From Natronorubrum daqingense (GTDB taxonomy: Archaea; Halobacteriota; Halobacteria; Halobacteriales; Natrialbaceae), in assembly GCF_001971705.1 (NCBI RefSeq), contig NZ_CP019327.1:2232001-2296000 (forward strand): a stretch of 64,000 nucleotides of DNA, read 5' to 3'. The translations under genes were made by a program, and so were the position numbers. The stretch's first letter is position 1; every line of letters begins with the position of its first letter. The notes under the pieces were generated by a model. The model was not told where the DNA came from. It did not search any database and saw nothing but the letters and a program-made list of their open reading frames with translations. Of the stretch, positions 1 through 64,000 are shown piece after piece.

Positions 1-255
1 GGCGATCATACAGGCCGTGAAGTTGACGTTTAGGTCGCCCGTCAGGGCCCCCAAGGCGTCAGCGTCGGCTATTCCGGCTGTCTCGAGCACGTCTTCTTTC
101 GAGCCGTCGCCGTCGACGACGGTGAACTCTTGGGAACGGGCCCGGCGAATCATCCCCTCGTCGCGTTCGATTAGCGTCACCTCGTGGCCTTCGTCTCGGA
201 GGACGCGCGCCGTGCGCAAGCCGACTCGTCCTGCCCCGATAATCACGAACCGCAT
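1..255 (-). CDS. trkA: TrkA-type NAD-binding K+ uptake regulator (N-terminal part)
   Basis: Partial gene read leftward off the window edge; 85 codons are visible from the ATG at 253-255. The protein begins with a Rossmann nucleotide-binding motif, MRFVIIGAGRVGLRTARVL, followed by an acidic residue at the end of the second strand (TLIERD) and a conserved VVDGDGS segment. This is the RCK/TrkA_N fold, which binds NAD(H) or ATP and gates K+ transport by Trk/Ktr-type membrane subunits at the cytoplasmic face. K+ uptake is central to salt-in halophiles. It is divergent from the small AsnC-type protein at 377, a neighbour often seen with trkA in haloarchaea (from memory). The C-terminal half lies outside the window, so one versus two RCK domains cannot be judged. 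Confidence 0.85.
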   Translation of the reverse strand, partial: MRFVIIGAGRVGLRTARVLRDEGHEVTLIERDEGMIRRARSQEFTVVDGDGSKEDVLETAGIADADALGALTGDLNVNFTACMIA

Positions 256-339
256 GGCCCGGAGTACGCTCGCCCCACCAATAAGCTTGCCCCCAAGTAC
301 CATGCTAGACGTTCAGTTTCCGCTCGAGAACGGGCAAAG

Positions 340-345
340 TTTTTA
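340..345 (+). promoter_or_regulatory. TATA-like box for the AsnC-type gene
   Basis: TTTTTA about 35 nt before the ATG at 377 fits an archaeal TATA box giving a very short leader. An imperfect dyad (GTGTG at 349-353, CACAC at 363-367) lies between the box and the gene and could bind a regulator. Pattern reading only. Confidence 0.4.
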
Positions 346-376
346 GTCGTGTGATAGTGTACCACACCTTCGAGCG

Positions 377-607
377 ATGGTTCACGCATTTATTATGGTG
401 AAGACGGCAGCCGGGAAATCAGAGGGGCTCCTCGAGTCGATTCGTGACCTCGAGGCAGTGTCCGACGCGCACATCGTCGCTGGCGACTACGACATTATCG
501 TCGAGATCGACGCCGCGGAAGTCTACGATATCCTTCAGAGCGTCTCCTCAGAATTACAGAGCCTCGAGGGCGTCACGGAGACGAAGACGTACATCGCGAT
601 GGACTAG
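377..607 (+). CDS. Stand-alone AsnC/Lrp ligand-binding (RAM) domain protein
   Basis: The 76-residue protein (MVHAFIMVKTAAGKSEGLL...) is entirely a RAM/AsnC ligand-binding domain with no helix-turn-helix. The phasing is typical of the family: a beta strand ending AFIMVKT, a helix, then HIVAGDYDIIVEID and a last strand TKTYIAMD. Full Lrp proteins carry this domain after a DNA-binding domain. Single-domain versions (SraM-like) are thought to bind amino acids or form mixed oligomers with full-length Lrp proteins. It is divergent from trkA across 121 nt, so the two may share control, and the small ligand may couple to K+ transport; that link is inference. A TATA-like run lies just upstream. Confidence 0.85.
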   Translation: MVHAFIMVKTAAGKSEGLLESIRDLEAVSDAHIVAGDYDIIVEIDAAEVYDILQSVSSELQSLEGVTETKTYIAMD

Positions 608-626
608 CACCGAAGTTTTGCGCTAC

Positions 627-645
627 GGGTCGGCTTCGCCGACCC
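627..645. repeat. Perfect inverted repeat downstream of the AsnC-type gene
   Basis: GGGTCGGC-TTC-GCCGACCC forms an 8-bp stem with a 3-nt loop 20 nt after the stop codon. Outside it TTTTGC (617-622) and a matching GCAAAA extend the symmetry with an internal loop. It could form a transcript-end hairpin, but no U-tract follows on either strand. Confidence 0.5.
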
Positions 646-882
646 TCGGCAAAAATTCGATTAAAAGCACTCCTCCCTCCGTTCGTTCCCTTCAGTCACT
701 CACATCGGTCGTCGGCCCGCTCGCTCAGCCTGCGGCTTCGCTCGCGGTCGATGAACGGTCGCATGCCTGCCTTTCCCCGAGGCGCGCACCGCTCGCGGTG
801 CTCGAGGCGCGCGCCCGGCCATCTGAACGACGTGAATCCGAGCTCAAAAGAGAATAAGCGGACGACGACCGGTCGCTCGTTT

Positions 883-1407
883 TTACATCGGCATCCCGCC
901 GCTCTCTCCCTCGCTGGCCTGCTGGCCGCGGCCCTGTGCGTTCTCGAGCAACGTCGCGGCGGGGCCACGGTACTCGTAGCCGGGGATAATTCCCTGTGCG
1001 TACGTTCCTTCGACGTACTCGACGAGCGTCTTCGCGTCCTCGACGCCCTCGCCGGCGTCCCAGGCGGAGTACTCGAGTGAGACCGTCACGTTGCTCGCTT
1101 CGCGTTCGACCACCGGGTCGTCGTGGGTGTCGGTGTACGCGACGGTGTAGACGTCCTCGAGTCGTCGCTCGAGCGTCTCGAACCAGCCGTCTTCGACGAC
1201 TGACGCGACGGTCTCGCCGGCGACGGCGGCGTCGAGGGTGGGGAGCGTGACGGTGACGTGAAATCGGCCGGCTCGCTTATCTGGGGCGGGTTCGGCGTCG
1301 ATTTGGGTCTCGAAGACGGTCGTCTCGAGTGCGAAAGCGTCGTCTGCGCGCGCGAACGCGTCGTGAGACTCGAGTCCGGCCGCGATTTCCTCGGGAAGGG
1401 TGCTCAT
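883..1407 (-). CDS. Haloarchaeal conserved protein, DUF5813-like
   Basis: 174 residues, acidic and soluble, with no signal peptide or membrane segment. The N-terminal half alternates strand-like segments (FHVTVTLPTLDAAV, ASNVTVSLEYSAWD), and a conserved-looking stretch TYAQGIIPGYEYRGPAATLL precedes a Gly/Met-rich tail. I recognise the pattern as the haloarchaeal family catalogued as DUF5813; this is from memory and no activity is known to me. The start ATG at 1405-1407 is the natural one and the codon use matches its neighbours. It is a single-gene unit on the minus strand, ending about 275 nt from the convergent AsnC-type gene; that gap holds only inverted repeats. Confidence 0.7.
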   Translation of the reverse strand: MSTLPEEIAAGLESHDAFARADDAFALETTVFETQIDAEPAPDKRAGRFHVTVTLPTLDAAVAGETVASVVEDGWFETLERRLEDVYTVAYTDTHDDPVVEREASNVTVSLEYSAWDAGEGVEDAKTLVEYVEGTYAQGIIPGYEYRGPAATLLENAQGRGQQASEGESGGMPM

Positions 1408-1813
1408 TATGAATTCGAAGGGGCGTGAGCGAAAAGGGTGTTACGCTGTCGGCCGACTGTATCGTGGGGCTACTATCACGAAGGTAACTGTTACAGCGGG
1501 TAAATCGCCATACTGCGGCGGGATCGTTTCACGATCGTAGTCGCGGCTTTCGGGGACAAATGGGCTGCATTACTACAACGGATATTGCCGTTTTCCGTCG
1601 GCATGAGTCTCGATAAACACGCCGCCGAACGCCGCCGATTCGCTCGTCTGCTCGGAACCGACGGCGAACTCGGCTGTGGCTTGCCGATCGGCACCCACTC
1701 GAGTCGCCACGCCGGCGACGATGCCGACCGCGACCATCCTCCGAAACGAACGGCACCCTCGAGCGACTCGAGCGGTGAGTAGGTGCAGAAAGGGAGTGCG
1801 TCGACGCGGGTAA
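1408..1813. other. Intergenic stretch with no confident gene
   Basis: 406 nt between the DUF5813-like gene and the 129-residue gene that follows. The only candidate is a 59-codon reading frame on the plus strand (1603-1782), listed separately with low confidence. No RNA gene or strong repeat is evident. Confidence 0.5.
1603..1782 (+). CDS. Possible small hypothetical protein
   Basis: 59 codons from an ATG, MSLDKHAAERRRFARLLG..., ending in a Ser/Asp-rich tail. Third codon positions are mostly G or C in the first half, as in real genes here, but no domain is recognisable, the C-terminus is low-complexity and no clear TATA box precedes it. It could equally be spurious in this GC-rich DNA. Confidence 0.2.
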   Translation: MSLDKHAAERRRFARLLGTDGELGCGLPIGTHSSRHAGDDADRDHPPKRTAPSSDSSGE

Positions 1814-2203
1814 TTACTCGATTTCGCGGGAGTCGAGGAACGAATTGAGCGCCGTCGCGACCTCTTCGAAGTCCTTGACGGTGAGTCCGTCGGTCGTGAC
1901 GAAGACGCCTTCGCTATCGTTCGTGACGCGGATGAGGAAGCCGTTGTCGAAGACGCGGATCGTGTAGTTGTAGTCGCCGAGTTCCGACCCGTCGTAGGCC
2001 GTCTGGGCGGTCTTGAAGCCGCGCCACTCGTGGCCGATGAACGTCGAGAGGTCGGCGTCGCGCTCGAGGTCGTCGCGGAGGTACAGTTGTTGGTAGTCGT
2101 CGCGCGCGAAGTACGTCGCCGACCGAAGGCTGTCGCCGATGGCCGTTCGGCAGGTCGTGACGATCTGGTCCGCTGCGTCCTCGGTGAGTAGCCCGGTTGC
2201 CAT
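1814..2203 (-). CDS. Conserved haloarchaeal hypothetical protein
   Basis: 129 residues from MATGLLTEDAADQIVTTCR. I place the start at the ATG at 2201-2203 because the open frame upstream is only the shadow of the metY gene. The protein is acidic, cytoplasmic and alpha/beta in pattern, with a helical N-terminus, then paired strands (YNYTIRVFDNGFLIRVTN, GVFVTTDG) and a C-terminal helix (DFEEVATALNSFLD). I do not recognise a functional family; it resembles small single-domain proteins annotated only by DUF numbers in haloarchaea. It lies 95 nt downstream of metY on the same strand and may be co-transcribed or have its own promoter. Confidence 0.7.
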   Translation of the reverse strand: MATGLLTEDAADQIVTTCRTAIGDSLRSATYFARDDYQQLYLRDDLERDADLSTFIGHEWRGFKTAQTAYDGSELGDYNYTIRVFDNGFLIRVTNDSEGVFVTTDGLTVKDFEEVATALNSFLDSREIE

Positions 2204-2298
2204 AGCGACCACTCGAACGTCCGACACCTTAATGACGATGGATATTACTGTCCACCTGATAACACGTCGGCGACGGAGTCGACCTACGCGAAGTCGAC

Positions 2299-3591
2299 CT
2301 ACGCGAGTTCGATCGCTCGCTCGAGGTCCGCGATCACGTCGGCGACGTCTTCGATACCCACGGAGAGGCGGACGAGGTCGTCGGTGGTGCCACTCGCCAG
2401 TTTCTCCTCCTCGGTGAGTTGCTGGTGGGTCGTGCTTGCCGGGTGGATGATCAGCGTCTTCGCGTCGCCAACGTTCGCCAGCAGACTCGCGAGGTCGACC
2501 TCGTTGCAGACGGTCTCGGCCGCGTCGTAGCCGCCTTCGAGACCGAACGTGATCATGCCGCCGTACCCCCCTTCGAGGTACTCGCTGGCTTCTTCGTGAG
2601 TCTCGTGGCTCTCGAGGCCGGGGTAGTTGACCCAGGAGACCTTCTCGTGGTCCTCGAGGAACTCGGCGACGGCCATCGCGTTCTCGCAGTGTTTTTCCAT
2701 TCGAAGGGGCAGCGACTCGAGTTTCTGGAGGGTCGTCCAGGCGTCGAAGGGCGACTGCTGGTTTCCGAGGTCGCGCAGGCCGCGGGTTCGAGCGACCATG
2801 GCGAACGCCATGTCGCCGAACGTTTCGTAAAAGTTGACGCCGTGGTAGGCCGGGTTCGGCTCCGAGATTTCGGGGTAGTCGCCCTCTTCCCACGGGAACG
2901 AGCCGCCGTCGACCAGCACCCCGCCGACCGTCGAACCCGCGCCGTGGAGCCACTTCGTCGTCGAGTTCCAGACGAGGTCCGCGCCGTGCTCGAGCGGGCG
3001 ACAGAGGTACGGCGTCGCGAACGTGTTGTCGACGAACAGCGGTACGTCGTGGTCGTGGGCGATGTCGGCGATGCGCTCGATGTCGGGCGTGACGAGGGCG
3101 GGGTTGCCGATCGTCTCGAGGTGGACGAACGCCGTGTCGTCGTCGATCGCTTCCTCGTAGGCGTCGTAATCCAGCGTATCGACGAACTTCGTCTCGATAC
3201 CGCGCTTTGCGACGGTGTGGGTGAGGTAGGTGTAGGTGCCGCCGTACAGCGACGAGGCGGAGACGATGTTGTCGCCGACGTCGGCGAGGATGAACGTCGC
3301 GAGGTCGAATGCGGCCATTCCCGACGCGGTCGCGAGCGCCCCGACGCCGCCCTCGAGCGTCGCGATACGCTCTTCTAACATCGCGTTCGTCGGGTTCATG
3401 ATCCGCGAGTAGATGTTTCCGGCCTCCTCGAGTCCGAAGAGGGCTGCCGCGTGGTCGGTATCGTCGAACTCGTAAGAGGTCGTCTGATAGATCGGCGGCG
3501 CTCGAGCCCCCGTAGCTGGGTCGGCCTTCTGCCCGGCGTGGACGCTGTTCGTCGCGAATCGGTGATCGTCGGCGTCGGCGTCGTCGCTCAT
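2299..3591 (-). CDS. metY: O-acetyl-L-homoserine sulfhydrylase (PLP enzyme)
   Basis: 430 residues, normal length for the Cys/Met metabolism PLP family. It opens with FATNSVHAGQKADPATGARA and PIYQTTSYEF. The pyridoxal-phosphate lysine lies in STTKWLHGAG near residue 210, the cofactor phosphate loop is ATASGMAAF, and VDNTFATPYL supplies the ring-binding Asp. The large-subunit layout fits O-acetylhomoserine aminocarboxypropyltransferase, which makes homocysteine (or methionine) from O-acetylhomoserine and sulfide. Cystathionine gamma-synthase is the less likely alternative. I start at MSDDADADDH (3591); an in-frame ATG five codons upstream (3606) is also possible. No homoserine acetyltransferase gene (metX) is adjacent in this window. 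It is divergent from the bat-type regulator at 3720. Confidence 0.92.
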   Translation of the reverse strand: MSDDADADDHRFATNSVHAGQKADPATGARAPPIYQTTSYEFDDTDHAAALFGLEEAGNIYSRIMNPTNAMLEERIATLEGGVGALATASGMAAFDLATFILADVGDNIVSASSLYGGTYTYLTHTVAKRGIETKFVDTLDYDAYEEAIDDDTAFVHLETIGNPALVTPDIERIADIAHDHDVPLFVDNTFATPYLCRPLEHGADLVWNSTTKWLHGAGSTVGGVLVDGGSFPWEEGDYPEISEPNPAYHGVNFYETFGDMAFAMVARTRGLRDLGNQQSPFDAWTTLQKLESLPLRMEKHCENAMAVAEFLEDHEKVSWVNYPGLESHETHEEASEYLEGGYGGMITFGLEGGYDAAETVCNEVDLASLLANVGDAKTLIIHPASTTHQQLTEEEKLASGTTDDLVRLSVGIEDVADVIADLERAIELA

Positions 3592-3664
3592 GTGGTTTTC
3601 TCCCACACGGTAGAACGCAAAAAGTGTTCGCGAAAATTGCCATCGGCTGGGAGTCGAGGCGTGG

Positions 3665-3682
3665 AGGCCACTGCTGTGGCCT
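3665..3682. promoter_or_regulatory. Palindrome upstream of the bat-type regulator
   Basis: AGGCCAC-TGCT-GTGGCCT is a perfect 7-bp inverted repeat with a 4-nt spacer, centred about 46 nt before the ATG at 3720 in the metY/regulator divergent region. That is the position of an activator or operator site just upstream of an archaeal core promoter. Inference from position and symmetry. Confidence 0.4.
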
Positions 3683-3719
3683 GCGCGAAGCTTTTCATCC
3701 GTTCAATTGTACGACGTTC

Positions 3720-4364
3720 ATGGCCATCGAAGCCTCGTTCGTCGCAACGGAAGGCGAGTTTCCGCTCGCCGAAGTATTTGCGAAGTTCCCCGCCAGCCGG
3801 ATCGAACTCGATCGGGTCGTTCCGACGAACAAGGCACTCGTCCCGTACTTTTGGCTCGAGGACGTGGACGAATCAGAAATTACGATGAGTGGTATCGAAC
3901 ATCCCGGCATCGACGACCTCCGCGTCATCGACGACGTCGACGGCCAAGTGTTCGTCCGGATCGGCTGGAACTTCGAATACGAGAGCATTCTCACGGGGAT
4001 TCTCGAGACGAACGTCTCACTCGTCTCGGCCATCGGCAAAGAGGATCGGTGGACGTTCGAGCTTCGGGCGACGGATCAAGACGATATCTCCGCGTTTCAA
4101 ACCTACTGTCGCGACCGAGACATCCCCGTCGAACTCACGCAGCTTCACGCGCTCTCCCCAGTCCGAGACGACTACGACCTGACTGACGCCCAGCGGGAAG
4201 CGCTGACGCTCGCCTACGCTCGAGGCTACTACGATTCACCGCGTGAGGCGTCACAGGAGGAGCTCGCCGAAGAGTTAGGAATCACCAGACAGGCGGTTGC
4301 CTCGAGATTGCAGCGAGGAACCAGACGGTTGATCGCAGGGTCGATCGTCGAATCCGCCGAGTGA
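3720..4364 (+). CDS. Bat-type helix-turn-helix transcription regulator
   Basis: 214 residues. The N-terminal 150 residues form the bacterio-opsin-activator-type sensing domain (GAF/HTH-associated fold; EASFVATEGEFPLAEVF, then strands around FVRIGWNF and WTFELRATDQ). The C-terminal 55 residues are an HTH_10 domain with the family signature LTDAQREALTLAYARGYYDSPR and EELAEELGITRQAVASRLQR. These proteins are archaeal transcription regulators, and no ligand can be read from the sequence. The ATG at 3720-3722 starts the domain precisely. It is divergent from metY with a palindrome between them, so regulation of sulfur amino-acid synthesis is possible but unproven. Confidence 0.88.
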   Translation: MAIEASFVATEGEFPLAEVFAKFPASRIELDRVVPTNKALVPYFWLEDVDESEITMSGIEHPGIDDLRVIDDVDGQVFVRIGWNFEYESILTGILETNVSLVSAIGKEDRWTFELRATDQDDISAFQTYCRDRDIPVELTQLHALSPVRDDYDLTDAQREALTLAYARGYYDSPREASQEELAEELGITRQAVASRLQRGTRRLIAGSIVESAE

Positions 4365-4365
4365 G

Positions 4366-4374
4366 TATATAAAT
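4366..4374 (+). promoter_or_regulatory. TATA box before the HalOD1 gene
   Basis: TATATAAAT begins 2 nt after the stop of the regulator gene. Its centre is about 57 nt before the GTG at 4427, predicting transcription start near 4396 and a leader of roughly 30 nt without an obvious Shine-Dalgarno sequence. Confidence 0.5.
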
Positions 4375-4426
4375 GGGTTACCTAAGCAACAGTCAGAACT
4401 ACTCGTCGCAGACGCTTTGATTCAGT

Positions 4427-4759
4427 GTGAGTCAACTCGATTCCCTCGAGGAGGGAGGCACGATTCTGTTACAGTCTGCGGACGAAGTCGAATTTGACGA
4501 GCAACACGAACGCTACCGAGTATCGTACGATCCGTCAGTCGACGATACCAGTCTCGCCGTTGTCACCGCTATTGGAGTCGCATCGCGGACCGATCCGACG
4601 CGGTTGCCGCCGCTGTACGATGCGGTCGATCCGACTGCTCTCGACAGCATCTTCAGCGAGGCACAGAACAGCTGTCAGGTCTCGTTTCGGTACACTGATT
4701 TCGACGTTACGGTCTCGGACATCGGCGTCGTCACCTGTACACCGGTTACGGCAGAGTGA
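4427..4759 (+). CDS. HalOD1 output-domain protein
   Basis: 110 residues from a GTG start (MSQLDSLEEGG). The core from about residue 30 has the haloarchaeal output domain 1 layout: RYRVSYDPSVDD, VVTAIGVASRTDPTRLPPLY, then DAVDPTALDSIF, VSFRYTDFDVTVSD and a final strand. HalOD1 is found alone or at the end of haloarchaeal signalling proteins; its partner or ligand is unknown. It is followed 7 nt later by a 46-residue zinc-ribbon protein, so the two probably form a bicistron. A second HalOD1 gene is at 54918. Confidence 0.85.
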   Translation: MSQLDSLEEGGTILLQSADEVEFDEQHERYRVSYDPSVDDTSLAVVTAIGVASRTDPTRLPPLYDAVDPTALDSIFSEAQNSCQVSFRYTDFDVTVSDIGVVTCTPVTAE

Positions 4760-4766
4760 AAATCGA

Positions 4767-4907
4767 GTGACGAACGGAGACTACGTCGAGTGCAACGGTT
4801 GTGAGTTCGTGTACATGCCTCAAGACAAGCCATCACCCGCCCCTCGAAATCACGAGACGTGTCCGAACTGTGACGGCACGACGTTCCAGTTTGTCGACTC
4901 GTCGTAA
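4767..4907 (+). CDS. Very small zinc-ribbon protein
   Basis: 46 residues from a GTG at 4767-4769, beginning 7 nt after the HalOD1 stop. It contains two Cys-X2-Cys knuckles, ECNGCEF and TCPNCDG, separated by about 21 residues, the spacing of a single structural zinc ribbon. Many haloarchaeal micro-proteins of 40-70 residues have this build; some act in stress or biofilm phenotypes, most have no assigned role. Tight coupling to HalOD1 suggests they act together. A larger open frame runs upstream but only overlaps the HalOD1 gene out of frame, so the short form is preferred. Confidence 0.7.
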   Translation: MTNGDYVECNGCEFVYMPQDKPSPAPRNHETCPNCDGTTFQFVDSS

Positions 4908-4940
4908 CAAGGGTCAATCTCTTTTCCAGAACTGGTAGCG

Positions 4941-6485
4941 CTACTCGAGCAGCGACTCGCCGGTCATCTCGAGGGGCTGGTCGATATCGAGTATCTCGAG
5001 CAGCGTCGGCGCGACGTCGGCGAGGGTACCGTTTTCTCGGATCGATCGGCCGGCGCTCGAGCCATCAGGGGCGACGTACACCAGGGGAACGCGGTTGTAC
5101 GTGTGTGCCGTGTGGGGCTGCGCTTCGGTCCCCATATCGTCGGCGTTGCCGTGATCTGCCGTCACGAGGACGTGCGCGCCGACTCGCTCGAGGACGGCAG
5201 CCAACCGGCCGAGTTGTGCGTCGACGGCTTCGACGGCCTCGATGGCGGCTTCGTAGTCGCCCGTGTGCCCGACCATGTCGGGGTTGGCGTAGTTGAGGAC
5301 GAGCGCGTCGGGGCTGTCGGCGCGCGTCTCACCACCCTCGCTTTCGATACGAGAAACCGCCGCTTCGGTCACTTCTGGCGCGCTCATCTCGGGTTGTACG
5401 TCGTAGGTCGCCACGTCGGGACTCTCGACGATTTCGCGAATCTCGCCGTCGAACTCGACCTCGCGGCCGCCGTTCAGGAAGTAGGTGACGTGAGCGTACT
5501 TTTCGGATTCGGCAAGGCGAAGTTGCGTCTTGCCCGCGTCGGCGAGCACCTCACCGAGGACTTGTTCTGGCTGGTTGGGCGGGTACGCAATCGGCAGATC
5601 GAACGTCTTGTCGTATTGGGTCAGCACGACGATCTCCGTGTCTGGCGGGCTGGTCGCGAACTCGTCGGCCCAGTCCTCCGAGCGGATGTCCGCGAGCATC
5701 CGCGTGAGCTGGCGCGCCCGGTCGGAACGGAAGTTGAACCAGACGACCGAATCGCCGTCCTCGAGCGCTGGCTGGCCGTCGATACAGGTTGGTTCGACGA
5801 ACTCGTCCGTCACGTCCCGCTCGTAGGAGTTTTCGACGGCCTCGAGAGCCGATTCCGCCTCGTGGTCGGCCTCGCGATTCACGATGGCGTCGTAGGCGCG
5901 CTTCGTTCGCTCCCAGTTCTGATCTCGGTCCATCGCGTAATATCGGCCCGAGACGGTGGCCACGTCGCCCGTCCCGTGTTCGTCGACGACGGACTCGAGC
6001 GTGGAGAGGTACGCTCGGCCTCCCGTCGGCGAGGTGTCCCGGCCGTCGGTAAACGCGTGGGTGACGGCCTCGACGTCGCGGTCTGCGGCCAGTTCGATCA
6101 GCGCGTGGAGGTGGGCCTGATCCGAGTGAACCCCGCCGTCGCTGACGAGTCCGAGAAAGTGGACTCGTCCGTCGTTTTCCCGTGCCTGCTCGAAGGCCAC
6201 GTTGATGGCATCGTTTTCCCGAAAAGAGCCGTCCGCGATGGAGTCAGAAATGCGCGTGTACTCCTGGTGGACGACCCGACCGGCACCGATGTTGAGGTGG
6301 CCGACCTCGCTGTTTCCCATCTGTCCGTCCGGCAGGCCGACCCGTCGGCCCGCGACCTCGAGCGTCCCGTACGCGCCCTCGGCCGCCAATCGGTCGAAGT
6401 TCGGCGTGTCGGCCGCGTCGACGGCGTCTCTGCTCGTCCCGTCGCCGAGTCCCCACCCGTCGAGGATGATCAGCGCAGCGTCCAT
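4941..6485 (-). CDS. gpmI: 2,3-bisphosphoglycerate-independent phosphoglycerate mutase
   Basis: 514 residues, full length for the cofactor-independent enzyme, which interconverts 3- and 2-phosphoglycerate in the cytoplasm. The alkaline-phosphatase-type metal site is visible: LIILDGWGLGDG at the N-terminus, the catalytic serine near residue 60 in DGQMGNSEVGHLNIGAGR, HAFTDGRDTSP, VSGRYYAMDRD and the C-terminal LVTADHGNADDM and PHTAHTYNRVP that bring the Asp/His manganese ligands. This is the bacterial-type iPGM, not the shorter archaeal ApgM. It stands alone, converging on the zinc-ribbon gene and divergent from the DCC protein. Confidence 0.95.
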   Translation of the reverse strand: MDAALIILDGWGLGDGTSRDAVDAADTPNFDRLAAEGAYGTLEVAGRRVGLPDGQMGNSEVGHLNIGAGRVVHQEYTRISDSIADGSFRENDAINVAFEQARENDGRVHFLGLVSDGGVHSDQAHLHALIELAADRDVEAVTHAFTDGRDTSPTGGRAYLSTLESVVDEHGTGDVATVSGRYYAMDRDQNWERTKRAYDAIVNREADHEAESALEAVENSYERDVTDEFVEPTCIDGQPALEDGDSVVWFNFRSDRARQLTRMLADIRSEDWADEFATSPPDTEIVVLTQYDKTFDLPIAYPPNQPEQVLGEVLADAGKTQLRLAESEKYAHVTYFLNGGREVEFDGEIREIVESPDVATYDVQPEMSAPEVTEAAVSRIESEGGETRADSPDALVLNYANPDMVGHTGDYEAAIEAVEAVDAQLGRLAAVLERVGAHVLVTADHGNADDMGTEAQPHTAHTYNRVPLVYVAPDGSSAGRSIRENGTLADVAPTLLEILDIDQPLEMTGESLLE

Positions 6486-6648
6486 GTGCGAGGGGTCACG
6501 TGCGCGGCGTAACTACCTGTCGTTACCCGCCAGGTCGCGTTTTCATCGTCGTTTCCCGCAGTGGCGTTTCGTGGCCGCTCGTCACCCACCCGTCCGGTAC
6601 CACGATCGGAACGCTGAATTAGCGGACGACCTAACAGTCGGGCAACCG

Positions 6649-7065
6649 ATGGCCACGGAGATTCCGGACGACGAACCGATCGTACTCTTCGACGGCGTCT
6701 GTAACCTCTGTCACGGCTTCGTCCAGTTTCTGGTTCCCCGAGACACCGACGAGCAGTTCTACTTCGCCTCGCTGCAATCCGACGTCGGTCAGAAGCTATT
6801 GGCCGACCACGGCCTCGCGGACCACGACCTCGAGTCGGTCGTCCTGATCGAGGGCGAGGACTACTACGTCAAGTCGGGGGCGGTCATCCGAATCGCGCAG
6901 TTACTCGGGGGCGTCTACCGACTGCTCGGGCCGTCTCGTTTCCTCCCACGTCGACTGCGAAATTGGGCGTACGACCTCGTCGCGAAACACCGGTACCGAC
7001 TCTTCGGCCAAAAAGAGCAGTGCATGATGCCGACTGGAAACGTTCAGGAACGCATTCTCGAGTAG
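6649..7065 (+). CDS. DCC-family thiol-disulfide oxidoreductase-like protein (DUF393)
   Basis: 138 residues. The signature DGVCNLCHGFVQFL near residue 15 carries the D-x-x-C-x-x-C pair that names the DCC family, followed by FYFASLQSDVGQKLL, LIEGEDYYVKSGAVIRIAQL and a C-terminal FLPRRLRNWAYDLVAKHRY that is basic and amphipathic. The family has a thioredoxin-like fold, and a redox role is inferred from the Cys pair; substrates are unknown. The start is the ATG at 6649; a much longer open frame upstream is only the antisense of gpmI. Single-gene unit, convergent with the small zinc-ribbon gene that follows. Confidence 0.88.
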   Translation: MATEIPDDEPIVLFDGVCNLCHGFVQFLVPRDTDEQFYFASLQSDVGQKLLADHGLADHDLESVVLIEGEDYYVKSGAVIRIAQLLGGVYRLLGPSRFLPRRLRNWAYDLVAKHRYRLFGQKEQCMMPTGNVQERILE

Positions 7066-7078
7066 CTACATCGCCGGC

Positions 7079-7339
7079 TTAGTCCCGGCGGTGATCGAAC
7101 GTTGCTCCGCAGTCACCACAGACGCTCGAGCGGCCGGGCGTCGTCCGCTGGGCGAAGACGCCACCGCAGTCGTCACAGATCATGTAGAGGCGGTGTTCGG
7201 GCGGGGTTCCTGCTTCGAACGTCATCCGGATCCAGGCGTCGGTGTCGGTTTCATCGTAGAGCGTCACGCTGCTACCGTGTTGACGCCAATTGATAGATGT
7301 ACTGTCAGTTTCTGCAACACGTCCGGTTCGCTTGGACAT
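7079..7339 (-). CDS. Small zinc-ribbon haloarchaeal protein
   Basis: 86 residues from MSKRTGRVAETDST, the ATG at 7337-7339; an upstream in-frame ATG 33 nt earlier adds a poorly supported basic extension. The C-terminal third holds two Cys-X2-Cys pairs, CDDCGGVF and CGDCGATF, spaced about 17 residues apart, ending in a short basic tail. This is a single zinc ribbon of the kind found in small haloarchaeal regulators and rubrerythrin-like proteins. No operon partner is evident. Function unknown. Confidence 0.72.
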   Translation of the reverse strand: MSKRTGRVAETDSTSINWRQHGSSVTLYDETDTDAWIRMTFEAGTPPEHRLYMICDDCGGVFAQRTTPGRSSVCGDCGATFDHRRD

Positions 7340-7477
7340 CGGTCTATGCGCACGAATTCTGTCCCCTCCCATAATTTTTCTGATGGAATAGTAACGCGAT
7401 CTCGAGTAAACGTATCGTCGCGGTCGAACTCCGGGCCGACCGCTGACTTTTTGCAGGTGGACTGAGCGTCACAGCGT

Positions 7478-8755
7478 ATGACACTCGATCCGGTTCACTA
7501 CGACGGGATCGCACGACTCGCGAGGCGGATCGATCACGGTGCCGACGAGCGCGACCGGCGCGCGCTCGCCGAGACGGTCTGGAGTCAGTTTCTCGATCCC
7601 CTGATTTACGACGGGCGAACCGTCCTCGAGCCAGTCGACGAGCAGCGTCGCCGTCACGTCGACTGCGAGGACGTCGCCCTCCAGGAACGACCGTTTCCGA
7701 CCGAACACGCCCTCGACGCGGGGACGATCAACCCGACGACGTTCAAAAACGGGCTCGTCATCGACATCGCGCAGGCGGCGATGAGCGCGACGCCGAGCGA
7801 CCTCGACCTCCATCGCTCGCGGACGACGGTGATGACGGTCCACTCGAACGACGAGACGATGACCGTCGACGAAAACTGGCAGAAAGACGACGAGGGGTAC
7901 CTCCGGAGTCGCGCCGTGAAGATTCCGCCGTTGCCCCGGTTCGCCGAGGGCGTCGTCCACGCGCTCGCACTCTACCTCGCGGAGAGCAAGCACGCCCGCG
8001 ATCACGCCGAAATGGTGGAAGACCTGCTCGTTCTGGACGGTCCAATCTATCCGCGCGGACTGTTACGCTGGGCCGACCAGCACCCCGATCTGGCCGACTT
8101 CCTGCTCGAGGACCCGCGCCCGACGACGGTGCTCGAGAACTACGTTCGGCTGGTCGAGCGCTTCGTCGACCGCGAGGTCCCCCTCGTCGGGTTCGTCAAG
8201 AATCCGGCGACCCGCGTCATCACGCGAACGCTGAAGAACAAACGCGACGCCGACCTGGCGACGCCGTGGAACGACGACTCGGCGCTGTTCACTCGCCTCC
8301 TCGAGCGCGGCGAGTACGTCGACGACGTCGAGGGGGATCGCTGGGAGCGAGACACCTCGGCGCTCACCTACACGAACTGGTTCCGGTCTCGAGGCGGCGT
8401 CGATCGGCCGCTCTCGGTCGACGGCGAGGCGCTCGGCGTCGATCGAAAGCTCTCGCACGAGGCCTACGAGGTGACCTTCTTCGTCGTCTACGATCCGCGC
8501 GACGACCTCGTCTACCGCGTCGAGGCACCGTACGCGTTCACTCGCCAGTCAGAGCTGCGCGAACGGCTCACGCTGCAGGTGCTACAGAACGTCGCGATCG
8601 CACACGGGCCGCCGACCATCGTCCAGAAGGCCGACGAACTCGCGCGAATCAGTCGCTCCGAAAAAGCCTCCCTCCGGGAGCGACTCGAGAGCCAGTTCGA
8701 TACGACCCAAGCGCGGACCTACGACGATCACCGGTGGGCCGAGGAGCCCTACTAA
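7478..8755 (+). CDS. nurA: NurA-domain DNA repair nuclease
   Basis: 425 residues. NurA is a 5'-to-3' exonuclease/endonuclease that works with the HerA hexameric translocase in DNA end resection beside Mre11-Rad50. Here an N-terminal helical segment is followed by the acid-rich core with IYDGRTVLEP (the DG motif that supplies a metal ligand), FKNGLVIDIAQAAMS, and a C-terminal region with VTFFVVYDPRDDLVYRVEAP and LQNVAIAHGPPTIVQKAD, which resembles the last conserved NurA block. A HerA-like ATPase lies 1.6 kb downstream on the same strand, supporting the assignment. Two other genes intervene, which is less usual than direct adjacency. The stop codon overlaps the converging next gene by 4 nt. 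Confidence 0.78.
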   Translation: MTLDPVHYDGIARLARRIDHGADERDRRALAETVWSQFLDPLIYDGRTVLEPVDEQRRRHVDCEDVALQERPFPTEHALDAGTINPTTFKNGLVIDIAQAAMSATPSDLDLHRSRTTVMTVHSNDETMTVDENWQKDDEGYLRSRAVKIPPLPRFAEGVVHALALYLAESKHARDHAEMVEDLLVLDGPIYPRGLLRWADQHPDLADFLLEDPRPTTVLENYVRLVERFVDREVPLVGFVKNPATRVITRTLKNKRDADLATPWNDDSALFTRLLERGEYVDDVEGDRWERDTSALTYTNWFRSRGGVDRPLSVDGEALGVDRKLSHEAYEVTFFVVYDPRDDLVYRVEAPYAFTRQSELRERLTLQVLQNVAIAHGPPTIVQKADELARISRSEKASLRERLESQFDTTQARTYDDHRWAEEPY

Positions 8756-9099
8756 CTCGAGTGGTTCGACTCGACGTCGGGTTCGACCTCGAGGTCGACC
8801 GATTCCGGGTCGAGACCGATTCGAGCGAACTGCGTTCGGACGTGTTCTTTCGCGCCCTCGAGGGCCTGATCACGAGTATCGAAGCCACGAGGCATGGGCG
8901 ATTCGAACGCGAGGTTGACCTCGCGGTCGCCGACGAGTTGCGTCGAGCCGCCGCTGTCGACTTCGTAGAACTCGTCACAGACCCAGACGTACGCGGCGTC
9001 TTCGTCCGGTGCGCCACGAAACGTGGGTGCGCGCTCTCCCCGTTCGTACAGCGTCCCGGAGAGTTCGGTTCCGCCAGCCCGTCCGCAGACGATGAGCAT
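8752..9099 (-). CDS. Conserved haloarchaeal protein (DUF7113-like)
   Basis: 115 residues from MLIVCGRAGGTELSGTLYERGE; an ATG 27 nt further out gives a non-conserved extension. The N-terminal strand-turn-strand ends in YVWVCDEFYEVDSGGSTQ, then VNLAFESPMPRGFDTRDQAL and a helix with EHVRTQFARIGLDPE. There is no signal or membrane segment. It converges on nurA with a 4-nt overlap of stop codons. I associate it with the haloarchaeal family DUF7113 from memory. Its recurrence beside nurA, if confirmed, would suggest a repair-related role. Confidence 0.65.
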   Translation of the reverse strand: MLIVCGRAGGTELSGTLYERGERAPTFRGAPDEDAAYVWVCDEFYEVDSGGSTQLVGDREVNLAFESPMPRGFDTRDQALEGAKEHVRTQFARIGLDPESVDLEVEPDVESNHSS

Positions 9100-9471
9100 A
9101 GTCGTTCCTACGTGTCGTAACTGCAAAAGGACACTGGCGCGAACAAAACACGACAGCTGGGAGATGACAGCGTTGGTTTCGATGCCGACTCGTCGCTCGA
9201 TTCCGACGACCCGTTGCTGTTCGGTGGACGGAGATTGACTAATTTCTCTTCACACTGACAGTGCTTTCGCCTGAGTTACTCGTCTATCCTAGCTGATATA
9301 GTTTCGAGTTAGCAATGCGCACAATCTCGGCGAGCGTCGTAAACAGCCATTACATGGCTTGTTCAAGCATACCACGGGAGAGTAGTGGTTGGTTAGCCGA
9401 GTAATGAGTACTTCTCGAGCCAAATCGTTTTGGAAACGTGCTTATCCCTGATGCAGCAGTTGCTGTGATTG
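9100..9471. other. Intergenic region upstream of the tandem winged-helix regulator
   Basis: 372 nt. It holds GATATAGTTT near 9294, a possible TATA box, and AT-richer sequence before the regulator. No conserved reading frame, RNA gene or clear repeat is seen. Confidence 0.4.
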
Positions 9472-10101
9472 ATGAGTTCGGAAGCGTCATCCGGCAGTGA
9501 CAGGAAGTGGACTCCGCTCGAAGACATCCCATCGGAGTGGTACGATGTCCTTCGAAACCCGCGACGACTTCGACTCCTCGAGGAACTTCGCATGCATCGA
9601 ACACGGGTGTCGCTGGCGTCGCTGACCACGGCAATTGTCGAACGGGAATCGCCCGACGTCTCGAACGGGGAGGCGCGCTACAACGTCCGGCTCTCGTTGC
9701 TCCACAATCACCTCCCCCGACTGGCCGAGTACGGCATCGTCGAGTGGGACACCGAGAGCGGTGTCGAACTCGTCGACGACTCGCCGCTCTATCCGGCCGA
9801 CCTCTCACGACTCCTTGAGTACTGTCGCCAGGAAAACGGCGAAGAACTGCTCGAGGCGATCGTCCACCCAATCCGTCTCGAAATCGTCTCGTTGCTCACC
9901 GAGCACGAGCAACCGGCCACCCTCGAGTACATCGCGTCGACGCTCGCCGCACACGACGTGGGAAGCACAGATCCCCTCCAGGTGAAACGCACGCTCCACC
10001 ACGTTCACCTCCCCACGCTGGAAGCAGTTGGCCTCCTCGAGTTCGATCACGACACCGGTGTCGTGAAACGACGGGACCGACACCTTCCGACGGTTCGGTA
10101 G
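9472..10101 (+). CDS. Tandem winged-helix transcription regulator (DUF7344-like)
   Basis: 209 residues from ATG 9472 (a TTG one codon upstream is unlikely). The protein contains two copies of a winged-helix domain. The first runs from about residue 20 (WYDVLRNPRRLRLLEELRMH to IVEWDTESGVELVDDS). The second runs from about 125 (AIVHPIRLEIVSLLTEHEQ to LLEFDHDTGVVKRRD). Both end in the wing signature L.E.D..TG.V, the pattern of DUF7344-type archaeal regulators. Tandem arrangement suggests it binds DNA as a pseudo-dimer. It sits between nurA and the herA-like gene, so control of the repair genes is possible but only inferred. Confidence 0.82.
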   Translation: MSSEASSGSDRKWTPLEDIPSEWYDVLRNPRRLRLLEELRMHRTRVSLASLTTAIVERESPDVSNGEARYNVRLSLLHNHLPRLAEYGIVEWDTESGVELVDDSPLYPADLSRLLEYCRQENGEELLEAIVHPIRLEIVSLLTEHEQPATLEYIASTLAAHDVGSTDPLQVKRTLHHVHLPTLEAVGLLEFDHDTGVVKRRDRHLPTVR

Positions 10102-10337
10102 TCGGATGGACGGCGTATAGACAGGGGGTCGACGTGGAGTCACTGCCGGGTTCGCTTCGCTTTTCTTCGTCCGCGGTACTTCAGGGAGTCCGCGTAGCAC
10201 TCGTCCGGGACAGATCCGTCTCGAGGCGTCTCCCGAAACGCTTCCGGAGGGGCGTCCACTCTGTGCGGATAGTGCCGACAGCCGGACAGTCGTGCGAGGA
10301 GGGAAACGGGTTTGAGGACGCGCTTTGATGAAGGGAT

Positions 10338-12197
10338 ATGAGCGACCTGGGTGACTTCGGTGAGCATTCCGCCGCGTCCAACTCCGAGACAACCGGCGAC
10401 GCCGCCGAATCCGACTCGAGCGCCTCGAGTGGGGAGTCGACGGGGACGTCTGGCCAACCGATGGACGACTTCGAATCGACCGGCGTGGAGCCACGCGGCG
10501 AAGACGTCGGTATCGGTGCCGTCTGCGTCTCGCAGGGACTTCGCGTCGCCGAGGACGGTGACGAGACGACCCTCCGTGCGTACGTTACACAGGAGAATCG
10601 ATCGGACATTCGACTGGGCAGTTACCTGCTCGCACCGTATCCGGGCGAGTCGGCCGGCCCCGGTGGTGACGGCGAAACGCTGTTCTGTCGCATTACCAGC
10701 CTCGAGTACGATCAACAGTATCACGCAGACGACGCGACGGAGATCCACGCCCGACGGGCGATGCGCGCCGACGATGTCGACGAAGCCGACTACAAGTTCG
10801 TCGCCGAACTCGAGCCCGTCGCCGTCCTCTACAACGACGATGGCGAACTCAAACGGCGGATGACCGACCGGGTTCCGAAACCCCAGACGGTGATCGAGCA
10901 GGCCGACGACACCGAACAGATCAAGACCGGTCTCAAGATGCCCGAAGACGGCGTCTTTCTCGGACACCTCTCCGTCGGCGGCGAGAAGGTCACCACCGCC
11001 GCCTCGCCACCCACGATCGATTACCGCCTGAAAGACGACTACGAGGCGGGAGATCCGCTCATCTTCCGCCACAGTCTCATCGCCGGCGGCACCGGCTCGG
11101 GGAAGACTCACGGCGCGAAGAACGTCCTCCGGCAGTTCCTCGCCGACGAGCGAACCTACCCCATGGCCGACGGCCGCGAGGTCAGCCCCGCCGTCGTCCA
11201 GTTCGATCCACAGGACGAGTACGCCCAGATGCACGACGACAACCCGGACCTCGATAGCGACTTCGCCCGCCGCCTCGAGCGCGAGGGCGTCGCCTACGGC
11301 GGAGTGGACGACACGACGGCGTTCGTTCCGAAGGTCGGGTCGGCCTCCTACGCTGCGGGCCACCACCGCGCCCAGCAACTCGAGTTCACGATTCCGTTCT
11401 CGATGGTCCACGAGAACCCGTGGTTGGTCGCGGGAAGCGGATTGAACGACAACCAGTACGGCGCGCTGGTGAGCGTCCTCTTACCGCGATTTCGCGAGCA
11501 GTACGGCCCGGACGCGACGTACGACGAATTCACGACGTTCCTCGACGACCCCGCCCTGCGCGAGGAGTTGGACGAATCCGGACGGGTCCACGAGGCGACG
11601 TTCGACGCGGTTCGACGACGCGTCCTCGGCTTCAGTCACGTTTTCGATCAGGACGCCCGGCCGATTACGGACATGGTCCACGAGTTCGTCCGCCCCGGCG
11701 GGCTCTCCGTCGTCCCGACCTACCACATCAACGATACGCGGGCGACAGAGACCATCGTGCTCGCCCTCTCGTCGCTGCTGATCGACGAAAAGCTCTCGAA
11801 CGACTCGACCTACGAGCGGATCAAGGAGACGCCGCTCGTCCTTGGCATGGACGAAGCGCACAACTTCCTCACTGACGCGGACAGCGTGCAGGCCGGAAAG
11901 GTCATCACAAAGTTCACCGAGGCCGCCAAACAGGGCCGAAAGGAGCGTCTCGGACTCTTTCTCATCACGCAGGACCCACAGGACATCCACGACGCCGTCT
12001 TCAAGCAGATCAACACGACGGTCGTGCTCAACCTCGGCGACGAGGACGCCATCAAGAGCGTCAACATCCCGAGCAACCTCGAGTCCAAAGTGCCCTACAT
12101 GGAGAAGGGACAGATGGTGGTCTACTCGCCGGACAATTCCGAACCAGTCGAGTTGATCGGCCTTCCGAAGTGCGTGACGCGTCACGGTCGGGATTGA
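10338..12197 (+). CDS. herA: HerA-like hexameric DNA translocase (DUF87 ATPase)
   Basis: 619 residues. A low-complexity Ser/Asp-rich stretch of about 60 residues precedes a HAS-barrel-like beta domain (VCVSQGLRVAEDGDETTLRA). The RecA/FtsK-type motor follows: Walker A GGTGSGKTHGAKNVLRQFL near residue 250, VVQFDPQDEY, Walker B LVLGMDEAHNFL near residue 500, and the sensor FLITQDPQDI. HerA forms hexameric rings that pump DNA and bind NurA for double-strand-break end processing. The acidic N-terminal extension is longer than in thermophile HerA. With nurA at 7478 it would form the resection motor-nuclease pair. A different HerA/VirB4-type ATPase role cannot be excluded. Confidence 0.85.
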   Translation: MSDLGDFGEHSAASNSETTGDAAESDSSASSGESTGTSGQPMDDFESTGVEPRGEDVGIGAVCVSQGLRVAEDGDETTLRAYVTQENRSDIRLGSYLLAPYPGESAGPGGDGETLFCRITSLEYDQQYHADDATEIHARRAMRADDVDEADYKFVAELEPVAVLYNDDGELKRRMTDRVPKPQTVIEQADDTEQIKTGLKMPEDGVFLGHLSVGGEKVTTAASPPTIDYRLKDDYEAGDPLIFRHSLIAGGTGSGKTHGAKNVLRQFLADERTYPMADGREVSPAVVQFDPQDEYAQMHDDNPDLDSDFARRLEREGVAYGGVDDTTAFVPKVGSASYAAGHHRAQQLEFTIPFSMVHENPWLVAGSGLNDNQYGALVSVLLPRFREQYGPDATYDEFTTFLDDPALREELDESGRVHEATFDAVRRRVLGFSHVFDQDARPITDMVHEFVRPGGLSVVPTYHINDTRATETIVLALSSLLIDEKLSNDSTYERIKETPLVLGMDEAHNFLTDADSVQAGKVITKFTEAAKQGRKERLGLFLITQDPQDIHDAVFKQINTTVVLNLGDEDAIKSVNIPSNLESKVPYMEKGQMVVYSPDNSEPVELIGLPKCVTRHGRD

Positions 12198-12222
12198 AAA
12201 AAGCGATCGACGCTCCGGTGCG

Positions 12223-13176
12223 TCAGCAGAAGTTCTGCGTGGCGTACACCTGATCGTCGTCAGTGATGTGGATACCGATACCCTGGTTCTCCCACTGATC
12301 AGCGAGGAGGTTCGCCTCGTGAGCTGGTGAGTTCATCCACTGCTCGACGATACCCTCGCCGAGTTCCTGTTCGTCCTCGTAGTGGACGGTTCCGCGGTCG
12401 TCCGTGTTAACCGGCGTGTCGTACCACGTCTGGGCGATGTTCTCGCCGCCGACGTAACCGTTCACGTTACACTCGTACCCGGCTTCTTCGTACCTGTCTG
12501 AGACGTCGTTACCGTCCGGGTCTTCGTGGGCGAAGTAGCCGCGCTCGGCCATGTCCTCGCTGTGTGCGTAGGCGATGTCACGGAGTTCGTCGTCGAACTC
12601 GAGTTCGTCGACGCCTGCGTCGACACGTTCTTCGTTCACCGCGTCGTGGGCGTACTGTTCGACGGCTTCCTCATCGACCGCGTCGTCAGCATCGTCTTCA
12701 TCGGCGTCGTCGGCATCGTCTTCATCGGCGTCGTCGGCATCGTCTTCGTCAGCATCGTCTTCATCGGCGTCATCAGCGTCGTCTTCGTCGGCATCGTCTT
12801 CGTCAGCATCGTCTTCATCGGCGTCATCAGCGTCGTCAACGTCGTCGATCGTATCGACTCCGTCGAGCAGTTCCTCGACGAGCGATCCGAGGTCAACAGT
12901 AGGTTCGAGACTGTCGAATATCGACTCGACAATGTCTTCATCGCCCACGTCTACGCTCACGTCACCGGTGGGGGCATCACCGCCGTCACCGCCCTCCGAC
13001 GTCGACGGTATCGTCGTCTCCTCCGATTGGTCACCGCTACTCGACTGTGAAACATCGTCACTGTCGGCCGACACGTCGTCGACCGTACTCGAGACGGGCG
13101 CTGCGGCCCCCGCACCGATCATACTCAGGACGAGTATCATTACGACTGCTGCGGTCAGTATCGATTTACATTTCAT
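12223..13176 (-). CDS. Secreted CAP/SCP-domain protein with acidic Asp/Glu/Ala repeat
   Basis: 317 residues from MKCKSILTAAVVMILVLSMI, a signal peptide or N-terminal anchor ending near the AAAP motif at about residue 28. A Ser/Asp/Gly-rich linker is followed by a stretch of about 55 residues built from D-D-A and E-D-D-A units, then a CAP (cysteine-rich secretory/PR-1) domain of about 135 residues: HDAVNEERVDAGV, AYAHSEDMAERGYFAHEDPDG, the ENIAQTWYDT block and HEANLLADQW. The His/Glu residues of the CAP cavity are present. CAP proteins act outside the cell and their archaeal role is unknown. A shorter paralogue, 13598-14182, lacks the repeat. An alternative ATG ten codons upstream (13206) is unlikely. 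Confidence 0.88.
   Translation of the reverse strand: MKCKSILTAAVVMILVLSMIGAGAAAPVSSTVDDVSADSDDVSQSSSGDQSEETTIPSTSEGGDGGDAPTGDVSVDVGDEDIVESIFDSLEPTVDLGSLVEELLDGVDTIDDVDDADDADEDDADEDDADEDDADDADEDDADEDDADDADEDDADDADEDDADDAVDEEAVEQYAHDAVNEERVDAGVDELEFDDELRDIAYAHSEDMAERGYFAHEDPDGNDVSDRYEEAGYECNVNGYVGGENIAQTWYDTPVNTDDRGTVHYEDEQELGEGIVEQWMNSPAHEANLLADQWENQGIGIHITDDDQVYATQNFC
12673..12840. repeat. Coding tandem repeat (Asp/Glu/Ala) in the CAP gene
   Basis: Short GTCGTC/ATCGTC-type units encode the acidic linker. Within it two exact 49-nt copies occur at 12735-12783 and 12789-12837, a 54-nt period (18 codons), pointing to recent slippage or unequal exchange. Expect length variation between strains. 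Confidence 0.85.
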
Positions 13177-13597
13177 CCGCTGTATATTCCACGGGATATT
13201 GTCCAATAGTAACCGACGAGCTACCGCTCAAAAGGAGAGTAATAGTCGCTGGATAGTCACCGTTAGCTACGTACACCGATAGTTGAACGACTGAAAAGGG
13301 ACAGTACGCTGGGCGTGATTGTCGTTCATCGAGCCACAACAGCGCGTATGTTTCCGATGCCATGTAACTCGGCGGTAGGAGAACGTTCGTGGCGAATCGC
13401 TCCGCGGACATCCGATTGAAGAGCCTCCTCGTAACAGATCAGTCGAAAGTTCGTTCACGAACTATGGGAGCGTATCACGCCTCTCGTCTTCGACGAACGC
13501 ACGACACCAGAGAGTGGTTTGTTCGAACGGGGATCTCTTCGCCGCTCCGACGCGGAGGCTCGAGATGTGCGCTTCGATTGTTGCGTGAGGCGAGGCG
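13177..13597. other. Intergenic region between the two CAP genes
   Basis: 421 nt without a convincing gene. Reading frames here are short, basic and unlike local proteins. The element GGACAAT (minus strand, about 13198-13204) is shared with the promoter region of the second CAP gene and may be a common control element. Confidence 0.4.
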
Positions 13598-14182
13598 TCA
13601 GCAGAAGTTCTGCGTGGCGTACACCTGATCGTCGTCGGTGACGAAGACGCCGATACCTTGGTTCTCCCAGTGTTCAGCGAGGAGGTTCGCCTCGTGGCCC
13701 GACGAGCCGAGCCACTGGTCGACGATACCCTCGCCGAGTTCCTGTTCGTCCTCGTAGTGGACGGTCCCGCGGTCGTCAGTGGCCACCGGCGTGTCGAACC
13801 ACGTCTGGGCGAGGTTCTCACCGCCGAGGTAGCCGTTGACGCTGCACTCGTATCCCGCATCCTCGTACCGATCGAGGAACCGGTCACCGTCCGGGTCCTC
13901 GTGGGCGAAGTAGCTGCGCTCGACCATGTCCTCGCTGTGAACGTACGCGACGTCTCGGAGCTCGTCGTCGAACTCGAGTTCGTCGACGCCGTGGGCGGCG
14001 CGTTCTTCGTTCACCGCGTCGTGGATCGCCTGTTCGACGTCGTCGATGTCGACCGAGTCGGCCGACTGGTCGGTGTCCTCGGTCGCACTCGAGACGGGTG
14101 CTGTCGCCCCAACACCGATCAAACTCACCACGAGAATAACGGCGAGCGCTCCAGTTCCAATCGATTTCGATCGTCTTCTCAT
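13598..14182 (-). CDS. Secreted CAP/SCP-domain protein (short paralogue)
   Basis: 194 residues. The N-terminus MRRRSKSIGTGALAVILVVS is a basic region plus hydrophobic core, with probable cleavage after SLIGVGATAP. A 20-residue acidic spacer leads into a CAP domain nearly identical in layout to the neighbour: HDAVNEERAAHGVDELEFDD, HSEDMVERSYFAHEDPDGD, GGENLAQTWFDT, and HEANLLAEHW with the same final residues VYATQNFC. It is a clear tandem duplicate of 12223-13176 without the Asp/Glu/Ala repeat. Cysteines at matching places (YEC, NFC) could form the same disulfide outside the cell. Each copy appears to have its own promoter. Confidence 0.87.
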   Translation of the reverse strand: MRRRSKSIGTGALAVILVVSLIGVGATAPVSSATEDTDQSADSVDIDDVEQAIHDAVNEERAAHGVDELEFDDELRDVAYVHSEDMVERSYFAHEDPDGDRFLDRYEDAGYECSVNGYLGGENLAQTWFDTPVATDDRGTVHYEDEQELGEGIVDQWLGSSGHEANLLAEHWENQGIGVFVTDDDQVYATQNFC

Positions 14183-14585
14183 CCGCAGTAGGTCTGGAAA
14201 CGAGTAATAAAAATTGTCCGAACGTTCATCAAAATTTGAGTCTCTCGCGATCCGGCGGGTGTTGAGAGTGCCGCGAGAACACGGTTGTAGCTAACGCAAT
14301 CGACAGGAAAGTGCAGTCGTGGCGCCTCGAAGCCCGATCAGCTCGGTTCGAAGGTGAAACTGACTACCCGGATGAACCGCGTCGAGGAGCGAGGATCGCC
14401 GGCCGGCCAAACTGTTTCAAACAGTGAAACAATTGAACGTGAGTGACTCGAGAGGCGAGTTCTCGAGGGGAGTCCACGCGTGAACGAGCCAGCGAGGCGG
14501 TACCAGCGGCAGTTTCGGAACTCGCTTCGATCACGAGTCGGTCCGCCGATTCCACCCGCTTCGACGCCAACAGTGCGCGTCGAAT
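14183..14585. other. Intergenic region, no gene seen
   Basis: 403 nt between the second CAP gene and the hydrolase. Its left edge carries the CAP promoter; the rest shows no conserved frame, RNA gene or long repeat. A short dyad around GTTTCAAACAGTGAAAC (about 14412-14428) is present. Confidence 0.4.
14205..14213 (-). promoter_or_regulatory. TATA box of the short CAP gene
   Basis: On the minus strand TTTTTATTA is centred 27 nt before the ATG at 14182, the expected distance for a leaderless haloarchaeal transcript. GGACAAT directly upstream is shared with the other CAP gene. Confidence 0.5.
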
Positions 14586-15218
14586 TCACTTCGAAAGGAG
14601 ATCGTCGTAAAATCCTGAAACCTCGGCACTGATCGCCGTACGGTCTCCGGAAAAGAAGTGATCCCCAGCCATCGACGAGACGGTGTCACCGCGATCTCGC
14701 GCTCGTTCGACCACGGGTTCCCACTCAACGGTCGAATCGCGTTCACCGTAGAGGATCTGAACGGGACACTCGAGTGACTCGAGGGCGGCGACGACGTCGA
14801 GATCAGGTGCGATCCGTGCCGTCGGTGCGAGTGCGGAGACGGCCGCGGGATCGGTGTCTGGGGCCGCGAGCAGCGCCATACTCGCCCCGAAACTGTATCC
14901 GAAGACGCCGACGGGGAGCGATTCTCGTTCGTCGCCGCTCGCGCCGTCGAAGCGGTCGGTGTCTCTGGCCCAGCGAATCGCGTTTCGCACGTCCTCGCGT
15001 TCGCCGTAGCCGTCGTCCCACTCGCCGTAGTCGAATCGCAAGCAGGCGATACCCGACTCGCAAAGGGCCTCCGCGACGCCGACGAGTCGGGCGTCTCGAC
15101 GCGACCCGCCGTGTCGTGGATGTGGCGGACAGGCGACGACGACGGCGCGTGGCTCGTCGTCTGGTTCCTCGAGCGTCCCGCGGACGTCGCGGCCGCCGGG
15201 GATCAATACGTCGGTCAT
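14586..15218 (-). CDS. Alpha/beta hydrolase (dienelactone-hydrolase-like)
   Basis: 210 residues from MTDVLIPGGRDVRGTLEEPD. It has the oxyanion/first-strand motif VVVACPPHPRHGGSRRD, a C-terminal LYGERDSTVEW acid segment and MAGDHFFSG supplying the His. The nucleophile elbow GVFGYSFGASMALL (G-x-S-x-G) is near residue 110. The small size without a lid and the PPHP-HGG loop resemble esterases of the KANL3/Tex30 or dienelactone hydrolase branches. Substrate unknown. It lies 26 nt downstream of the M23 peptidase gene on the same strand and is probably co-transcribed with it. A longer frame upstream is the shadow of that gene. Confidence 0.82.
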   Translation of the reverse strand: MTDVLIPGGRDVRGTLEEPDDEPRAVVVACPPHPRHGGSRRDARLVGVAEALCESGIACLRFDYGEWDDGYGEREDVRNAIRWARDTDRFDGASGDERESLPVGVFGYSFGASMALLAAPDTDPAAVSALAPTARIAPDLDVVAALESLECPVQILYGERDSTVEWEPVVERARDRGDTVSSMAGDHFFSGDRTAISAEVSGFYDDLLSK

Positions 15219-15244
15219 AGCAGTCGCTTGAGCGCGACGGGTAA

Positions 15245-16810
15245 TCAAGACCCGTGTCGCTGCGAGTCGGCGTCGGGTACGGCCTCGAACCCGTCGAACT
15301 CCCGCCCCAATCGACGCCGATCGTACTCGGCGACGGCGACGAGACAGCCGAATCCGACCAGGAACAGCGCCCCGCCGACCGTCTGGCGACCAGCGACGAA
15401 CGTCGACGATGCGGCGTACCAGACGGTCGTCGTCGCGAGCGCGAGTCCGATCGGGACGCCCGTACGCGTCAGTCGGAGACCGACACCCTCGCCCCGAACG
15501 AGCGGGCCGACGAGCCAGTACGATCCGCCGATCGCTACCGACGCGGCGAGCAGGGTCACCACGGTCGACCACGACGCGACGATTCCGACGAAAAAGGTGA
15601 TCACACCGCCGACGGAGACGCCGGTCCCGAACCGCTCGAGCCACGACGATATCGGCCGATCCGACTGCTGGCTCGACGGCGCGCTCGAGGATTCGTCGTC
15701 GCAGGTGTCGACGTGGGTAACGCGCTGGCCAGCCGTGATCGCGACGCGGTCGCGCTCGCCGTCGACAGCGGTCGGCGACTGGTCGTCGGTTCCGTCCCCT
15801 TCTTCGAGCGTGGGATCCGCGGCCGTCGAGTCGACTGCCTCGCGCTCGAGCCAGGGCGACTCCGTCTCGACGCCGTCGAACGTGATCGGGAGACTCGCTG
15901 CAATTTCGAAGTTCGGGTGGTCCTGGATCTGAAAGTGAAGGTGTGGCTCCGAGGAGTTGCCGGAGTGGCCACAGCGACCGATTCGCTGGCCGCGTTCGAC
16001 GCGGTCGCCTGGCTCGACTGCAACGCTGCCGGGGACGAGGTGGACGAGACTGCTGTATTCGTCGGGCGCGTGCTGGATCACGACGTAGTTGCCGCGAATG
16101 TCGCGCTTCAGAAGGTGTGAGAGACCGCCGCCGTGGCTCGCCTCAGGGTCGCCATCCGAGACGTCGACGACGATTCCGTCGGCGGGCGCGAGTATCGGCT
16201 CGTCGTAGCAGTAGTAGTTCTCGACGGCCGTTGGCCCCTCCGCCGTCGCCGAGTGGCCCGCGTCGTCCGTCACGACGAAGTCGTAGGCGTAGCGCTGGTT
16301 CACCGGGAACCACGAGTGAGAGTACTCTCGCTCGAGGCTGCCGGTGACGACCGTCCAGGTACCGTCGACGGGAAGTCGGTACGAAACGCGTTGCTCGTAG
16401 GTTTCGCGGTCGGGAATCGATCCGCGGTGGCGCACGAGCGCGACGGCGCTGCCGAGGAGTTGCCGGAGGTCCTGGGCCATCACGAGCGGGTTGAAAAACG
16501 TCGGCACGAGCATGGCGTAGCCGATCGCGTACTCTCGTCCCGTCCCCATGTGGATCCAGTCGGTCGGTTCCGTCGCGTCCGTTTCGTCGGCGTAACGGCC
16601 GAAGACCAGTCCGACCAGCGGAGCGACGAGCGGCCAGAGGAAGAAGAGGAAGAAAAGCTGAAACACCTGTAGAAAGGCCAGCGAGTCGAACAGGTAGCCG
16701 GGAACCGCGAGCACCGAGAGGGCGACGAGATACATCGGCTCGAACGACCGGAGCGCACTCCGGAGCCGCGCTGAGGGCGTCGCCGTCTCGGTGGTGGCTC
16801 GGTCAGTCAT
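15245..16810 (-). CDS. Membrane-embedded M23-type metallopeptidase
   Basis: 521 residues. Two or three hydrophobic segments (about residues 27-75 and 95-110) precede an M23/LytM peptidase domain at about 135-310: YAYDFVVTDDAGHS with the metal-ligand Asp, ILAPADGIVVDVSDGDPEAS, NYVVIQHAPDEYSSLVHLVP and the HxH motif EPHLHFQI. An acidic linker follows, then about four more transmembrane segments (residues 385-500). M23 enzymes normally cut peptidoglycan peptides, which haloarchaea lack, so the target is probably a protein or glycoprotein of the envelope. The usual first His ligand (HxxxD) appears as Tyr-Ala-Tyr-Asp here, so metal binding should be tested. Confidence 0.8.
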   Translation of the reverse strand: MTDRATTETATPSARLRSALRSFEPMYLVALSVLAVPGYLFDSLAFLQVFQLFFLFFLWPLVAPLVGLVFGRYADETDATEPTDWIHMGTGREYAIGYAMLVPTFFNPLVMAQDLRQLLGSAVALVRHRGSIPDRETYEQRVSYRLPVDGTWTVVTGSLEREYSHSWFPVNQRYAYDFVVTDDAGHSATAEGPTAVENYYCYDEPILAPADGIVVDVSDGDPEASHGGGLSHLLKRDIRGNYVVIQHAPDEYSSLVHLVPGSVAVEPGDRVERGQRIGRCGHSGNSSEPHLHFQIQDHPNFEIAASLPITFDGVETESPWLEREAVDSTAADPTLEEGDGTDDQSPTAVDGERDRVAITAGQRVTHVDTCDDESSSAPSSQQSDRPISSWLERFGTGVSVGGVITFFVGIVASWSTVVTLLAASVAIGGSYWLVGPLVRGEGVGLRLTRTGVPIGLALATTTVWYAASSTFVAGRQTVGGALFLVGFGCLVAVAEYDRRRLGREFDGFEAVPDADSQRHGS

Positions 16811-16932
16811 TAGTGACTCTCGGTCGGGAACGGACGTAATCGCTTTGTGAAGACGATTTCACAACGCGAGTTGATAGTTCCTCGCAACGTCGCTCCGGAA
16901 ACATCAATTAGCTATCAAGAGTAGCCCAGGCC

Positions 16933-17802
16933 ATGACCAGGGACGAGAGTAGCGATGCCGGTTCCGGACCCCAGGTTCGGGAGGCGTTCTCCCTGCTCAA
17001 CCACGAGATCCGCCTCGAGATCGTGCTGGCGCTGCTCGAGGACTGGCAGGCAGTCTACACGGAGCCGCGGTCGTACGCCGAGTTGATGGACGCGGTCGGA
17101 ATGCGCGACAGCGGCAAGTTCAACTACCACCTCGACAAGCTTCGCGGCGTCTACGTGTGGCAGGTCGAGGACGGCTACGTGCCGACGGCGAGCGTGACGG
17201 CGCTCTATCGAGCCGTGCTCGCCCACCAGCCGACTGTCGAGTTCGAGTACGACCCGACCGAGATCGACGCGGCGTGTCCGAGCTGCGACGCGACGCTGGT
17301 GTTGGAGTACGAACGCGGTTTCGTCTCCGTCGACTGCAGCGCCTGCGACTGGATTGGATTCACGTATCCGTTCCCCCGACGCGGGTTCGACGGTCGAGAT
17401 GCGGACGCCGTCGCTCGAGCCGTCACCCGTCGGGCCAGACACCACGTCGCGATGGCCGCCGAAGGCCAGTGTCCGTTCTGTGCAGGGACGACGACGGTCG
17501 ACCCTCGAGTCGACGCCGTCGAAGACGCCGAGTACTGGATCGAGATCGACTGCGACGCCTGTACGTACACCGTCGGAACTGCGCCGCTCGCGACGGTGTT
17601 GTACGACGAACGGGTCGTCGCCGCACTCGAGGAAATCGGGACTGGTCGCGAGCCATACGACTGGGAACTCCCCGAGGTAACGGTGCGAGTCGAGTCGCGC
17701 GATCCCTTCGAACTCGCCCTCGAGATCGACGGTGACGACGGGGCGGCGACGGTCGTCGTCGACGACACCGTCACGGTGCAGTCGGTGTGTGTAGACGGCT
17801 GA
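16933..17802 (+). CDS. Winged-helix regulator with C-terminal zinc ribbons
   Basis: 289 residues. An ArsR-like winged helix occupies residues 15-95 (FSLLNHEIRLEIVLALLEDW, SGKFNYHLDKLRGVYVWQV). It is followed by two Cys-X2-Cys zinc ribbons: CPSCDATL with CSACDWIG, and CPFCAGTT with CDACTYTV, each paired 20-45 residues apart. The last 45 residues form a beta-rich tail. I believe haloarchaeal databases catalogue this two-part layout as DUF7347/DUF7351. It is divergent from the M23 peptidase across 122 nt and may control it, an inference from layout. The ATG at 16933 matches the start of the domain. Confidence 0.82.
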   Translation: MTRDESSDAGSGPQVREAFSLLNHEIRLEIVLALLEDWQAVYTEPRSYAELMDAVGMRDSGKFNYHLDKLRGVYVWQVEDGYVPTASVTALYRAVLAHQPTVEFEYDPTEIDAACPSCDATLVLEYERGFVSVDCSACDWIGFTYPFPRRGFDGRDADAVARAVTRRARHHVAMAAEGQCPFCAGTTTVDPRVDAVEDAEYWIEIDCDACTYTVGTAPLATVLYDERVVAALEEIGTGREPYDWELPEVTVRVESRDPFELALEIDGDDGAATVVVDDTVTVQSVCVDG

Positions 17803-17944
17803 TCGGGATTCGAGTCGACGACGTCACCCGATTTTCGGCTACTGCTTCGATCCTGGCGTAGCTGGTGCGTTCGCGTTCGGTCAGTTTACGTTCGCTACCG
17901 CGCCAGAGTCTCCGGTTCCGTCATCGTCTGTCGATGATGTGATG

Positions 17945-17951
17945 TTTTTAA
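17945..17951 (+). promoter_or_regulatory. TATA box of pspA
   Basis: TTTTTAA is centred 29 nt before the ATG at 17977, preceded by purine-rich sequence. This is an excellent leaderless core promoter. Confidence 0.55.
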
Positions 17952-17976
17952 GGGTGACGAGCGTTACGTACCTAGC

Positions 17977-18816
17977 ATGGGCATCCTCTCTCGGACCTCC
18001 TACATCATCCGGTCGAAGATCAACTCGGTGCTCAACAGAGCCGAGGATCCAACGGAGACGCTCGATTACTCCTACGAGCAGATGCGGGATCAACTTCAGG
18101 ACGTCAAACGCGGCATCGCCGACCTTACCACGCAGAAAAAGCGCCTCGAGATGCAAAAGCGCCGACTCGAGGATAACGTGGAAAAACACAACGAGCAGGC
18201 TCGAACGGCGGTCGAACAGGGTCGTGAGGATCTGGGTCGGCGCGCCCTCGAGAAGAAGAAGACGAAGATGAACCAGATCGAGGATCTCGAGCGCCAGATC
18301 TCCGAATTACAGGGCCAGCAGGATCAGTTGATCGAACAGAAGAACGAACTCCAGAACCGCATCGAGGAGTTCCGCACGAAAAAGGAGACGATGAAAGCCC
18401 GCTACGAGGCTGCAGAGGCGAGTTCGACGGTCTCGGAAGCGATGACGGCAACCGGAGAGGAGTTCGAAGACGTCGGTCGCGCCATCGAGCGCGCCGAGGA
18501 GAAGACCGAGGACATGGAAGCGCGTTCGGCCGCACTCGACGAACTGCACGAATCCGGTGCGTTCGACAACGTGCTCTCGGACCAGGACAATATCGACCGC
18601 GAACTCGAGGAACTGTCGACCGACAGCGGCGTCGAAGCCGAACTCGAGACGCTCAAATCCGATGTCGGCGAGGGTGACACCGAGGGGGAATCAGCGCCGG
18701 ACGCTGAGGGCGACGTCGACGTCGACGAGGACGAACTCGAGGAACTCGAGGAGGACGTCGACGACAGCGAAATCGATGCCGAACTCGCCGAACTGCAGGA
18801 CGAAGAGAACGCCTGA
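17977..18816 (+). CDS. pspA: PspA/IM30 family membrane-stress protein
   Basis: 279 residues. The N-terminus MGILSRTSYIIRSKINSVLN is the amphipathic helix of the family, followed by NRAEDPTETLDYSYEQMRDQ and a long coiled coil (residues 30-190) rich in Glu, Lys and Gln heptads. The C-terminal third is an acidic low-complexity tail (runs of DVDVDEDELEELEED). PspA/Vipp1 proteins are ESCRT-III relatives that polymerise on membranes and repair or stabilise them under stress. In haloarchaea expression often rises with salt or membrane stress. It is a single-gene unit with a strong promoter; no PspB/PspC partner is present in the window. Confidence 0.93.
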   Translation: MGILSRTSYIIRSKINSVLNRAEDPTETLDYSYEQMRDQLQDVKRGIADLTTQKKRLEMQKRRLEDNVEKHNEQARTAVEQGREDLGRRALEKKKTKMNQIEDLERQISELQGQQDQLIEQKNELQNRIEEFRTKKETMKARYEAAEASSTVSEAMTATGEEFEDVGRAIERAEEKTEDMEARSAALDELHESGAFDNVLSDQDNIDRELEELSTDSGVEAELETLKSDVGEGDTEGESAPDAEGDVDVDEDELEELEEDVDDSEIDAELAELQDEENA

Positions 18817-19011
18817 TCTCCGGTTTCACACGGAGTAGACGATTTTACGGAGGGCCAATGTTACTCGAGTAGCGCTGCCGGAGGCGTTCTCGTGTGTGGA
18901 CGACAACGTTGTGCGTAAGGCTCACTTTCTGCGGGGTGACGGCCTGAACCGACATTCACACGAACTGGAGAGAGGAGCAACGACTACCACGGGCGACGTG
19001 GAAACGCGCTT

Positions 19012-19356
19012 ATGGGGACGAATCCGGGTTTCGAAGCGTTATCGACGACCGAACAAGTGGTGTTACTCTGCGTGGCGACGTGCCAGCGAAGCGACGAGAC
19101 GCCAGTCCAGGCACACGAGGTTCGACACGCCTGTCGAGCACACCTCGAGAGCGCCGAAACGGACATCGTCGGCACGGTCTCCGAAGCGGACGTAATGCGC
19201 TCGCTGTACCGACTCGAGGACGCGGAGTTTCTCGAGGAAGCCGAGAGAGACCGGCGGTCGCCGACGGGAAAGGGACGACCGGCGTACTCGCTCGCAATCG
19301 ACGCCGACGACGTCGAGGCGGGTGTCGACGACCGATTGCTCGAGCGTGCGGAGTGA
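19012..19356 (+). CDS. Small winged-helix protein resembling a Cdc6 C-terminal domain
   Basis: 114 residues from MGTNPGFEALSTTEQVVLL. The pattern is LSTTEQVVLLCVA, a helix (VQAHEVRHACRAHLESAE), a recognition-type segment DVMRSLYRLEDAEFLEEA and a wing, GKGRPAYSLAIDADDVE. This order resembles the winged helix at the end of archaeal Orc1/Cdc6 proteins, here without the AAA+ ATPase part. Such stand-alone domains occur in haloarchaea as DNA-binding proteins of unknown target. It is not obviously a truncated orc1, since it has its own start and good codon use. Preceded by 195 nt without genes. Confidence 0.7.
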   Translation: MGTNPGFEALSTTEQVVLLCVATCQRSDETPVQAHEVRHACRAHLESAETDIVGTVSEADVMRSLYRLEDAEFLEEAERDRRSPTGKGRPAYSLAIDADDVEAGVDDRLLERAE

Positions 19357-19451
19357 GCGAGTCGCCGATGGGCTGGCATCGATCGACTGCAGCTCACTGA
19401 CGGTGTCAATCTGTTCAGCGTTCCGAATGCGTGAGCGTGATGACGTATCGA

Positions 19452-19952
19452 TCAGTTCGGCGTGCCGAGTGCCGTGATATCGTACTCCGCCAACTCGGAC
19501 GGCGACTCGAGGATGATGACCTGGAACTCCCATGTCGTTTCGCCGTCTAAATCTCCGATCGTATCGAGGTAGCGTCCGAGTTGATCGCCGTCGTCGTTGT
19601 ACACGCGGACGCGTACTTCGGCGAGATCGATTCGCTCGTCGCCCGTATTTTCGAGGACCCCTTGGACGGTCGGGCCCCGAAAACCGTCCTCGAGGACGAA
19701 TTCGTGGCGTTCGAACGAGAGTTCTCCGAGGGCAGAGACCCCCTCGTCGATCTCCTGTTCGGCGAGCGCATCCGCCGCGGTCAGTTCGGTTTCCGAGCGG
19801 TCCTCGGCGTCGATGTCCTCGATCGGTTCTCGTTCGTAGTCGGGTTCACCCTCGACACCCGGGCCACCACCGTTACAGCCGGCGAGGAGGGCGCTCGAGC
19901 CGGCACCGACGGCGATGAGGAGTCGGCGACGACCGATTGGAGATGCTGTCAT
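19452..19952 (-). CDS. Lipoprotein with FxLyD-like domain
   Basis: 166 residues from MTASPIGRRRLLIAVGAGSS. The twin-arginine-like stretch RRRLL and the lipobox LLAGC near residue 27 indicate Tat export and lipid attachment outside the cell membrane. An acidic linker (EGEPDYEREPIEDID) leads to a beta-sandwich domain of about 85 residues: VQGVLENTGDERIDLAEVRV, YNDDGDQLGRYLDTIGDL, TWEFQVI, the FxLyD pattern seen in many haloarchaeal lipoproteins. No enzyme motif is visible; a ligand-binding or structural role is likely. A longer open frame upstream has no signal sequence and is rejected as the start. Confidence 0.8.
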   Translation of the reverse strand: MTASPIGRRRLLIAVGAGSSALLAGCNGGGPGVEGEPDYEREPIEDIDAEDRSETELTAADALAEQEIDEGVSALGELSFERHEFVLEDGFRGPTVQGVLENTGDERIDLAEVRVRVYNDDGDQLGRYLDTIGDLDGETTWEFQVIILESPSELAEYDITALGTPN

Positions 19953-20182
19953 CGCCGACCACCGCCTGCAGACGAGGAGCGTTGTACCGGAGTGTGTCCG
20001 CGACAAATCATACAAAACGCGACACCACGAGTGCATTTCAGTGTAGGCCCTGAACCGTCAGCGCCGTCGGCTGTCGGTGTGCACGACCAGCAACCAGTCC
20101 GAACTCGTCACTGTTCGCTACTGTATCTATAAGCTGGATGTGCAATGCAGGCCTTATTGGTTCGCCCGGTGGGAACGGGAGT

Positions 20183-21232
20183 ATGGCCGCTTCAGAGAGC
20201 GACGACTCGCTCGAATCTCACGGCGCTGAGATCGGCAAGCGGACGAGTTCGATCACGAGGGTAAAAGAGTGGGTGCTCGTCGAGGGTGACCGGCTGTTCG
20301 TCGCGGCACTCGTCTCGCTCGGCGTCTTCGTGTTGTTTCTCGTCCTCAACGAAATCGGGTTCATCGCCGTCACCAACGACGACTCGATTACCAGACTCGC
20401 CGGCGGCATGATCGCCGGCACCTTCTCGCTGGTCACGCTGGTCGTCTCGATCAACCAACTCATCCTCTCACAGGAGTTCGCCTCCGCGGGCGACGCCCGC
20501 GAGCAACTCGGAGGCGTACTGGCCTTCCGAGAGAACGTTGCAGAACTAGCTGACGTTCCGGCGAGTCCGGCATCGCCCTCGCGGTTGCTCGAACTCGTCA
20601 TCGAGACCATCCACCACCAGGCCCAAGAACTCGAGGATGCCGTCGACGACGACCACGAGGCGGCTGAACTGATCGAACGATACACGACTGGGATCAAAGA
20701 GAGCACCGACCGTATCGACGAGACCCTCGAGCAGACGACGTTCGGGACGTTTCGGGCGATGTCCGCGGCGGTCGCGTTCAACGCCGCCTGGCAATTGTAT
20801 GTGGCCAGACAGCTTCGTGAACGACACCACGAGTCCGTTTCCGACGAGGCGTCCGACTCGTTAGAGAAGTTGATCGAATCGCTCGAGTTGTTCATCACGA
20901 CGCGCGAACACTTCAAGACGACGTACTTACAGCGCGAACTCACCAGATTCTCGCAGTTGACGATCTACTTCGGCGTTCCGGCGATCCTCGCGGCGATGAT
21001 ACTCGGGTTCGTCTACGCGGATCTCACCGGCCCGACGGTGAGCGTGGCGTACTTGCCGTTCGTCGTCAGCGGCCTCATCGCGATCGTCGTCTCGCCGCTC
21101 TCGTTGCTCGTCGCGTACATTCTCCGGACGGCAACCATCACCCGTCGAACGTCCTCAATCGGGCCGATGCTGCCACAGAAGGAACCGGAAGCGGGGCCGT
21201 TCGAGGTTTCCTACAGCGGGGACGAAGACTGA
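20183..21232 (+). CDS. Four-helix membrane protein, paralogue 1 of 3
   Basis: 349 residues from MAASESDDSLESHG (ATG 20183). Two transmembrane segments (about 35-58 and 75-100) are followed by about 155 cytoplasmic-type residues and two more segments (about 262-320). The turn after helix 2 carries the family motif SINQLILSQEFASAGDAREQ, and the end of the soluble domain has TTREHFKTTYLQRELTRFSQ. Paralogues are at 22735 and 23884. The 2+2 topology recalls bestrophin/DUF4239-type channels, but the motifs are not diagnostic. This copy is the most divergent of the three. I cannot name the family. A basic C-terminal stretch (RTATITRRTSS) follows helix 4. Confidence 0.8.
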   Translation: MAASESDDSLESHGAEIGKRTSSITRVKEWVLVEGDRLFVAALVSLGVFVLFLVLNEIGFIAVTNDDSITRLAGGMIAGTFSLVTLVVSINQLILSQEFASAGDAREQLGGVLAFRENVAELADVPASPASPSRLLELVIETIHHQAQELEDAVDDDHEAAELIERYTTGIKESTDRIDETLEQTTFGTFRAMSAAVAFNAAWQLYVARQLRERHHESVSDEASDSLEKLIESLELFITTREHFKTTYLQRELTRFSQLTIYFGVPAILAAMILGFVYADLTGPTVSVAYLPFVVSGLIAIVVSPLSLLVAYILRTATITRRTSSIGPMLPQKEPEAGPFEVSYSGDED

Positions 21233-21322
21233 ATAGGCGCGTACAGACGTCCTGCCGTAGTTGCTGGCGACTCGGCGTACAGCAGGTGATGGCGGGTCGT
21301 TTATCTGTTACTCCGGAGTATC

Positions 21323-21898
21323 ATGGGGAGAATGGAACTGTTAGAGAAACTTCGACTCGACGCTGGGGAGTCGATCAACCTTCGAGACGACCTCAGCGCG
21401 GGAACGAACGTCCTCTTACACTTCGTGCTCCTCGGCGGACTCGCCTGGGGGTCTGGACAGCCGTTTCTCTTTCCCAGCCTCGGCCCGTCGGCGTACCTGC
21501 TCGCGACCGGTGAGAAGCCGCGTGCAGAGGGATCGTACCACGTCATCGGCGGACACGCCATCGCCGCCGTCTGCGGACTCGTCACGTATCTCGTCTTCGC
21601 CGACGGTCTCGTCGCCGTCGACGTCTTCGAACAGGGAGCCCCGTTCTCGAGTGACGTCGGCTTCCTCGTCCTCAGTGGAACCGTCGCGATGGTGTTGACG
21701 ACCATCGGCATGCTCTGGACGGACACGAACCATCCGGCCGCCTGCGCGACGACGCTGATCGTCGCGCTCGGACTCATGTCGACGGTGCTCGAGGTCATTA
21801 TCATCGTTGCCTCCGTGATCCTCCTCGTCTGGTTCCACGGGCTCATCGTCGAACGAGTGCAGGACCTCTTCGGCGTCGAACCGAACGATCCACGCTGA
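21323..21898 (+). CDS. HPP family membrane protein
   Basis: 191 residues with four or five transmembrane segments. The family signatures are intact: FLFPSLGPSAYLLATGEKPR in helix 2, HVIGGHAIAAVCGL, and DTNHPAACATTLIVALGL, a variant of the HPP motif with HPA in place of HPP. HPP proteins are integral membrane proteins; a plant/cyanobacterial member has been linked to nitrite transport across membranes, so small-anion transport is a possibility. Start at 21323 or the ATG 9 nt later. It is embedded among three paralogous membrane proteins on the same strand. Confidence 0.85.
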   Translation: MGRMELLEKLRLDAGESINLRDDLSAGTNVLLHFVLLGGLAWGSGQPFLFPSLGPSAYLLATGEKPRAEGSYHVIGGHAIAAVCGLVTYLVFADGLVAVDVFEQGAPFSSDVGFLVLSGTVAMVLTTIGMLWTDTNHPAACATTLIVALGLMSTVLEVIIIVASVILLVWFHGLIVERVQDLFGVEPNDPR

Positions 21899-21970
21899 GC
21901 TAAGGAGACACGAGAGAGACGTGAAAACGGCTACTCGTACGCTCGAACGTCAAAAAGACCGACAGGTGAG

Positions 21971-22558
21971 TTATCGACGACTCTCAGTTCGCGGCGAGTC
22001 GTCCGCCTCCCTGAACGGTGCGTCGACCGTCTCTATTTCCGACGTCATATCGGTAATCAGCGCGAACAACGCGCCCAGCAACAGGCCGTAGAGCAGGTGA
22101 CCCGTCAGACTCTCGAGAGCGAGTCCCGGGAAACCCGGATCGGCAGCGCCGCCGATCGTCGTCCACAGCGTCAGGGCGATCACTGGAAGGAACGCCCAGA
22201 TTGCGAGGCCGTAGACGACGCCCGCGAGCGTCAGTCGAAGACCCGGCCCCATCGCCGAGAGAAATCCGGTCTCGACGTCGGCGGTGATCGTCCCCAGGAT
22301 CGGCCCTCTCGTGACCAAGAGCCCGAAGACGGCGCCGATGACGAGCCCGTGTGCCAGATGGAACAGCCATCCGGCAGTGCCAATCGGCTCGAGGCCGTAT
22401 ATCGCCGGAATCGCGTCGGTGATGATCGATGGGTCCATCACCCACAGTATCGCGCCGAAGAGCAACGACCCAATAGCGCCACCGACCGCACCACCGACAA
22501 GCCAGTTTGCGTACCCGCCGATGCCGAACGTGGTCGGATCGTCTATCTGGTAGCTCAT
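21971..22558 (-). CDS. Multi-pass membrane protein (DUF6789-like)
   Basis: 195 residues from MSYQIDDPTTFGIGGYANWL, start ATG at 22556-22558. Four transmembrane segments alternate with Gly-rich turns: WLVGGAVGGAIGSLLFGAIL, LFHLAHGLVIGAVFGLLV, LRLTLAGVVYGLAIWAFL and LTGHLLYGLLLGALFALI. The repeating small-residue helices and the H..HG and GHLLYG motifs suggest a duplicated two-helix unit. I associate this layout with the family DUF6789 in haloarchaea, from memory. It sits antiparallel between the HPP protein and membrane paralogue 2, sharing a 176-nt divergent promoter region with the latter. No function can be assigned. Confidence 0.7.
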   Translation of the reverse strand: MSYQIDDPTTFGIGGYANWLVGGAVGGAIGSLLFGAILWVMDPSIITDAIPAIYGLEPIGTAGWLFHLAHGLVIGAVFGLLVTRGPILGTITADVETGFLSAMGPGLRLTLAGVVYGLAIWAFLPVIALTLWTTIGGAADPGFPGLALESLTGHLLYGLLLGALFALITDMTSEIETVDAPFREADDSPRTESRR

Positions 22559-22734
22559 CGCACGTATCAGTAGGAGCGGGAGCCGGATAAAAAACGTGCC
22601 AAATAGCTTGTCCGAGCGCCGTACGGACCGCACTGTGAGCGGGCACGAATCTCACGTCGAGCGAGAATGCATCGGCGTGCCGTCACTTCCTGGGTCGGGT
22701 GTTTTGCCACTCGCAGTAGTGGAACTGGTACTCG

Positions 22735-23760
22735 ATGAGCGACACCGATACAAGCGGGAATACCGACGGACAGGATCGACTCGGGGGGACGCGACTGTGG
22801 GTCTTGCTCCGACTGAACCGTTGGGCGTTTACCGGAGCGATCTTGCTCGTCGTCTACGTCGTGCTCGTGCTCACCAGTTTTTTGCAGCTGACGCCATTGC
22901 GGACGATCGTCGAGAACCAAGACGGGATCGAGTTCCTCTTCTCGGCGTTCATCGGCGCGATCATCACGGGGACGTCGATCGTCGTCACGATCAACCAACT
23001 CGTCCTCTCACAGGAACTCGGCGCGATCGGCGACCAGCGCGATCGGATGAGCGCATCGATGGACTTCCAACACGACATCGAAGACACGATCGAAGAGGAC
23101 ATCAGCCCGCCGGAACCCGCCGCGTTCCTCTGGGAACTCGTCGACGGTATCGAAGAACGAGCCAGGGAACTCGAGGAGGAGATGGAAGACGAACGCGACG
23201 AGGGGCTACAGGCGGAGGTCAACGATTACGTCGAAGACGTCACCGGGAACGCCCAGTTCGTCAAAGACGGGCTCGAGAACGCTCAGTTCGGGACGTTCTC
23301 GGTGATCTGGAACGCGCTTCGGTTCAACTACTCGCGAAAGATTCACGACGCCCGAAAGATTCGAACGCACCACGAGGGGGCGCTGTCGGAAGACGCGAAC
23401 GAGAAGCTCTCCCGAATGATCGAGACGCTGCGCTACTTCGGCCCCGCTCGAGAACACTTCAAGACGCTGTACTTCCAGTGGGAACTCATCAACCTCTCGC
23501 GTGCGCTGTTGTACATCTCCGTCCCCGCGCTGACAGTGATGGCGATCATGATCATGTACGTCGACGGGACAACCCTACTCGGAACCACGTTGGGCGTGGA
23601 CAACCTCGTCTGGGTGACCAGCGCCGGCTTCGTCGCCGGAATCTCCCCGTTCGTCGTCTTCATCACCTACATTCTCCGGATCGCGAGCGTCGCCAAGCGA
23701 ACGCTCGCGATGGGGCCGTTCATCCTCAGAGAGTCCGCTCGAGACGAGGATCTCGGGTAG
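22735..23760 (+). CDS. Four-helix membrane protein, paralogue 2 of 3
   Basis: 341 residues. Transmembrane segments at about 35-55, 70-92, 265-285 and 292-315. The post-helix-2 motif is TINQLVLSQELGAIGDQRDR; the central domain includes ISPPEPAAFLWELVDG and ENAQFGTFSVIWNALRFNYS; before helix 3 is REHFKTLYFQWELINLSRAL. These motifs are almost identical in the copy at 23884 (ISPPEP, ENAQFGTYGVIKSALDYNYS, REHFKTLYFQWELINLSRAM), so copies 2 and 3 arose from a later duplication than copy 1. The C-terminus KRTLAMGPFILRES is also shared. Uncharacterised; probably homo- or hetero-oligomeric membrane assemblies. Confidence 0.82.
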   Translation: MSDTDTSGNTDGQDRLGGTRLWVLLRLNRWAFTGAILLVVYVVLVLTSFLQLTPLRTIVENQDGIEFLFSAFIGAIITGTSIVVTINQLVLSQELGAIGDQRDRMSASMDFQHDIEDTIEEDISPPEPAAFLWELVDGIEERARELEEEMEDERDEGLQAEVNDYVEDVTGNAQFVKDGLENAQFGTFSVIWNALRFNYSRKIHDARKIRTHHEGALSEDANEKLSRMIETLRYFGPAREHFKTLYFQWELINLSRALLYISVPALTVMAIMIMYVDGTTLLGTTLGVDNLVWVTSAGFVAGISPFVVFITYILRIASVAKRTLAMGPFILRESARDEDLG

Positions 23761-23883
23761 TCTCGAGGCACTTCAGTCGGATGCTCGAGGGTCGCCTTCA
23801 CTCCAGAAATCGGGCCGAGAAGCGCTGAGATTCGCCGCCTGCCACATCTATTTCTGACCGTCCCTGTTTGGTCTGCTCGAGCG

Positions 23884-24933
23884 ATGAGTGACGACGGTTC
23901 CACGCCGAGTGACACGATGGCAGAGCGAAGCGACGACCCAACCTTGAAACACGAGTTTCTGTTGAACGCGAATCGCTGGCTCGTCACGGTCTGGTTGATG
24001 GTGTTCGTCTTCGTCGGTCTGCTCGTCGTCAGCCACGTCAGCCCCGTCTCGCTCCCGGCGTTGATGGGCGAGAAAGAACCCGTTCACACGCTCTTTCAGG
24101 CGCTCGTAACGGCCCTGATCACCGGTGTCACCCTCGTCGTGACGATCAACTCGCTCGTGCTCTCACAGGAACTGGGTGCCGTCGAGGACCAACGAGGCCG
24201 ACTCGAGGGCGCACTCGAGTTTCGGGAAGATATCGAGAAGTCGATCGACGCGCCGATCAGCCCGCCGGAGCCGTCCTCGTTCATGCAAGCAATTATTGCC
24301 GCCTCACAGGAGCGTGCGAGCGAGTTCAAGCGAACCGTCTCCGATAGCCACGACGACGAACTCATCGAGCGCGTCGACGACTTTACCGATAACCTGACGA
24401 CCCACGCCGATTCGATCGAAGCCGACCTCGAGAACGCTCAGTTCGGCACGTACGGCGTGATCAAGTCGGCACTGGACTACAACTACTCCTGGAAGATCTT
24501 TCGCGCCCGCCGGATCAAAAACGCCCACGTCGACTCCTTCGACGAGGAGGCGACCGAGGCCTACGAGGACCTCCTCGAGTCGCTCAAACTCTTCGGCCTC
24601 GCCCGTGAGCACTTCAAGACGCTGTACTTCCAGTGGGAACTCATCAACCTCTCGCGAGCGATGATGTACGTCGCGATCCCCGCGCTGGTCGTCACGATGT
24701 CCATGCTGCTCTTTTTCGACGCGGACGCCGTCAGCGGGACCCTCCTCGGCATTGACGCCACCGTCTGGGTAGTCGCGCTGACGTCGACCATCGCCGTCAC
24801 CCCCTTCCTCCTGTTGATCGCGTTCGTCCTCCGCATCGCGACGATGGCCAAACGAACGCTCGCCATCGGCCCGTTCATCCTCCGGGACTCGAGTCGCGGC
24901 GAGGAGATCGACTGGAGTAACGATTCGGAGTGA
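23884..24933 (+). CDS. Four-helix membrane protein, paralogue 3 of 3
   Basis: 349 residues, 123 nt downstream of paralogue 2. Same plan: two N-terminal helices (about 33-55, 72-97), a soluble helical domain of about 155 residues, and two C-terminal helices. The motif after helix 2 is TINSLVLSQELGAVEDQRGR and the pre-helix-3 block is REHFKTLYFQWELINLSRAM. The soluble part is predicted mostly helical (EDIEKSIDAPISPPEPSSFM). The strictest conservation is around the soluble/helix junctions rather than inside the helices, as expected if those junctions form a gate or subunit interface. Function unknown. Confidence 0.82.
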   Translation: MSDDGSTPSDTMAERSDDPTLKHEFLLNANRWLVTVWLMVFVFVGLLVVSHVSPVSLPALMGEKEPVHTLFQALVTALITGVTLVVTINSLVLSQELGAVEDQRGRLEGALEFREDIEKSIDAPISPPEPSSFMQAIIAASQERASEFKRTVSDSHDDELIERVDDFTDNLTTHADSIEADLENAQFGTYGVIKSALDYNYSWKIFRARRIKNAHVDSFDEEATEAYEDLLESLKLFGLAREHFKTLYFQWELINLSRAMMYVAIPALVVTMSMLLFFDADAVSGTLLGIDATVWVVALTSTIAVTPFLLLIAFVLRIATMAKRTLAIGPFILRDSSRGEEIDWSNDSE

Positions 24934-24991
24934 GGACTCACGCTGTCGTCCCCACCCGGGTTACTTCGGCTCCGGCGTCGGAGACGAACGC

Positions 24992-25276
24992 ATGGCCCAC
25001 ACAGCCACCGACGAGGTCCGCGTCTGGTTAGTCGAACGGACGTACTCGGACGATGAGCAAAATCTGATCATCCTCACCTACGCGACGACCGACGGCGACC
25101 AATACTTCCGCAAGGAGCGCGCGCTCACCTCGTTTACGGACGCTCGAGACACGACCGCAGCAGTCGAGGTCGAACCCACGAATCTCGGGAACGTCGAGGA
25201 TTCCGAGCAGCGAGCGAACTATGCTGCCGAAGCGAAACGGATGGCGGAGGTCCACGAACCCGACGACGTCATCTGA
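24992..25276 (+). CDS. Small haloarchaeal hypothetical protein
   Basis: 94 residues. A strand-rich N-terminal half (DEVRVWLVERTYSDDEQNLI, LTYATTDGDQYFRKERALTS) is followed by an acidic helix with EQRANYAAEAKRMAEVHEPD. The WLVER-TY-DE-N-I-L-YAT-DG pattern looks like a conserved single-domain family of haloarchaea, but I do not recall any function. It follows paralogue 3 by 58 nt on the same strand, so read-through transcription is likely. It converges with the cupin gene, 39 nt away. Confidence 0.7.
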   Translation: MAHTATDEVRVWLVERTYSDDEQNLIILTYATTDGDQYFRKERALTSFTDARDTTAAVEVEPTNLGNVEDSEQRANYAAEAKRMAEVHEPDDVI

Positions 25277-25315
25277 AACGTGCGTCTGGGGACGCGAAAC
25301 GCTCGATTCGCGAGG

Positions 25316-25660
25316 TTACAGCGGCGCGCCCACGAGCACCAGTTTCACGCGCTCGTCGCCGCGGTTGAAGATCTGTCGTGATTCCTCCGAATCGAGTCGG
25401 AGCAGGTCGTCTTCCTCGAGGGTCACCGTCTCGTCTCGGTCGGTCAGTTCGACCTCGGCACTGCCGCTCGCGACGTAGTAGATCTCCTCCTGGTCGGTGT
25501 GAGTCTCGTCGTGTTCTTTCCCCTTCCCGCCCGGCTCGAGTTCGAGGATCGAGAAGCCGATGTGGTCGGCCTCGAGTTCGTCTTTGAGAAACCACATGCC
25601 GCCGAACTCCTCGGGGACGACTGACTCCGGGTCGGTTTTGGACGCAGTATCGTAGCCCAT
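25316..25660 (-). CDS. Single-domain cupin protein
   Basis: 114 residues from MGYDTASKTDPESVVPEEFG. The two cupin motifs are present: GKGKEHDETHTDQEEIYYVASG (motif 1, with His, His and Glu metal ligands) around residues 49-70, and LRLDSEESRQIFNRGDERV (motif 2), where the usual metal His is replaced by Ser/Arg. Small cupins bind small ligands or metals; this may be a sugar- or acid-binding member. It is 135 nt downstream of the FAD/Fe-S oxidase, separated by tandem repeats. The metal site may be incomplete. Confidence 0.85.
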   Translation of the reverse strand: MGYDTASKTDPESVVPEEFGGMWFLKDELEADHIGFSILELEPGGKGKEHDETHTDQEEIYYVASGSAEVELTDRDETVTLEEDDLLRLDSEESRQIFNRGDERVKLVLVGAPL

Positions 25661-25740
25661 AGCTGGACAATCGACCGGCGTCGCCAAATCGGTGGGGGAA
25701 GCGGAAATCGGTCTGCCGGAGGAGTCGCCACGGCACTCCA

Positions 25741-25804
25741 CCGACGGGGCCTACTCGAGTCGCCGACGGGACCTACTCGAGTCGCCGATGAGGGCCTACT
25801 CGAG
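25741..25804. repeat. 22-nt tandem repeat spanning a gene's stop codon
   Basis: Two 22-nt units, 25741-25762 and 25763-25784, differ at one base (CCGACGGGGCC and CCGACGGGACC starts, each ending CTACTCGAGTCG). A third, diverged unit (25785-25804) contains the stop codon and last codons of the FAD/Fe-S oxidase at 25796. The repeat looks like outward duplication of the gene's 3' end. Confidence 0.8.
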
Positions 25805-28800
25805 GGCGGCGTCGACGAGTTCGATCGGGGTGGGCGGCTCCTCGGTCGCACCGGGTCGGTTCTCGAGTTGGGTTCGACAGGACGCCCCGGGAGCGACGAC
25901 GCGCTCGCCGTCGCTGTCGTCGACTTGCTCGTAGAGGATGGAGGCGATGGCGTCGCTCATCGAGGCGTGTTCGGCCTCGTAGCCGAAACTACCGGCCATG
26001 CCACAACAGCCCGAATCGAGGGGGTCGACGGCGTAGCCCGCCCGGCGAAGGACGCCGACGGCGTGGTGGTCCTTCGCGACGGCCTTCTGGTGGCAGTGGC
26101 CGTGGTAGACGAGATCCGACGCGACCCCATCAGCGAACGCCATCTCCTCGTCGAGTCGGAACGTGTCGACGTACTCGCAGACGCCGTAGGTCGCGTTCGC
26201 GACGCGTTCGGCCCGGTCGCTCGAGAGGAGGTCGAGGTAGTCGAGTTGGAACATGACCGCGTCCGAGGGCTCGACGACGACCACGTCCCAGCCGTCCTCG
26301 ACGAGCGGTTCGAGCCTCGAGACGTTCTTCCGAGCCGTCTCGCGAGCCTGCTCGAGGAAGCCCTTCGAGAACGCGGGGCGGCCGGTATCGCCGAGGTCGT
26401 CGGGAACCGTGACGTGAACGTTCGCAGCCTCGAGCGCTCGAACGGCGGCTTTGCCGGCTTCGGGGTGGCTGTGGTTGGTGTAGGTATCGGGATAACAGAC
26501 GACTTTTCGATCAGCGTCTGCCTCGCTGACCTGCGAGCCCCCTCGCGTCTCGAACCAGTCGCGAAACGTCTCCGAGTGGAATTTCGGCAGCGAGCGACTC
26601 GCGTCGATCCCGATCGTTTTCTCGAGGACCGTTCGCGCACCCGGCACCTTCGCCATCGCGTTCGAGAGGGGGGCGAGACGGGAGCCCCACGCCGAGAGCG
26701 TCGCGACGTTCGCGAAGAACCGATCGCGGAGCGTCGCCCCGTGTTCCTGGTGGTACTCGTGGGTCACCTCGGCTTTGAGCTTCGCCATGTCGACCTCGCT
26801 CGGGCAGTCGATCGCACAGCCCTTACAGCCGATACAGAGGCCCATCACCTCCTCGACGAACTCCTCCGAGGTCGCCTCCTCTGGCTCGAGATCGCCGCTC
26901 ATCGCCTGCCGGAGCGCGTTCGCTCGGCCGCGGGTGCTGGTGATCTCCTCGCGACTCGCGCGGAACGTCGGGCACATCACGCCGCCGGTCGTCTCCTGCT
27001 CGCCGCGACAGCCGCCACAGCCGTGACAGAGTTCGATCATCCCCTGCATGCCGTTGTCGTTCTCCCAGTGGAGTTCGGGCTCGAACCCGGATTCGAAGTG
27101 GTAGTCGGTGTCGAATCGAAGGTGCTCGCGCAGGTCGGTCGGATCGTCGTCGCGGAAGACGACCTGTCCCGGATTCAGGAGCCAGTCGGGGTCGAACGCC
27201 GTCTTGAGGTCCTGAAAGCGCTCCCAGAGTTCGTCGCCGTAGAGCTTCTGGTTCCACTGTGTGCGAGCGCGGCCGTCGCCGTGTTCGCCCGACACCGAAC
27301 CGCCCAACTCGACCACGAGGTCTGTCGCGTCGTCGGCGATCCTGTGAAGCTGATCCATTCCGATCTCGCTCTTCGTGTTCACCAGCGGACGGATGTGCAA
27401 CACGCCCGGGCCGGCGTGGGCGTAGAAGCTGGCGTACGTGTCGTGGTCCTCGAGAATTTCCTCGAACCGTTCGACGAACTCGGGCAACTGTGCCGGCGGA
27501 ATTGCCGTGTCCTCGATGAACGAGATGTGCTTGGCGTCGGTCGTCCGCGAGAGCAAGATCGGCAGGCCGGACTTGCGGAGCTTCCAGAGCTGTGCGCGCT
27601 CTTCGTCGTCGTAGGCCTCGAGCGCCTCGAGTGCGAGGGTCTCGGCCTCCGCCTCGGGTGTCGATGGCGCGTCGGCTGGCACGTCTCCGGCGGGGCTCGC
27701 CGAGGGGACGCGATCGGCGAGCAAGCCGGCGACCTGTTCCTTCCCGTGTTCGGCGTCGTCGGCGTAGAACTCGACGAGCAAGACGGCGTTCGTCCCCTCG
27801 GGCAACATCGCGGCGACGGGGCCGAACTCCGCCGTGTCGCGGGCGAGGTCGATCAACACGTCGTCCAACACTTCGACCGCCGCGGGGTCGTGTTCGAGGA
27901 TCGGCGCGACGTCGCGCATCGCGTCGTGGAGGTCCGAGTAGCACAGGAGGGAGACCGACTTCGTCTCGGGGACGGGCTCGAGCGAGACGGTCGCTTCGGT
28001 GACGATGGCGAGCGTACCCTCGCTGCCGGCCAACAGTCGCGCGAGGTTGACGGTCCCCGCTTCGCCGGTTTCCTGGCCGCCGGGCAGAGGCTTCCCGCGA
28101 GCCTCGGCGACGAGGCGGTCGAGGTTGTACCCCGAGACGTTTCGCTTGAGGTCGGGGTACGCCTCCTCGATCAGGTCGCCGTCCTCCTCGACGATCCGAC
28201 TGACCTCGGCGTAGATTCGCGCCTCGAGGTCGCCGTCCGGGTCGCCGCGCTCGGCGAGTTCCTCGAGCGTCACCTCGCCGAACGTGGTTTGGGTCCCGTC
28301 GGCGAGGACAGCCTCGACGGACTCGATGTAGGCGTCCGTCTTGCCGTACTTCAGCGAGTGCGAGCCCGTCGAGTTGTTGCCGATCGCGCCGCCGATGGCG
28401 CTCTTGTCGCCCCACGCGGGGTCCGGCGCGAACTTCAGGTCGTGGTCCGCGAGCGTTTCGTTGAGCGTTCCGAGGATCGTTCCGGGCTGAACCGTCGCCG
28501 TTCGTTCGCGAGTGTCGATCTCGAGCACGTCGTTCATGTGGCGCGTGAAGTCGAGCACGACGGCCCGGTTGACGGTCTGACCGGCGAGACTCGTCCCGCC
28601 GCCTCGCGGGAGAATCGGAATCGATCTCGTGTGACAGTACTCGACGATCCCGACGACGTCGGCCGTCGATTCCGGGAACGCGACGGCGATCGGCGTCAGC
28701 TCGTACGCGCTGGCGTCGGTCGCGTAGAGTTCGCGGGAGTAAGAGTCGGCGCGAATCGAACACTCGACGAGCGCCTCGAGGTCGTCGACTAGCGCCGGAC

Positions 28801-28876
28801 GGTCGACGTCGTCACTTCGATAGTCGTAGTTCGCGCGTCGGTCGGTAGCCGGATCGGCGCTCGGCTCCAGAGACAT
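25796..28876 (-). CDS. FAD-binding and Fe-S-binding D-lactate-dehydrogenase-like oxidoreductase
   Basis: 1026 residues, a fusion of a GlcD-type flavoprotein and a GlpC/CCG-type iron-sulfur part. The FAD PCMH domain has ILPRGGGTSLAGQTV near residue 95 and AIGGAIGNNSTGSHSLKYGK near 165; the C-terminal FAD-oxidase domain contains HAGPGVLHIRPLVNT and GSVSGEHGDGRAR. Two ferredoxin-type clusters follow, CHGCGGCRGEQ near 617 and CIGCKGCAIDCPSEVDM near 682, then a CCG domain (SGCCGMAGSFGYE near 955). Such membrane-associated enzymes oxidise D-lactate, glycolate or D-2-hydroxyglutarate and pass electrons to the quinone pool. Substrate cannot be fixed from the sequence. Single-gene unit. Confidence 0.9.
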   Translation of the reverse strand: MSLEPSADPATDRRANYDYRSDDVDRPALVDDLEALVECSIRADSYSRELYATDASAYELTPIAVAFPESTADVVGIVEYCHTRSIPILPRGGGTSLAGQTVNRAVVLDFTRHMNDVLEIDTRERTATVQPGTILGTLNETLADHDLKFAPDPAWGDKSAIGGAIGNNSTGSHSLKYGKTDAYIESVEAVLADGTQTTFGEVTLEELAERGDPDGDLEARIYAEVSRIVEEDGDLIEEAYPDLKRNVSGYNLDRLVAEARGKPLPGGQETGEAGTVNLARLLAGSEGTLAIVTEATVSLEPVPETKSVSLLCYSDLHDAMRDVAPILEHDPAAVEVLDDVLIDLARDTAEFGPVAAMLPEGTNAVLLVEFYADDAEHGKEQVAGLLADRVPSASPAGDVPADAPSTPEAEAETLALEALEAYDDEERAQLWKLRKSGLPILLSRTTDAKHISFIEDTAIPPAQLPEFVERFEEILEDHDTYASFYAHAGPGVLHIRPLVNTKSEIGMDQLHRIADDATDLVVELGGSVSGEHGDGRARTQWNQKLYGDELWERFQDLKTAFDPDWLLNPGQVVFRDDDPTDLREHLRFDTDYHFESGFEPELHWENDNGMQGMIELCHGCGGCRGEQETTGGVMCPTFRASREEITSTRGRANALRQAMSGDLEPEEATSEEFVEEVMGLCIGCKGCAIDCPSEVDMAKLKAEVTHEYHQEHGATLRDRFFANVATLSAWGSRLAPLSNAMAKVPGARTVLEKTIGIDASRSLPKFHSETFRDWFETRGGSQVSEADADRKVVCYPDTYTNHSHPEAGKAAVRALEAANVHVTVPDDLGDTGRPAFSKGFLEQARETARKNVSRLEPLVEDGWDVVVVEPSDAVMFQLDYLDLLSSDRAERVANATYGVCEYVDTFRLDEEMAFADGVASDLVYHGHCHQKAVAKDHHAVGVLRRAGYAVDPLDSGCCGMAGSFGYEAEHASMSDAIASILYEQVDDSDGERVVAPGASCRTQLENRPGATEEPPTPIELVDAALE

Positions 28877-29014
28877 GTGGGTCCCTTACGCACAGGTGGC
28901 TAAAAGGCTCAGCATTACCGAAGATACCACGACCGATCGCGTTCGTGTCTGAAATGTAACTCGAGGTGATCGCGATCGACGCTCGCGCAAAAACGGTAGT
29001 CGCTCGACAACGAA

Positions 29015-29533
29015 TTACTCGTAATCGACGGAGACGGACTCGAGGACGACGTCCTCTCGTGGCTGGTCGTTCGCGTCGGTGTCGACGTTGCCGATTTCCT
29101 CGACGACGTCCATGCCGTCGGTAACCTTCCCAAAGACGGAGTGGCGGCCGTCGAGGTGTGGCTGTGCGTCGAGGGTGATGAAGAACTGCGAGCCGTTCGT
29201 GTTCGGGCCGGAGTTCGCCATGCTCAGGACGCCGGCGTCGTCGTGACGGAGGTCGTCGTGGAACTCGTCGTCGAACTGGTAGCCGGGGCCGCCGCGGCCG
29301 GTTTCGGTCGGGTCGCCGCCCTGAATCATGAAGCCCTCGATGATGCGATGGAAGGCGACGTCGTCGTACAGCGGCTCGCCGTCGACTTCTTCGCCCGTCT
29401 CGGGGTCCTCCCAGGTCTTGCCCCCGGTCGCGAGTCCGACGAAGTTGTCGACCGTGCTCGGCGCGCGCTCGTCGTACAGTTCGACATCGATGTCTCCCTT
29501 GTTCGTGTGGAGTGTCGCAGTAACGTCTCCCAT
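29015..29533 (-). CDS. Cyclophilin-type peptidyl-prolyl isomerase
   Basis: 172 residues from MGDVTATLHTNKGDIDVELY. The catalytic segment is complete: DVAFHRIIEGFMIQGGDPTE (Arg and Phe/Gln of the active site), MANSGPNTNGSQFFIT and HLDGRHSVFGKVTDGMDVV. It has no signal peptide, so it is cytoplasmic, catalysing cis-trans isomerisation of prolyl peptide bonds during folding. Loop GKTWEDPETGEEVDGEPLYD between strands is the acidic halophile version. It is divergent from the M14-like gene across 200 nt. The start at 29531-29533 is preferred over a longer frame upstream that lacks cyclophilin similarity. Confidence 0.95.
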   Translation of the reverse strand: MGDVTATLHTNKGDIDVELYDERAPSTVDNFVGLATGGKTWEDPETGEEVDGEPLYDDVAFHRIIEGFMIQGGDPTETGRGGPGYQFDDEFHDDLRHDDAGVLSMANSGPNTNGSQFFITLDAQPHLDGRHSVFGKVTDGMDVVEEIGNVDTDANDQPREDVVLESVSVDYE

Positions 29534-29733
29534 ACGCACGACGACGGTCGGCCGAGTGAAAACGGTAGTGGTCTCGAGTCGCCGAAACCGAACGTTTTGC
29601 GCGTGAGTCGGATCCACGGACGACACGCGAGACGACCTCGAACTCGAGACGCCACCGCGACCAGCGCCGCTCGGTGTTCCGTGCGTGACGGACGGCCGCA
29701 GCTACATACGACAGGCCGTGGAATAGTCCGCCA

Positions 29734-30705
29734 ATGACGGACGGAACGCACACGACCGAGGAGGTGACCCTCGCACGTCTCCCCTCGGGCGTGGCGCTGA
29801 GCACGACGATTCATACGTACGTGGGCGACGAGGACGGCCCGACGCTCTACGTGCAAGCCGCCCAGCACGGCCGCGAGATCAACGGCACCGAGACGCTCCG
29901 TCGGTTTCACGACCGACTGCCACTCGAGTCGCTGTCGGGAACGGTCGTCGCCGTTCCCGTCGCGAATCCGCTCACGTTCGATCTCGTCTCCTACGTCACG
30001 CCGGAGGAATTGGACAGCGTCAATCCGAACATGAACCGCGTCTGGCCGGGCGACGAATCGGGTAGCCTTCATCAGCGCATGGCCGCCCGTCTCTGGGAGG
30101 AAGCCGGCCGGGCCGACGCCATCGTCGACTTACACACGGGCAGCCCAGACATGCAGACCCACGTCGTCTACCGGGAGGGCGACGAGCGAGCGCGCCAACT
30201 CGCGCGGGCCTTCGGCACCGACCTCTTGCTCTCCGAGCAGGCCGACGACGACGCCGACGACGAGTGGCACCAGCGCGCGTTCTCGGGAAAGCTCCGCGTC
30301 GCCGCCGCCGAGGAGGGGATTCCGTCGATCACGCCCGAACTCTCCCACAAGGAACACATCCTCGAGACGGCCGTCGAAACGGGCGTCGAGGGCCTCCTCG
30401 ACGTCTGTCGCTCCCTCGAGATGCTCCCCGGCGAGGTGCCAGCGCGAGCGCAGACGGTCGCGCGAAACCACCTCGGGCAGGTGACGGCGACCGACGCCGG
30501 ATTGTTCCGCGCGAACCCGGGACTCGAGGTTGGAGAGCGCGTGACCGAGGGAACGGCGCTCGGAACGGTCTACGATCCGGCGACGTACGAACCGATTCAG
30601 GAGACGAGTGCGGATCGGGACGGAATTCTCTACGCGCTCACGCAGGAAGCGACCGTCGTCGGCGGCGACCAACTCGCGAGCGTCGCAGACATTCGAGACG
30701 AATAG
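29734..30705 (+). CDS. Succinylglutamate desuccinylase/aspartoacylase-family (M14-like) protein
   Basis: 323 residues. The zinc-carboxypeptidase core is visible: YVQAAQHGREINGTETLRRF with the His and Glu metal ligands near residue 50, VPVANPLTFDLVSY, SVNPNMNRVWPGDE, and IVDLHTGSPDMQTHVVYREG with the second His near 133. The C-terminal 80 residues form the beta-barrel typical of this family. Members hydrolyse N-acyl amino acids; the specific acyl group is not evident. It converges on the SDR gene with only 18 nt between. Alternative: ectoine-related deacetylase (DoeB-like), but no ectoine genes are nearby. Confidence 0.88.
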   Translation: MTDGTHTTEEVTLARLPSGVALSTTIHTYVGDEDGPTLYVQAAQHGREINGTETLRRFHDRLPLESLSGTVVAVPVANPLTFDLVSYVTPEELDSVNPNMNRVWPGDESGSLHQRMAARLWEEAGRADAIVDLHTGSPDMQTHVVYREGDERARQLARAFGTDLLLSEQADDDADDEWHQRAFSGKLRVAAAEEGIPSITPELSHKEHILETAVETGVEGLLDVCRSLEMLPGEVPARAQTVARNHLGQVTATDAGLFRANPGLEVGERVTEGTALGTVYDPATYEPIQETSADRDGILYALTQEATVVGGDQLASVADIRDE

Positions 30706-30723
30706 GGGCCAAGAGCGAGCGTC

Positions 30724-31482
30724 TCAGGCCGAGAATCCACCGTCGACGACCAGCCCGTGGCCGTTGACGAACGAGGACTCCTCGCTGGCCAGAAACAGGA
30801 TGGCGTCTGCGATCTCTTCGGGCTCTGCGAGGCGTTTTAGCGGGTATTGCGCGATCATCTGCTTGCGGGCCTTCTCCGGGTCATCCTGTCGCTCGAGGAA
30901 CTGATCGAGCAGCGAGGTTTCGGTGAAGCCGGGACAGACCGTGTTCGCGCGAACGCCGTAGGGGCCGGCCTCGGAGGCGACCGCGCGGGTCATGTTCAGG
31001 ACTGCACCCTTGCTCATCGAGTACGCGGCCTGCTTGGGAAGCCCGAGAATGCTCGCCAGCGACCCGACGTTGACGATTGCGCCGTGACCCTGCTCCTTGA
31101 GGTGGGGCAGCGCCGCGTGACAGCCGTTCCAGACGCCCTTGATGTTGATGTCGATGACGAAGTCCCGAATTTCGTCCTCGAGGCTCTCGAGGCTGCCACC
31201 GGGGTGGCCGGTCCCGGCGTTGTTGACCAGCACGTCGAGGCCGTGTTTTTCGGCGATAGCGTCGATGACGGCGTGAAACTCCTCGCTATCGGTGACGTCG
31301 AGTTCGTAGAAGGTTGCCTCGCCGCCGTCTGCTTCGATGTCCGCGGCGACCTCCTCCCCACCGTCGGTGTCGACGTCGGTGACGATGACGTGTGCGCCCT
31401 CTTCGGCACAGCGTTCGGCCGTTGCCTGTCCAATTCCTGCCGCCGCACCGGTGATGACTACCGTCTTGTCCTCGAGTCTCAT
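30724..31482 (-). CDS. Short-chain dehydrogenase/reductase
   Basis: 252 residues from MRLEDKTVVITGAAAGIGQA. Classical SDR: cofactor motif TGAAAGIG at 11-18, acidic strand-2 end (VTDVDTDGG), which favours NAD(H), NNAG near 88, the catalytic Ser/Tyr/Lys in NVGSLASILG and AYSMSKGA near residues 140-160, and the C-terminal FLASEESSFVNGHGLVVDGG. It is soluble, about the usual 250 residues, and probably tetrameric. Substrate unknown. On the minus strand ahead of the catabolic-looking genes at 31701-35639; AT-rich sequence 25-30 nt upstream (about 31505-31512) could be its own TATA box. Confidence 0.92.
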   Translation of the reverse strand: MRLEDKTVVITGAAAGIGQATAERCAEEGAHVIVTDVDTDGGEEVAADIEADGGEATFYELDVTDSEEFHAVIDAIAEKHGLDVLVNNAGTGHPGGSLESLEDEIRDFVIDINIKGVWNGCHAALPHLKEQGHGAIVNVGSLASILGLPKQAAYSMSKGAVLNMTRAVASEAGPYGVRANTVCPGFTETSLLDQFLERQDDPEKARKQMIAQYPLKRLAEPEEIADAILFLASEESSFVNGHGLVVDGGFSA

Positions 31483-31700
31483 ACTCGCGTATCGCACGGC
31501 GAATACATAAATTCGTTCATCAAATTCGACGGATACAAATCCAGTGTTTCGAGTATCGGTCCGAATCGTAAACATCGGTAATTATCAGTTCGATGACAGC
31601 GCTTCGAGACGAACGTGTCTCACGTGTTCACGACGTCGCTGAATCGTTTCAAACACGCAATCGAAGCCGCCAGTGAAAACGCAACCGGCTACGCGCAGAA

Positions 31701-32768
31701 TCAGAACGCTCGGAGGGCTTCGAGCACTGCCTTCGCGCTCCCGTCGTCGATAACCGCTCGAGCCTCGTCTATTCCATCCTCGAGCGACGCGACGTCTTCT
31801 CGAGCGTGCATGCGGAGCGCGCCGTTGAGAGCGACGGCGTCCGCGAAGTGGTCGTCTCGTTCGCCCGAGAGCACGTCTTCGGTGATCGACGCCGAGTCGG
31901 TGGTGACGTCGTCGACGGCGAGATCGTCGTTTTCCATCTCCATGCCGTACTCGCCGGTCTCGATCTCGTAGTCCTCGAGTTCCTCACCGTGGTCCCACTC
32001 GGCAACCTTCGTGTAACCGGGTCGGATGTCGTCGTAGCCTTCCATTCCCTGGAAGAAGATCGCACGGGAGTACTCGAGTTCCGCGCTCTCCTCGATGAGA
32101 TCGGTCATCTTCTTCGCGAACGCGAGGTGATAGAACGAGCCGAGGTGGACGTCGGCATTCGCGGGGTTGGCGACGGTTTCGATCGTGTTGACGAACGTTC
32201 GGACGCCCATCTGGTCGCGGCGAGCGTAGAGGTCGTGGACGCCGGGGTTGAACGACGGCTGGTAGTAGAAGCCGAAGCCGGTTTCGTCGACCATCTCGGC
32301 GCTCTCCGCCGGCTCGAGTTGCGTTCGAACGCCGAGTTCGTCGAGGACGTGCTTGTAGGCGGTCGCCTTCTGCGTCGGGACGCGGTCGCCGGAGTGGACG
32401 ACGATCGGGGTTCCCGCGGCGGCGGCGACGAGGCCGGCACCCACGCCGAGGACGGCCGACGTGTGCTTGCCGTCGTAGTTCGCCCCGCAGTCGACCGGAT
32501 TCGCGTCGGGTTCGGCGGTGAGGACCGACTCCTCGCGCATGACGTCGGTGTAGCCCGCCAGTTCCTCGGGGTTGTTTCGCTTCCAGCGATTCGCGAGGAA
32601 GAACGCGCCGAGGGTCGTCTCGTCTGGCTCGCCGGCCAGAATGCGCTGGAAGGCCTCTCGAGCCTGCGCTCGAGTCATGTCGTCTGCGGACTTGGGACCG
32701 GAGCCGACGACTTCGGTCATCAGCCGCTTGAGCGGCCACTCGCCGAACGTCTGGGAAGTCTGCGCCAT
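31701..32768 (-). CDS. Anthranilate-phosphoribosyltransferase-like (TrpD2/YbiB-type) protein
   Basis: 355 residues from MAQTSQTFGEWPLKRLMTEV. It has the fold order of the glycosyltransferase family 3: an N-terminal helical domain (MTRAQAREAFQRILAGEPDE), then VDCGANYDGKHTSAVLGVGAG where canonical TrpD has the GTGGD phosphate loop, and PIVVHSGDRVPTQKATAYKH in place of the KHGNR motif. The altered loops argue against tryptophan synthesis; no other trp gene is nearby. TrpD2-type proteins bind nucleic acid or lack assigned reactions. It lies between the hydrolase (101 nt upstream) and the SDR, so it may take part in the same pathway. Start at the ATG 32766-32768. Confidence 0.8.
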   Translation of the reverse strand: MAQTSQTFGEWPLKRLMTEVVGSGPKSADDMTRAQAREAFQRILAGEPDETTLGAFFLANRWKRNNPEELAGYTDVMREESVLTAEPDANPVDCGANYDGKHTSAVLGVGAGLVAAAAGTPIVVHSGDRVPTQKATAYKHVLDELGVRTQLEPAESAEMVDETGFGFYYQPSFNPGVHDLYARRDQMGVRTFVNTIETVANPANADVHLGSFYHLAFAKKMTDLIEESAELEYSRAIFFQGMEGYDDIRPGYTKVAEWDHGEELEDYEIETGEYGMEMENDDLAVDDVTTDSASITEDVLSGERDDHFADAVALNGALRMHAREDVASLEDGIDEARAVIDDGSAKAVLEALRAF

Positions 32769-32869
32769 GTGTGTTCGTTGGGAAGCGCCGTGCAAAAACG
32801 TCCCGTTTCCGGGGAGGCGACCGAGTCACAAATGCGTGAGTCTACGAAAACGTCAACGGGGGAGCGCCC

Positions 32870-33814
32870 TCAGTCAGCCGTCGGCGCGTCGACGTCGATC
32901 CCGACCGATTCGGGCGTCATCTTCTCGGGGACGTCCACGTCTTCGCCGCGGATATCGTCCAACACCGGTTTGAGGTACTCGATGAACAACTCGGGGTTTT
33001 CGCTCATTGGGAAGTGGCCGATGCTCCCCATGTCGACCGCCTGGGCCTGCTCACCGATTCCCTCGGCTACTTCTCGAGCGTCGTCTGGATCGGTCGCGAA
33101 ATCGTACTCACCGTTCATCACGTAGACGGGACACGACGGGTTGACCTGATCTAGTTTTCCTCTGTAATCGTGATCGACCGAGTAGTAGTAGAGGTCACCA
33201 CGGAACAGGCCCGTCGAGCCCTGTTCGTAGAGGTGCATCGTCTCTCGTCGCATCGATTCGGGGCCCTGTGGTGCCATCAGCCCCCAGCAGGCGTAGGCGC
33301 TGGCTTCAGCGATGTTGACCTGTGGATCGTGAAACCAATCGAGGTAGTAGCCCGGGCTGTAGGTCCCGACCTCGAGACCGACGAGCGCGCGGAATCGGTC
33401 CGGGTGCCAGTCACCAAGTTGGAGGATGACGTTCCCGCCAATGCTCGAGCCCATGTAGACGGGATCATCGAGGTCGAGGGCGTCGGCGATACTGACGATG
33501 CTCTCCGCGAACTTCTCTTCGGTGAGCGTGTAGTCTTCGTTCCACCACGCTTCGCTCGTCGGCGGGAGCGATTTCCCGTGATGGGGAAGGTCGTACGCGA
33601 TAACGCGGAAGTGCTCGGTGATCTCCTCGTCCTCGAGGAGGTGTCGCCACTCGTGGCCGTGATTGCCGGCTGTGTGTTGACAGAGCAGCGGAATGCCGTC
33701 TTCGGGCCCGCTTTCTTCGTAATACACGCGGTGATTGACCCCGTCTATTTCGACGCCGATATACTGGCCGGTGATCGAGACGCGTTCGCCGTGTTCGGGT
33801 GCTTGAATACTCAT
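32870..33814 (-). CDS. Alpha/beta hydrolase
   Basis: 314 residues. The fold is clear: oxyanion loop LLCQHTAGNHGHEWRHLL near 45, AYDLPHHGKSLPP, the nucleophile elbow VYMGSSIGGNVILQLGDWHP near residue 125, a cap domain with several Tyr/Trp, then the acid in YVMNGEYDFATDPDD near 240 and the His in MGSIGHFPMSENPELF near 272. It may hydrolyse an ester, epoxide, or C-C bond of an aromatic ring-cleavage product. The gene starts 4 nt after the stop of the SCP2-like gene, so the two are translationally coupled and probably act together on the same hydrophobic substrate. Confidence 0.9.
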   Translation of the reverse strand: MSIQAPEHGERVSITGQYIGVEIDGVNHRVYYEESGPEDGIPLLCQHTAGNHGHEWRHLLEDEEITEHFRVIAYDLPHHGKSLPPTSEAWWNEDYTLTEEKFAESIVSIADALDLDDPVYMGSSIGGNVILQLGDWHPDRFRALVGLEVGTYSPGYYLDWFHDPQVNIAEASAYACWGLMAPQGPESMRRETMHLYEQGSTGLFRGDLYYYSVDHDYRGKLDQVNPSCPVYVMNGEYDFATDPDDAREVAEGIGEQAQAVDMGSIGHFPMSENPELFIEYLKPVLDDIRGEDVDVPEKMTPESVGIDVDAPTAD

Positions 33815-33818
33815 TTGC

Positions 33819-34238
33819 TTACGATTGGTGGGTTTCTCGCATCAGTTCGAGCGCTCGCTGGAAGGGGCGGAGATTCTGGAAGACCTTCTTGTTGTTACCG
33901 TGTAACTCGAGGTGCCCCTCGTCGCCTCTCACCGCGGTTCGGTAATCCGACGCGATGATCTCGTTGTTATGTGCGGGCGGGACGTCCTGGAGGAATTCTT
34001 CCCACGCGTCCCGGTTTCCCTCGACGCCGAAGGACCAGTCGCCGTTGATACCGGGGTTTTCTACGACGTCGACGACGTCACCGCCGTACATTTCGATTAG
34101 GTACCGATCCTCGTCGATTTGGACGAAGAAATTGTCGTCGAAGCGGTCGTGCCCGCGAACGCTCATCTCCTGGTCCGAGTTCACGTTCTCCTTGTACGTT
34201 TGCCACCATTCGGAACTGGCTAACTCTTCAGCTGACAT
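33819..34238 (-). CDS. Sterol-carrier-protein-2-like small protein
   Basis: 139 residues. It looks like a single SCP2-type lipid-binding domain: DNFFVQIDEDRYLIEMYGGD, VVENPGINGDWSFGVEGNRD, AWEEFLQDVPPAHNNEII, and the C-terminal GDEGHLELHGNNKKVFQNLR with a final amphipathic helix. These residues follow the five-strand plus lid-helix pattern of SCP2, but conservation is weak. It is the first gene of a two-gene unit with the alpha/beta hydrolase. It might deliver or hold a hydrophobic substrate for that enzyme. A TATA-like AT-rich block (about 34309-34320) lies roughly 75 nt upstream. Confidence 0.6.
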   Translation of the reverse strand: MSAEELASSEWWQTYKENVNSDQEMSVRGHDRFDDNFFVQIDEDRYLIEMYGGDVVDVVENPGINGDWSFGVEGNRDAWEEFLQDVPPAHNNEIIASDYRTAVRGDEGHLELHGNNKKVFQNLRPFQRALELMRETHQS

Positions 34239-34436
34239 GTGTTGTTGACTCCATCCATTGGCAGATACTATCTACCAAGGTGTCCAGAATGCCAACAGGC
34301 GCAGTCTTATACTTAATTTAGGAGGGAGTGAAGTACTTTTTTACCGAGGGATTCTGCCCCAAACGTCAAATTTCCGCCATATTATCGAGGCAAGTGAACG
34401 ACGGGGTCTACCCAATCACTCGAGCGAGCGAGCCGG

Positions 34437-35639
34437 TCACCCGTCGAACTCGACTTCTAACAGGTGCTCCCGGAGGTCGTCCCCAGCCCCTCGAGGGTTC
34501 GTCGGCAAGCGCCGTTCCTGCAAGAGCGTGTTCTCGACGATCGTGTCCACGTCGGATCGCTCGAGACCGAGCGCCCGCATCGAGGTCGGTAGGTTCAGCG
34601 ACCGCCGAAGCCGATCGCACTCGTCGACCAGCGCCTCCGCGGCCTCGTCGTCCGTCGCCGCCACGTTGGCTATCTCGAGTGAGCGCGCGATATCGGCGTA
34701 TTCCTCCCGGCGAACGGGCAAATTGTACGTCAGCCCGGCCTCGATCGATGCGGCCAGGCACGCCCCGTGTGGGTCGTCCGTGAGCCCGCCCAGCGTGCTC
34801 GCGAGGGCATGAACGATACCCAATCCGGAGATCGAAAACGCCGTCCCCGCGAGGTGCGAGCCGACGCTCATCGCCTCCCGCGCGTCGCGGTCGTCTCCGT
34901 CGAACGTGGCCCGCTCGAGTGCGCCGTGGACCTGCGAGAGCGCTTCTCGAGCCAGTGCGCGCGAGGCGGGGTTCGCCCCTTGATAGGTAATCGGCCGCGA
35001 TTCGATCCAGCGGTGATCGCGAGCCGTCAGGGACTCGAGGGCGTGGACGAACGCGTCGAAGCCGGAACGGGCGGTCTGTCGGGGCGGCAGGTCGGCGGTG
35101 AGTTCGGGATCGACCAGCGCGTGAGCCGGTCGGAGTGATTCGTCGCTAATTCCGCGCTTGACGCCGTCGTGCGTGAGGACTGCAGTCTGGGTCGCTTGCG
35201 ACCCGGTTCCGCTGGTCGTCGGGATCGCGACGAGCGGAGCGACCGAGCCGGGAACGGCGTCGACTCCGAGGTAGTCGCTCGCGTCGCCGCCGTGTGCCAG
35301 CAGTATCGAGGTGACTTTCGCCGTGTCGATGACGGAGCCGCCGCCGACGGCGACCACGCCGTCGAACTCCCCGTTCGAGACGGACTCGAAATCGGTCGTC
35401 GAGGGCTCTGTCGTCGCGTACCGAATCGACACGTCGTCGTCGAGTTCCTCGAGCAGCGGTTCGAGCAAGCCGGCCGCCTCGATTCCCTCGTCGGTCACGA
35501 CGAGCGGGTTCGTGATCCCCTCGCGCTCGAGGAGGTCGCCGACGGTCTTCGAGACGCCAGCACCGAATCGGGTATCCGTCGCCGTGAACGTGACTGCACT
35601 CGACTCGAGGCCCGACTCGCGTGTGTTGGGTGGAGACAT
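34437..35639 (-). CDS. Iron-containing alcohol dehydrogenase (group III)
   Basis: 400 residues. The NAD(P)-binding half has VVAVGGGSVIDTAKV near 95 and VAIPTTSGTGSQATQTAVLT. The metal site follows, with Asp and His in SGFDAFVHALESLTARDHRW near 200 and two more His in GLGIVHALASTLGG and DDPHGACLAAS near 270. The order matches iron-type alcohol dehydrogenases, including maleylacetate reductases and butanol dehydrogenases. Specific substrate unknown. It is divergent from the MFS transporter across a 188-nt region with two palindromes. A second, different enzyme of the family lies beyond the transporter, at 37118. Confidence 0.9.
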   Translation of the reverse strand: MSPPNTRESGLESSAVTFTATDTRFGAGVSKTVGDLLEREGITNPLVVTDEGIEAAGLLEPLLEELDDDVSIRYATTEPSTTDFESVSNGEFDGVVAVGGGSVIDTAKVTSILLAHGGDASDYLGVDAVPGSVAPLVAIPTTSGTGSQATQTAVLTHDGVKRGISDESLRPAHALVDPELTADLPPRQTARSGFDAFVHALESLTARDHRWIESRPITYQGANPASRALAREALSQVHGALERATFDGDDRDAREAMSVGSHLAGTAFSISGLGIVHALASTLGGLTDDPHGACLAASIEAGLTYNLPVRREEYADIARSLEIANVAATDDEAAEALVDECDRLRRSLNLPTSMRALGLERSDVDTIVENTLLQERRLPTNPRGAGDDLREHLLEVEFDG

Positions 35640-35684
35640 ATCTCATCGGTTCCCGAGCCTGCTACTAGACGATTGTGTTTGAAA

Positions 35685-35735
35685 CCACGAGACGTGGCTT
35701 CGGCTACAGGGGGCACAGTCACGGGGAAACCGTGA
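35685..35735. promoter_or_regulatory. Pair of palindromes in the dehydrogenase/MFS divergent region
   Basis: CCACG-AGA-CGTGG (35685-35697) and TCACGG-GGAAA-CCGTGA (35719-35735) are perfect inverted repeats centred 36 nt apart between the divergent starts at 35639 and 35828. They are candidate operators for joint control. Confidence 0.4.
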
Positions 35736-35827
35736 GACGGTGACGGTGGAAACCGGTAGCCAGCCGGGGTGATCGACAGCTATACCCGCGGATGGCGGAA
35801 ACGTTCGGGCGGTCGATCGTCGTAGCT

Positions 35828-37000
35828 ATGGCCTGGCGCTACCGTGACACGGTTCTCGTCTGTTGTACGCTGGCGTTTTTCGTGACGATGGTCGGACGGC
35901 TGGCCGTCAGCCCGGTCATCCCGGAGATCATCGCCGAGTTCGAGGTGTCGAACACGCTCGTCGGCGTCGCGATGACCGGCATGTGGCTCGCGTACGCCCT
36001 CACGCAGTTCCCGAGCGGCGTCCTCGCAGATCGTCACGGGGAGCGCCTGATCATCCTCGCCTCCGTCGTCGGGACGGGGCTCACGAGCCTGCTGATCGTC
36101 CTCGCTCCGCACTTCGCGATTTTCTTGGTCGGCACGGTACTGGTCGGCGGGGCCGCGGGACTCCACTACAGCGTCGCGACGGCACTGCTCACCCGGACAT
36201 ACGACGATATCGGGACGGCTATCGGCATCCACAACGCGGGAGCACCCGTTGCCGGGTTGCTCACGCCGGTCGTCGTCGCCTGGATCGCCGTCCGCTACGG
36301 CTGGCGGCCCGCCGTCGCGATCACGGCCGTCGTCACCGTGCCGATCGCGGTGCTCTTCGCCTGGCGCGTTCGGCCGACGCCGCCTCGATTCCCCGAGCGA
36401 CGGCTTCGGGACAGCATTTCCGTCGAACAGAGCCTCGAGATTCTCTCGCGGCCGTCGATCGTCTATACCGGCGTCATCGCCATCATCTGTGACTTTATCT
36501 GGCAAGGCGTGGCAACGTTCCTGCCGACGTTTCTGGTCGAATTTCGCGGCTACTCCACGACGACGGCGAGCATCCTGTTTGGCTGTTACTTCGTCGCCTT
36601 AGGGGTGCTCCAGATCGTGATTGGGAACCTCTCCGATCGGTTCGGCCGAGATACGGCGACCGGAATCTGTGCCGTCGCCGGAATGCTCGGATTCGGCCTG
36701 CTGATCAGCCCCACCGGCCCGGGCGGCGTCTTCGTCGGCATCCTGCTAGTCGGCTGTGGGATGGGGTGGGGTGCAGCGGTCTTGCCGCGGTTCATGGACC
36801 ACCTCTCGGCCGAGGAGCAAAGCGTCGGGTTCGGGATGATCAGAACCGTCTACATGATCGTCGCCGCGTCGGGGTCGATCGCCATCGGGCTCTTCGCCGA
36901 CCTGTTCGGCTGGGCCGTCTCCTTTGGCATCTTGATCGGCATGCTCGCCGTCGTGCTCGCGCTCATCGTCGCGAACTGGGCGTTGGATCTCCGATACTGA
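35828..37000 (+). CDS. MFS transporter
   Basis: 390 residues from MAWRYRDTVLVCCTLAFFVT, the preferred start (an ATG 36 nt upstream adds a polar tail before the first helix). About 12 transmembrane segments occur in two bundles. The family A-motif is present after helix 2 (GVLADRHGERLIIL near residue 75) and its partial repeat after helix 8 (GNLSDRFGRDTATGICAV). A basic cytoplasmic loop with RPTPPRFPERRLRDSISVEQ separates the bundles. It is flanked by two iron-type alcohol dehydrogenases, so it probably imports the substrate or exports a product of that pathway; substrate unknown. Confidence 0.9.
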   Translation: MAWRYRDTVLVCCTLAFFVTMVGRLAVSPVIPEIIAEFEVSNTLVGVAMTGMWLAYALTQFPSGVLADRHGERLIILASVVGTGLTSLLIVLAPHFAIFLVGTVLVGGAAGLHYSVATALLTRTYDDIGTAIGIHNAGAPVAGLLTPVVVAWIAVRYGWRPAVAITAVVTVPIAVLFAWRVRPTPPRFPERRLRDSISVEQSLEILSRPSIVYTGVIAIICDFIWQGVATFLPTFLVEFRGYSTTTASILFGCYFVALGVLQIVIGNLSDRFGRDTATGICAVAGMLGFGLLISPTGPGGVFVGILLVGCGMGWGAAVLPRFMDHLSAEEQSVGFGMIRTVYMIVAASGSIAIGLFADLFGWAVSFGILIGMLAVVLALIVANWALDLRY

Positions 37001-37117
37001 CCCGACGGACTACTTTCGCCGAACGAAGCCTCTCGAGCGCCCATCAGTCGCTCTCTCAGGGACCGACTGCGTGAAGCTGTATCGTTAAGTGATCGCTCGC
37101 TGAACCTCTGCCTACGA

Positions 37118-38350
37118 ATGCACGACCCAGAGACGGTGTGGGACTTCGCGATGGCGGATCAGCTCAAATTCGGTCTCGAGGCCAGTACGGAACTGGGAGA
37201 CGAACTCGAGGCGCGCGGCGTCGACTCGGCCCTCGTCGTCACTGACGAACAGCTTCGAGAAACCGGCGTCGTCGAGGACGCGCTGTCGTCGGTTCCCGCC
37301 GACCTCGAGGTCACAATTTTCGAGGGGGTCGAACCGGACCCGGCCGTCGATGTCTACGAGTCAGCACTCGAGGCGGCCGCAGACGTCGACCCCGACGCGA
37401 TCGTCGGCGTCGGCGGCGGGAGTTCCCTCGACGTCGCGAAAGTGACCGGCGCGCTCGCCGATACGGATCGCGACCTCCTCGAGTACGTCGCACCGCCCAT
37501 CGGGGGCGGAGAACCGGTGCCAGCGTCCGAGACCGTCGTGTTCGCCCTCCCCACGACCGCCGGCACCGGAGCCGAAAGCTCGCCAGCCGCGGTCGTCTCC
37601 CTCCCGGATCGGGAACTGAAAGTCGGTATCTCGAGTCGTCACCTCTACCCTGACCTCGCCGTCGTCGACCCGCTGTTGACCGTCTCGCTCCCGCCGTCGA
37701 TCACCGCGGCGTCCGGGATGGACGCGCTCACCCACGCCATCGAGGCCTACACGACGCGTCGATACGATACCAAGAAATCAGTGGAACACGCCTCCGAGCG
37801 GGCGAATTACGGCGGCAGAACAGCGATGACCGACATGTACGCGAAGCAGGCTATCGAACTGATCGGCGGGAGTCTCCAGCGCGCGGTCAACAACGGCGAA
37901 GACGTCGAGGCCCGTCGCGACATGGCGCTCGGCAGCGTACTCGCCGGAATCGCCTTCACGAACGCCGGACTCGGCGCGACCCACGCCATGGCCTACCCGA
38001 TCGCCGGCGAGAACCACACGCCCCACGGCGTCACCGTGGCCGCCTTGTTGCCGTCGGTGATGCGCTACAACGCCTCGACGGCGTACGATCGCTACGGAAC
38101 CATCGCCGAGTTGTTGGGAGAGTCGCTCGAGGGAGCGAGCGACCGCGAGGCCGGCGAGCGAGCCGCAATCGCGGTCGAATCGCTGTGCGCTGACATCGGC
38201 ATTCCCGACGGACTCGCGGAACTGGGCGTCGAAGACGACGACATTCCGCGACTCGCGGAGAAAACGGCCGAAATTCAGCGGTTGCTGATCGGAAACCCGC
38301 GACGCGTCACCACGGACGACCTCGAGTCCATCTTCGCGGACGCGCTCTGA
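37118..38350 (+). CDS. Iron-containing alcohol dehydrogenase (group III)
   Basis: 410 residues. Cofactor motif IVGVGGGSSLDVAKVTGAL near 105, followed by FALPTTAGTGAESSPAAVVS. Metal ligands are in SGMDALTHAIEAYTTRRYDT near 205 and GLGATHAMAYPIAGENHTPH near 290. An insertion with KKSVEHASERANYGGRTAMT separates the two halves, longer than in the 34437 copy. The ENHTPHG variant resembles hydroxyacid-oxoacid transhydrogenases and lactaldehyde/ethanol-type enzymes. The two dehydrogenases share only general family similarity, so they probably handle different steps or substrates. It follows the transporter by 117 nt on the same strand. Confidence 0.9.
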   Translation: MHDPETVWDFAMADQLKFGLEASTELGDELEARGVDSALVVTDEQLRETGVVEDALSSVPADLEVTIFEGVEPDPAVDVYESALEAAADVDPDAIVGVGGGSSLDVAKVTGALADTDRDLLEYVAPPIGGGEPVPASETVVFALPTTAGTGAESSPAAVVSLPDRELKVGISSRHLYPDLAVVDPLLTVSLPPSITAASGMDALTHAIEAYTTRRYDTKKSVEHASERANYGGRTAMTDMYAKQAIELIGGSLQRAVNNGEDVEARRDMALGSVLAGIAFTNAGLGATHAMAYPIAGENHTPHGVTVAALLPSVMRYNASTAYDRYGTIAELLGESLEGASDREAGERAAIAVESLCADIGIPDGLAELGVEDDDIPRLAEKTAEIQRLLIGNPRRVTTDDLESIFADAL

Positions 38351-38400
38351 GCTGACGGTTCGCGAACGCGCACTGAGTTGACGGCGAACGTGGGAACCGA

Positions 38401-38436
38401 CACGTGAGGACGACGAAACACGTGAGGACGACGAAC
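38401..38436. repeat. 18-nt direct repeat
   Basis: CACGTGAGGACGACGAAA (38401-38418) is followed at once by CACGTGAGGACGACGAAC (38419-38436). Noncoding, between the second dehydrogenase and ahbAB. Confidence 0.8.
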
Positions 38437-38522
38437 GGAGGTGACGAGTTTCTCGGAGTCTCGAGCCCATCGCTGGCGTTCTCGAGAGCGTGAGCGTCCT
38501 CGAGTGAAGCACGCACGAGCAC

Positions 38523-38570
38523 GAGCACGAGCGGCCCTGAGCACGAGCGGCCCTGAGCACGAGCGGCCTC
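38523..38570. repeat. 16-nt tandem repeat, three copies
   Basis: GAGCACGAGCGGCCCT occurs at 38523-38538 and 38539-38554, with a third copy at 38555-38570 that differs at its end. It lies directly before the ahbAB start and may influence its leader or promoter spacing. Confidence 0.85.
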
Positions 38571-38598
38571 GCGTGGACCCGAAAGCAATACGGTGGCC

Positions 38599-39654
38599 AT
38601 GTCCCTAGACGAACCAATGAGCAGCCTCTCGGGGGACTGGCGCGAGCAGGTCGACGACGTCGACGCGGCCATCATCGACGGCTACCAGAGTGGCGTTCCC
38701 GTCGAAGAGCGCCCGTTTCGGCGACTCGGTCGCGAACTCGAGATCGGCGAAGACGAGGCCGTCGAACGCGTCAGCCGACTCCACGACGCGGGGATAATCC
38801 GGCGATTCGGTGCCGTCCTCAACCCGCCGGTGATCGGTTCGTCGACGCTCGCGGCGGTGAGCGCGCCCGAAGATCGCTTCGAAGAGATTGCGACGATCAT
38901 CAACGAGTACCGACAGGTCAACCACAACTACGCCCGCGACCACGAGTGGAACATGTGGTTCGTCGTCACCGCTGGCTCGCGAGCGAAACGCGACGAGATA
39001 CTCGACGAAATCGAGAAGCGAACCGGCTGTTCGGTGCTCAACTTACCGATGCTCACCGACTACTACATCGACCTCGAGTTCCCCGTCGTCAACGACGATC
39101 GGTTCGCTCGCGAATCGCTCGAGGAGGCGACCGACTCGTCGGCGACGCGAATCAGCGAGAGCGCGACCGGCGACCTGCGTGCCTTCGACGCCGACCTCTT
39201 ACTCGCGATTCAAAACGGCTTCCCGCTCTCGAAGACGCCCTACCGAGAGATCGCCCGCGCGCTCGAGGCCGACGTCGAACGCGTTCTCGAGGGGATCGAA
39301 CGGCTCCTCGAGAACGGCTGCATCAAACGGGTTGGCTGCGTGATCAATCACATCGTCACCGGGTTCGACGCGAACTGTATGGTCGTCTGGGACGTTCCCG
39401 ACGATCGACTCGACGAGTGGGGGGAGCGCGCGGGCGGGCTGGCGTCCGTCACGTTGTGCTACCACCGACCCCGTCGACCGGACCAGGAGTGGCCGTACAA
39501 CCTGTTCACGATGATTCACGGCCGTGACGCCGACGCCGTCGACGCGAAGATCGACGAACTGGCCACCGAGTACCTGCCGGTCGACCACGAGCGACTGTAC
39601 TCGACCGAGACGCTGAAACAGACGGGTGCGCGTTACGAAGCACTCGTCGAGTAA
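38599..39654 (+). CDS. ahbAB: Siroheme decarboxylase, fused AhbA-AhbB
   Basis: 351 residues. Two consecutive AsnC/Lrp-like units each have an N-terminal winged helix and a ferredoxin-like domain. Unit 1 (about 15-165) has RPFRRLGRELEIGEDEAV and VNHNYARDHEWNMWFVV. Unit 2 (about 180-350) has TPYREIARALEADVERVL, FDANCMVVWDVPDD and RPRRPDQEWPYNLFTMIHG. The His/Arg-bearing HEWNMW and EWPYNLF motifs are those of AhbA and AhbB, which remove the acetate carboxyl groups of siroheme to make didecarboxysiroheme in the archaeal heme (alternative) pathway. Usually these are two genes; here they are one polypeptide, as in other haloarchaea. Start at the ATG 38599; a GTG 6 nt earlier and an ATG at 38617 are alternatives. 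Confidence 0.88.
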   Translation: MSLDEPMSSLSGDWREQVDDVDAAIIDGYQSGVPVEERPFRRLGRELEIGEDEAVERVSRLHDAGIIRRFGAVLNPPVIGSSTLAAVSAPEDRFEEIATIINEYRQVNHNYARDHEWNMWFVVTAGSRAKRDEILDEIEKRTGCSVLNLPMLTDYYIDLEFPVVNDDRFARESLEEATDSSATRISESATGDLRAFDADLLLAIQNGFPLSKTPYREIARALEADVERVLEGIERLLENGCIKRVGCVINHIVTGFDANCMVVWDVPDDRLDEWGERAGGLASVTLCYHRPRRPDQEWPYNLFTMIHGRDADAVDAKIDELATEYLPVDHERLYSTETLKQTGARYEALVE

Positions 39655-39802
39655 TCCCAGTGGTCGGCAGATCGACTCGGGTGAATTGGTGTCCGAGTTT
39701 CCAGGTCAAGTGCCGGACGGGCTGTATCCGAGTTCCCGGATCGATCGCCGAACGGACTGGTCGCGGTCACTCTGGAAGCAGGCTTCGAGCAGCGTAGATC
39801 AC

Positions 39803-40000
39803 TCAACCGAACAGCCCGAGGAGCACTAATCCGAGCCCCGCGAAAAGGAGTACTCCCGCGAGCATCGCCGTCAACAGTCGCAGCGAGGACTCGGCGTCCG
39901 CAGTGACCTCGAGTCGCGGATAGAGCTGTCGCGCGCCGACGAGGACGGCGATACCCGTGGCGAGCGACAGCAGTCCGAACGCGAGCAACTCGGCGTTCAT
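39803..40000 (-). CDS. Small two-helix membrane protein
   Basis: 65 residues, MNAELLAFGLLSLATGIAVL..., with hydrophobic segments at about 5-22 and 42-62. The polar turn (RQLYPRLEVTADAESS) between them is short and charged. This is a typical hairpin membrane micro-protein of unknown role. It converges with ahbAB and is divergent from the next membrane protein. Codon use matches neighbours, so I consider it real. Confidence 0.65.
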   Translation of the reverse strand: MNAELLAFGLLSLATGIAVLVGARQLYPRLEVTADAESSLRLLTAMLAGVLLFAGLGLVLLGLFG

Positions 40001-40182
40001 CTCCCAGTACTACCGGTTCCGTGGTGAAAAAACGGCCTCCCCGTCTCGGTCGGTGAGGAAAGTCGCTGCGCTCGCCGATTGAAACGGGGAAATCGAGAGA
40101 CAACGTGTCGAATTGCCTCGCCACTGATCGGCCCTCACTGCGCAGGGAAAAGCCCATGCTGTCGGGCATGCAACGGTCGGTT

Positions 40183-40779
40183 ATGAGCGATCGTTCGGAC
40201 GAGGTCACGCGTTCCCGTGACACGGACGACCTTCTCGAGGAGACGGAGGACTTGCTCTCGGAGTCGGGTTCCGGGAGCGCGTCCTTCGAGTCGGGAGACT
40301 CGTCCGAAACGGGTTCGAGGGCGACCGAGAGTAGGTCCACATCGGCAGCCAAGGCTGGCACTGACGCCGACGCCGGTGGCTTGTTCTCCGGGCTGCGGTC
40401 CCGGTTCTCGCGAAGCACCTCGCGACCCCCGATCAGCGAGTACTTCGCGCCGAAGCTGTGTCTTGCGTTCGCCCTCTTGTTCGGGTTCGGCCTGTTCGCC
40501 GGCGGGATGACCATCCCCATTGCGGGCCGCGTGCTCGGCCTCTTCGGCGTCGCGTTCGCCCTCGGCATGGTGACGTCGAAACGACGCTACCTCGAGGTGG
40601 GAGCGGCCGGAACGACCGTCGGCGGCCTGTCGGCCGTCTCGGGAAACTTCTATCTCGCGATGGCTGGCTCGTTCCAGACCGTCGTCGCGATCGGCATCGC
40701 GTTCAGTCTTCTCGCGTGTCTCAGCGGCTACTACTTCGGTCGAGACTTGCGAGACGGCCTCTTCCGAGACGTCGAGTGA
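40183..40779 (+). CDS. Membrane protein with acidic N-terminal tail
   Basis: 198 residues from MSDRSDEVTRSRDTDDLLEE; three closer or farther in-frame ATGs upstream precede sequence with poor codon use. The first 90 residues are Ser/Asp/Glu-rich and probably cytoplasmic and disordered. The C-terminal 100 residues hold four hydrophobic helices: LCLAFALLFGFGLFAGGMTI, RVLGLFGVAFALGMV, VGAAGTTVGGLSAVSG and TVVAIGIAFSLLACLSGYYF, with glycines and small residues. It ends in a charged tail. No domain is recognised; similar tailed membrane proteins are frequent in haloarchaea. Confidence 0.72.
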   Translation: MSDRSDEVTRSRDTDDLLEETEDLLSESGSGSASFESGDSSETGSRATESRSTSAAKAGTDADAGGLFSGLRSRFSRSTSRPPISEYFAPKLCLAFALLFGFGLFAGGMTIPIAGRVLGLFGVAFALGMVTSKRRYLEVGAAGTTVGGLSAVSGNFYLAMAGSFQTVVAIGIAFSLLACLSGYYFGRDLRDGLFRDVE

Positions 40780-40820
40780 GTGCTGGAAAACCCGTTGGGA
40801 CGGACGGCGACGCAACGAGG

Positions 40821-40874
40821 TCCGAAGAGAGACGGCTAAGTCCGAAGAGAGACGGCTAAGTCCGAAGAGAGACA
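40821..40874. repeat. 20-nt tandem repeat, two and a half copies
   Basis: TCCGAAGAGAGACGGCTAAG occurs at 40821-40840 and 40841-40860, and its first 13 nt recur at 40861. It lies in the convergent gap between the membrane protein and the winged-helix regulator. Confidence 0.85.
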
Positions 40875-40921
40875 CGAGGCTCTGAAGAGCCACGAGGAGA
40901 AGACAGCCCCGTCGTTCGCCC

Positions 40922-41581
40922 TCAGTTGCCGGTCGTCAGCTCCCAACCGCGTTCGGTCCGACGAACGACGCCGTCGTCCGCCATGGACTCGAGCAACTCG
41001 GCGACGAGTTCGCGGGGTGCGTCGACGTCGCTACTGAGGTCGCCGACCGATTTCGGCTCGGATCGGATGCTCGCCAGGAGGTCGGCGTAAATTCGACTCT
41101 CGGGGCCAGTGCCGACGGTTTCGGAGATTGCATCGAGCACGCCACTGAGTCGGCCCTGGACCCACCGCTGGGCCAGCGACAGTTCGTTTTCGAGTTGCTC
41201 GAGCGTCTCGAGCGCTCTGAGCAACTCGTCGAGTTCGCCCGTTTCGTCCCAGGAAACGTCGAGTGAGAGGTGTCTACAGGTCGTAATATCGAAACTGCTG
41301 TTTGCGGGATAGGCGCTCTTACTCGCGAAGCCGTAGGGGGAGACGTTGACCTCGAGTCGGACGTGACGAGCGATGTGGAAGTACTTTCGACGCTGATCGT
41401 CGACGCGACTCTCGATCAATCCAGCCTCCTCGAGTTTTCGGAGGTGTTCGATCACCGCTTTGGGGCTCACGCCGAGATACTCCGAGATTTCGGTCACATA
41501 ACAGGGTTTGCGGGCGAGCAACCGGAGGATTCGTCTCCGATTTTCGTTTCCCAACAAATCGAGCAACGCGGCGGAGTCCAT
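40922..41581 (-). CDS. ArsR-like winged-helix regulator
   Basis: 219 residues from MDSAALLDLLGNENRRRILR (an ATG two codons upstream is equally possible). The winged helix occupies residues 1-75: NRRRILRLLARKPCYVTEIS, EYLGVSPKAVIEHLRKLEEA and the wing ESRVDDQRRKYFHIARHVRL. A middle domain (about 80-165) contains a predicted helical hairpin (LRALETLEQLENELSLAQRW), and the last 50 residues (IYADLLASIRSEPKSVGDL onward) form a second small winged helix. It is probably a dimeric transcription factor. The next gene upstream (41674-42336) is a secreted coiled-coil protein, a plausible target. Confidence 0.82.
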   Translation of the reverse strand: MDSAALLDLLGNENRRRILRLLARKPCYVTEISEYLGVSPKAVIEHLRKLEEAGLIESRVDDQRRKYFHIARHVRLEVNVSPYGFASKSAYPANSSFDITTCRHLSLDVSWDETGELDELLRALETLEQLENELSLAQRWVQGRLSGVLDAISETVGTGPESRIYADLLASIRSEPKSVGDLSSDVDAPRELVAELLESMADDGVVRRTERGWELTTGN

Positions 41582-41673
41582 CGTCATCTCGTTGGGGGTC
41601 GTCGCTGAAAAGGGTGTCTGCTCGCTTCGAGAACGAACGGTCGACGGAGCGTGGCCGAGCGACGATTTGGCGC

Positions 41674-42336
41674 TTATTCGTCGCCGTTCGGGGCCTCTGC
41701 TGGTGAACCAGAATCAGTCGACTGTGTGCTCTCGGCCTGTCCTCGGTCGGAAGACTCCGCAGACGAACCGGCATCAGCGACCGACCCACCGCCAGGAGTG
41801 CCACTCGGTCCAGCGAGTTCCTGAGCGAACGCAGCGACCTCCGGGCCGGCCATCTCAGAGGCGTTTTCCTGAAGGGCACCGAGTCGGTCGTCGTCGACGC
41901 CAGCCTCTGCAGCCTGCTGTTCGGTCTGGTTGATCGAGCGCTCGAGAGCGTTGATCTGAACGGTCAGTTGCGTCATCCGCGCCTGATACTCACCGTCGAT
42001 CGAGTCGGTTTCTTCTTGCAGCGTTTCGTACTCGTCCTCGAGGGATTCCTGTTGGGACTCGAGTTGGTCCGTTCGGTCGTGGACGACCTCGTCTCTGTCG
42101 TCCTCGGCGGATTCGTACTTCGATTCGTACATGCCAGCGTCGACCTCGCTTTCGGCATCTGCCGCGCTCGATTGCATAAACGTGGAGACGTTCGTGTCCG
42201 GACTCTCCGCAGACTCGTTATCGATAGACGGACTGGTACTCACCGAACTATCGACGACACCTCCTGCAGCGGGTGCCATCGTGAGCCCGAGGACTGCGAG
42301 GAAGACGAGCAGGATAACCGGCCGTCTGGTGGTCAT
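41674..42336 (-). CDS. Secreted or membrane-anchored coiled-coil protein
   Basis: 220 residues. A signal peptide, MTTRRPVILLVFLAVLGLTM followed by APAAGG, precedes a Ser/Asp-rich stretch. A coiled coil runs from about residue 75 to 140 (RTDQLESQQESLEDEYETLQ, QLTVQINALERSINQTEQQA), and the tail is Gly/Ser/Ala-rich and disordered. No membrane segment follows the signal, so the protein is probably external or anchored by its N-terminal helix. It precedes the winged-helix gene in the same direction with a 92-nt gap. Haloarchaea have several such coiled-coil exoproteins (DUF709x group, from memory) with no known role. Confidence 0.7.
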   Translation of the reverse strand: MTTRRPVILLVFLAVLGLTMAPAAGGVVDSSVSTSPSIDNESAESPDTNVSTFMQSSAADAESEVDAGMYESKYESAEDDRDEVVHDRTDQLESQQESLEDEYETLQEETDSIDGEYQARMTQLTVQINALERSINQTEQQAAEAGVDDDRLGALQENASEMAGPEVAAFAQELAGPSGTPGGGSVADAGSSAESSDRGQAESTQSTDSGSPAEAPNGDE

Positions 42337-42811
42337 TGACTGAGCGTTGGCTCGAATATCCTAAAAGGGAGGTCTTCGTTTGGATCGTTTACGACTGTAA
42401 ACGGGTGTTTCTGCGTATCTCAACGGTTTCGACCAGCACAGTTGCCGTCCGCGTTGTCCAACTACCGCTTGAATCACACGAACGGCAGACTCACACGTTG
42501 AGTACGCTGATTTGGTGGCTATTCCTCGAGAGTGCGGGTGAAAACTCGCGTCGACGCATCCTTTCCAGCGAGACGTATCGTTTCATGGTGTCACTAACTG
42601 ACGTGAACGACACCGTGAACTGTTCGAGAGCGTTTTCGACGCCGTTTTCCGGGTCTCGGACGCGTGTACGACCCAGAACGACGAGACAATTGTTCGGACG
42701 ATAACCGTCCACCAGCGCACAAGTCGACGAACGACAGTCTTCGCTGATAGTCCTCTGACTTAACGTTGTCCGAAAATAGTTATATTCTATCCGACCATGG
42801 TACCAACTACC
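42337..42811. other. Intergenic region with divergent promoters, no gene
   Basis: 475 nt between the coiled-coil protein and the DUF5802 gene, AT-richer than its surroundings. The right end holds the TATA box and palindrome listed below. Frames in the rest are short and have unfavourable codon use. Confidence 0.4.
42780..42787 (+). promoter_or_regulatory. TATA box of the DUF5802 gene
   Basis: TTATATTC is centred 29 nt before the ATG at 42812, the leaderless distance. That favours 42812 over the ATG at 42797, which would lie upstream of the predicted transcription start. Confidence 0.5.
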
Positions 42812-42814
42812 ATG
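42796..42814. promoter_or_regulatory. Palindrome overlapping the start codon
   Basis: CATGGTA-CCAAC-TACCATG is a perfect 7-bp inverted repeat that covers the predicted transcription start and ends with the ATG of the DUF5802 gene. It is positioned like a repressor site. Confidence 0.4.
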
Positions 42815-43186
42815 TTCGAGCGCTTTTCGCAGGGATACTACCTCGGTCGACTCTACGTCACCCCGACCGACGGCACCCGTGCGCTCATGCACAGCGACCA
42901 ACACGAGCGGATCAACGAAGCGGTGTACGCCACCGGTTCGGGCGTCGAACGTCTCGATACGCCGCTCGTGATGAAACTCGAGAACCACCACTTCGCGGTC
43001 CACGGCGACGAGAACGTGCCGACGGACACCCTCGCCCTCCCCGAATCGATGGTCGAAGAAGCGAACGTCAGAAACCCGCCGTCGCTTCGAGAGATTCTCC
43101 TCGCGCGACGCGAGCGCGCCCATCAGCTACTCTCCTGGGCCGGTGAACCGGACGACGACGCGGGGGGTTACAACGTCGGAACCTAG
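42812..43186 (+). CDS. DUF5802 family haloarchaeal protein
   Basis: 124 residues from MFERFSQGYYLGRLYVTPTD. The strand-rich N-terminal half (GYYLGRLYVTP, RALMHSDQHERINEAVYATG) and the LVMKLENHHFAVHGDENVPT block match what I recall of DUF5802, a small cytoplasmic haloarchaeal family. A C-terminal helix NPPSLREILLARRERAHQLL and a short acidic tail follow. No catalytic pattern is evident, but the two His in ENHHFAVHGD are notable. It precedes the Vms1-like gene by 29 nt on the same strand, so the two are probably co-transcribed and may be functionally linked. Confidence 0.78.
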   Translation: MFERFSQGYYLGRLYVTPTDGTRALMHSDQHERINEAVYATGSGVERLDTPLVMKLENHHFAVHGDENVPTDTLALPESMVEEANVRNPPSLREILLARRERAHQLLSWAGEPDDDAGGYNVGT

Positions 43187-43215
43187 AAGTGTTTTCGCTT
43201 CGCCCTTGTGGGTAG

Positions 43216-44148
43216 ATGCTCGACGAGTTGCTCGGCCGTGCCTCGCTCAAGGACCGAATCGACGACCTCGAGGAGGAAAACGACCGCCTCGAGAAGCGCT
43301 ACGAGGCGGAATCCGAGCGTCGAGCCGAGGCGACGACGGCCAGACAGGACGCCGAAGAGCGGGTGAACCGACTCGAGGACCGCATCGCTCAACTCGAGGG
43401 CGAACTCGAGCGAGTCGACGACAGCGGGCAGTCGCTCTCGCTTCGTCGTCGCGAACGTCTCCGGGGTACGCGACTCGAGGACGTCTTCTCCCGACTCGCG
43501 TCGTTTCGGACGGCACCCGAAGGAGCCATGACGGCCGTTCTCGAGGCCGACGACGAACTCGAAGACCTGGGAGACGAGTTCGGTGACGACCTCGAGGACG
43601 TACTGGGCGACCGACGCGGACTGGTCGCCGACGCCGCACCCTGTGTTCTGTGCGTCGACGACGCCGGCCTCGTCGCCGTCACGCTCGAGCCACCGGTGCT
43701 CCCGGAGAGCACGCCGAAACTCGAGTGGGACGACCGATTCGCGCTCGAACGCGAGTGGTTCCTCCCGACAGGGGAGTACGCGCTCGCGCTCCTCAGAGCC
43801 GACCTGTTCGCACTCGGCGTCTACGACGGTGGCGAACGCGTCGACTATCAGGGGTTCGAGAGCGACGTCAAGGGCAACCACTCGAAAGGCGGCTTCTCGC
43901 AGGCCCGATTCGAACGGATTCGCAACGACCAGATCGACGACCACCTCGAGCGCTGTGAGCGCGCGCTGGCCGACCACGACGTCGAGCGACTGTTCGTCGT
44001 CGGCCAGCGCGGCGTGATCGACACGCTCGTCTCGGAATCGGACCTCGAGCCGACCGGAACGGCCGCCGTCGACGCGACGGGGAGTCCAAAATCGGCGCTC
44101 GAGGACGCCCACCACTCGTTCTGGACGACCGACCTCCGAGTCCTGTAA
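43216..44148 (+). CDS. Vms1/Ankzf1-like peptidyl-tRNA hydrolase
   Basis: 310 residues. An N-terminal coiled coil (about 8-70, LKDRIDDLEEENDRLEKRYE onward) precedes an eRF1-like domain with the Vms1-type loop NHSKGGFSQARFERIRNDQI near residue 220. This loop carries the Gly-Gly-x-Ser-Gln pattern that supplies the catalytic Gln in place of the eRF1 GGQ loop. VERLFVVGQRGVIDTLVSES follows. Eukaryotic Vms1 cleaves peptidyl-tRNA on stalled 60S ribosomes, releasing the nascent chain. The archaeal protein is expected to do the same on stalled large subunits. The coiled coil may contact the ribosome. It ends 24 nt before a perfect palindrome. Confidence 0.82.
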   Translation: MLDELLGRASLKDRIDDLEEENDRLEKRYEAESERRAEATTARQDAEERVNRLEDRIAQLEGELERVDDSGQSLSLRRRERLRGTRLEDVFSRLASFRTAPEGAMTAVLEADDELEDLGDEFGDDLEDVLGDRRGLVADAAPCVLCVDDAGLVAVTLEPPVLPESTPKLEWDDRFALEREWFLPTGEYALALLRADLFALGVYDGGERVDYQGFESDVKGNHSKGGFSQARFERIRNDQIDDHLERCERALADHDVERLFVVGQRGVIDTLVSESDLEPTGTAAVDATGSPKSALEDAHHSFWTTDLRVL

Positions 44149-44171
44149 CGGGACGTGTGACCCTGACTGGA

Positions 44172-44195
44172 AGTGTCCACCGTTAAGTGGACACT
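44172..44195. promoter_or_regulatory. Perfect 9-bp palindrome before the DUF1611 gene
   Basis: AGTGTCCAC-CGTTAA-GTGGACACT lies 16-39 nt before the ATG at 44211. It could be an operator at the core promoter or a leader hairpin; it also ends 47 nt after the Vms1-like stop. It is one of the longest perfect dyads I saw in the window. Confidence 0.5.
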
Positions 44196-44210
44196 CACCA
44201 ATTGGCAGGT

Positions 44211-45230
44211 ATGAACGTCGCAATTCTTGCACACGAGAAGTTTCCAGACCGCGCCAAAACTGCCCTGGGCGTGCTTCGCTACGCCGATCACGACGCCGTC
44301 GCCGTGCTCGATTGGGACAACGCGGGTCAGCGCGTCAACGATTTCGTTCCGGACGTTCAGGACGCCCCGATCCGCGAGGGAATGGCAGACCTCGAGGCCG
44401 ACGAGGTCGACACGCTGCTCATCGGCATCGCTCCCATCGGCGGCGGCTTCGTCGAAAGTTGGCGCGAGGACGTCCGGACGGCACTCGAGTACGGCTGTGA
44501 CGTCGTTTCGGGCCTGCACTACTTCCTGAGCGAGGACGAGGAGTTCGTCCGACTCGCCGACGAGCACGGCTGTAAACTCGAAGACGTCCGAAAGCCCCCG
44601 GAGGATCTCACGGTCAGTCAGGGCATCGCCGGCGAGGTCGACGCGGAGATCATCCTCACCGTCGGCACCGACTGCTCGGTCGGCAAGATGACGACGACGA
44701 TGGAACTGGCTCGAGACGCCCGCGAGGCGGGACACGACGTCGGCGTGATCCCGACCGGCCAGACCGGTATTATGATCGAAGGCTGGGGGAACCCGATCGA
44801 TCGCGTCGTCTCGGACTTCACCGCGGGCGCGGTCGAAGAGATGATCCTCGAGAAGGCGGACGAGCACGACTACCTCTTCGTCGAAGGGCAAGGGAGCATC
44901 GTCCACCCGGCTTATTCGGCCGTCACCTGCGGTATCCTCCACGGCGCGATGGCCGACAAACTCGTCCTCTGTCACGCCGCCGGTCGCGAGGAGATTCACG
45001 GCTACGAGTCGTTCGACGTTCCCGAACTCTCGACGTACGTGGACCTCTACGAGGGACTCTCCGCTCCCGTCGCGGACGGCGAGGTCGTCGCCGGCGCGTT
45101 GAACACGACGAACCTTGCGGACGACGCCGCCGCCCAGGAAGCGGTCGAGGCGTACGCCGACGAACTCGGCGTCCCCGCGACGGACGTGATTCGCTTCGGA
45201 ACCGACGACGTACTGGAGGCGCTGTTCTGA
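44211..45230 (+). CDS. dgcN: DUF1611 (DgcN-type) P-loop protein
   Basis: 339 residues from MNVAILAHEKFPDRAKTALG, the start that follows the palindrome. A Rossmann-like N-terminal domain contains LLIGIAPIGGGFVESWREDV; the C-terminal P-loop domain has IILTVGTDCSVGKMTTTMEL near residue 160, GVIPTGQTGIMIEGWGNPID, and FVEGQGSIVHPAYSAVTCGI. This is the DUF1611 family. In marine bacteria DgcN is described as an N-acyltransferase acting on D-glutamate ahead of the racemase DgcA. The next gene, 2 nt downstream, is a DgcA-like epimerase, so the pair is probably a unit for D-amino-acid or N-acyl-glutamate conversion. GatD follows it. Confidence 0.82.
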   Translation: MNVAILAHEKFPDRAKTALGVLRYADHDAVAVLDWDNAGQRVNDFVPDVQDAPIREGMADLEADEVDTLLIGIAPIGGGFVESWREDVRTALEYGCDVVSGLHYFLSEDEEFVRLADEHGCKLEDVRKPPEDLTVSQGIAGEVDAEIILTVGTDCSVGKMTTTMELARDAREAGHDVGVIPTGQTGIMIEGWGNPIDRVVSDFTAGAVEEMILEKADEHDYLFVEGQGSIVHPAYSAVTCGILHGAMADKLVLCHAAGREEIHGYESFDVPELSTYVDLYEGLSAPVADGEVVAGALNTTNLADDAAAQEAVEAYADELGVPATDVIRFGTDDVLEALF

Positions 45231-45232
45231 CG

Positions 45233-46273
45233 ATGTCCCTCGAGACGCGCTTCGAACGACACACGCTGCCCCTCGAGTACCCCTTCACCATCGCCCGCGG
45301 GACGACGACCGAGACGGAGGTCGTCACGGTTCGCATCGAGGACGAGGACGGAACCGTGGGTATCGGCGGCGCGGGACCGTCCGCACACTACGGCGAGACC
45401 GTCGACACCGTGAGCGCCGTGTTGCCCGACCTGCTCGCGGCCGTCGAGGACGTGGACGACCCCCACCGACTCGAGCGAATCGAACGGCGGATGCGCGAGA
45501 CGGTGAACCGAAATCCCGCCGCTCGCTGCGCCGTCAGCATCGCGCTCCACGATCTGGTCGCGAAATCGCTCGACGTGCCCCTCTATCGGTACTGGGGACT
45601 CGATCCGAGCGAGACGCTCGAGACCTCCTACACCATCGGGATCGACGACACGGAGACCATGCGCGAGAAGACCGAGACGGCCCTCGAGCGCGGTTTCTCG
45701 ACGCTGAAGGTCAAACTCGGGACGGATCGCGATCGGGAGATTATCGAGACGATTCGGTCCGTCGCCCCCGACGTGACGCTCTTCGTCGACGCGAACGAGG
45801 CCTGGACGCCCCGGGAAGCGGTCTCGAAGATCGACCGTCTCGCCGAGTACGACCTCGCGTTCGTCGAACAGCCGGTTTCCGCCGAGGACCCCGAGGGACT
45901 CGAGTTCGTTTACGAGCGCTCCGCCCTCCCGATCGCGGCCGACGAGTCCTGCATCACGCTCGAGGATATTCCGCGGATCGCCGACCGCTGTGACATCGCC
46001 AACCTGAAACTCATGAAGTGTGGCGGCCTGCGGGAAGCGAAGCGGATGATCCACGCCGCCCGCGCACACGGTCTCGAGGTCATGTGTGGCTGTATGACCG
46101 AGTCCAACGCCTCCATCGCCGCCGCCACTCACCTCGCACCGCTGCTCGACTACGCCGACCTCGACGGCTCGCTGTTGCTCGCCGCGGACCCCTACGACGG
46201 CGTCCCCGTCGACGACGGCGAGATCGACCTTGCCGGACTCGAGCGATCCGGAACCGGCGCGGTGCTCGAGTGA
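45233..46273 (+). CDS. dgcA: Enolase-superfamily dipeptide/N-acyl-amino-acid epimerase
   Basis: 346 residues, starting 2 nt after the DUF1611 stop. The capping domain (about 1-120) holds EYPFTIARGTTTETEVVTVR; the barrel has the epimerase catalytic lysine pair, STLKVKLGTDRD near residue 160 and NLKLMKCGGLREAKR near 258. Metal ligands are in FVDANEAWTPREA, VEQPVSAEDPEGL and IAADESCITLEDI. This matches L-Ala-D/L-Glu epimerases and the related DgcA N-acetyl-D-glutamate racemase. Peptidoglycan dipeptides are absent from haloarchaea, so a role on acyl-glutamate with the upstream DUF1611 enzyme is more likely. The two genes are translationally coupled. Confidence 0.88.
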   Translation: MSLETRFERHTLPLEYPFTIARGTTTETEVVTVRIEDEDGTVGIGGAGPSAHYGETVDTVSAVLPDLLAAVEDVDDPHRLERIERRMRETVNRNPAARCAVSIALHDLVAKSLDVPLYRYWGLDPSETLETSYTIGIDDTETMREKTETALERGFSTLKVKLGTDRDREIIETIRSVAPDVTLFVDANEAWTPREAVSKIDRLAEYDLAFVEQPVSAEDPEGLEFVYERSALPIAADESCITLEDIPRIADRCDIANLKLMKCGGLREAKRMIHAARAHGLEVMCGCMTESNASIAAATHLAPLLDYADLDGSLLLAADPYDGVPVDDGEIDLAGLERSGTGAVLE

Positions 46274-46322
46274 GAACGGACGAAAGCGTGCCTTCAAGTC
46301 CACCGCCGCGCAACGCCAACCC

Positions 46323-47570
46323 ATGAACCCAGGCGATCGCGTTCGCGTCGACCGCGCGGATCGCACGTACGAAGGCGTGTTGCTCCCCTCGAGCACCGAC
46401 GACCACCTCGTCGTCAAACTCGAGGGCGGCTACAACGTCGGTATCGACAGCGAGGCGGCCGACGTCGACGTGCTCGAGGAGGACGTCTACGAAATCGACG
46501 GCGACGGTGCCGAGGAGGAGACGGGCTCCGAAGTCGAGTTCGACGAGGACCTGCCGACGATTTCGCTCATTTCGACGGGCGGCACCATCGCGTCGACGGT
46601 CGACTACCGCACCGGCGCGGTGACGGCCCAGTTCGACGCCGAGGACGTGCTTCGGGCGGTTCCGGATCTCGCGGGTCGCGCGAACTACCGCGGGCGCGTC
46701 GTCGCGAACATCCTCTCTGAGAACATGGAACCGCCGCTCTGGCAGGACCTCGCACGGGCCGTCGCCGAGGAGATCGAAGCCGGTGCCGACGGCGTCGTCG
46801 TCATGCACGGCACCGACACCATGCAGTACTCCGCCTCGGCACTTTCGTTCATGCTCGAGACGCCCGTCCCGATCGTCTTCACGGGAAGCCAGCGCTCGGC
46901 GGATCGACCGTCTTCGGACAACGTGATGAACGCCGTGTCGGCCGTCGAGGCCGCAAAGAGCGACTGCGCGGAGGTACTCGTCTGCATGCACGGCTCCGAG
47001 AGCGACGATATCTGTGCGCTCCACCGTGGAACTCGCATTCGGAAGAATCACACCTCCCGACGCGACGCCTTCGAGACCGTCGGTGCGGAGCCGCTGGGAA
47101 CAGTGGACTACGACACCGAGGAGGTCAGCTTCCGTCGTGAGTACCACGAGCGAGACGAGACCGACCTCGAGATCGCGGACGAACTCGCGAGCGACGTCGA
47201 ACTGCTGAAGTTCACGCCCGGAATGGACCCCGCCTTCCTCGACGTGGTCGAGGGAAGCGACGGGCTGGTCATCGAGGGAACCGGTCTCGGGCACGTCCAC
47301 ACCGATCTGATCCCCCGAATCAAGGAGCTAATCGAGGACGGCATGACAGTTGTCATGACGAGTCAATGTCTCGAGGGCCGGGTCTGTGATCGGGTCTACG
47401 ACACGGGTCGGGACCTGCTCGAGGCCGGCGTCGTCGAAGCCGGCGACACCCTGCCGGGGACCGCGAAGGTGAAGCTCATGTGGGCACTCGAGAACAGCGA
47501 ACACGTTGAGGAGGCCATGGGAACGTCGCTCGCAGGCGAGATTCAGGAACGATCCGTTCCCTGGGAGTAA
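46323..47570 (+). CDS. gatD: Glutamyl-tRNA(Gln) amidotransferase subunit D
   Basis: 415 residues from MNPGDRVRVDRADRTYEGVL. A beta-barrel N-terminal domain (about 1-75) is followed by an L-asparaginase-type domain. Catalytic features are present: ISTGGTIASTVDYRTGAVT with the first Thr, VVMHGTDTMQYSASAL with the second Thr and Asp, VFTGSQRSADRPSSDN, and RTGRILRKN-type segment GTRIRKNHTSRRDAFETVG. GatD releases ammonia from glutamine and channels it to GatE, which transamidates Glu-tRNA(Gln) to Gln-tRNA(Gln), the archaeal route. gatE is not adjacent in the window. It is 49 nt downstream of the epimerase. Confidence 0.95.
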   Translation: MNPGDRVRVDRADRTYEGVLLPSSTDDHLVVKLEGGYNVGIDSEAADVDVLEEDVYEIDGDGAEEETGSEVEFDEDLPTISLISTGGTIASTVDYRTGAVTAQFDAEDVLRAVPDLAGRANYRGRVVANILSENMEPPLWQDLARAVAEEIEAGADGVVVMHGTDTMQYSASALSFMLETPVPIVFTGSQRSADRPSSDNVMNAVSAVEAAKSDCAEVLVCMHGSESDDICALHRGTRIRKNHTSRRDAFETVGAEPLGTVDYDTEEVSFRREYHERDETDLEIADELASDVELLKFTPGMDPAFLDVVEGSDGLVIEGTGLGHVHTDLIPRIKELIEDGMTVVMTSQCLEGRVCDRVYDTGRDLLEAGVVEAGDTLPGTAKVKLMWALENSEHVEEAMGTSLAGEIQERSVPWE

Positions 47571-47940
47571 GCGAGTCCGTTTTCTGGCTCGTCATCACTG
47601 AAGCTGGTATCTGGAAGGGCGTTTTCGGCGCGGTGGCGCGCGCTGGCTCGCACCGAGCGACCAGCGAGTTGCGAGCCGCCGTCGTGCGAGGGATGAGTGA
47701 GCGACCAGCGAGAGCGAACGAATCGGCTGGGGAGGACGTGGAATTCCCTGTTGGCACGAGAGCAGGTCACTCGCGTTTGAGTCCGTGCGTCGTGTGCATC
47801 TCTCGTTTAACGTCGTTTCTCACGTATGGCCTTACAAACTCTTCTCGAGTCGACATTCGAAACCTGTCCCCCACCCAGAACCAACAGCGAGCCACCTGTC
47901 GATAGTGAGGCCTTTCTCGAGGGACGCCGAATCACCGGGC
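47571..47940. other. Intergenic region with haloarchaeal-type repeated motif
   Basis: 370 nt. It contains several GCGACCAGCGAG-like segments and, at 47712-47741, the stretch GAGCGAACGAATCGGCTGGG continuing GAGGACGTGG, which resembles an intergenic sequence I recall as common in haloarchaeal genomes. No gene is convincing; an upstream frame runs into the acetyltransferase but has no conserved start. Confidence 0.45.
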
Positions 47941-48954
47941 ATGAACGAGCGGACCGACGATGCTGATGAAGACGCCGACGCGAGCGCAGCCACGAGCGAG
48001 TTCGACCTCGAGATTCGGCGTGCGACTCACGACGATTACGACGGCGTCGTCGCCTTCACGAGCGACATCTGGCCGGATCGAGGCGGCGACTACATCCCCG
48101 ACGTCTACCACGACTGGCTCGAGGACGACGAGGAGACGGGGAAGAAGACGTTCCTCGCCGAGGTCGACGGCGAGGCGGCCGGAATCGTTCAGGGCGTCAT
48201 GCTCACCGACGACGAAGCGTGGTTCCAGGGGATGCGCGTCGCGGCCGACCACCGACGCAAGGGCGTGAGCCACCGATTGAACGAGTCGTTGTTCGAGTGG
48301 GCCCGCGAACAGGACGCGACGGTCGCCCGCGTCATGATCTTCTCGTGGAACCAGGCCTCGCTCGGCTCCGCGCGCTACAGCGGCTACGAACCGCTCACGG
48401 AGTTTCGCTTTGCCCATCCCGAACCCGACGCCGACCTCGACCCCGGCCCTGATGCTGACTCTGATGCCGACACAACGAGATCGGAACGGGTCTCGAGCGA
48501 TCCCGCGGCGGCCTGGCGCTACTGGACCCACAGCGACGCCCGCGAGCACCTGAGCGGGCTCGGACTCGCGCCCGAAGAGTCCTGGGCCATGCGGGAACTC
48601 ACGCGATCGGATTTCGAGCGCTTCGCCGACGAGACGGCCCTCTTCGCCGTCGAACGCGAGGACGGCGTCGCCGGCGTTTCCTACCGCACGCGGACGTACG
48701 ACCGCCCCGTCGAGGACGGCGGCGAGGAGACGACGGAAACCTGGGCCGAGTACGGCGTCGGCGCGTGGGAGGACGTCGAAGCCGCCCGGTCGCTGTTCGC
48801 AGCCATCGCTCGAGACGCAGCCGAGTGTGGTGCAGACGAGACGCGCGTACTGATTCCAGAAACTGCCAGGGACGTCAGCGACGCCCCCTTCGCCGGAGTC
48901 GAAATCGCCGAGGAGCCGGATTTCGTTCTCGGAACTGACCTGACTGGAGAGTGA
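47941..48954 (+). CDS. GNAT acetyltransferase with a second C-terminal module
   Basis: 337 residues from MNERTDDADEDADASAATSE. The GNAT domain (about residues 22-150) shows the acetyl-CoA-binding motif A, FQGMRVAADHRRKGVSHRLN (R/Q-x-x-G-x-G/A type), and the strand-helix pairs DLEIRRATHDDYDGVVAFTS and VARVMIFSWNQASLGSARYS. An acidic low-complexity bridge (about 160-185) leads to about 145 residues that look like a second, degenerate GNAT half: ESWAMRELTRSDFERFADET, AVEREDGVAGVSYRT. Such double proteins often have one active and one structural module. The acceptor is unknown. Single-gene unit. Confidence 0.82.
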   Translation: MNERTDDADEDADASAATSEFDLEIRRATHDDYDGVVAFTSDIWPDRGGDYIPDVYHDWLEDDEETGKKTFLAEVDGEAAGIVQGVMLTDDEAWFQGMRVAADHRRKGVSHRLNESLFEWAREQDATVARVMIFSWNQASLGSARYSGYEPLTEFRFAHPEPDADLDPGPDADSDADTTRSERVSSDPAAAWRYWTHSDAREHLSGLGLAPEESWAMRELTRSDFERFADETALFAVEREDGVAGVSYRTRTYDRPVEDGGEETTETWAEYGVGAWEDVEAARSLFAAIARDAAECGADETRVLIPETARDVSDAPFAGVEIAEEPDFVLGTDLTGE

Positions 48955-49152
48955 TTGGTTGCAAACAATTACGAACGCGACGAACAGAATACGACGGCGA
49001 AATAGGCGCTATCGATCGTGTGTCGAACCTCGCTCGAGGAGCAAAATGAGTTAGTAAGTTGTCGTGTGATTTCGACGCGAGCGGAGTTTCTGAGGGAGAA
49101 CACGCCCGTTCCCATTCATATTATAACGGAACGTTCTTCGGAACGAGAACTC

Positions 49153-49521
49153 ATGCAACACCCTCCATACGAACCGGACGAAACCGTCGACGGCGGTGAA
49201 CTCTCCTTTACCGACGACGGCCTCGAGACGCCCGAACGCTACGTTGGCTTCGATGGCACGCTCGTGGTCGTGACGCCGGACCTACGCTCCCGCGTCACGC
49301 CTATCGACGCGGTGAGTGAGCACACGCCCCTGCTACAGAGCTACCCCGTCGCCGCCGAGTGGTTCCAGGAGCCCTACTGCGACGACGACACCGTATTGAT
49401 CCACCCCGAAGGCGAGATGACGATTCATCGCTACCGAGTCGTCGACGAGCGCCACGAAAGCGGCGCTCGAAGCCAATCAGAATCGACGCGACAGCAGACC
49501 CAGACCGCTACCCTCCGCTGA
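49153..49521 (+). CDS. Haloarchaeal hypothetical protein
   Basis: 122 residues from MQHPPYEPDETVDGGELSFT; an upstream in-frame extension to 49018 has poor codon use and is rejected. The core is beta-rich: RYVGFDGTLVVVTPDLRSRV, LLQSYPVAAEWFQEPYCDDD, VLIHPEGEMTIHRYRVVDER, and the last 20 residues are Ser/Gln/Thr-rich. It has no signal or membrane segment. I do not recognise a family. Its 3' end overlaps the converging SAMP1 gene by 14 nt, so its last codons also encode the Gly-Gly end of SAMP1 on the other strand. Confidence 0.65.
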   Translation: MQHPPYEPDETVDGGELSFTDDGLETPERYVGFDGTLVVVTPDLRSRVTPIDAVSEHTPLLQSYPVAAEWFQEPYCDDDTVLIHPEGEMTIHRYRVVDERHESGARSQSESTRQQTQTATLR

Positions 49522-49789
49522 CCGGCGGGAACAACGCCAGTTCGTCGTCCGCCTCGAGTTCGGTCTCGAGACCATCTTCTTCGACTAAGACGTTCGTTCC
49601 GTTGCGCAGTACGTTGATCTGCGATCGCAACTCACCGTCGTCGTCGCGAACGCGCTCGTCGAGGTCGGGTCGACCCGCGAGAAGTTCCTCGAGTGCGTCT
49701 CCGACGGTATCCCCGGCGGAGGCGTCGACGGTGACGTGTTTGTCGCCCGCACGTTCCGCGAGGTCGGCGAACAGTTTCCACTCCGTCAT
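49508..49789 (-). CDS. samp1: Ubiquitin-like small archaeal modifier protein SAMP1
   Basis: 93 residues from MTEWKLFADLAERAGDKHVT. It has the beta-grasp fold pattern (KLFADLAERAG, VTVDASAGDTVGDALEELLA, INVLRNGTNVLVEEDGLETE, DDELALFPPVSGG) and ends in the di-glycine VSGG needed for activation by the E1-like UbaA. In Haloferax, SAMP1 is conjugated to lysines of target proteins and also serves as MoaD-like sulfur carrier for molybdopterin. I assign it on the fold and the Gly-Gly terminus. Start at the ATG 49787-49789; a leader of nine extra codons upstream is dismissed. It overlaps the convergent hypothetical gene by 14 nt. Confidence 0.9.
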   Translation of the reverse strand: MTEWKLFADLAERAGDKHVTVDASAGDTVGDALEELLAGRPDLDERVRDDDGELRSQINVLRNGTNVLVEEDGLETELEADDELALFPPVSGG

Positions 49790-50009
49790 AGGTGGCGCTA
49801 TCGCCGCCGCGGGCAAGTAGCTACCGCTCTCGAGTGACTCTCGCCATCGGAACAGCGTACCGTGAAGGAGGTTGGATAGGGAACGGCCGAAGGCGTGTCG
49901 GTATCGCTCGAGTCCGTCTACAGTCGGGTTCGCTCGAGTCCGTTCGCGACCTGATTCGCCTCCGAACGGTACCGACGGTGTTTAACTAATCGCGTGATGG
50001 AACAGCGAT

Positions 50010-51191
50010 ATGGTCGGTGAGGCGTTGCTCCAGCGGCTGCCCAAAAATTGGAAGCGAATCGTCACGGTTCGTGCAGCCGTCGTACTCTCGCTGCTCGTCG
50101 CGCTGCTCTCGGTCGTCACCGGCGTCGTGCACATCGGCCAGGACGTCGTCGTCGACGGGCCACTCGTCGGCTTAGTCCCCGAAGTCGTCCAGCGATCGGT
50201 CGGCTTCACGGGCGCGTTAACCGGATTTTTGATGGTCGGCAGTGCGCTCGCATTGCGCCGCGGGCTGCGCGCCGGCTGGTACGCCACGCTGGTTCTCCTG
50301 CCAGTGACGGCGATTCAGGGCGTGTTGCAGGTGAGTCGGTACTCGGCTCCACTGGTCGTCCTCTCGCTCGCTGCAATTCCGTTCCTGTTGATCACGCGCG
50401 ATCGCTTCGACAAGTCGATCTCACTGACGACGACGCAACTGGCCGCCGGCGGCGCGCTCGTCGGCGTCCAGGCCTACGGCACCGCCGGCGCGTACGCCCT
50501 TCGCGAGGATTTCGACGGCGTCGAAAACATCCTCGACGCGTTTTACTTCACGCTGATCACCTCGAGCACCGTCGGCTACGGCGATATCGGGCCCGAAAGT
50601 CCCGAGGCAATCTTGTTCACGATGTCCGTCGTTGTCCTCGGCGTGGCCAGTTTCGGTATCGCCATCGGAGCGCTCGTCGGCCCGGCGATTCAGGCGCGGA
50701 TCTCGAAAACCCTTGGAAAGATGTCCGATTCACAACTCGAGTTGCTCGAGGATCACCTCCTCGTGCTCGGCTACGGCGAACTGACGGAACCGATCGTCGA
50801 CGAACTCGCGGGCAGCGGCCGGACGTTCGTCGTCGTAACGAACGACCGGGACGCGGCGTCGGAGCTCTCCGAGCGAGATATCGCGGTCGTTACGGGAGAC
50901 CCGAGCGACGAGAAACCCCTCCAGCGGGCGAAGATTGGTCGCTCGAGCGCTATCGTCGTCGCGACGAATCACGACGCCCAGGACGCACTCGCAATCTTGA
51001 CCGCCCGGCAGTTCGCACCCGACACGCGTATCGTCGCCGCCGCGACGGATAGCGAAAACAGCGAGAAACTCGAGCGCGCGGGCGCAGACACGGTGATCAG
51101 CCCGACCGTGCTGGGCGGCCACCTGCTGGTTCGCTCGGCGCTCGGTAGCGACGACACTGAACTCATCGATCGACTCACGGGTGACGAGTAG
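50010..51191 (+). CDS. Potassium channel with RCK (TrkA-N) domain
   Basis: 393 residues. The N-terminal half has five or six hydrophobic segments before the pore; the selectivity filter TSSTVGYGDIGPESPEA is near residue 188, followed by the inner helix FTMSVVVLGVASFGIAIGAL. The C-terminal half is a cytoplasmic RCK domain: DHLLVLGYGELTEPIVDELA (Rossmann motif), FVVVTNDRDAASELSERDIA, and IVVATNHDAQDALAILTARQ. This is the MthK/Kch-type arrangement, which lets K+ through upon ligand binding to the RCK ring. K+ handling is a core function in this halophile. It is not near the trkA gene at 1. Confidence 0.93.
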   Translation: MVGEALLQRLPKNWKRIVTVRAAVVLSLLVALLSVVTGVVHIGQDVVVDGPLVGLVPEVVQRSVGFTGALTGFLMVGSALALRRGLRAGWYATLVLLPVTAIQGVLQVSRYSAPLVVLSLAAIPFLLITRDRFDKSISLTTTQLAAGGALVGVQAYGTAGAYALREDFDGVENILDAFYFTLITSSTVGYGDIGPESPEAILFTMSVVVLGVASFGIAIGALVGPAIQARISKTLGKMSDSQLELLEDHLLVLGYGELTEPIVDELAGSGRTFVVVTNDRDAASELSERDIAVVTGDPSDEKPLQRAKIGRSSAIVVATNHDAQDALAILTARQFAPDTRIVAAATDSENSEKLERAGADTVISPTVLGGHLLVRSALGSDDTELIDRLTGDE

Positions 51192-51231
51192 TCGACGGGT
51201 CCACGAATCGGCAGAAGACGGAGAAATCGGC

Positions 51232-51867
51232 TTACTCCGGCGCGCCCTCGAGAATGTCCACGCCGCTCGAGGCCCCGATCCGTTCGGCTCCGGCCTCGAG
51301 CATGGCCATCGCCTCGTCGTAGCTGCCGACGCCGCCGCTCGCTTTGACGGGACGGTACTCGCTCATGAGTTCGACGTCCGAGATGGTCGCACCCCCATCA
51401 GCGAAGCCCGTCGACGTCTTGACCATCGCCGCGTCGGCTGCGTCTGCCGCCCGGCAGGCCCGATGTTTCTCCTCGTCGGTGAGCAACGCGGTTTCGATGA
51501 TAACCTTGACCGGAATCGGCACGGCGGCGACGAGTTCGGCCAGTTCGGCCCTGACGACGTCTTCTTCGCCCGCCTTCAGTCGACCAATATTGACGACGAC
51601 GTCGAGTTCGTCGGCTCCGGCCTTCCAGGCGAGGACGCCCTCCCGTCGTTTCACGTCGTGATCGTTCTGGCCGTGGGGAAACCCGATCACCGTCGCGAGC
51701 GTCACGTCGGGGGCGTACTCGTCCGCCTCCTCGAGCGCGTACGGCGGGATACAGGCGTTCATTCCGTGGTCGGCTGCCTCCTCGAGGACGGTTCGAACGT
51801 CGGCCATCGTCGTCTCGGGGCCGAGCACGGTGTGGTCGATCAGCGGCGCGAGGTCGCTGCGGTTCAT
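51232..51867 (-). CDS. deoC: Deoxyribose-phosphate aldolase
   Basis: 211 residues from [20 protein letters not shown]. The class I aldolase barrel is complete: LIDHTVLGP near residue 9, [37 protein letters not shown] near 88, the Schiff-base lysine in [15 protein letters not shown] near 148, and the second lysine in [19 protein letters not shown] near 175. It splits 2-deoxyribose 5-phosphate into acetaldehyde and glyceraldehyde 3-phosphate. It is divergent from the ribose-1,5-bisphosphate isomerase across 71 nt and near a nucleoside phosphorylase, fitting deoxynucleoside breakdown. It converges on the channel gene, 40 nt away. Confidence 0.95.
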
Positions 51868-51938
51868 ACCCAAGGCTCTCACTCGATAGGGAAAAACCCG
51901 ACCGATCACTTTTGGCCGCCCGGACGAAACGAGAGAAC

Positions 51939-52916
51939 ATGACCGACCGTCAGCACGCCGTCGACTCGGCAGTTGCGTCGACGGCCGACGACATCGCCGA
52001 GATGCGGACCCGCGGGGCGGCGACGATCGCGGACGCGGCCGCCGGCGCACTCGCGACGCAGGCCAAGCGATCCGAGGCGACGACGGAAGCGGCGTTCCGG
52101 ACGGAGCTTCGGGCCGCGGCGAAAACGCTCTACGAGACGCGACCGACGGCAGTGAGCCTGCCGAACGCGCTTCGGTACGTTCTCCGGGGTATGGAGGGAG
52201 CCACCGTCGCCGAGTTGCGCGCGTCGACGATCGATCAGGCCGAGGCGTTCCAGCGAGAGCTAGCCCAAGCCCAATCGAAACTCGGCACGGTCGGGTCGAA
52301 CCGGCTCAGAGACGGTGACGTCGTGATGACCCACTGTCACTCGACGGACGCGCTCTCCTGTGTCGAAGCCGCCCTCGAGGACGGCAAGGAGATCGAAGCG
52401 ATCGTCAAGGAGACTCGACCCAGAAAGCAAGGTCACATCACGGCCCGACAGTTGCGCGAGTGGGGAGTTCCGGTGACGCTCGTCGTCGACAACGCGGCGC
52501 GTCGGTATCTCGATCGGGCGGATCACGTCCTCGTCGGCGCGGACAGCATCGCGGCCGACGGGAGCGTGATCAACAAGATCGGAACGAGCGGGCTTGCAGT
52601 CAACGCGCGCGAGCGCGGCGTTCCGGTGATGGTCGCCGCACAGACGATCAAACTCCATCCAGACACGATGACCGGCCACACGGTCGAAATCGAGATGCGC
52701 GCGGAGAGCGAAATCGTCTCGGACGACGAACGAGCCGACATCGACGACGAGTACGCCGACGACGACCTCGTCGTCGAGAATCCGGCGTTCGACGTCACCC
52801 CGCCGCGCTACGTCGACGCGATCGTCACCGAGCGCGGCCAGTACCCGCCGGAGAGCATCGTGACACTCATGCGAGAGCTCTTCGGCGAGACGACCAGCGA
52901 GCCGTGGGAGCCGTAA
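51939..52916 (+). CDS. Ribose-1,5-bisphosphate isomerase (eIF2B-related)
   Basis: 325 residues from [20 protein letters not shown]. The fold is the eIF2B-alpha/MtnA family. The catalytic Cys lies in [13 protein letters not shown] at residue 133 and the Asp in [20 protein letters not shown] at residue 202, the Cys/Asp pair established for the archaeal ribose-1,5-bisphosphate isomerase. It converts ribose 1,5-bisphosphate to ribulose 1,5-bisphosphate in the cytoplasm. In other archaea this feeds RuBisCO after AMP breakdown. In halophiles a non-carboxylating pentose bisphosphate route has been described. Cluster partners: PfkB kinase at 53895, nucleoside phosphorylase at 55415, deoC divergent. 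Methylthioribose-1-phosphate isomerase or an eIF2B homologue are the alternatives. Confidence 0.88.
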
Positions 52917-53034
52917 CGTCGAGAATCAGACGTCGATACTGCCGCCCTCGAGGAGTGTAACGGAAACGAGACGTGATCGATTTGAGTAGTTGTCAATCGG
53001 AAAGTGTTTGGTAGTGGTGTGTGCCAGTAGCTAT

Positions 53035-53856
53035 ATGGTAGTACCAGAGGGGTTCGTGCTTCCACCGTGGTATCTTCTCGTCCCGCTTTTGGTCGTGTTG
53101 GTGGGGATCGTGGCGCTGCTGTGGGCGCTCGGACCGCCGGTGACCGATCGAACGGTCCTGGCGTTCGCGCCGTGGATGATGTTCGGGTCGACGCTCCACG
53201 TGTTACACCGCATCGACGCCTATCCGGACAACCTCGAGTCGTTGTTCGCCGCGCCGAGCGTCTACCTCGTGACGGCGGTGATCGCCGGCAGCGCCTGGAT
53301 CATCGGAATCTTCCTCTATGCGGGTGGCTTGCAGCCGACGATCGAACGATTCGTCGGGATCTCGGGGACCGCCTTCTTTGCCGTCTTCGTCATGATCTTC
53401 CTCAACATCGGCTGGGCGGTTGGGAATTTCGAACTGTTCTGGCCCGTCATCAGCGTCGTCATCGCCGGCGCCGTCACCGCCATCGCCTGGATCGCGCTCA
53501 GCCTCCGCTACACCGACGTCGCCGCCACGACGAGCATCACCGGCGTGATCGTCGTCTTCGGCCACGCACTGGATGGGGTCTCGACCGCAATCGGTTACGA
53601 CGTCCTCGGCGCCGCAGAAGAGGTCCCGCTCTCGAGGCTCATTCTCGAGGCCGGCGAGTCGCTGCCGACGGACGAGTACATCGGTGCTGGCTGGGTGTTC
53701 ATCGTGGTCAAAGTCCTGCTCGCAGTGGTGATCCTCGGGCTCTTCAAGGAATACGTCGACGAACGGCCACAGCAGGCGCGAGTAGTGCTTGCCCTGATCG
53801 CAGCGGTCGGCCTCGGACCGGGCGTTCACAACGTCTTACAGTTTGTTATCACCTAG
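53035..53856 (+). CDS. DUF63 multi-pass membrane protein
   Basis: 273 residues from MVVPEGFVLPPWYLLVPLLV. About seven transmembrane segments. The DUF63 pattern is seen in ALGPPVTDRTVLAFAPWMMF near residue 35, STLHVLHRIDAYPDNLESLF, VFGHALDGVSTAIGYDVLG near 180, and the final LGPGVHNVLQF, with conserved His/Asp residues near membrane faces. These may form a site for a metal or polar ligand. The family has no known function. It sits inside the nucleoside-ribose cluster between the isomerase (118 nt) and the PfkB kinase, followed by a T-run. A transporter or membrane sensor for the pathway is a speculation. Confidence 0.85.
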   Translation: MVVPEGFVLPPWYLLVPLLVVLVGIVALLWALGPPVTDRTVLAFAPWMMFGSTLHVLHRIDAYPDNLESLFAAPSVYLVTAVIAGSAWIIGIFLYAGGLQPTIERFVGISGTAFFAVFVMIFLNIGWAVGNFELFWPVISVVIAGAVTAIAWIALSLRYTDVAATTSITGVIVVFGHALDGVSTAIGYDVLGAAEEVPLSRLILEAGESLPTDEYIGAGWVFIVVKVLLAVVILGLFKEYVDERPQQARVVLALIAAVGLGPGVHNVLQFVIT

Positions 53857-53857
53857 A

Positions 53858-53864
53858 TTTTTTT
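53858..53864 (+). terminator. T-tract terminator after the DUF63 gene
   Basis: Seven T residues begin 2 nt after the DUF63 stop codon. Poly-T runs end transcription in archaea without a hairpin. If active, the PfkB gene 31 nt further would need its own promoter or read-through. Confidence 0.5.
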
Positions 53865-53894
53865 CGGACACCCCCGTCTTTACTGTCGTATCGA

Positions 53895-54776
53895 ATGGGC
53901 CCCACCGTACTCGCCGCCGGCCACGTCAACTGGGACGTGACGCTTCGCGTCGACCGACTCCCCGAAGCCGACGGTGAAGCGACGATTCGCTCGCAACGCC
54001 AATCCGGCGGCGGCAGTGCCGCGAACGTCGCCGCCGCCCTCGCCGGACTCGAGGTCGAGACGGGGCTGATCGGCAGCGTCGGCGACGACGACAACGGCTT
54101 GCTCGCGAGACGCGAACTCGAGGAGGCTGGCGTCGCGTTGTCGGGGCTACAGGTCGTCGAGGACGCCAGTACGGCCGTCAAGTACCTGCTCGTCGACGAC
54201 ACGGGCGAAGTATCGATTCTCGGCACCGACGGCGTCAACGAAGCCATCGAGCCGTCGGACCTCGAGCCGACCCGGATCCGCGGGGTCGACCACGTGCACC
54301 TGACGAGCCAGCGTCCCGAAACTGCCAGCGCGATCGCGAGCACCGCTGGGGACGCCGGCGTCACCGTCAGCTTCGACCCCGGGCGTCGATTCGGCGACCG
54401 CGAGTACGGAGAGACGCTCGAGCACACCGATATCCTGTTCGTCACCGATCGGGAGGCGACGGCACTGGTCGACGAGCCCGTGAAACACCGAAGCGAGGAA
54501 CAGCTGCTCGTGACGACCTCCGGCGACGACGGCGCAACGGTCAGACGTGGGGCGGAAACGTACACACATCCCGGCTACGACGTGACCGCGACGGATACGG
54601 CGGGTGCCGGCGACGCGTTCGCCGCCGGATTCATCGCGTCGCGACTCGAGGGGGCCGATCTCGAGCAGGCGCTCGAGTACGCGAACGCCTGTGGAGCGTT
54701 GACTGCGAGTCGAGACGGTGCGCGAAGTGCTCCGACGGCAACGGCGCTCGAGGAGTTTCTCAGTGAACGATCCTGA
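53895..54776 (+). CDS. PfkB-family carbohydrate kinase (candidate ribose-1-phosphate kinase)
   Basis: 293 residues from MGPTVLAAGHVNWDVTLRVD. The ribokinase fold is complete: GGGSAANVAAALAGLEVETG with IGSVGDDDNGLLARRELEEA near residues 38-75, VSFDPGRRFGDREYGETLEH, VTDREATALV, and the catalytic DTAGAGDAFAAGFIASRLEG near 235 (the Asp and anion hole). A gene for ribose-1,5-bisphosphate isomerase lies 1 kb upstream and a nucleoside phosphorylase 0.6 kb downstream, so phosphorylation of ribose 1-phosphate to ribose 1,5-bisphosphate is the best inference. Other PfkB substrates (sugars, nucleosides, fructose phosphates) remain possible. Confidence 0.85.
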   Translation: MGPTVLAAGHVNWDVTLRVDRLPEADGEATIRSQRQSGGGSAANVAAALAGLEVETGLIGSVGDDDNGLLARRELEEAGVALSGLQVVEDASTAVKYLLVDDTGEVSILGTDGVNEAIEPSDLEPTRIRGVDHVHLTSQRPETASAIASTAGDAGVTVSFDPGRRFGDREYGETLEHTDILFVTDREATALVDEPVKHRSEEQLLVTTSGDDGATVRRGAETYTHPGYDVTATDTAGAGDAFAAGFIASRLEGADLEQALEYANACGALTASRDGARSAPTATALEEFLSERS

Positions 54777-54857
54777 CCAATAGACCTTTTATCCGGCCGA
54801 GAGCCCCCCAAACCCGCCGCCGTCTGGCGATTATCACCGACCGTTGTCTGACGGTAA

Positions 54858-54865
54858 TTATATAG
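54858..54865 (+). promoter_or_regulatory. TATA box of the second HalOD1 gene
   Basis: TTATATAG predicts transcription start near 54888, about 30 nt before the ATG at 54918, so this mRNA has a short leader that contains the hairpin listed next. Confidence 0.5.
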
Positions 54866-54879
54866 TCCGAGCCGTTGGC

Positions 54880-54913
54880 CGTTCATATGGAACGTCACGG
54901 AAACGTGACGGAG
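54880..54913 (+). promoter_or_regulatory. Two inverted repeats and ribosome-binding site in the HalOD1 leader
   Basis: CGTTC-ATATG-GAACG (54880-54894) overlaps the predicted transcription start. CGTCACG-GAAA-CGTGACG (54893-54910) forms a 7-bp stem closed by a GAAA tetraloop. GGAG (54910-54913) then lies 4 nt before the ATG, an uncommon ribosome-binding site for this genome. Confidence 0.45.
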
Positions 54914-54917
54914 AGAC

Positions 54918-55220
54918 ATGACGGAAGGAAGGATTAGCGAGTCCCACGGATGCGAATTTACACGTCGCGTCCGCTACGATCGAGAGACCAACGAACCGCC
55001 AAGTATCGCAACCGCAACAGCGCTGGCCCAATACTACGGTGAAGACGTCGCGGCAACCAGCATGCGGCTGTACGACTACATCGATCCCGATGCACTCGAT
55101 GCCCTCTTCGCGGACACCCACAGCGGAACGACGCGGGCCGCGGGGAGTGTCGAATTTACGGTCGAAGACGTGCAGGTAACGATTCAGCCCGGACAAATCG
55201 AGGTCCGGCCGGCCGAGTAA
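54918..55220 (+). CDS. HalOD1 output-domain protein (second copy)
   Basis: 100 residues, MTEGRISESHGCEFTRRVRY.... The domain runs almost the full length: SIATATALAQYYGEDVAATS, LYDYIDPDALDALFADTHSG, SVEFTVEDVQVTIQPGQIEV. It matches the HalOD1 protein at 4427 in layout (strand, helix with YD-IDPDALD, then two strands) but not closely in sequence. It sits between the PfkB kinase and the nucleoside phosphorylase, so a regulatory or sensing link to that pathway is possible. Its leader carries a GNRA-type hairpin. Confidence 0.82.
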   Translation: MTEGRISESHGCEFTRRVRYDRETNEPPSIATATALAQYYGEDVAATSMRLYDYIDPDALDALFADTHSGTTRAAGSVEFTVEDVQVTIQPGQIEVRPAE

Positions 55221-55414
55221 CGGGTGTTCACGGACGAGTGAACGACCCAGTGGGTGGAACGGGGACGACGCAGGTCGCGATCAGACGGACGTTCGGGACC
55301 CGTCCTCGAGTATTTTCTCACCGAAACTGAGACAGCAACTGCAAAACCGAAACCACGGGCTATCCTGCGGTCGCTCCGGAAATGACTTACCGTAGTCGGC
55401 ATGAAACGGAGGGT

Positions 55415-56143
55415 ATGGCAACGCAGCCACACCTGTTAGTCGATGACGGAGAGTTGACAGACCGGGTACTCATTCCGGGCGACCCCGGTCGCGTCGACCG
55501 AATCGCCAGCCACTGTGACAGTTCGGAAACGATCGCCGAGAACCGCGAGTACAAGGTCGTCAACGCGACGTACGACGGCACGGAGCTGACGATCTGTTCG
55601 ACCGGTATCGGCTGTCCATCGGCAGCAATTGCAGTCGAAGAACTGGCGAACGTCGGCGTCGAGACCTTCATCCGCGTCGGGACGACCGGCGCACTCCAGT
55701 CCGACATCGAAATCGGTGACATGGTCGTCGCGACCGGTGCCGCGAAGAACGAAGGGACCTCGAAACGCTACGAAGACGTCGAGTACCCGGCCGTGCCGGA
55801 CTACGACGTCGTCTCGAGTCTCGTCGATTCTGCTAAGGCCAACGACGAGGAGATCCACGTCGGGCCGATCGCCTCCGACGACGCCTACTACGCCGAAACC
55901 GACGAGCACGTCGCCGACTGGGAAGACGCCGGCCTGCTCTGCGTCGAGATGGAAGCCGCCGCCGTCTTCACGCTCGCGCGCCGAAAGGGCCTGCGCGCCG
56001 GGGCCATCTGTACCGTCGACGGTAACCTCGTCGAAGGCACCCAGAAGGGCACCGACACCGAAGACGACGAACTCCCGGACAAAGCCAAGAACAACGTCGG
56101 CCGCGCCATCGACATCTCGCTCGAGGCCATCACGCAACACTAA
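55415..56143 (+). CDS. udp: Nucleoside phosphorylase (uridine/purine-nucleoside phosphorylase family)
   Basis: 242 residues from MATQPHLLVDDGELTDRVLI. The family I fold is clear: phosphate-binding IPGDPGRVDRIASHCDSSET near residue 20, CSTGIGCPSAAIAVEELANV, RVGTTGALQSDIEIGDMVVA near 88, and the ribose-binding motif LLCVEMEAAAVFTLARRKGL near 182. It splits a nucleoside with phosphate to base plus ribose 1-phosphate. Sequence alone cannot choose uridine, guanosine or inosine; guanosine phosphorylases act in the described halophile pathway. The neighbouring PfkB kinase and ribose-1,5-bisphosphate isomerase would use its product. Start at the ATG 55415; an upstream ATG (55382) is less favoured. 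Confidence 0.9.
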   Translation: MATQPHLLVDDGELTDRVLIPGDPGRVDRIASHCDSSETIAENREYKVVNATYDGTELTICSTGIGCPSAAIAVEELANVGVETFIRVGTTGALQSDIEIGDMVVATGAAKNEGTSKRYEDVEYPAVPDYDVVSSLVDSAKANDEEIHVGPIASDDAYYAETDEHVADWEDAGLLCVEMEAAAVFTLARRKGLRAGAICTVDGNLVEGTQKGTDTEDDELPDKAKNNVGRAIDISLEAITQH

Positions 56144-56183
56144 CGCGAAAATCGCCTCGTCGACACACCACTCTTCTTCGGGT

Positions 56184-57056
56184 CTAGGAGGCTTCCTCGC
56201 CGGAGAGCGCCTCGGCGAGCGTCGTCGTTTGCTCGGTCAGCGTCTTCGTCGTCCCCGAAGCGGCCTGCAACTCGCTATTGATCGCCGCGAAGAGCCGTTC
56301 GAACGCGAGCGTTCCGTCCGGGTCCTCCCACTCGCTCGTCGCTCGAGCCTCGAGTCCACACGTCGAGCACGAACCGTCCGTAACTGTGCCAACGCACGCG
56401 GCGCATCGCTCGAGACCGGCCGGAACCGTCTCCGCTCGCTCGACGACGGTGCGAAGCGTCGACTGGAGGGAGTGGCCCGATTCGACCACCGACTGGAGCG
56501 ACGTGCGAACGTCGGTATCGAACGCCGTCTCGTCGACCGCCTCGAGCGCCTCGAGGTGGGCGTCGGCGAGGTCGAGTGCGAGGATAGCGTCGCGGCGGGT
56601 TCGACAGTACTCCTCGAGGGGGTCGCTAGCTGCGTTCTCGGCGGCAGTCTGACCCTCGTCTGCCGACTCGACGTTCGTTTCGTCGACCGACTTTGCAGGT
56701 ATTTCGTCGGCCTCGAGCGCCGAGGGAAGCGACGTCGCGAGCGACGCGAACGATGCAACCTCGGAGATTGCGCCGCCCTGTCTCTGGGTCGTCTCGCGGA
56801 CACGTTCGAACAACGCCGTTGGCGTTTCTGGGATACCAGCGTGGTCACCCCGGAGCGTCGTCGAACAGTCGGTACAGACGGTGACGAAGGCGCTTTCGTG
56901 GGCGTGTGTTCCGGGTCCAGATTCCGCCGTGTCGATGGGGTGAATCTCGAGGGCCGTTCGGGAATCCCCGGCGTCCTCGAATCCGCAGGATCGACACGCG
57001 TACTCGTCTCGGTCGACGACTGCTCGTCGCTCGACCTGCCAGTCGCGAGAGGTCAC
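56184..57056 (-). CDS. HNH-type protein with zinc ribbons
   Basis: 290 residues from a GTG (57054-57056), reading as MTSRDWQVERRAVVDRDEYA. The N-terminal 75 residues are an HNH endonuclease domain: RDEYACRSCGFEDAGDSRTA and LEIHPIDTAESG, then CTDCSTTLRGDH, where the His/Asn positions are only partly matched. The middle is helical (LDLADAHLEALEAVDETAFD), and a C-terminal Cys-X2-Cys ribbon, CAACVGTVTDGSCSTCG, precedes a coiled helical end. It may be a nucleic-acid binder with reduced or no nuclease activity. A long upstream in-frame ATG (57089) is also possible. It is divergent from the amphi-Trp gene across 211 nt. Confidence 0.75.
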   Translation of the reverse strand: MTSRDWQVERRAVVDRDEYACRSCGFEDAGDSRTALEIHPIDTAESGPGTHAHESAFVTVCTDCSTTLRGDHAGIPETPTALFERVRETTQRQGGAISEVASFASLATSLPSALEADEIPAKSVDETNVESADEGQTAAENAASDPLEEYCRTRRDAILALDLADAHLEALEAVDETAFDTDVRTSLQSVVESGHSLQSTLRTVVERAETVPAGLERCAACVGTVTDGSCSTCGLEARATSEWEDPDGTLAFERLFAAINSELQAASGTTKTLTEQTTTLAEALSGEEAS

Positions 57057-57128
57057 GAGCGTGAGCAGACAGCGCGACGACAAAAACACACCGGCTCACC
57101 CGCTCGCAGGCGAGTTCCACGCTCGGGG

Positions 57129-57213
57129 AGTCGACATGCTGGTTCGATCCGATACGCACAGTGGCATGCTGGCTCGAGTCCGACCACACGCAGTCGACAT
57201 GCTGGCTCGATCC
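57129..57213. repeat. 31-nt-period direct repeat in a divergent promoter region
   Basis: Three copies of a core CGACATGCTGG(T/C)TCGATCC, or close variant, occur at about 57129-57150, 57160-57181 and 57191-57213, a constant 31-nt spacing (about three DNA turns). They lie between the HNH gene and the amphi-Trp gene and could bind a regulator in phase. Confidence 0.6.
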
Positions 57214-57267
57214 CCACACGGCCCTCGCACGGTTCATCACTAACTCGCTGCTCGTTGTTGCCCAGAT

Positions 57268-57855
57268 ATGGCCGATCACGACGACGAACGACGCAGCGAC
57301 GAGGGAGAGATCGACGACGAACGGTCCAGCGACGAAGACGAGCCCGACGAACTCGAACTCGAACTCGAGCGCACGGACGACCGATCCGCCGTCGCCGAGA
57401 TGGTGCGAACGCTTTCGAACGCGCTGGCAGACGGCCGAGCATTTCGGGTGAGCGCCGAGGAGTACACCGCGTCGGTCGCGATTCCCGAACGGGTCCGAAC
57501 CGAGGTCGAGGTCGAGTACGAGGGCGACTCCGACCCGCCCGTCGCCGAATTCGAACTCGAACTCGAGTGGGACGATCCCGACGGTTCGAGCGTCGACCTG
57601 TCGGAAGGGGGTGCAGATACCACCGGAATTACGCTCGAGGACGGATCACAGGCGAACCGAGACGGGCGAACCAGTCGATTCGAGGTCTACGAAGACCGCG
57701 CGGAGGAGTGGCGCTGGCGACTCGTTCACTGGAACGGCAACATCGTCGCCGACAGCGGCGAGGGGTACGCCTCGCGCTCGAACGCCCGGCGAGCCGTTCG
57801 CAATATGCGTGAGATCGTTCCATCGGCTCGGTTGGAGGACGTCCAGTCGGAGTGA
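57268..57855 (+). CDS. Amphi-Trp plus YegP-type (DUF1508) domain protein
   Basis: 195 residues. After an acidic tail (about 1-35) comes an amphi-Trp-like domain (MVRTLSNALADGRAFRVSAE through EFELELEWDD, about 45-110). A Gly/Thr/Asp linker leads to a C-terminal YegP/DUF1508 unit: RFEVYEDRAEEWRWRLVHWN, GEGYASRSNARRAVRNMREI. Both domain types occur in haloarchaea and are linked to general stress or growth; neither has a known reaction. The order in one chain is reported in haloarchaeal genomes. No signal or membrane segment is present. Its last codons take part in a 36-nt duplication. Confidence 0.78.
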   Translation: MADHDDERRSDEGEIDDERSSDEDEPDELELELERTDDRSAVAEMVRTLSNALADGRAFRVSAEEYTASVAIPERVRTEVEVEYEGDSDPPVAEFELELEWDDPDGSSVDLSEGGADTTGITLEDGSQANRDGRTSRFEVYEDRAEEWRWRLVHWNGNIVADSGEGYASRSNARRAVRNMREIVPSARLEDVQSE

Positions 57856-57917
57856 ACGAGTCGAAACCGGACCACGGCGGAGTCGGAGTAAACGAGGCGA
57901 GACCGGACTACGGGCGG
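57845..57917. repeat. 36-nt duplication across two convergent stop codons
   Basis: AGTCGGAGTGAACGAGTCGA... (57845-57880) recurs with several changes at 57881-57917. The first copy contains the stop region of the amphi-Trp gene; the second contains the stop codon (57908-57910) of the converging DUF547 gene. Confidence 0.7.
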
Positions 57918-58642
57918 AAATCGTCCAGTTCGACCTCGAACTCGAGGTCGGGTGTGTGCGGGCCGGACTCGTACTCGAGTGACGGCTTCGCGTCGTCGGG
58001 TATCGCGTTGTACGTCCGGAGGAAGTCGACGATACCGCGGACGCCGCCGAAGTCGCCGCGATAGCGACTGAAGAGTTGTGGAACCGTCGCGGCGTTCGAA
58101 CTCGAGTCGTAGGAGACGTGTTCGGCGAGGAACCACTCGACGGCGATGTCCAGCGCTTCGTCGACGTCGTCCGCCGAGTAGACGGTCACCGGCGGACAGT
58201 GTTCCGCGCCGCGACTGATCACGAAGTGCGTCCGCGGATCGCAGGCGGGTAGTCGAAACTCCCGTTCGAACGTCGATGGCAACGGCCGCGGAACGTACCC
58301 GAACCCCCAGGGGTGCTTCGAACAGCGGAGGAGGCCGTGCTCGATGTCGTTGAGGCTCAACCAGACGCCGGCAACCGGAATCTGATCGCGAGTTGCGAAC
58401 TTCCACCGGCGGACCGGACTGCCCTCGAGTGACGACGGAGTCGACTCGAGAAGCAACTGCGCGTAAGCGTTGTAGCAGTTGAGCCAGAACGATAGTTTGG
58501 CCTCGCGCGTCGCCAGTGCTCGTCGGAGCGGCGCTCGCTCGAGTGTCGCGAGATGCTCTTGCAGCCAGGCCGTCTCACCCTCCGTCTTGACCGTATACAA
58601 CAGATCGGCCGAGAGAGAGAGTGGGTCGAGCTGGGTCGACAT
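57908..58642 (-). CDS. DUF547 domain protein
   Basis: 244 residues from MSTQLDPLSLSADLLYTVKT. The DUF547 hallmark FWLNCYNAYAQLLLES is near residue 53, followed by GVWLSLNDIEHGLLRCSKHP, where the conserved ND..IEHG motif appears, then FVISRGAEHCPPVTVYSADD and DFGGVRGIVDFLRTYNAIPD. The single Cys near an invariant His-Cys pair suggests a thiol-based or metal site. The family is found in all domains and its biochemical role is not settled. No signal peptide. Start at the ATG 58640-58642; the longer frame is the antisense of the next gene's leader. Divergent from the AI-2E family permease (115 nt). Confidence 0.88.
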   Translation of the reverse strand: MSTQLDPLSLSADLLYTVKTEGETAWLQEHLATLERAPLRRALATREAKLSFWLNCYNAYAQLLLESTPSSLEGSPVRRWKFATRDQIPVAGVWLSLNDIEHGLLRCSKHPWGFGYVPRPLPSTFEREFRLPACDPRTHFVISRGAEHCPPVTVYSADDVDEALDIAVEWFLAEHVSYDSSSNAATVPQLFSRYRGDFGGVRGIVDFLRTYNAIPDDAKPSLEYESGPHTPDLEFEVELDDFRP

Positions 58643-58757
58643 TCGTCTGTAGATTGGCGTAGGAGCCTCTTGAAGCCGTGTGGCGAGTGCGTACGACAGT
58701 CTCCGGGACGAATATGTCTGGTCTAGGCTTTTCCGAGACGGCGTCGAGGTATGGGGC

Positions 58758-59783
58758 ATGAACCGGAGCAAAGGCTATCTGCTGGTGCTCGTCACCATCT
58801 TTGCGTACCTCTCGTGGCAACTCGTGACGCCGTTCTTACAGTTCGTTCTCGCTGCCGTGCTCATCGCGTTCGTGCTCTACCCGCTACAGCGTCGACTCGA
58901 GAAACACGTGGGGCCAACGATTTCGGCGTTCATCCTGCTCCTGGTTGCGATTGCCGGCTTCATCGTTCCGTTCGTGCTCGTGGCCGCGATGATCGCGGAC
59001 GACGCGGTCAGAATCCTCCAAGATGCCGACGCAGAGACCCTCCAACTGACGGAAATCGAAGAGCTAATCGAAGAACAGGCCGGACTCGAGGTTGATATCG
59101 CCGACTCCGTGATGGACTCGGCTCAAGAGATCGGGACGATTCTGCTCGAGCGCTCGACGGAGTGGTTCAGCATGCTTACGCACACGCTGATCGGCCTCGG
59201 ACTCACGCTCTTTCTCATCTACTATCTGCTCAAGGACGGCGACAAACTGATGGCGTGGCTCCGAGACAAGACGCCACTTCCCGAGGACGTACAGGACGAC
59301 CTCTACGGCGAACTCAACGAAGTCATGTGGGCCGTTCTCGCCGGACACGTCCTGATCGCCATCATCGAGGGCGTCATCGCCGGATTAGGGCTGTTCGCTA
59401 CCGGAATTCCCAACGCGGGCTTCTGGACGTTCGTCATGGTGGTCCTCTCGCTCGTCCCGCTGATCGGCGCGCCGCTGGTCTGGATTCCGGCTTCGATCTA
59501 CCTCCTGATGATCGGCGAACCCATCCTCGCGCTCGCGCTGGCGGTCTACAGCGCCATCGTCGTCGGCATCGCCGACGACTACCTTCGCCCCATCGTGGTC
59601 GACCGCTACGCCGAGATTAGCCCTGCCGTGATCATCCTCGGCGTCCTCGGCGGCATCTACGCGTTCGGCGTCATGGGGCTCTTCTTCGGACCCGTGATCC
59701 TCGGCGCGTTCCTCGCGGTCGTCGACGTCATCGACGAGAACTACGACCGACTCGGGGGCGATTCCGAACCGGGGGAGACGTGA
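58758..59783 (+). CDS. AI-2E family membrane transporter
   Basis: 341 residues from MNRSKGYLLVLVTIFAYLSW. Seven or eight transmembrane segments: an N-terminal pair, a loop with a helical extracellular or cytoplasmic part (about 90-150, TLQLTEIEELIEEQAGLEVD), then a bundle with HTLIGLGLTLFLIYYLLKDG, HVLIAIIEGVIAGLGLFATG, and the family motif VGIADDYLRPIVVDRYAEIS near 275, followed by PAVIILGVLGGIYAFGVMGLF. The family includes transporters and Na+/H+ antiporters; autoinducer-2 transport is unlikely in haloarchaea, so cation or small-molecule transport is more plausible. The ATG at 58758 avoids a poor N-terminal extension. Confidence 0.92.
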   Translation: MNRSKGYLLVLVTIFAYLSWQLVTPFLQFVLAAVLIAFVLYPLQRRLEKHVGPTISAFILLLVAIAGFIVPFVLVAAMIADDAVRILQDADAETLQLTEIEELIEEQAGLEVDIADSVMDSAQEIGTILLERSTEWFSMLTHTLIGLGLTLFLIYYLLKDGDKLMAWLRDKTPLPEDVQDDLYGELNEVMWAVLAGHVLIAIIEGVIAGLGLFATGIPNAGFWTFVMVVLSLVPLIGAPLVWIPASIYLLMIGEPILALALAVYSAIVVGIADDYLRPIVVDRYAEISPAVIILGVLGGIYAFGVMGLFFGPVILGAFLAVVDVIDENYDRLGGDSEPGET

Positions 59784-59883
59784 TTCGTGACCGGTAGTCG
59801 AGGATGCTATCCACGTTCGATCTCGAAGAGATGATCGACGATGAGACCGACCTCGCTGAACAGTGAAGAGTTGCCAACATTCG

Positions 59884-59890
59884 ATAATAT
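59884..59890 (+). promoter_or_regulatory. TATA box of the GH26-like gene
   Basis: ATAATAT is centred 29 nt before the GTG at 59916, favouring a leaderless start there or at the next in-frame GTG at 59928. Confidence 0.45.
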
Positions 59891-59915
59891 CGTTTTGTGA
59901 TCCTCACGGTATCGT

Positions 59916-61076
59916 GTGCTTTCCACCGTGACAGATATAGGACCAACAGTCGTTACGAACGCTGTGCGTCGACGCGACATACTCGGGACGATCTCCACGG
60001 CCGCGATAGCAAGTTCGGTGAGCGGGTGTACTCAATCGACGACCGACGAGGGAACCCGAATTATCGGCTCGTATCCCGGCGACGACGCCACTTCGGCGGA
60101 ACAGTACCGTCCCTTCGAGGAGTGGCTCGAGACGCGGTTCGGCGTGCTCACGCTCTACGTGAACGCGGACGACGACGAGAGCGTCCGTCAGAACTTCCTC
60201 TCGGGACTAACGGACGTCTGGCAGACGGGTCACGTCCCCATGGTGACCTGGCTTTCGTACGTCGATTCGGAGTCGGAGACGCCGTCGACGATCACGCACC
60301 AGATCCGCGACGGCGAGTACGACGCTGTCCTCGAGTGGTGGGTGGACGAACTTTCGGCGTGGTTGGCGGCCGACGACCCGGTGATCGACGGGCCGCGACG
60401 GCTCTATTTCAGGCCGTTTCCGGAAATGAACGGGGACTGGCTTCCCTGGAGCGTCCTCGAGGACGACGACGTCGAACCGTTCGTCGACGCGTGGCGCTAC
60501 GTTCACGAGCGGTTGATGGACGCAGTCGATGCGGACGATCCACGTGAACGCGTCCAGTGGGTCTGGAATCCGAACGCAACAGAACACACCGACGTTCCAA
60601 CCGAAGCGAGCTACCCGGGTGAGGAGTACGTCGACTGGATCGGAATCGACGGCTACAATTTCGGTGATAGTTCGATGGGGGATGGCTGGCAGTCGCCGGA
60701 GTCAGTGTTCGAACCGATGCGGACCAGACTAACCGACCTCAGTGACCGACCGCTATCGATCCCCGAATTTGGATCGACATCGGTCCGAGACGGCGAGCAC
60801 GATGTATCCGCCAAAGACGAGTGGATCGACGATGTCTTCGAGTACATCGAGGCGAACGATATCCGAATGGTGTGTTGGTTCAACGTCGACAAGGAAACCG
60901 ACTGGGCGGTCTTCGGCGGTGCTCGCGGCACGGATACGTTCGAAGACGAACGCAGAGACGAACGGTATCGCGTCTACGATAGCTTTCGGGAACGAGTTCA
61001 GCGGGGTGACTACGTCGGCGGAAGCACCCAGACGCCCGGCGTCCTCTCGAACGATCACTTCCAGGGCCGGTTTTGA
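59916..61076 (+). CDS. Secreted GH26-like glycoside hydrolase lipoprotein
   Basis: 386 residues, GTG start (alternatives at 59928 and 59964, no ATG nearby). The N-terminus carries a Tat motif, AVRRRDILGTISTAAIASS, and a lipobox SVSGC, so the protein is exported folded and lipid-anchored. The catalytic domain resembles GH26 mannanases/lichenases: the acid/base Glu in RRLYFRPFPEMNGDWLPW near residue 170, the conserved VQWVWNPNATEHTDVPTE, and the nucleophile Glu in RPLSIPEFGSTSVRDG near 280. It probably cleaves a beta-linked glycan outside the cell. It converges on the GT2-GT39 pair, a candidate source of that glycan. Confidence 0.85.
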   Translation: MLSTVTDIGPTVVTNAVRRRDILGTISTAAIASSVSGCTQSTTDEGTRIIGSYPGDDATSAEQYRPFEEWLETRFGVLTLYVNADDDESVRQNFLSGLTDVWQTGHVPMVTWLSYVDSESETPSTITHQIRDGEYDAVLEWWVDELSAWLAADDPVIDGPRRLYFRPFPEMNGDWLPWSVLEDDDVEPFVDAWRYVHERLMDAVDADDPRERVQWVWNPNATEHTDVPTEASYPGEEYVDWIGIDGYNFGDSSMGDGWQSPESVFEPMRTRLTDLSDRPLSIPEFGSTSVRDGEHDVSAKDEWIDDVFEYIEANDIRMVCWFNVDKETDWAVFGGARGTDTFEDERRDERYRVYDSFRERVQRGDYVGGSTQTPGVLSNDHFQGRF

Positions 61077-61187
61077 GTGACGACACGAGACGTACCGCGA
61101 CCACGGCGGTACTCGATTCAGGTCGCCCTCGAGTCGGTCACGGAGGGTGGCTCGTCCCCCGAGATCGAAACCGTCTCAGCGCTCGCG

Positions 61188-62873
61188 TTATTCGGTTTCG
61201 TCGTTCTCGAGTGAAAACCGGTAGGTGTCGATCTCGCCGTGCTCGTAGTACTCGTACTCCGCCGCTGCGGCCTCGAGGTCGGTGATCCACTCGTCCTCGT
61301 GTTCGTACGCTTGCGGGGCGACGACCCAAAATTGGGTTTCGTTACCGGGAGCATCGGCGAGTGCGGTTTCAGTTTCGTTGATCGTCTCCTCCGGCGAAAC
61401 GAACGGATCCTGTGAGTCACCGACTGCAGCGTCGGGCGGATCCAGCACGGTTTCGGGCGGTCGATCCGTATAGGCGACGAGCGCGTCTGCAGTATACCCC
61501 GGCGTGACGAAAACCGGTTCGTCCGGACTCGCGTCGACCGTCGCTGCCGCTCCCGGCCAATCTTCCTGCGTCTCCGCACCGACGTAGACGCCCGCGGAAG
61601 CGACCAATCCGACGAGCAGGAGTGTCGCGAGGAGCCAGCGGAGTGAACGCCGATCGATCCGAGTTACTCCGTGTGCGGCTAGCAACGCGAGACCGCCGAG
61701 CGAGACGAACGCGTACTCGAGGTGAAAGACCGGCACGAACACGTGTGAAATGACGTACGGAGCCAAAATCGGGACGAAAGCCCAACACAGGACGACGTAC
61801 TCGCGTTGAAGGTAGGTCCTGACGACGGTGGCGTCGGCGCTCGCTTCGGCCGAACGGGCGGTTCGTTTCGTCGCGGTCGCGTGTTCGTCGTCGGGTTCGT
61901 CCGCGGTGAACGGTGCGCTCTGGTGCCACTCACGGACGTCGTCCGGCGTATAGGTGATAAACGAGTACGCTCCGAGCACCGCGAGACAGCCGAGGACGAC
62001 GACAGAAAGGGTGTGACTGACCGGGTCGTGAACCGCGAAGGGGTAGGTCGCAAGCCTCCCGGCGTACACGAGGAGCGTCTGAGCGAACTGGCCCAGCGTT
62101 GGCGGCGTGAACCACGAGAACGGGTCGGTGTTCCCCAGACGAACGTGCCAGGCGAACGTCGCAAGCCAAGGGAGCGATCCGACGACGATCAGCGTCTGCG
62201 CCGTGAGCCACGCTCGAGTCGGGATTCGATCTGGCCACCCTCGAGGGAGTATCCATCGAGCGACGAGGACGTTGTGCGCGAGGATGACGAACACTCCGGT
62301 GACGTGAGTGCAGACAAGTAACACGCACGAGAGTACGTATCCGGCCCACACGGTCCGCGAGCGATCCCCGGATAACAATCGTGCGAAGAAATAGAACGAG
62401 AGTGTACTACAGAGAAACAACAACGCGAGGAAACGGGCTTCCCGCGAGTACTGAATGTGGAGTGGTGAGAGCGCGAGAACGAGAGCAGCGATAACGCCGA
62501 CGCGTCGGTCGAACAGCACGCGTCCGGTCGCGTACAGGAGGTAGACCGAGGCAACCCCACAGAGAATCGAGAACGACCTGGCGAGGAAGGTCGTCGAACC
62601 GACGAGTCCGAGCCATCCCTGTACGAGCACGATATGCAGCGGCGATTCGGGGACGTTGCCCGCGACGATGGCTTCGATCGTACTCGACGGGTTGGGTGTC
62701 CATCCCTCGAGCGCTGCGATTTCGTCCAGCCAGAGGCCGTCCGTCGTCAGCCCGTGAAACCGGGTGACGCCGGCGAGGAGCAAGACGATGGCCATCGATA
62801 ACTGCGGCCAATACGCGATGAGAACGTCCGAGACACGCGAACGCGCCAATACAACGGAAGAATCGACCACCAT
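61188..62873 (-). CDS. GT39-like membrane glycosyltransferase (ArnT/PMT type)
   Basis: 561 residues, about 11 transmembrane segments. The first luminal-type loop has the catalytic acid motif TTDGLWLDEIAALEGWTPNP near residue 45, followed by multi-pass segments such as LARSFSILCGVASVYLLYAT and SREARFLALLFLCSTLSFYF, and a C-terminal external domain of about 135 residues (GAETQEDWPGAAATVDASPD) with acidic composition. These enzymes use a polyprenyl-phosphate sugar to glycosylate a protein or polymer on the outer face. Its ATG overlaps the stop of the GT2 gene by one base (TAATG), so the two are translationally coupled. Confidence 0.85.
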   Translation of the reverse strand: MVVDSSVVLARSRVSDVLIAYWPQLSMAIVLLLAGVTRFHGLTTDGLWLDEIAALEGWTPNPSSTIEAIVAGNVPESPLHIVLVQGWLGLVGSTTFLARSFSILCGVASVYLLYATGRVLFDRRVGVIAALVLALSPLHIQYSREARFLALLFLCSTLSFYFFARLLSGDRSRTVWAGYVLSCVLLVCTHVTGVFVILAHNVLVARWILPRGWPDRIPTRAWLTAQTLIVVGSLPWLATFAWHVRLGNTDPFSWFTPPTLGQFAQTLLVYAGRLATYPFAVHDPVSHTLSVVVLGCLAVLGAYSFITYTPDDVREWHQSAPFTADEPDDEHATATKRTARSAEASADATVVRTYLQREYVVLCWAFVPILAPYVISHVFVPVFHLEYAFVSLGGLALLAAHGVTRIDRRSLRWLLATLLLVGLVASAGVYVGAETQEDWPGAAATVDASPDEPVFVTPGYTADALVAYTDRPPETVLDPPDAAVGDSQDPFVSPEETINETETALADAPGNETQFWVVAPQAYEHEDEWITDLEAAAAEYEYYEHGEIDTYRFSLENDETE

Positions 62874-64000
62874 TATTCGGTTGGTGAGTCGTCGGCGTCT
62901 CGTTGATCGATTCGCTGTGCATGCGTCCAGTCGAGGTCCCGGTCAGAGAGAACGTCGAACAGACACTTGAGGTTCAACGCGTCGTGAAAGTGCTTGTAGC
63001 CGATAACGAAAAGCGGCGCGTAGATGATCAACCGCCAGTCCTCGCCCTCGATGAGAATGCCGAGCGCTGCGATGAGGACGATGATGCTCGTAAAGAAGAC
63101 GAACAGCGCGAGCACCTGAACGACCTGTCCTCCCAGGAGCAACCAGGCGATGAACCCGAGTATGATCCAGGTGGCGACGGGCAAGAAGAACAACTCGACT
63201 AACCGAAATGGAACCGCAAGTCGATGAAGGAGGCCGTACGAGGAGTCGACGACCACCCGAATGTGCTTGAACAGTGTCATGTAGTTGCCCCGATACCATC
63301 GGAGTCGCTGGTTGTAAAGCGACGTCCAGGTGTCCGGAGCCTCGGTATAGACGCGGGCATCGCTGACGGAAACGCGATACCCCGAGCGGAGTATTTTCAT
63401 CGTCACGTCAAAGTCCTCGGTTAGCGTCTCCGGATCGTACGCGAAGACGCCCTCGATCGCCTCGCGGCGATACGCACCGAGACACCCTGGAACGATCAGA
63501 ACGATGCCGAAGTAATCGAGCATGCGACGGTAGATGTTGACCCCGATGGTGTACTCGAGTTGCTGACAGCGCGTGATCAACGAGTTTCGGTTCCAAATCG
63601 TCACGTTACTCGCGACGGCACCAATTTCTGGATTCGACGCGAACGGAGCGACGATCTGTTTGAGGGCGTCGGTTGCGACGATGCTGTCCGCATCGACCGT
63701 GACGATAACCTCACCTTCGGCGAACAATAGTCCGTAGTTGAGAGCGGAGTACTTGCCGCCGTTTTCTTTCGTCACGACGCGAACCCCCTCGGATTCGAAC
63801 GAACGTGCTTCCCCGGCCGTTTCGTCCGTACTTCCGTCGTCGATAACGATGATCTCCAACTGTTCTTCCGGGTAGCGCGCCTCGAGTAACGACGCGACCG
63901 TTCGACCGACGTAGCCGGCTTCGTTGTACGCCGGAACGAGAACGGTAATCGACGGAAACGGTGGTGACGGAGTGAACTTCGCGTGATCGACCTGATCGTG
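62873..64000 (-). CDS. GT2 processive glycosyltransferase (5' end outside window)
   Basis: 376 codons seen; the start lies beyond the window. Family 2 core: TVLVPAYNEAGYVGRTVASL, IVIDDGSTDETAGEA (DDGS), TVDADSIVATDALKQIV (DxD), TEDFDVTMKILRSGYRVS (ED), and the QRLRWYRGNYMTLFKH motif (Q..RW) typical of processive synthases such as cellulose, PNAG or hyaluronan synthase. Three or four transmembrane helices follow (LVELFFLPVATWIILGFIAW, LALFVFFTSIIVLIAALGIL). It therefore extrudes or builds a polysaccharide at the membrane. It is coupled to the GT39 gene and converges on the GH26-like lipoprotein, suggesting a surface-polysaccharide locus that continues outside the window. Confidence 0.9.
   Translation of the reverse strand, partial: HDQVDHAKFTPSPPFPSITVLVPAYNEAGYVGRTVASLLEARYPEEQLEIIVIDDGSTDETAGEARSFESEGVRVVTKENGGKYSALNYGLLFAEGEVIVTVDADSIVATDALKQIVAPFASNPEIGAVASNVTIWNRNSLITRCQQLEYTIGVNIYRRMLDYFGIVLIVPGCLGAYRREAIEGVFAYDPETLTEDFDVTMKILRSGYRVSVSDARVYTEAPDTWTSLYNQRLRWYRGNYMTLFKHIRVVVDSSYGLLHRLAVPFRLVELFFLPVATWIILGFIAWLLLGGQVVQVLALFVFFTSIIVLIAALGILIEGEDWRLIIYAPLFVIGYKHFHDALNLKCLFDVLSDRDLDWTHAQRIDQRDADDSPTE

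Follow-up and report, generated by a model that had tools for sequence, protein, structure and literature searches.

Within the window, a stretch of 64,000 nucleotides from Natronorubrum daqingense, three genes follow one another on the forward strand (Table 1): a gene for a DUF1611 protein resembling DgcN, a gene for an enolase-superfamily epimerase/racemase resembling DgcA, and gatD. The first two are separated by 2 nt and the epimerase gene from gatD by 49 nt; the order and the 2-nt gap, as the first-pass annotation had described them, are borne out by the coordinates. GatD scores 614.5 bits against NCBIfam model NF003217, for which the cut-off is 310.

Table 1. Features of the DUF1611-epimerase locus (window coordinates)
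Feature	Position	Strand	Remarks
acVLRF1/eRF1-like gene (Vms1-type release-factor family)	43216..44148	+	Pfam acVLRF1, 122 bits
TATA-like box TTAAGT	44183..44188	+	28 nt 5' of DUF1611 start
DUF1611 protein gene, DgcN-like, 339 aa	44211..45230	+	ATG 44211, stop ends 45230
Epimerase/racemase gene, enolase superfamily, DgcA-like, 346 aa	45233..46273	+	ATG 45233, stop ends 46273
Rearrangement breakpoint, epimerase/gatD	46272..46282		ends of congeneric matches
TTCAAG box in GAAAGCGTGCCTTCAAGTCC, promoter-like element of gatD	46293..46298	+	kept in congeners
gatD, Glu-tRNA(Gln) amidotransferase subunit D	46323..47570	+	neighbour outside the pair; ATG 46323, stop ends 47570

The DUF1611 protein matches both Pfam halves of its family (PF17396, 106 bits; PF07755, 244 bits), joining an N-terminal Rossmann-like domain to a C-terminal P-loop domain with the successive motifs VGTDCSVGKM, PTGQTG and VEGQGS. 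Wherever a function has been named for DUF1611, as for DgcN, annotation and literature make it an N-acetyltransferase. DgcN is also its best NCBIfam match (NF041892), at 255 bits against a curated cut-off of 480; five further haloarchaeal proteins all lie below that cut-off (248–278 bits) and three proteobacterial proteins all lie above it (523–568 bits). The nearest solved structure is not DgcN but 2obn (207 bits), a hypothetical protein that we take to be cyanobacterial, followed by 7xrj (169 bits) and 2g0t (160 bits). The motifs GTDC, TGQTG, EGQG and NT are common to the DgcN and haloarchaeal clades, with 45 invariant columns across 17 sequences, and the window protein has these motifs as well as both domains. 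A tree was built from 57 rows, comprising a selection among 49 haloarchaeal loci and 87 others, together with PDB rows and the window. In it, the DgcN clade including 7xrj (23 rows, support 100/100) excludes the haloarchaeal clade (15 rows, 100/99). A topology holding haloarchaea and DgcN as a single clade was not rejected (p-AU 0.168), and it is possible that the haloarchaeal proteins are the sister of the DgcN clade. A second DUF1611 match in the genome (34 bits) reads as a dethiobiotin synthase, its VGTDTDVGK motif being presumably BioD-like.

The epimerase carries the Pfam MR_MLE_N/C domains, and its best NCBIfam match is DgcA (NF042940) at 257.6 bits, below the curated cut-off of 400, followed by an L-Ala-D/L-Glu epimerase model at 206.9 bits. 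Again, five of five further haloarchaeal epimerases fall below the DgcA cut-off (217–271 bits) and three of three proteobacterial ones exceed it (423–505 bits). The residues expected of the muconate-lactonising/dipeptide-epimerase subgroup, namely KxK, three acidic metal ligands and a second lysine, are present as K159-x-K161, D186, E212, D237 and K262; together with D309-x-D311 and an arginine in the N-terminal loop, Arg22, they are invariant in all 48 haloarchaeal epimerases. Arg22 recurs in two annotated DgcA proteins and in the E. coli L-Ala-D/L-Glu epimerase (1jpd), and its equivalent is absent at that position in 1jpm, 3iji and 3jva; an invariant arginine common to glutamate-type relatives fits a glutamate-type substrate. 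In a tree of 40 rows, from which the incomplete sequences L124, L125 and L162 were left out, the haloarchaeal proteins stand outside the DgcA half (100/100). That half includes the E. coli L-Ala-D/L-Glu epimerase, so clade membership leaves the substrate unfixed.

DUF1611 was found in 176 of 194 Halobacteria genomes; matches passed the cut-off in 177, and three genomes with only weak, dethiobiotin-synthase-like matches (G104, G037 and G182) were scored as negative. Haloferax volcanii, included as a control, has the family. We compared loci from 49 genus representatives, one per genus and drawn from among the matches listed, with 16 of 65 genera unrepresented (g6, g13, g17–g20, g28, g34, g39, g40, g44, g45, g48, g51, g59 and g65, being unlisted, weak, absent or passed over). 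In 47 of these 49 loci, as in the window, the epimerase gene follows DUF1611 directly and in the same orientation, and the stop-to-start spacing is between -10 and +10 nt in 45 of 48 pairs (window counted), with a 4-nt overlap in 31. Such adjacency and tight spacing place the pairing beyond chance. Among 30 hand-picked genomes, a strong epimerase (at least 341 bits) occurs in 11 of 12 that have DUF1611 and in none of 18 that do not (best 114 bits). DUF1611 and the epimerase are hence a real, conserved two-gene unit of haloarchaea. Outside Halobacteria, none of 53 genomes from the rest of the phylum has DUF1611_N, which fits acquisition from bacteria, and the haloarchaeal module was probably obtained in this way.

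The unit also has a promoter-like box of its own. In 31 of 50 loci an A/T box begins 24–40 nt ahead of the start codon, with -29/-30 the commonest position, whereas segments lying further upstream have one in no more than two of 50; in the window, the TTAAGT box is probably the pair's own, leaderless promoter. A perfect inverted repeat over this box (44172–44195) was considered as a conserved operator and rejected, since none like it was found at the other 49 loci. A scan for sigma-70 promoters and terminators, with models unsuited to archaea, returned nothing. Neither a recurring same-strand deacylase or transporter next to the pair nor a recurring same-strand downstream partner was found in haloarchaea, the latter by gene clustering that included some spurious ORFs.

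The title of Yu et al. (2023, ISME J) names halophilic archaea for the D-glutamate DgcN-DgcA pathway, and occurrence of the pathway in these organisms is already in print. The haloarchaeal pair shares with DgcN-DgcA, the bacterial module for converting D-glutamate to L-glutamate, both protein families, their gene order, the near-overlap of the genes, and identical catalytic residues and Arg22. The annotated dgcN-dgcA loci of Sphingobium and Pantoea, which have this gene order too, adjoin, respectively, a dicarboxylate/amino-acid symporter and ABC transporter genes named for glutathione; the haloarchaeal pair differs from them in being linked neither to a symporter or an ABC transporter nor to a LysR-type regulator. 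The first-pass annotation had spoken of a match to DgcN-DgcA; this stands as regards homology and the conserved two-gene unit, but was overstated, with 255 of 480 and 258 of 400 bits and positions outside both clades. The names DgcN and DgcA, if applied to haloarchaeal proteins, denote a distant homology, at about half the cut-off score for DgcN and in separate clades.

That DgcN and DgcA are nonetheless the top models counts for a DgcN/DgcA-like reading, and we favour, with a probability of roughly 0.6, a single transcription unit for N-acyl-D-glutamate racemisation that, by way of an N-acyl derivative, turns a D-glutamate-type amino acid into its L form. We infer the substrate, acyl donor, direction, deacylase and physiological role of this module as follows. 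The DUF1611 protein would acylate the amino group of D-glutamate, with acetyl as the group suggested by homology; the epimerase would then remove the alpha-proton between its two lysines, at a metal site stabilising the enolate, and re-protonate the opposite face; and an ArgE/DapE-type or other M20 hydrolase encoded elsewhere in the genome would release L-glutamate. M20-family proteins, for which this genome has 11 places above the Pfam cut-off (8 of them checked), could be the source of this deacylating step. No Asp/Glu racemase (PF01177) was found in this genome, which also speaks for this reading. The likely role is scavenging of D-glutamate from bacterial wall debris by an organism that has no peptidoglycan. 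Both proteins score below the curated cut-offs and group outside the DgcN and DgcA clades, so the exact substrate is a prediction from homology, and a dipeptide-type substrate keeps some probability.

A broader conjecture, which we put forward tentatively and consider improbable, is that two old DUF1611-epimerase lineages have been co-inherited separately, and that the one in haloarchaea, cyanobacteria, Chloroflexota and their relatives is not DgcN-DgcA but a parallel module for N-acyl-amino-acid epimerisation, distinct in substrate or in acyl donor and put to a household use in wall-less haloarchaea. The relatives of 2obn in cyanobacteria, Chloroflexota, Planctomycetota, Eremiobacterota and Fidelibacterota retain the pairing, in either gene order, and of 28 loci classed as window-like, 23 had the window protein as their best match among four queries (loci L204–L240 entered only this comparison).

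It is improbable that the enzyme is a true dipeptide epimerase of the L-Ala-D/L-Glu type, salvaging murein peptides while the DUF1611 protein carries out a different reaction on that peptide or its product. Epimerases of this type supply the second-ranked NCBIfam models, and the nearest solved epimerase is not an N-acetylglutamate racemase but 3iji (241 bits), deposited as a muconate cycloisomerase and, we assume, a Bacteroides dipeptide epimerase. Bacterial pairs from the haloarchaeal side of the tree, unlike those of haloarchaea, have neighbours such as a D-Ala-D-Ala carboxypeptidase (L152, Fidelibacterota) or a peptide-binding protein (L143, with a member of that family also assigned to L147 by clustering). 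The haloarchaeal enzymes share with 1jpd, 1jpm, 3iji and 3jva the enolase-superfamily subgroup, the KxK/D/E/D/K residues and an Asp-x-Asp motif, retained in 48 of 48, that presumably contacts the dipeptide ammonium; they differ in being paired with DUF1611 and in having Arg22, common to 1jpd only. Asp-x-Asp is, however, uninformative as a marker of specificity, occurring in annotated DgcA as well as in dipeptide epimerases, and so is no pointer to dipeptides. Furthermore, the DgcA model outscores the dipeptide epimerase models in all 11 epimerases scanned, and plain dipeptide epimerisation offers no evident step for an N-acetyltransferase.

Action on a different endogenous amino acid, N-acylated or of the D form (D-Asp, say, or some N-acylated metabolite), in place of scavenged D-glutamate, seems to us clearly improbable. 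In both trees the haloarchaea form a deep lineage of their own, its retention in so many genomes is more household-like than is usual for optional catabolism, and an uptake gene recurring beside the pair was not found; against this, Arg22 is invariant and shared with glutamate-type relatives, and the pair is dispensable, being missing from 18 of 194 genomes.

The first-pass annotation had further proposed that the pair and GatD form a glutamate/glutamine block, clearing D-amino acids or recycling acyl-glutamate near tRNA-dependent glutamine synthesis. Same-strand adjacency is shared by the window and a single congener, and gatD lies in the fetched flanks, about 4–7 kb off, in 18 of 49 genera; in all 18, however, it is upstream of the pair and on the opposite strand. 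The survey of linkage across Halobacteria that had been named beforehand as a check placed gatD downstream of the pair in none of the 49 representatives. Among 10 congeneric genomes, one of which (G195) has 13% contamination by computed estimate, the junction is contiguous in only two, the window's own genome and one 96% identical. In the other eight it is broken directly after the epimerase stop: matches end at window positions 46263–46271 and restart at 46276–46282, either on the other strand or at a distance of about 50 kb. The breakpoint thus lies just past the epimerase stop, and gatD is a bystander placed there by a recent local rearrangement. A TTCAAG box is identical in the five congeneric gatD upstream regions read (of eight tried), none of them beside the epimerase, and gatD retains this promoter-like element of its own. 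With linkage not conserved under dense sampling and with a separate element upstream of gatD, the question of a gatD link is settled in the negative and the proposed block is extremely improbable. The acVLRF1/eRF1-like gene, often upstream, is found near the pair in the fetched flanks of 34 of 49 genus representatives.

The DUF1611 gene and the epimerase gene that follows it are a real, conserved unit of a known kind. DUF1611 was matched in 179 of the 194 genomes of the class; in three of these the match is as weak as that of BioD-like proteins, and leaving them out puts DUF1611 in 176. We fetched approximately 14–16 kb around DUF1611 from 49 genera, and in 47 of the 49 loci the next gene downstream is the epimerase, which bears out the pairing pointed out in the first-pass annotation. 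One of the two exceptions has a strong epimerase elsewhere in the genome (L070, from G117) and the other has no strong one (L080, from G160). With the window counted in, the DUF1611 stop and epimerase start are separated by −10 to +10 nt in 45/48 pairs, a 4-nt overlap occurring in 31/48; the outliers are at −448, −259 and +137 nt, the first two probably being artefacts of scripted start-codon choice. Among 30 chosen genomes, an epimerase of at least 341 bits was found in 11 of 12 with DUF1611 versus 0 of 18 without.

Features of the window, in a genome of 3.84 Mb (completeness 99.94%), with best NCBIfam model
Feature	Position	Strand	Domains or structure	Best model (bits; cut-off)
acVLRF1/eRF1-like gene (Vms1-type release factor), upstream of the pair	43216-44148			
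Perfect inverted repeat	44172-44195		9 bp arms, 6-nt loop: AGTGTCCAC-CGTTAA-GTGGACACT	
DUF1611	44211-45230	+	intact; both DUF1611 halves matched (Pfam)	DgcN (255; 480)
Epimerase	45233-46273	+	intact; MR_MLE N and C domains (Pfam)	DgcA (257.6; 400)
gatD	46323-47570	+	intact; GatD_N and asparaginase domains (Pfam)	GatD (614.5; 310)
GNAT acetyltransferase-like gene, downstream of gatD	47941-48954			

The equation of this pair with DgcN-DgcA holds in part. Gene order, protein families and residues are alike, and on these grounds the haloarchaeal pair would work like DgcN-DgcA; by membership tests, however, its proteins fall outside both families. Besides the window's own proteins, which miss both cut-offs, 5/5 further haloarchaeal DUF1611 proteins scored 248–278 bits against 480 and 5/5 epimerases 217–271 bits against 400, while proteobacterial controls passed (3/3 for DgcN, 3/3 for DgcA). 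In a 57-row DUF1611 tree 15 haloarchaeal rows form a clade (100/99) separate from that of DgcN, which has 23 rows (100/100) on a stem of 1.23, although constraining the two to one clade was not rejected (p-AU 0.168). The window's genome is taken as haloarchaeal from its relatives, for example Halovenus in this tree. The 40-row epimerase tree splits 14 versus 26 at 100/100; its DgcA half takes in the E. coli L-Ala-D/L-Glu epimerase, and the other half holds haloarchaea, Chloroflexota, Actinomycetota, Eremiobacterota and others, plus the structures 3iji, 1jpm and 3jva.

The solved structures nearest to the window's DUF1611 protein are 2obn (207 bits), 7xrj (169) and 2g0t (160), and those nearest to its epimerase are 3iji (241), 3jva (191) and 1jpd (169). 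We take 7xrj to be DgcN, which fits its grouping beside Tritonibacter in a clade of proteins passing the DgcN cut-off. All 48 haloarchaeal epimerases keep the KxK motif, three metal ligands, the second lysine and Asp-x-Asp, and all 48 have Arg22 of an I[AS]R motif, in a loop that presumably touches the glutamate side chain. Arg22 is shared with annotated Sphingobium and Pantoea DgcA and with E. coli 1jpd; 1jpm, 3iji and 3jva lack arginine at this position. From the structural relatives, the kept catalytic residues and Arg22 together, we infer a glutamate-type substrate on the haloarchaeal side of the tree, which would be acylated, racemised in its acylated form, and finally deacylated. An Asp/Glu racemase of PF01177 was not found in the window's genome, where 11 places score above the M20-family cut-off; the eight checked carry ArgE/DapE-type, amidohydrolase or dipeptidase names.

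Yu et al. reportedly described DgcN as acetylating D-Glu and DgcA as racemising N-acetyl-D-Glu, and are said to have noted both as widespread in Halobacteria. A literature search on DgcN, DgcA, DUF1611 and D-Glu in haloarchaea brought up, within the library searched, no other work on the haloarchaeal proteins; a DgcN-DgcA route in Shewanella is described in PMC10845958.

Among 117 loci in the matches listed from a pattern scan, a same-strand epimerase adjoins DUF1611 in 42/54 evaluable DgcN-like and 6/11 evaluable window-like loci, those near a locus end not being evaluable. Its presence in both classes argues that the pairing probably predates their split. Two cyanobacterial 2obn relatives (L230, L237) carry the epimerase upstream of DUF1611; in window-like bacteria a pair adjoins a peptide-binding protein gene in L143, with the same family by clustering in L147. 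Another window-like locus, from Fidelibacterota (Neomarinimicrobiota; L152, 241-4072), carries a D-Ala-D-Ala carboxypeptidase gene (Peptidase_S13) immediately after DUF1611 and the epimerase, a hint that in bacteria the pair may be tied to the cell wall. Within the phylum (60 genomes searched), DUF1611_N occurs in 5/7 genomes that share the window's order or family versus 0/53 of the remainder, a pattern that fits acquisition from bacteria by the haloarchaeal ancestor.

The first-pass annotation also placed gatD with the pair in one functional block, linked to tRNA-dependent glutamine synthesis, and neither proposal is supported. Of the 49 genus loci, 18 have gatD inside the fetched flanks, in every case upstream of the pair and on the opposite strand; none has it downstream. 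A 1001-nt probe across the epimerase-gatD boundary, run on 10 genomes of the genus, was contiguous in two, the window's own and G197, which is 96% identical; for the remaining eight the match stops at window 46263-46271 and restarts at 46276-46282 on another strand or at another place. In six of these gatD diverges from the far end of the VLRF1-DUF1611-epimerase block, and in two (G116, G199) it is approximately 50 kb away. Because the junction is broken in 8/10 congeners, the window's gene order appears to have arisen by local rearrangement, for which an inversion is the simplest account. The element GAAAGCGTGCCTTCAAGTCC upstream of gatD is identical to the window's in the five congeners read (eight tried), in none of which it adjoins the epimerase, so gatD has evidently retained its own upstream element. 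The GNAT-like gene stays beside gatD in congeners.

An A/T box stands 24–40 nt before the DUF1611 start, mostly at −29/−30, in 31/50 loci, compared with at most 2/50 for control segments, and fits a predicted, leaderless promoter of the pair's own. The TATA-like box of DUF1611 lies at the centre of the window's inverted repeat, which was not found at the other 49 loci checked. The commonest other neighbour of the pair is the acVLRF1/eRF1-like gene (34/49 genus loci), whose product is possibly a ribosome-rescue factor of haloarchaea. A second, distinct DUF1611 lineage resides on haloarchaeal plasmids, standing alone in two loci (L086, L087) and flanked in a third (L088) by two annotated dipeptide epimerase genes, both without Arg22.
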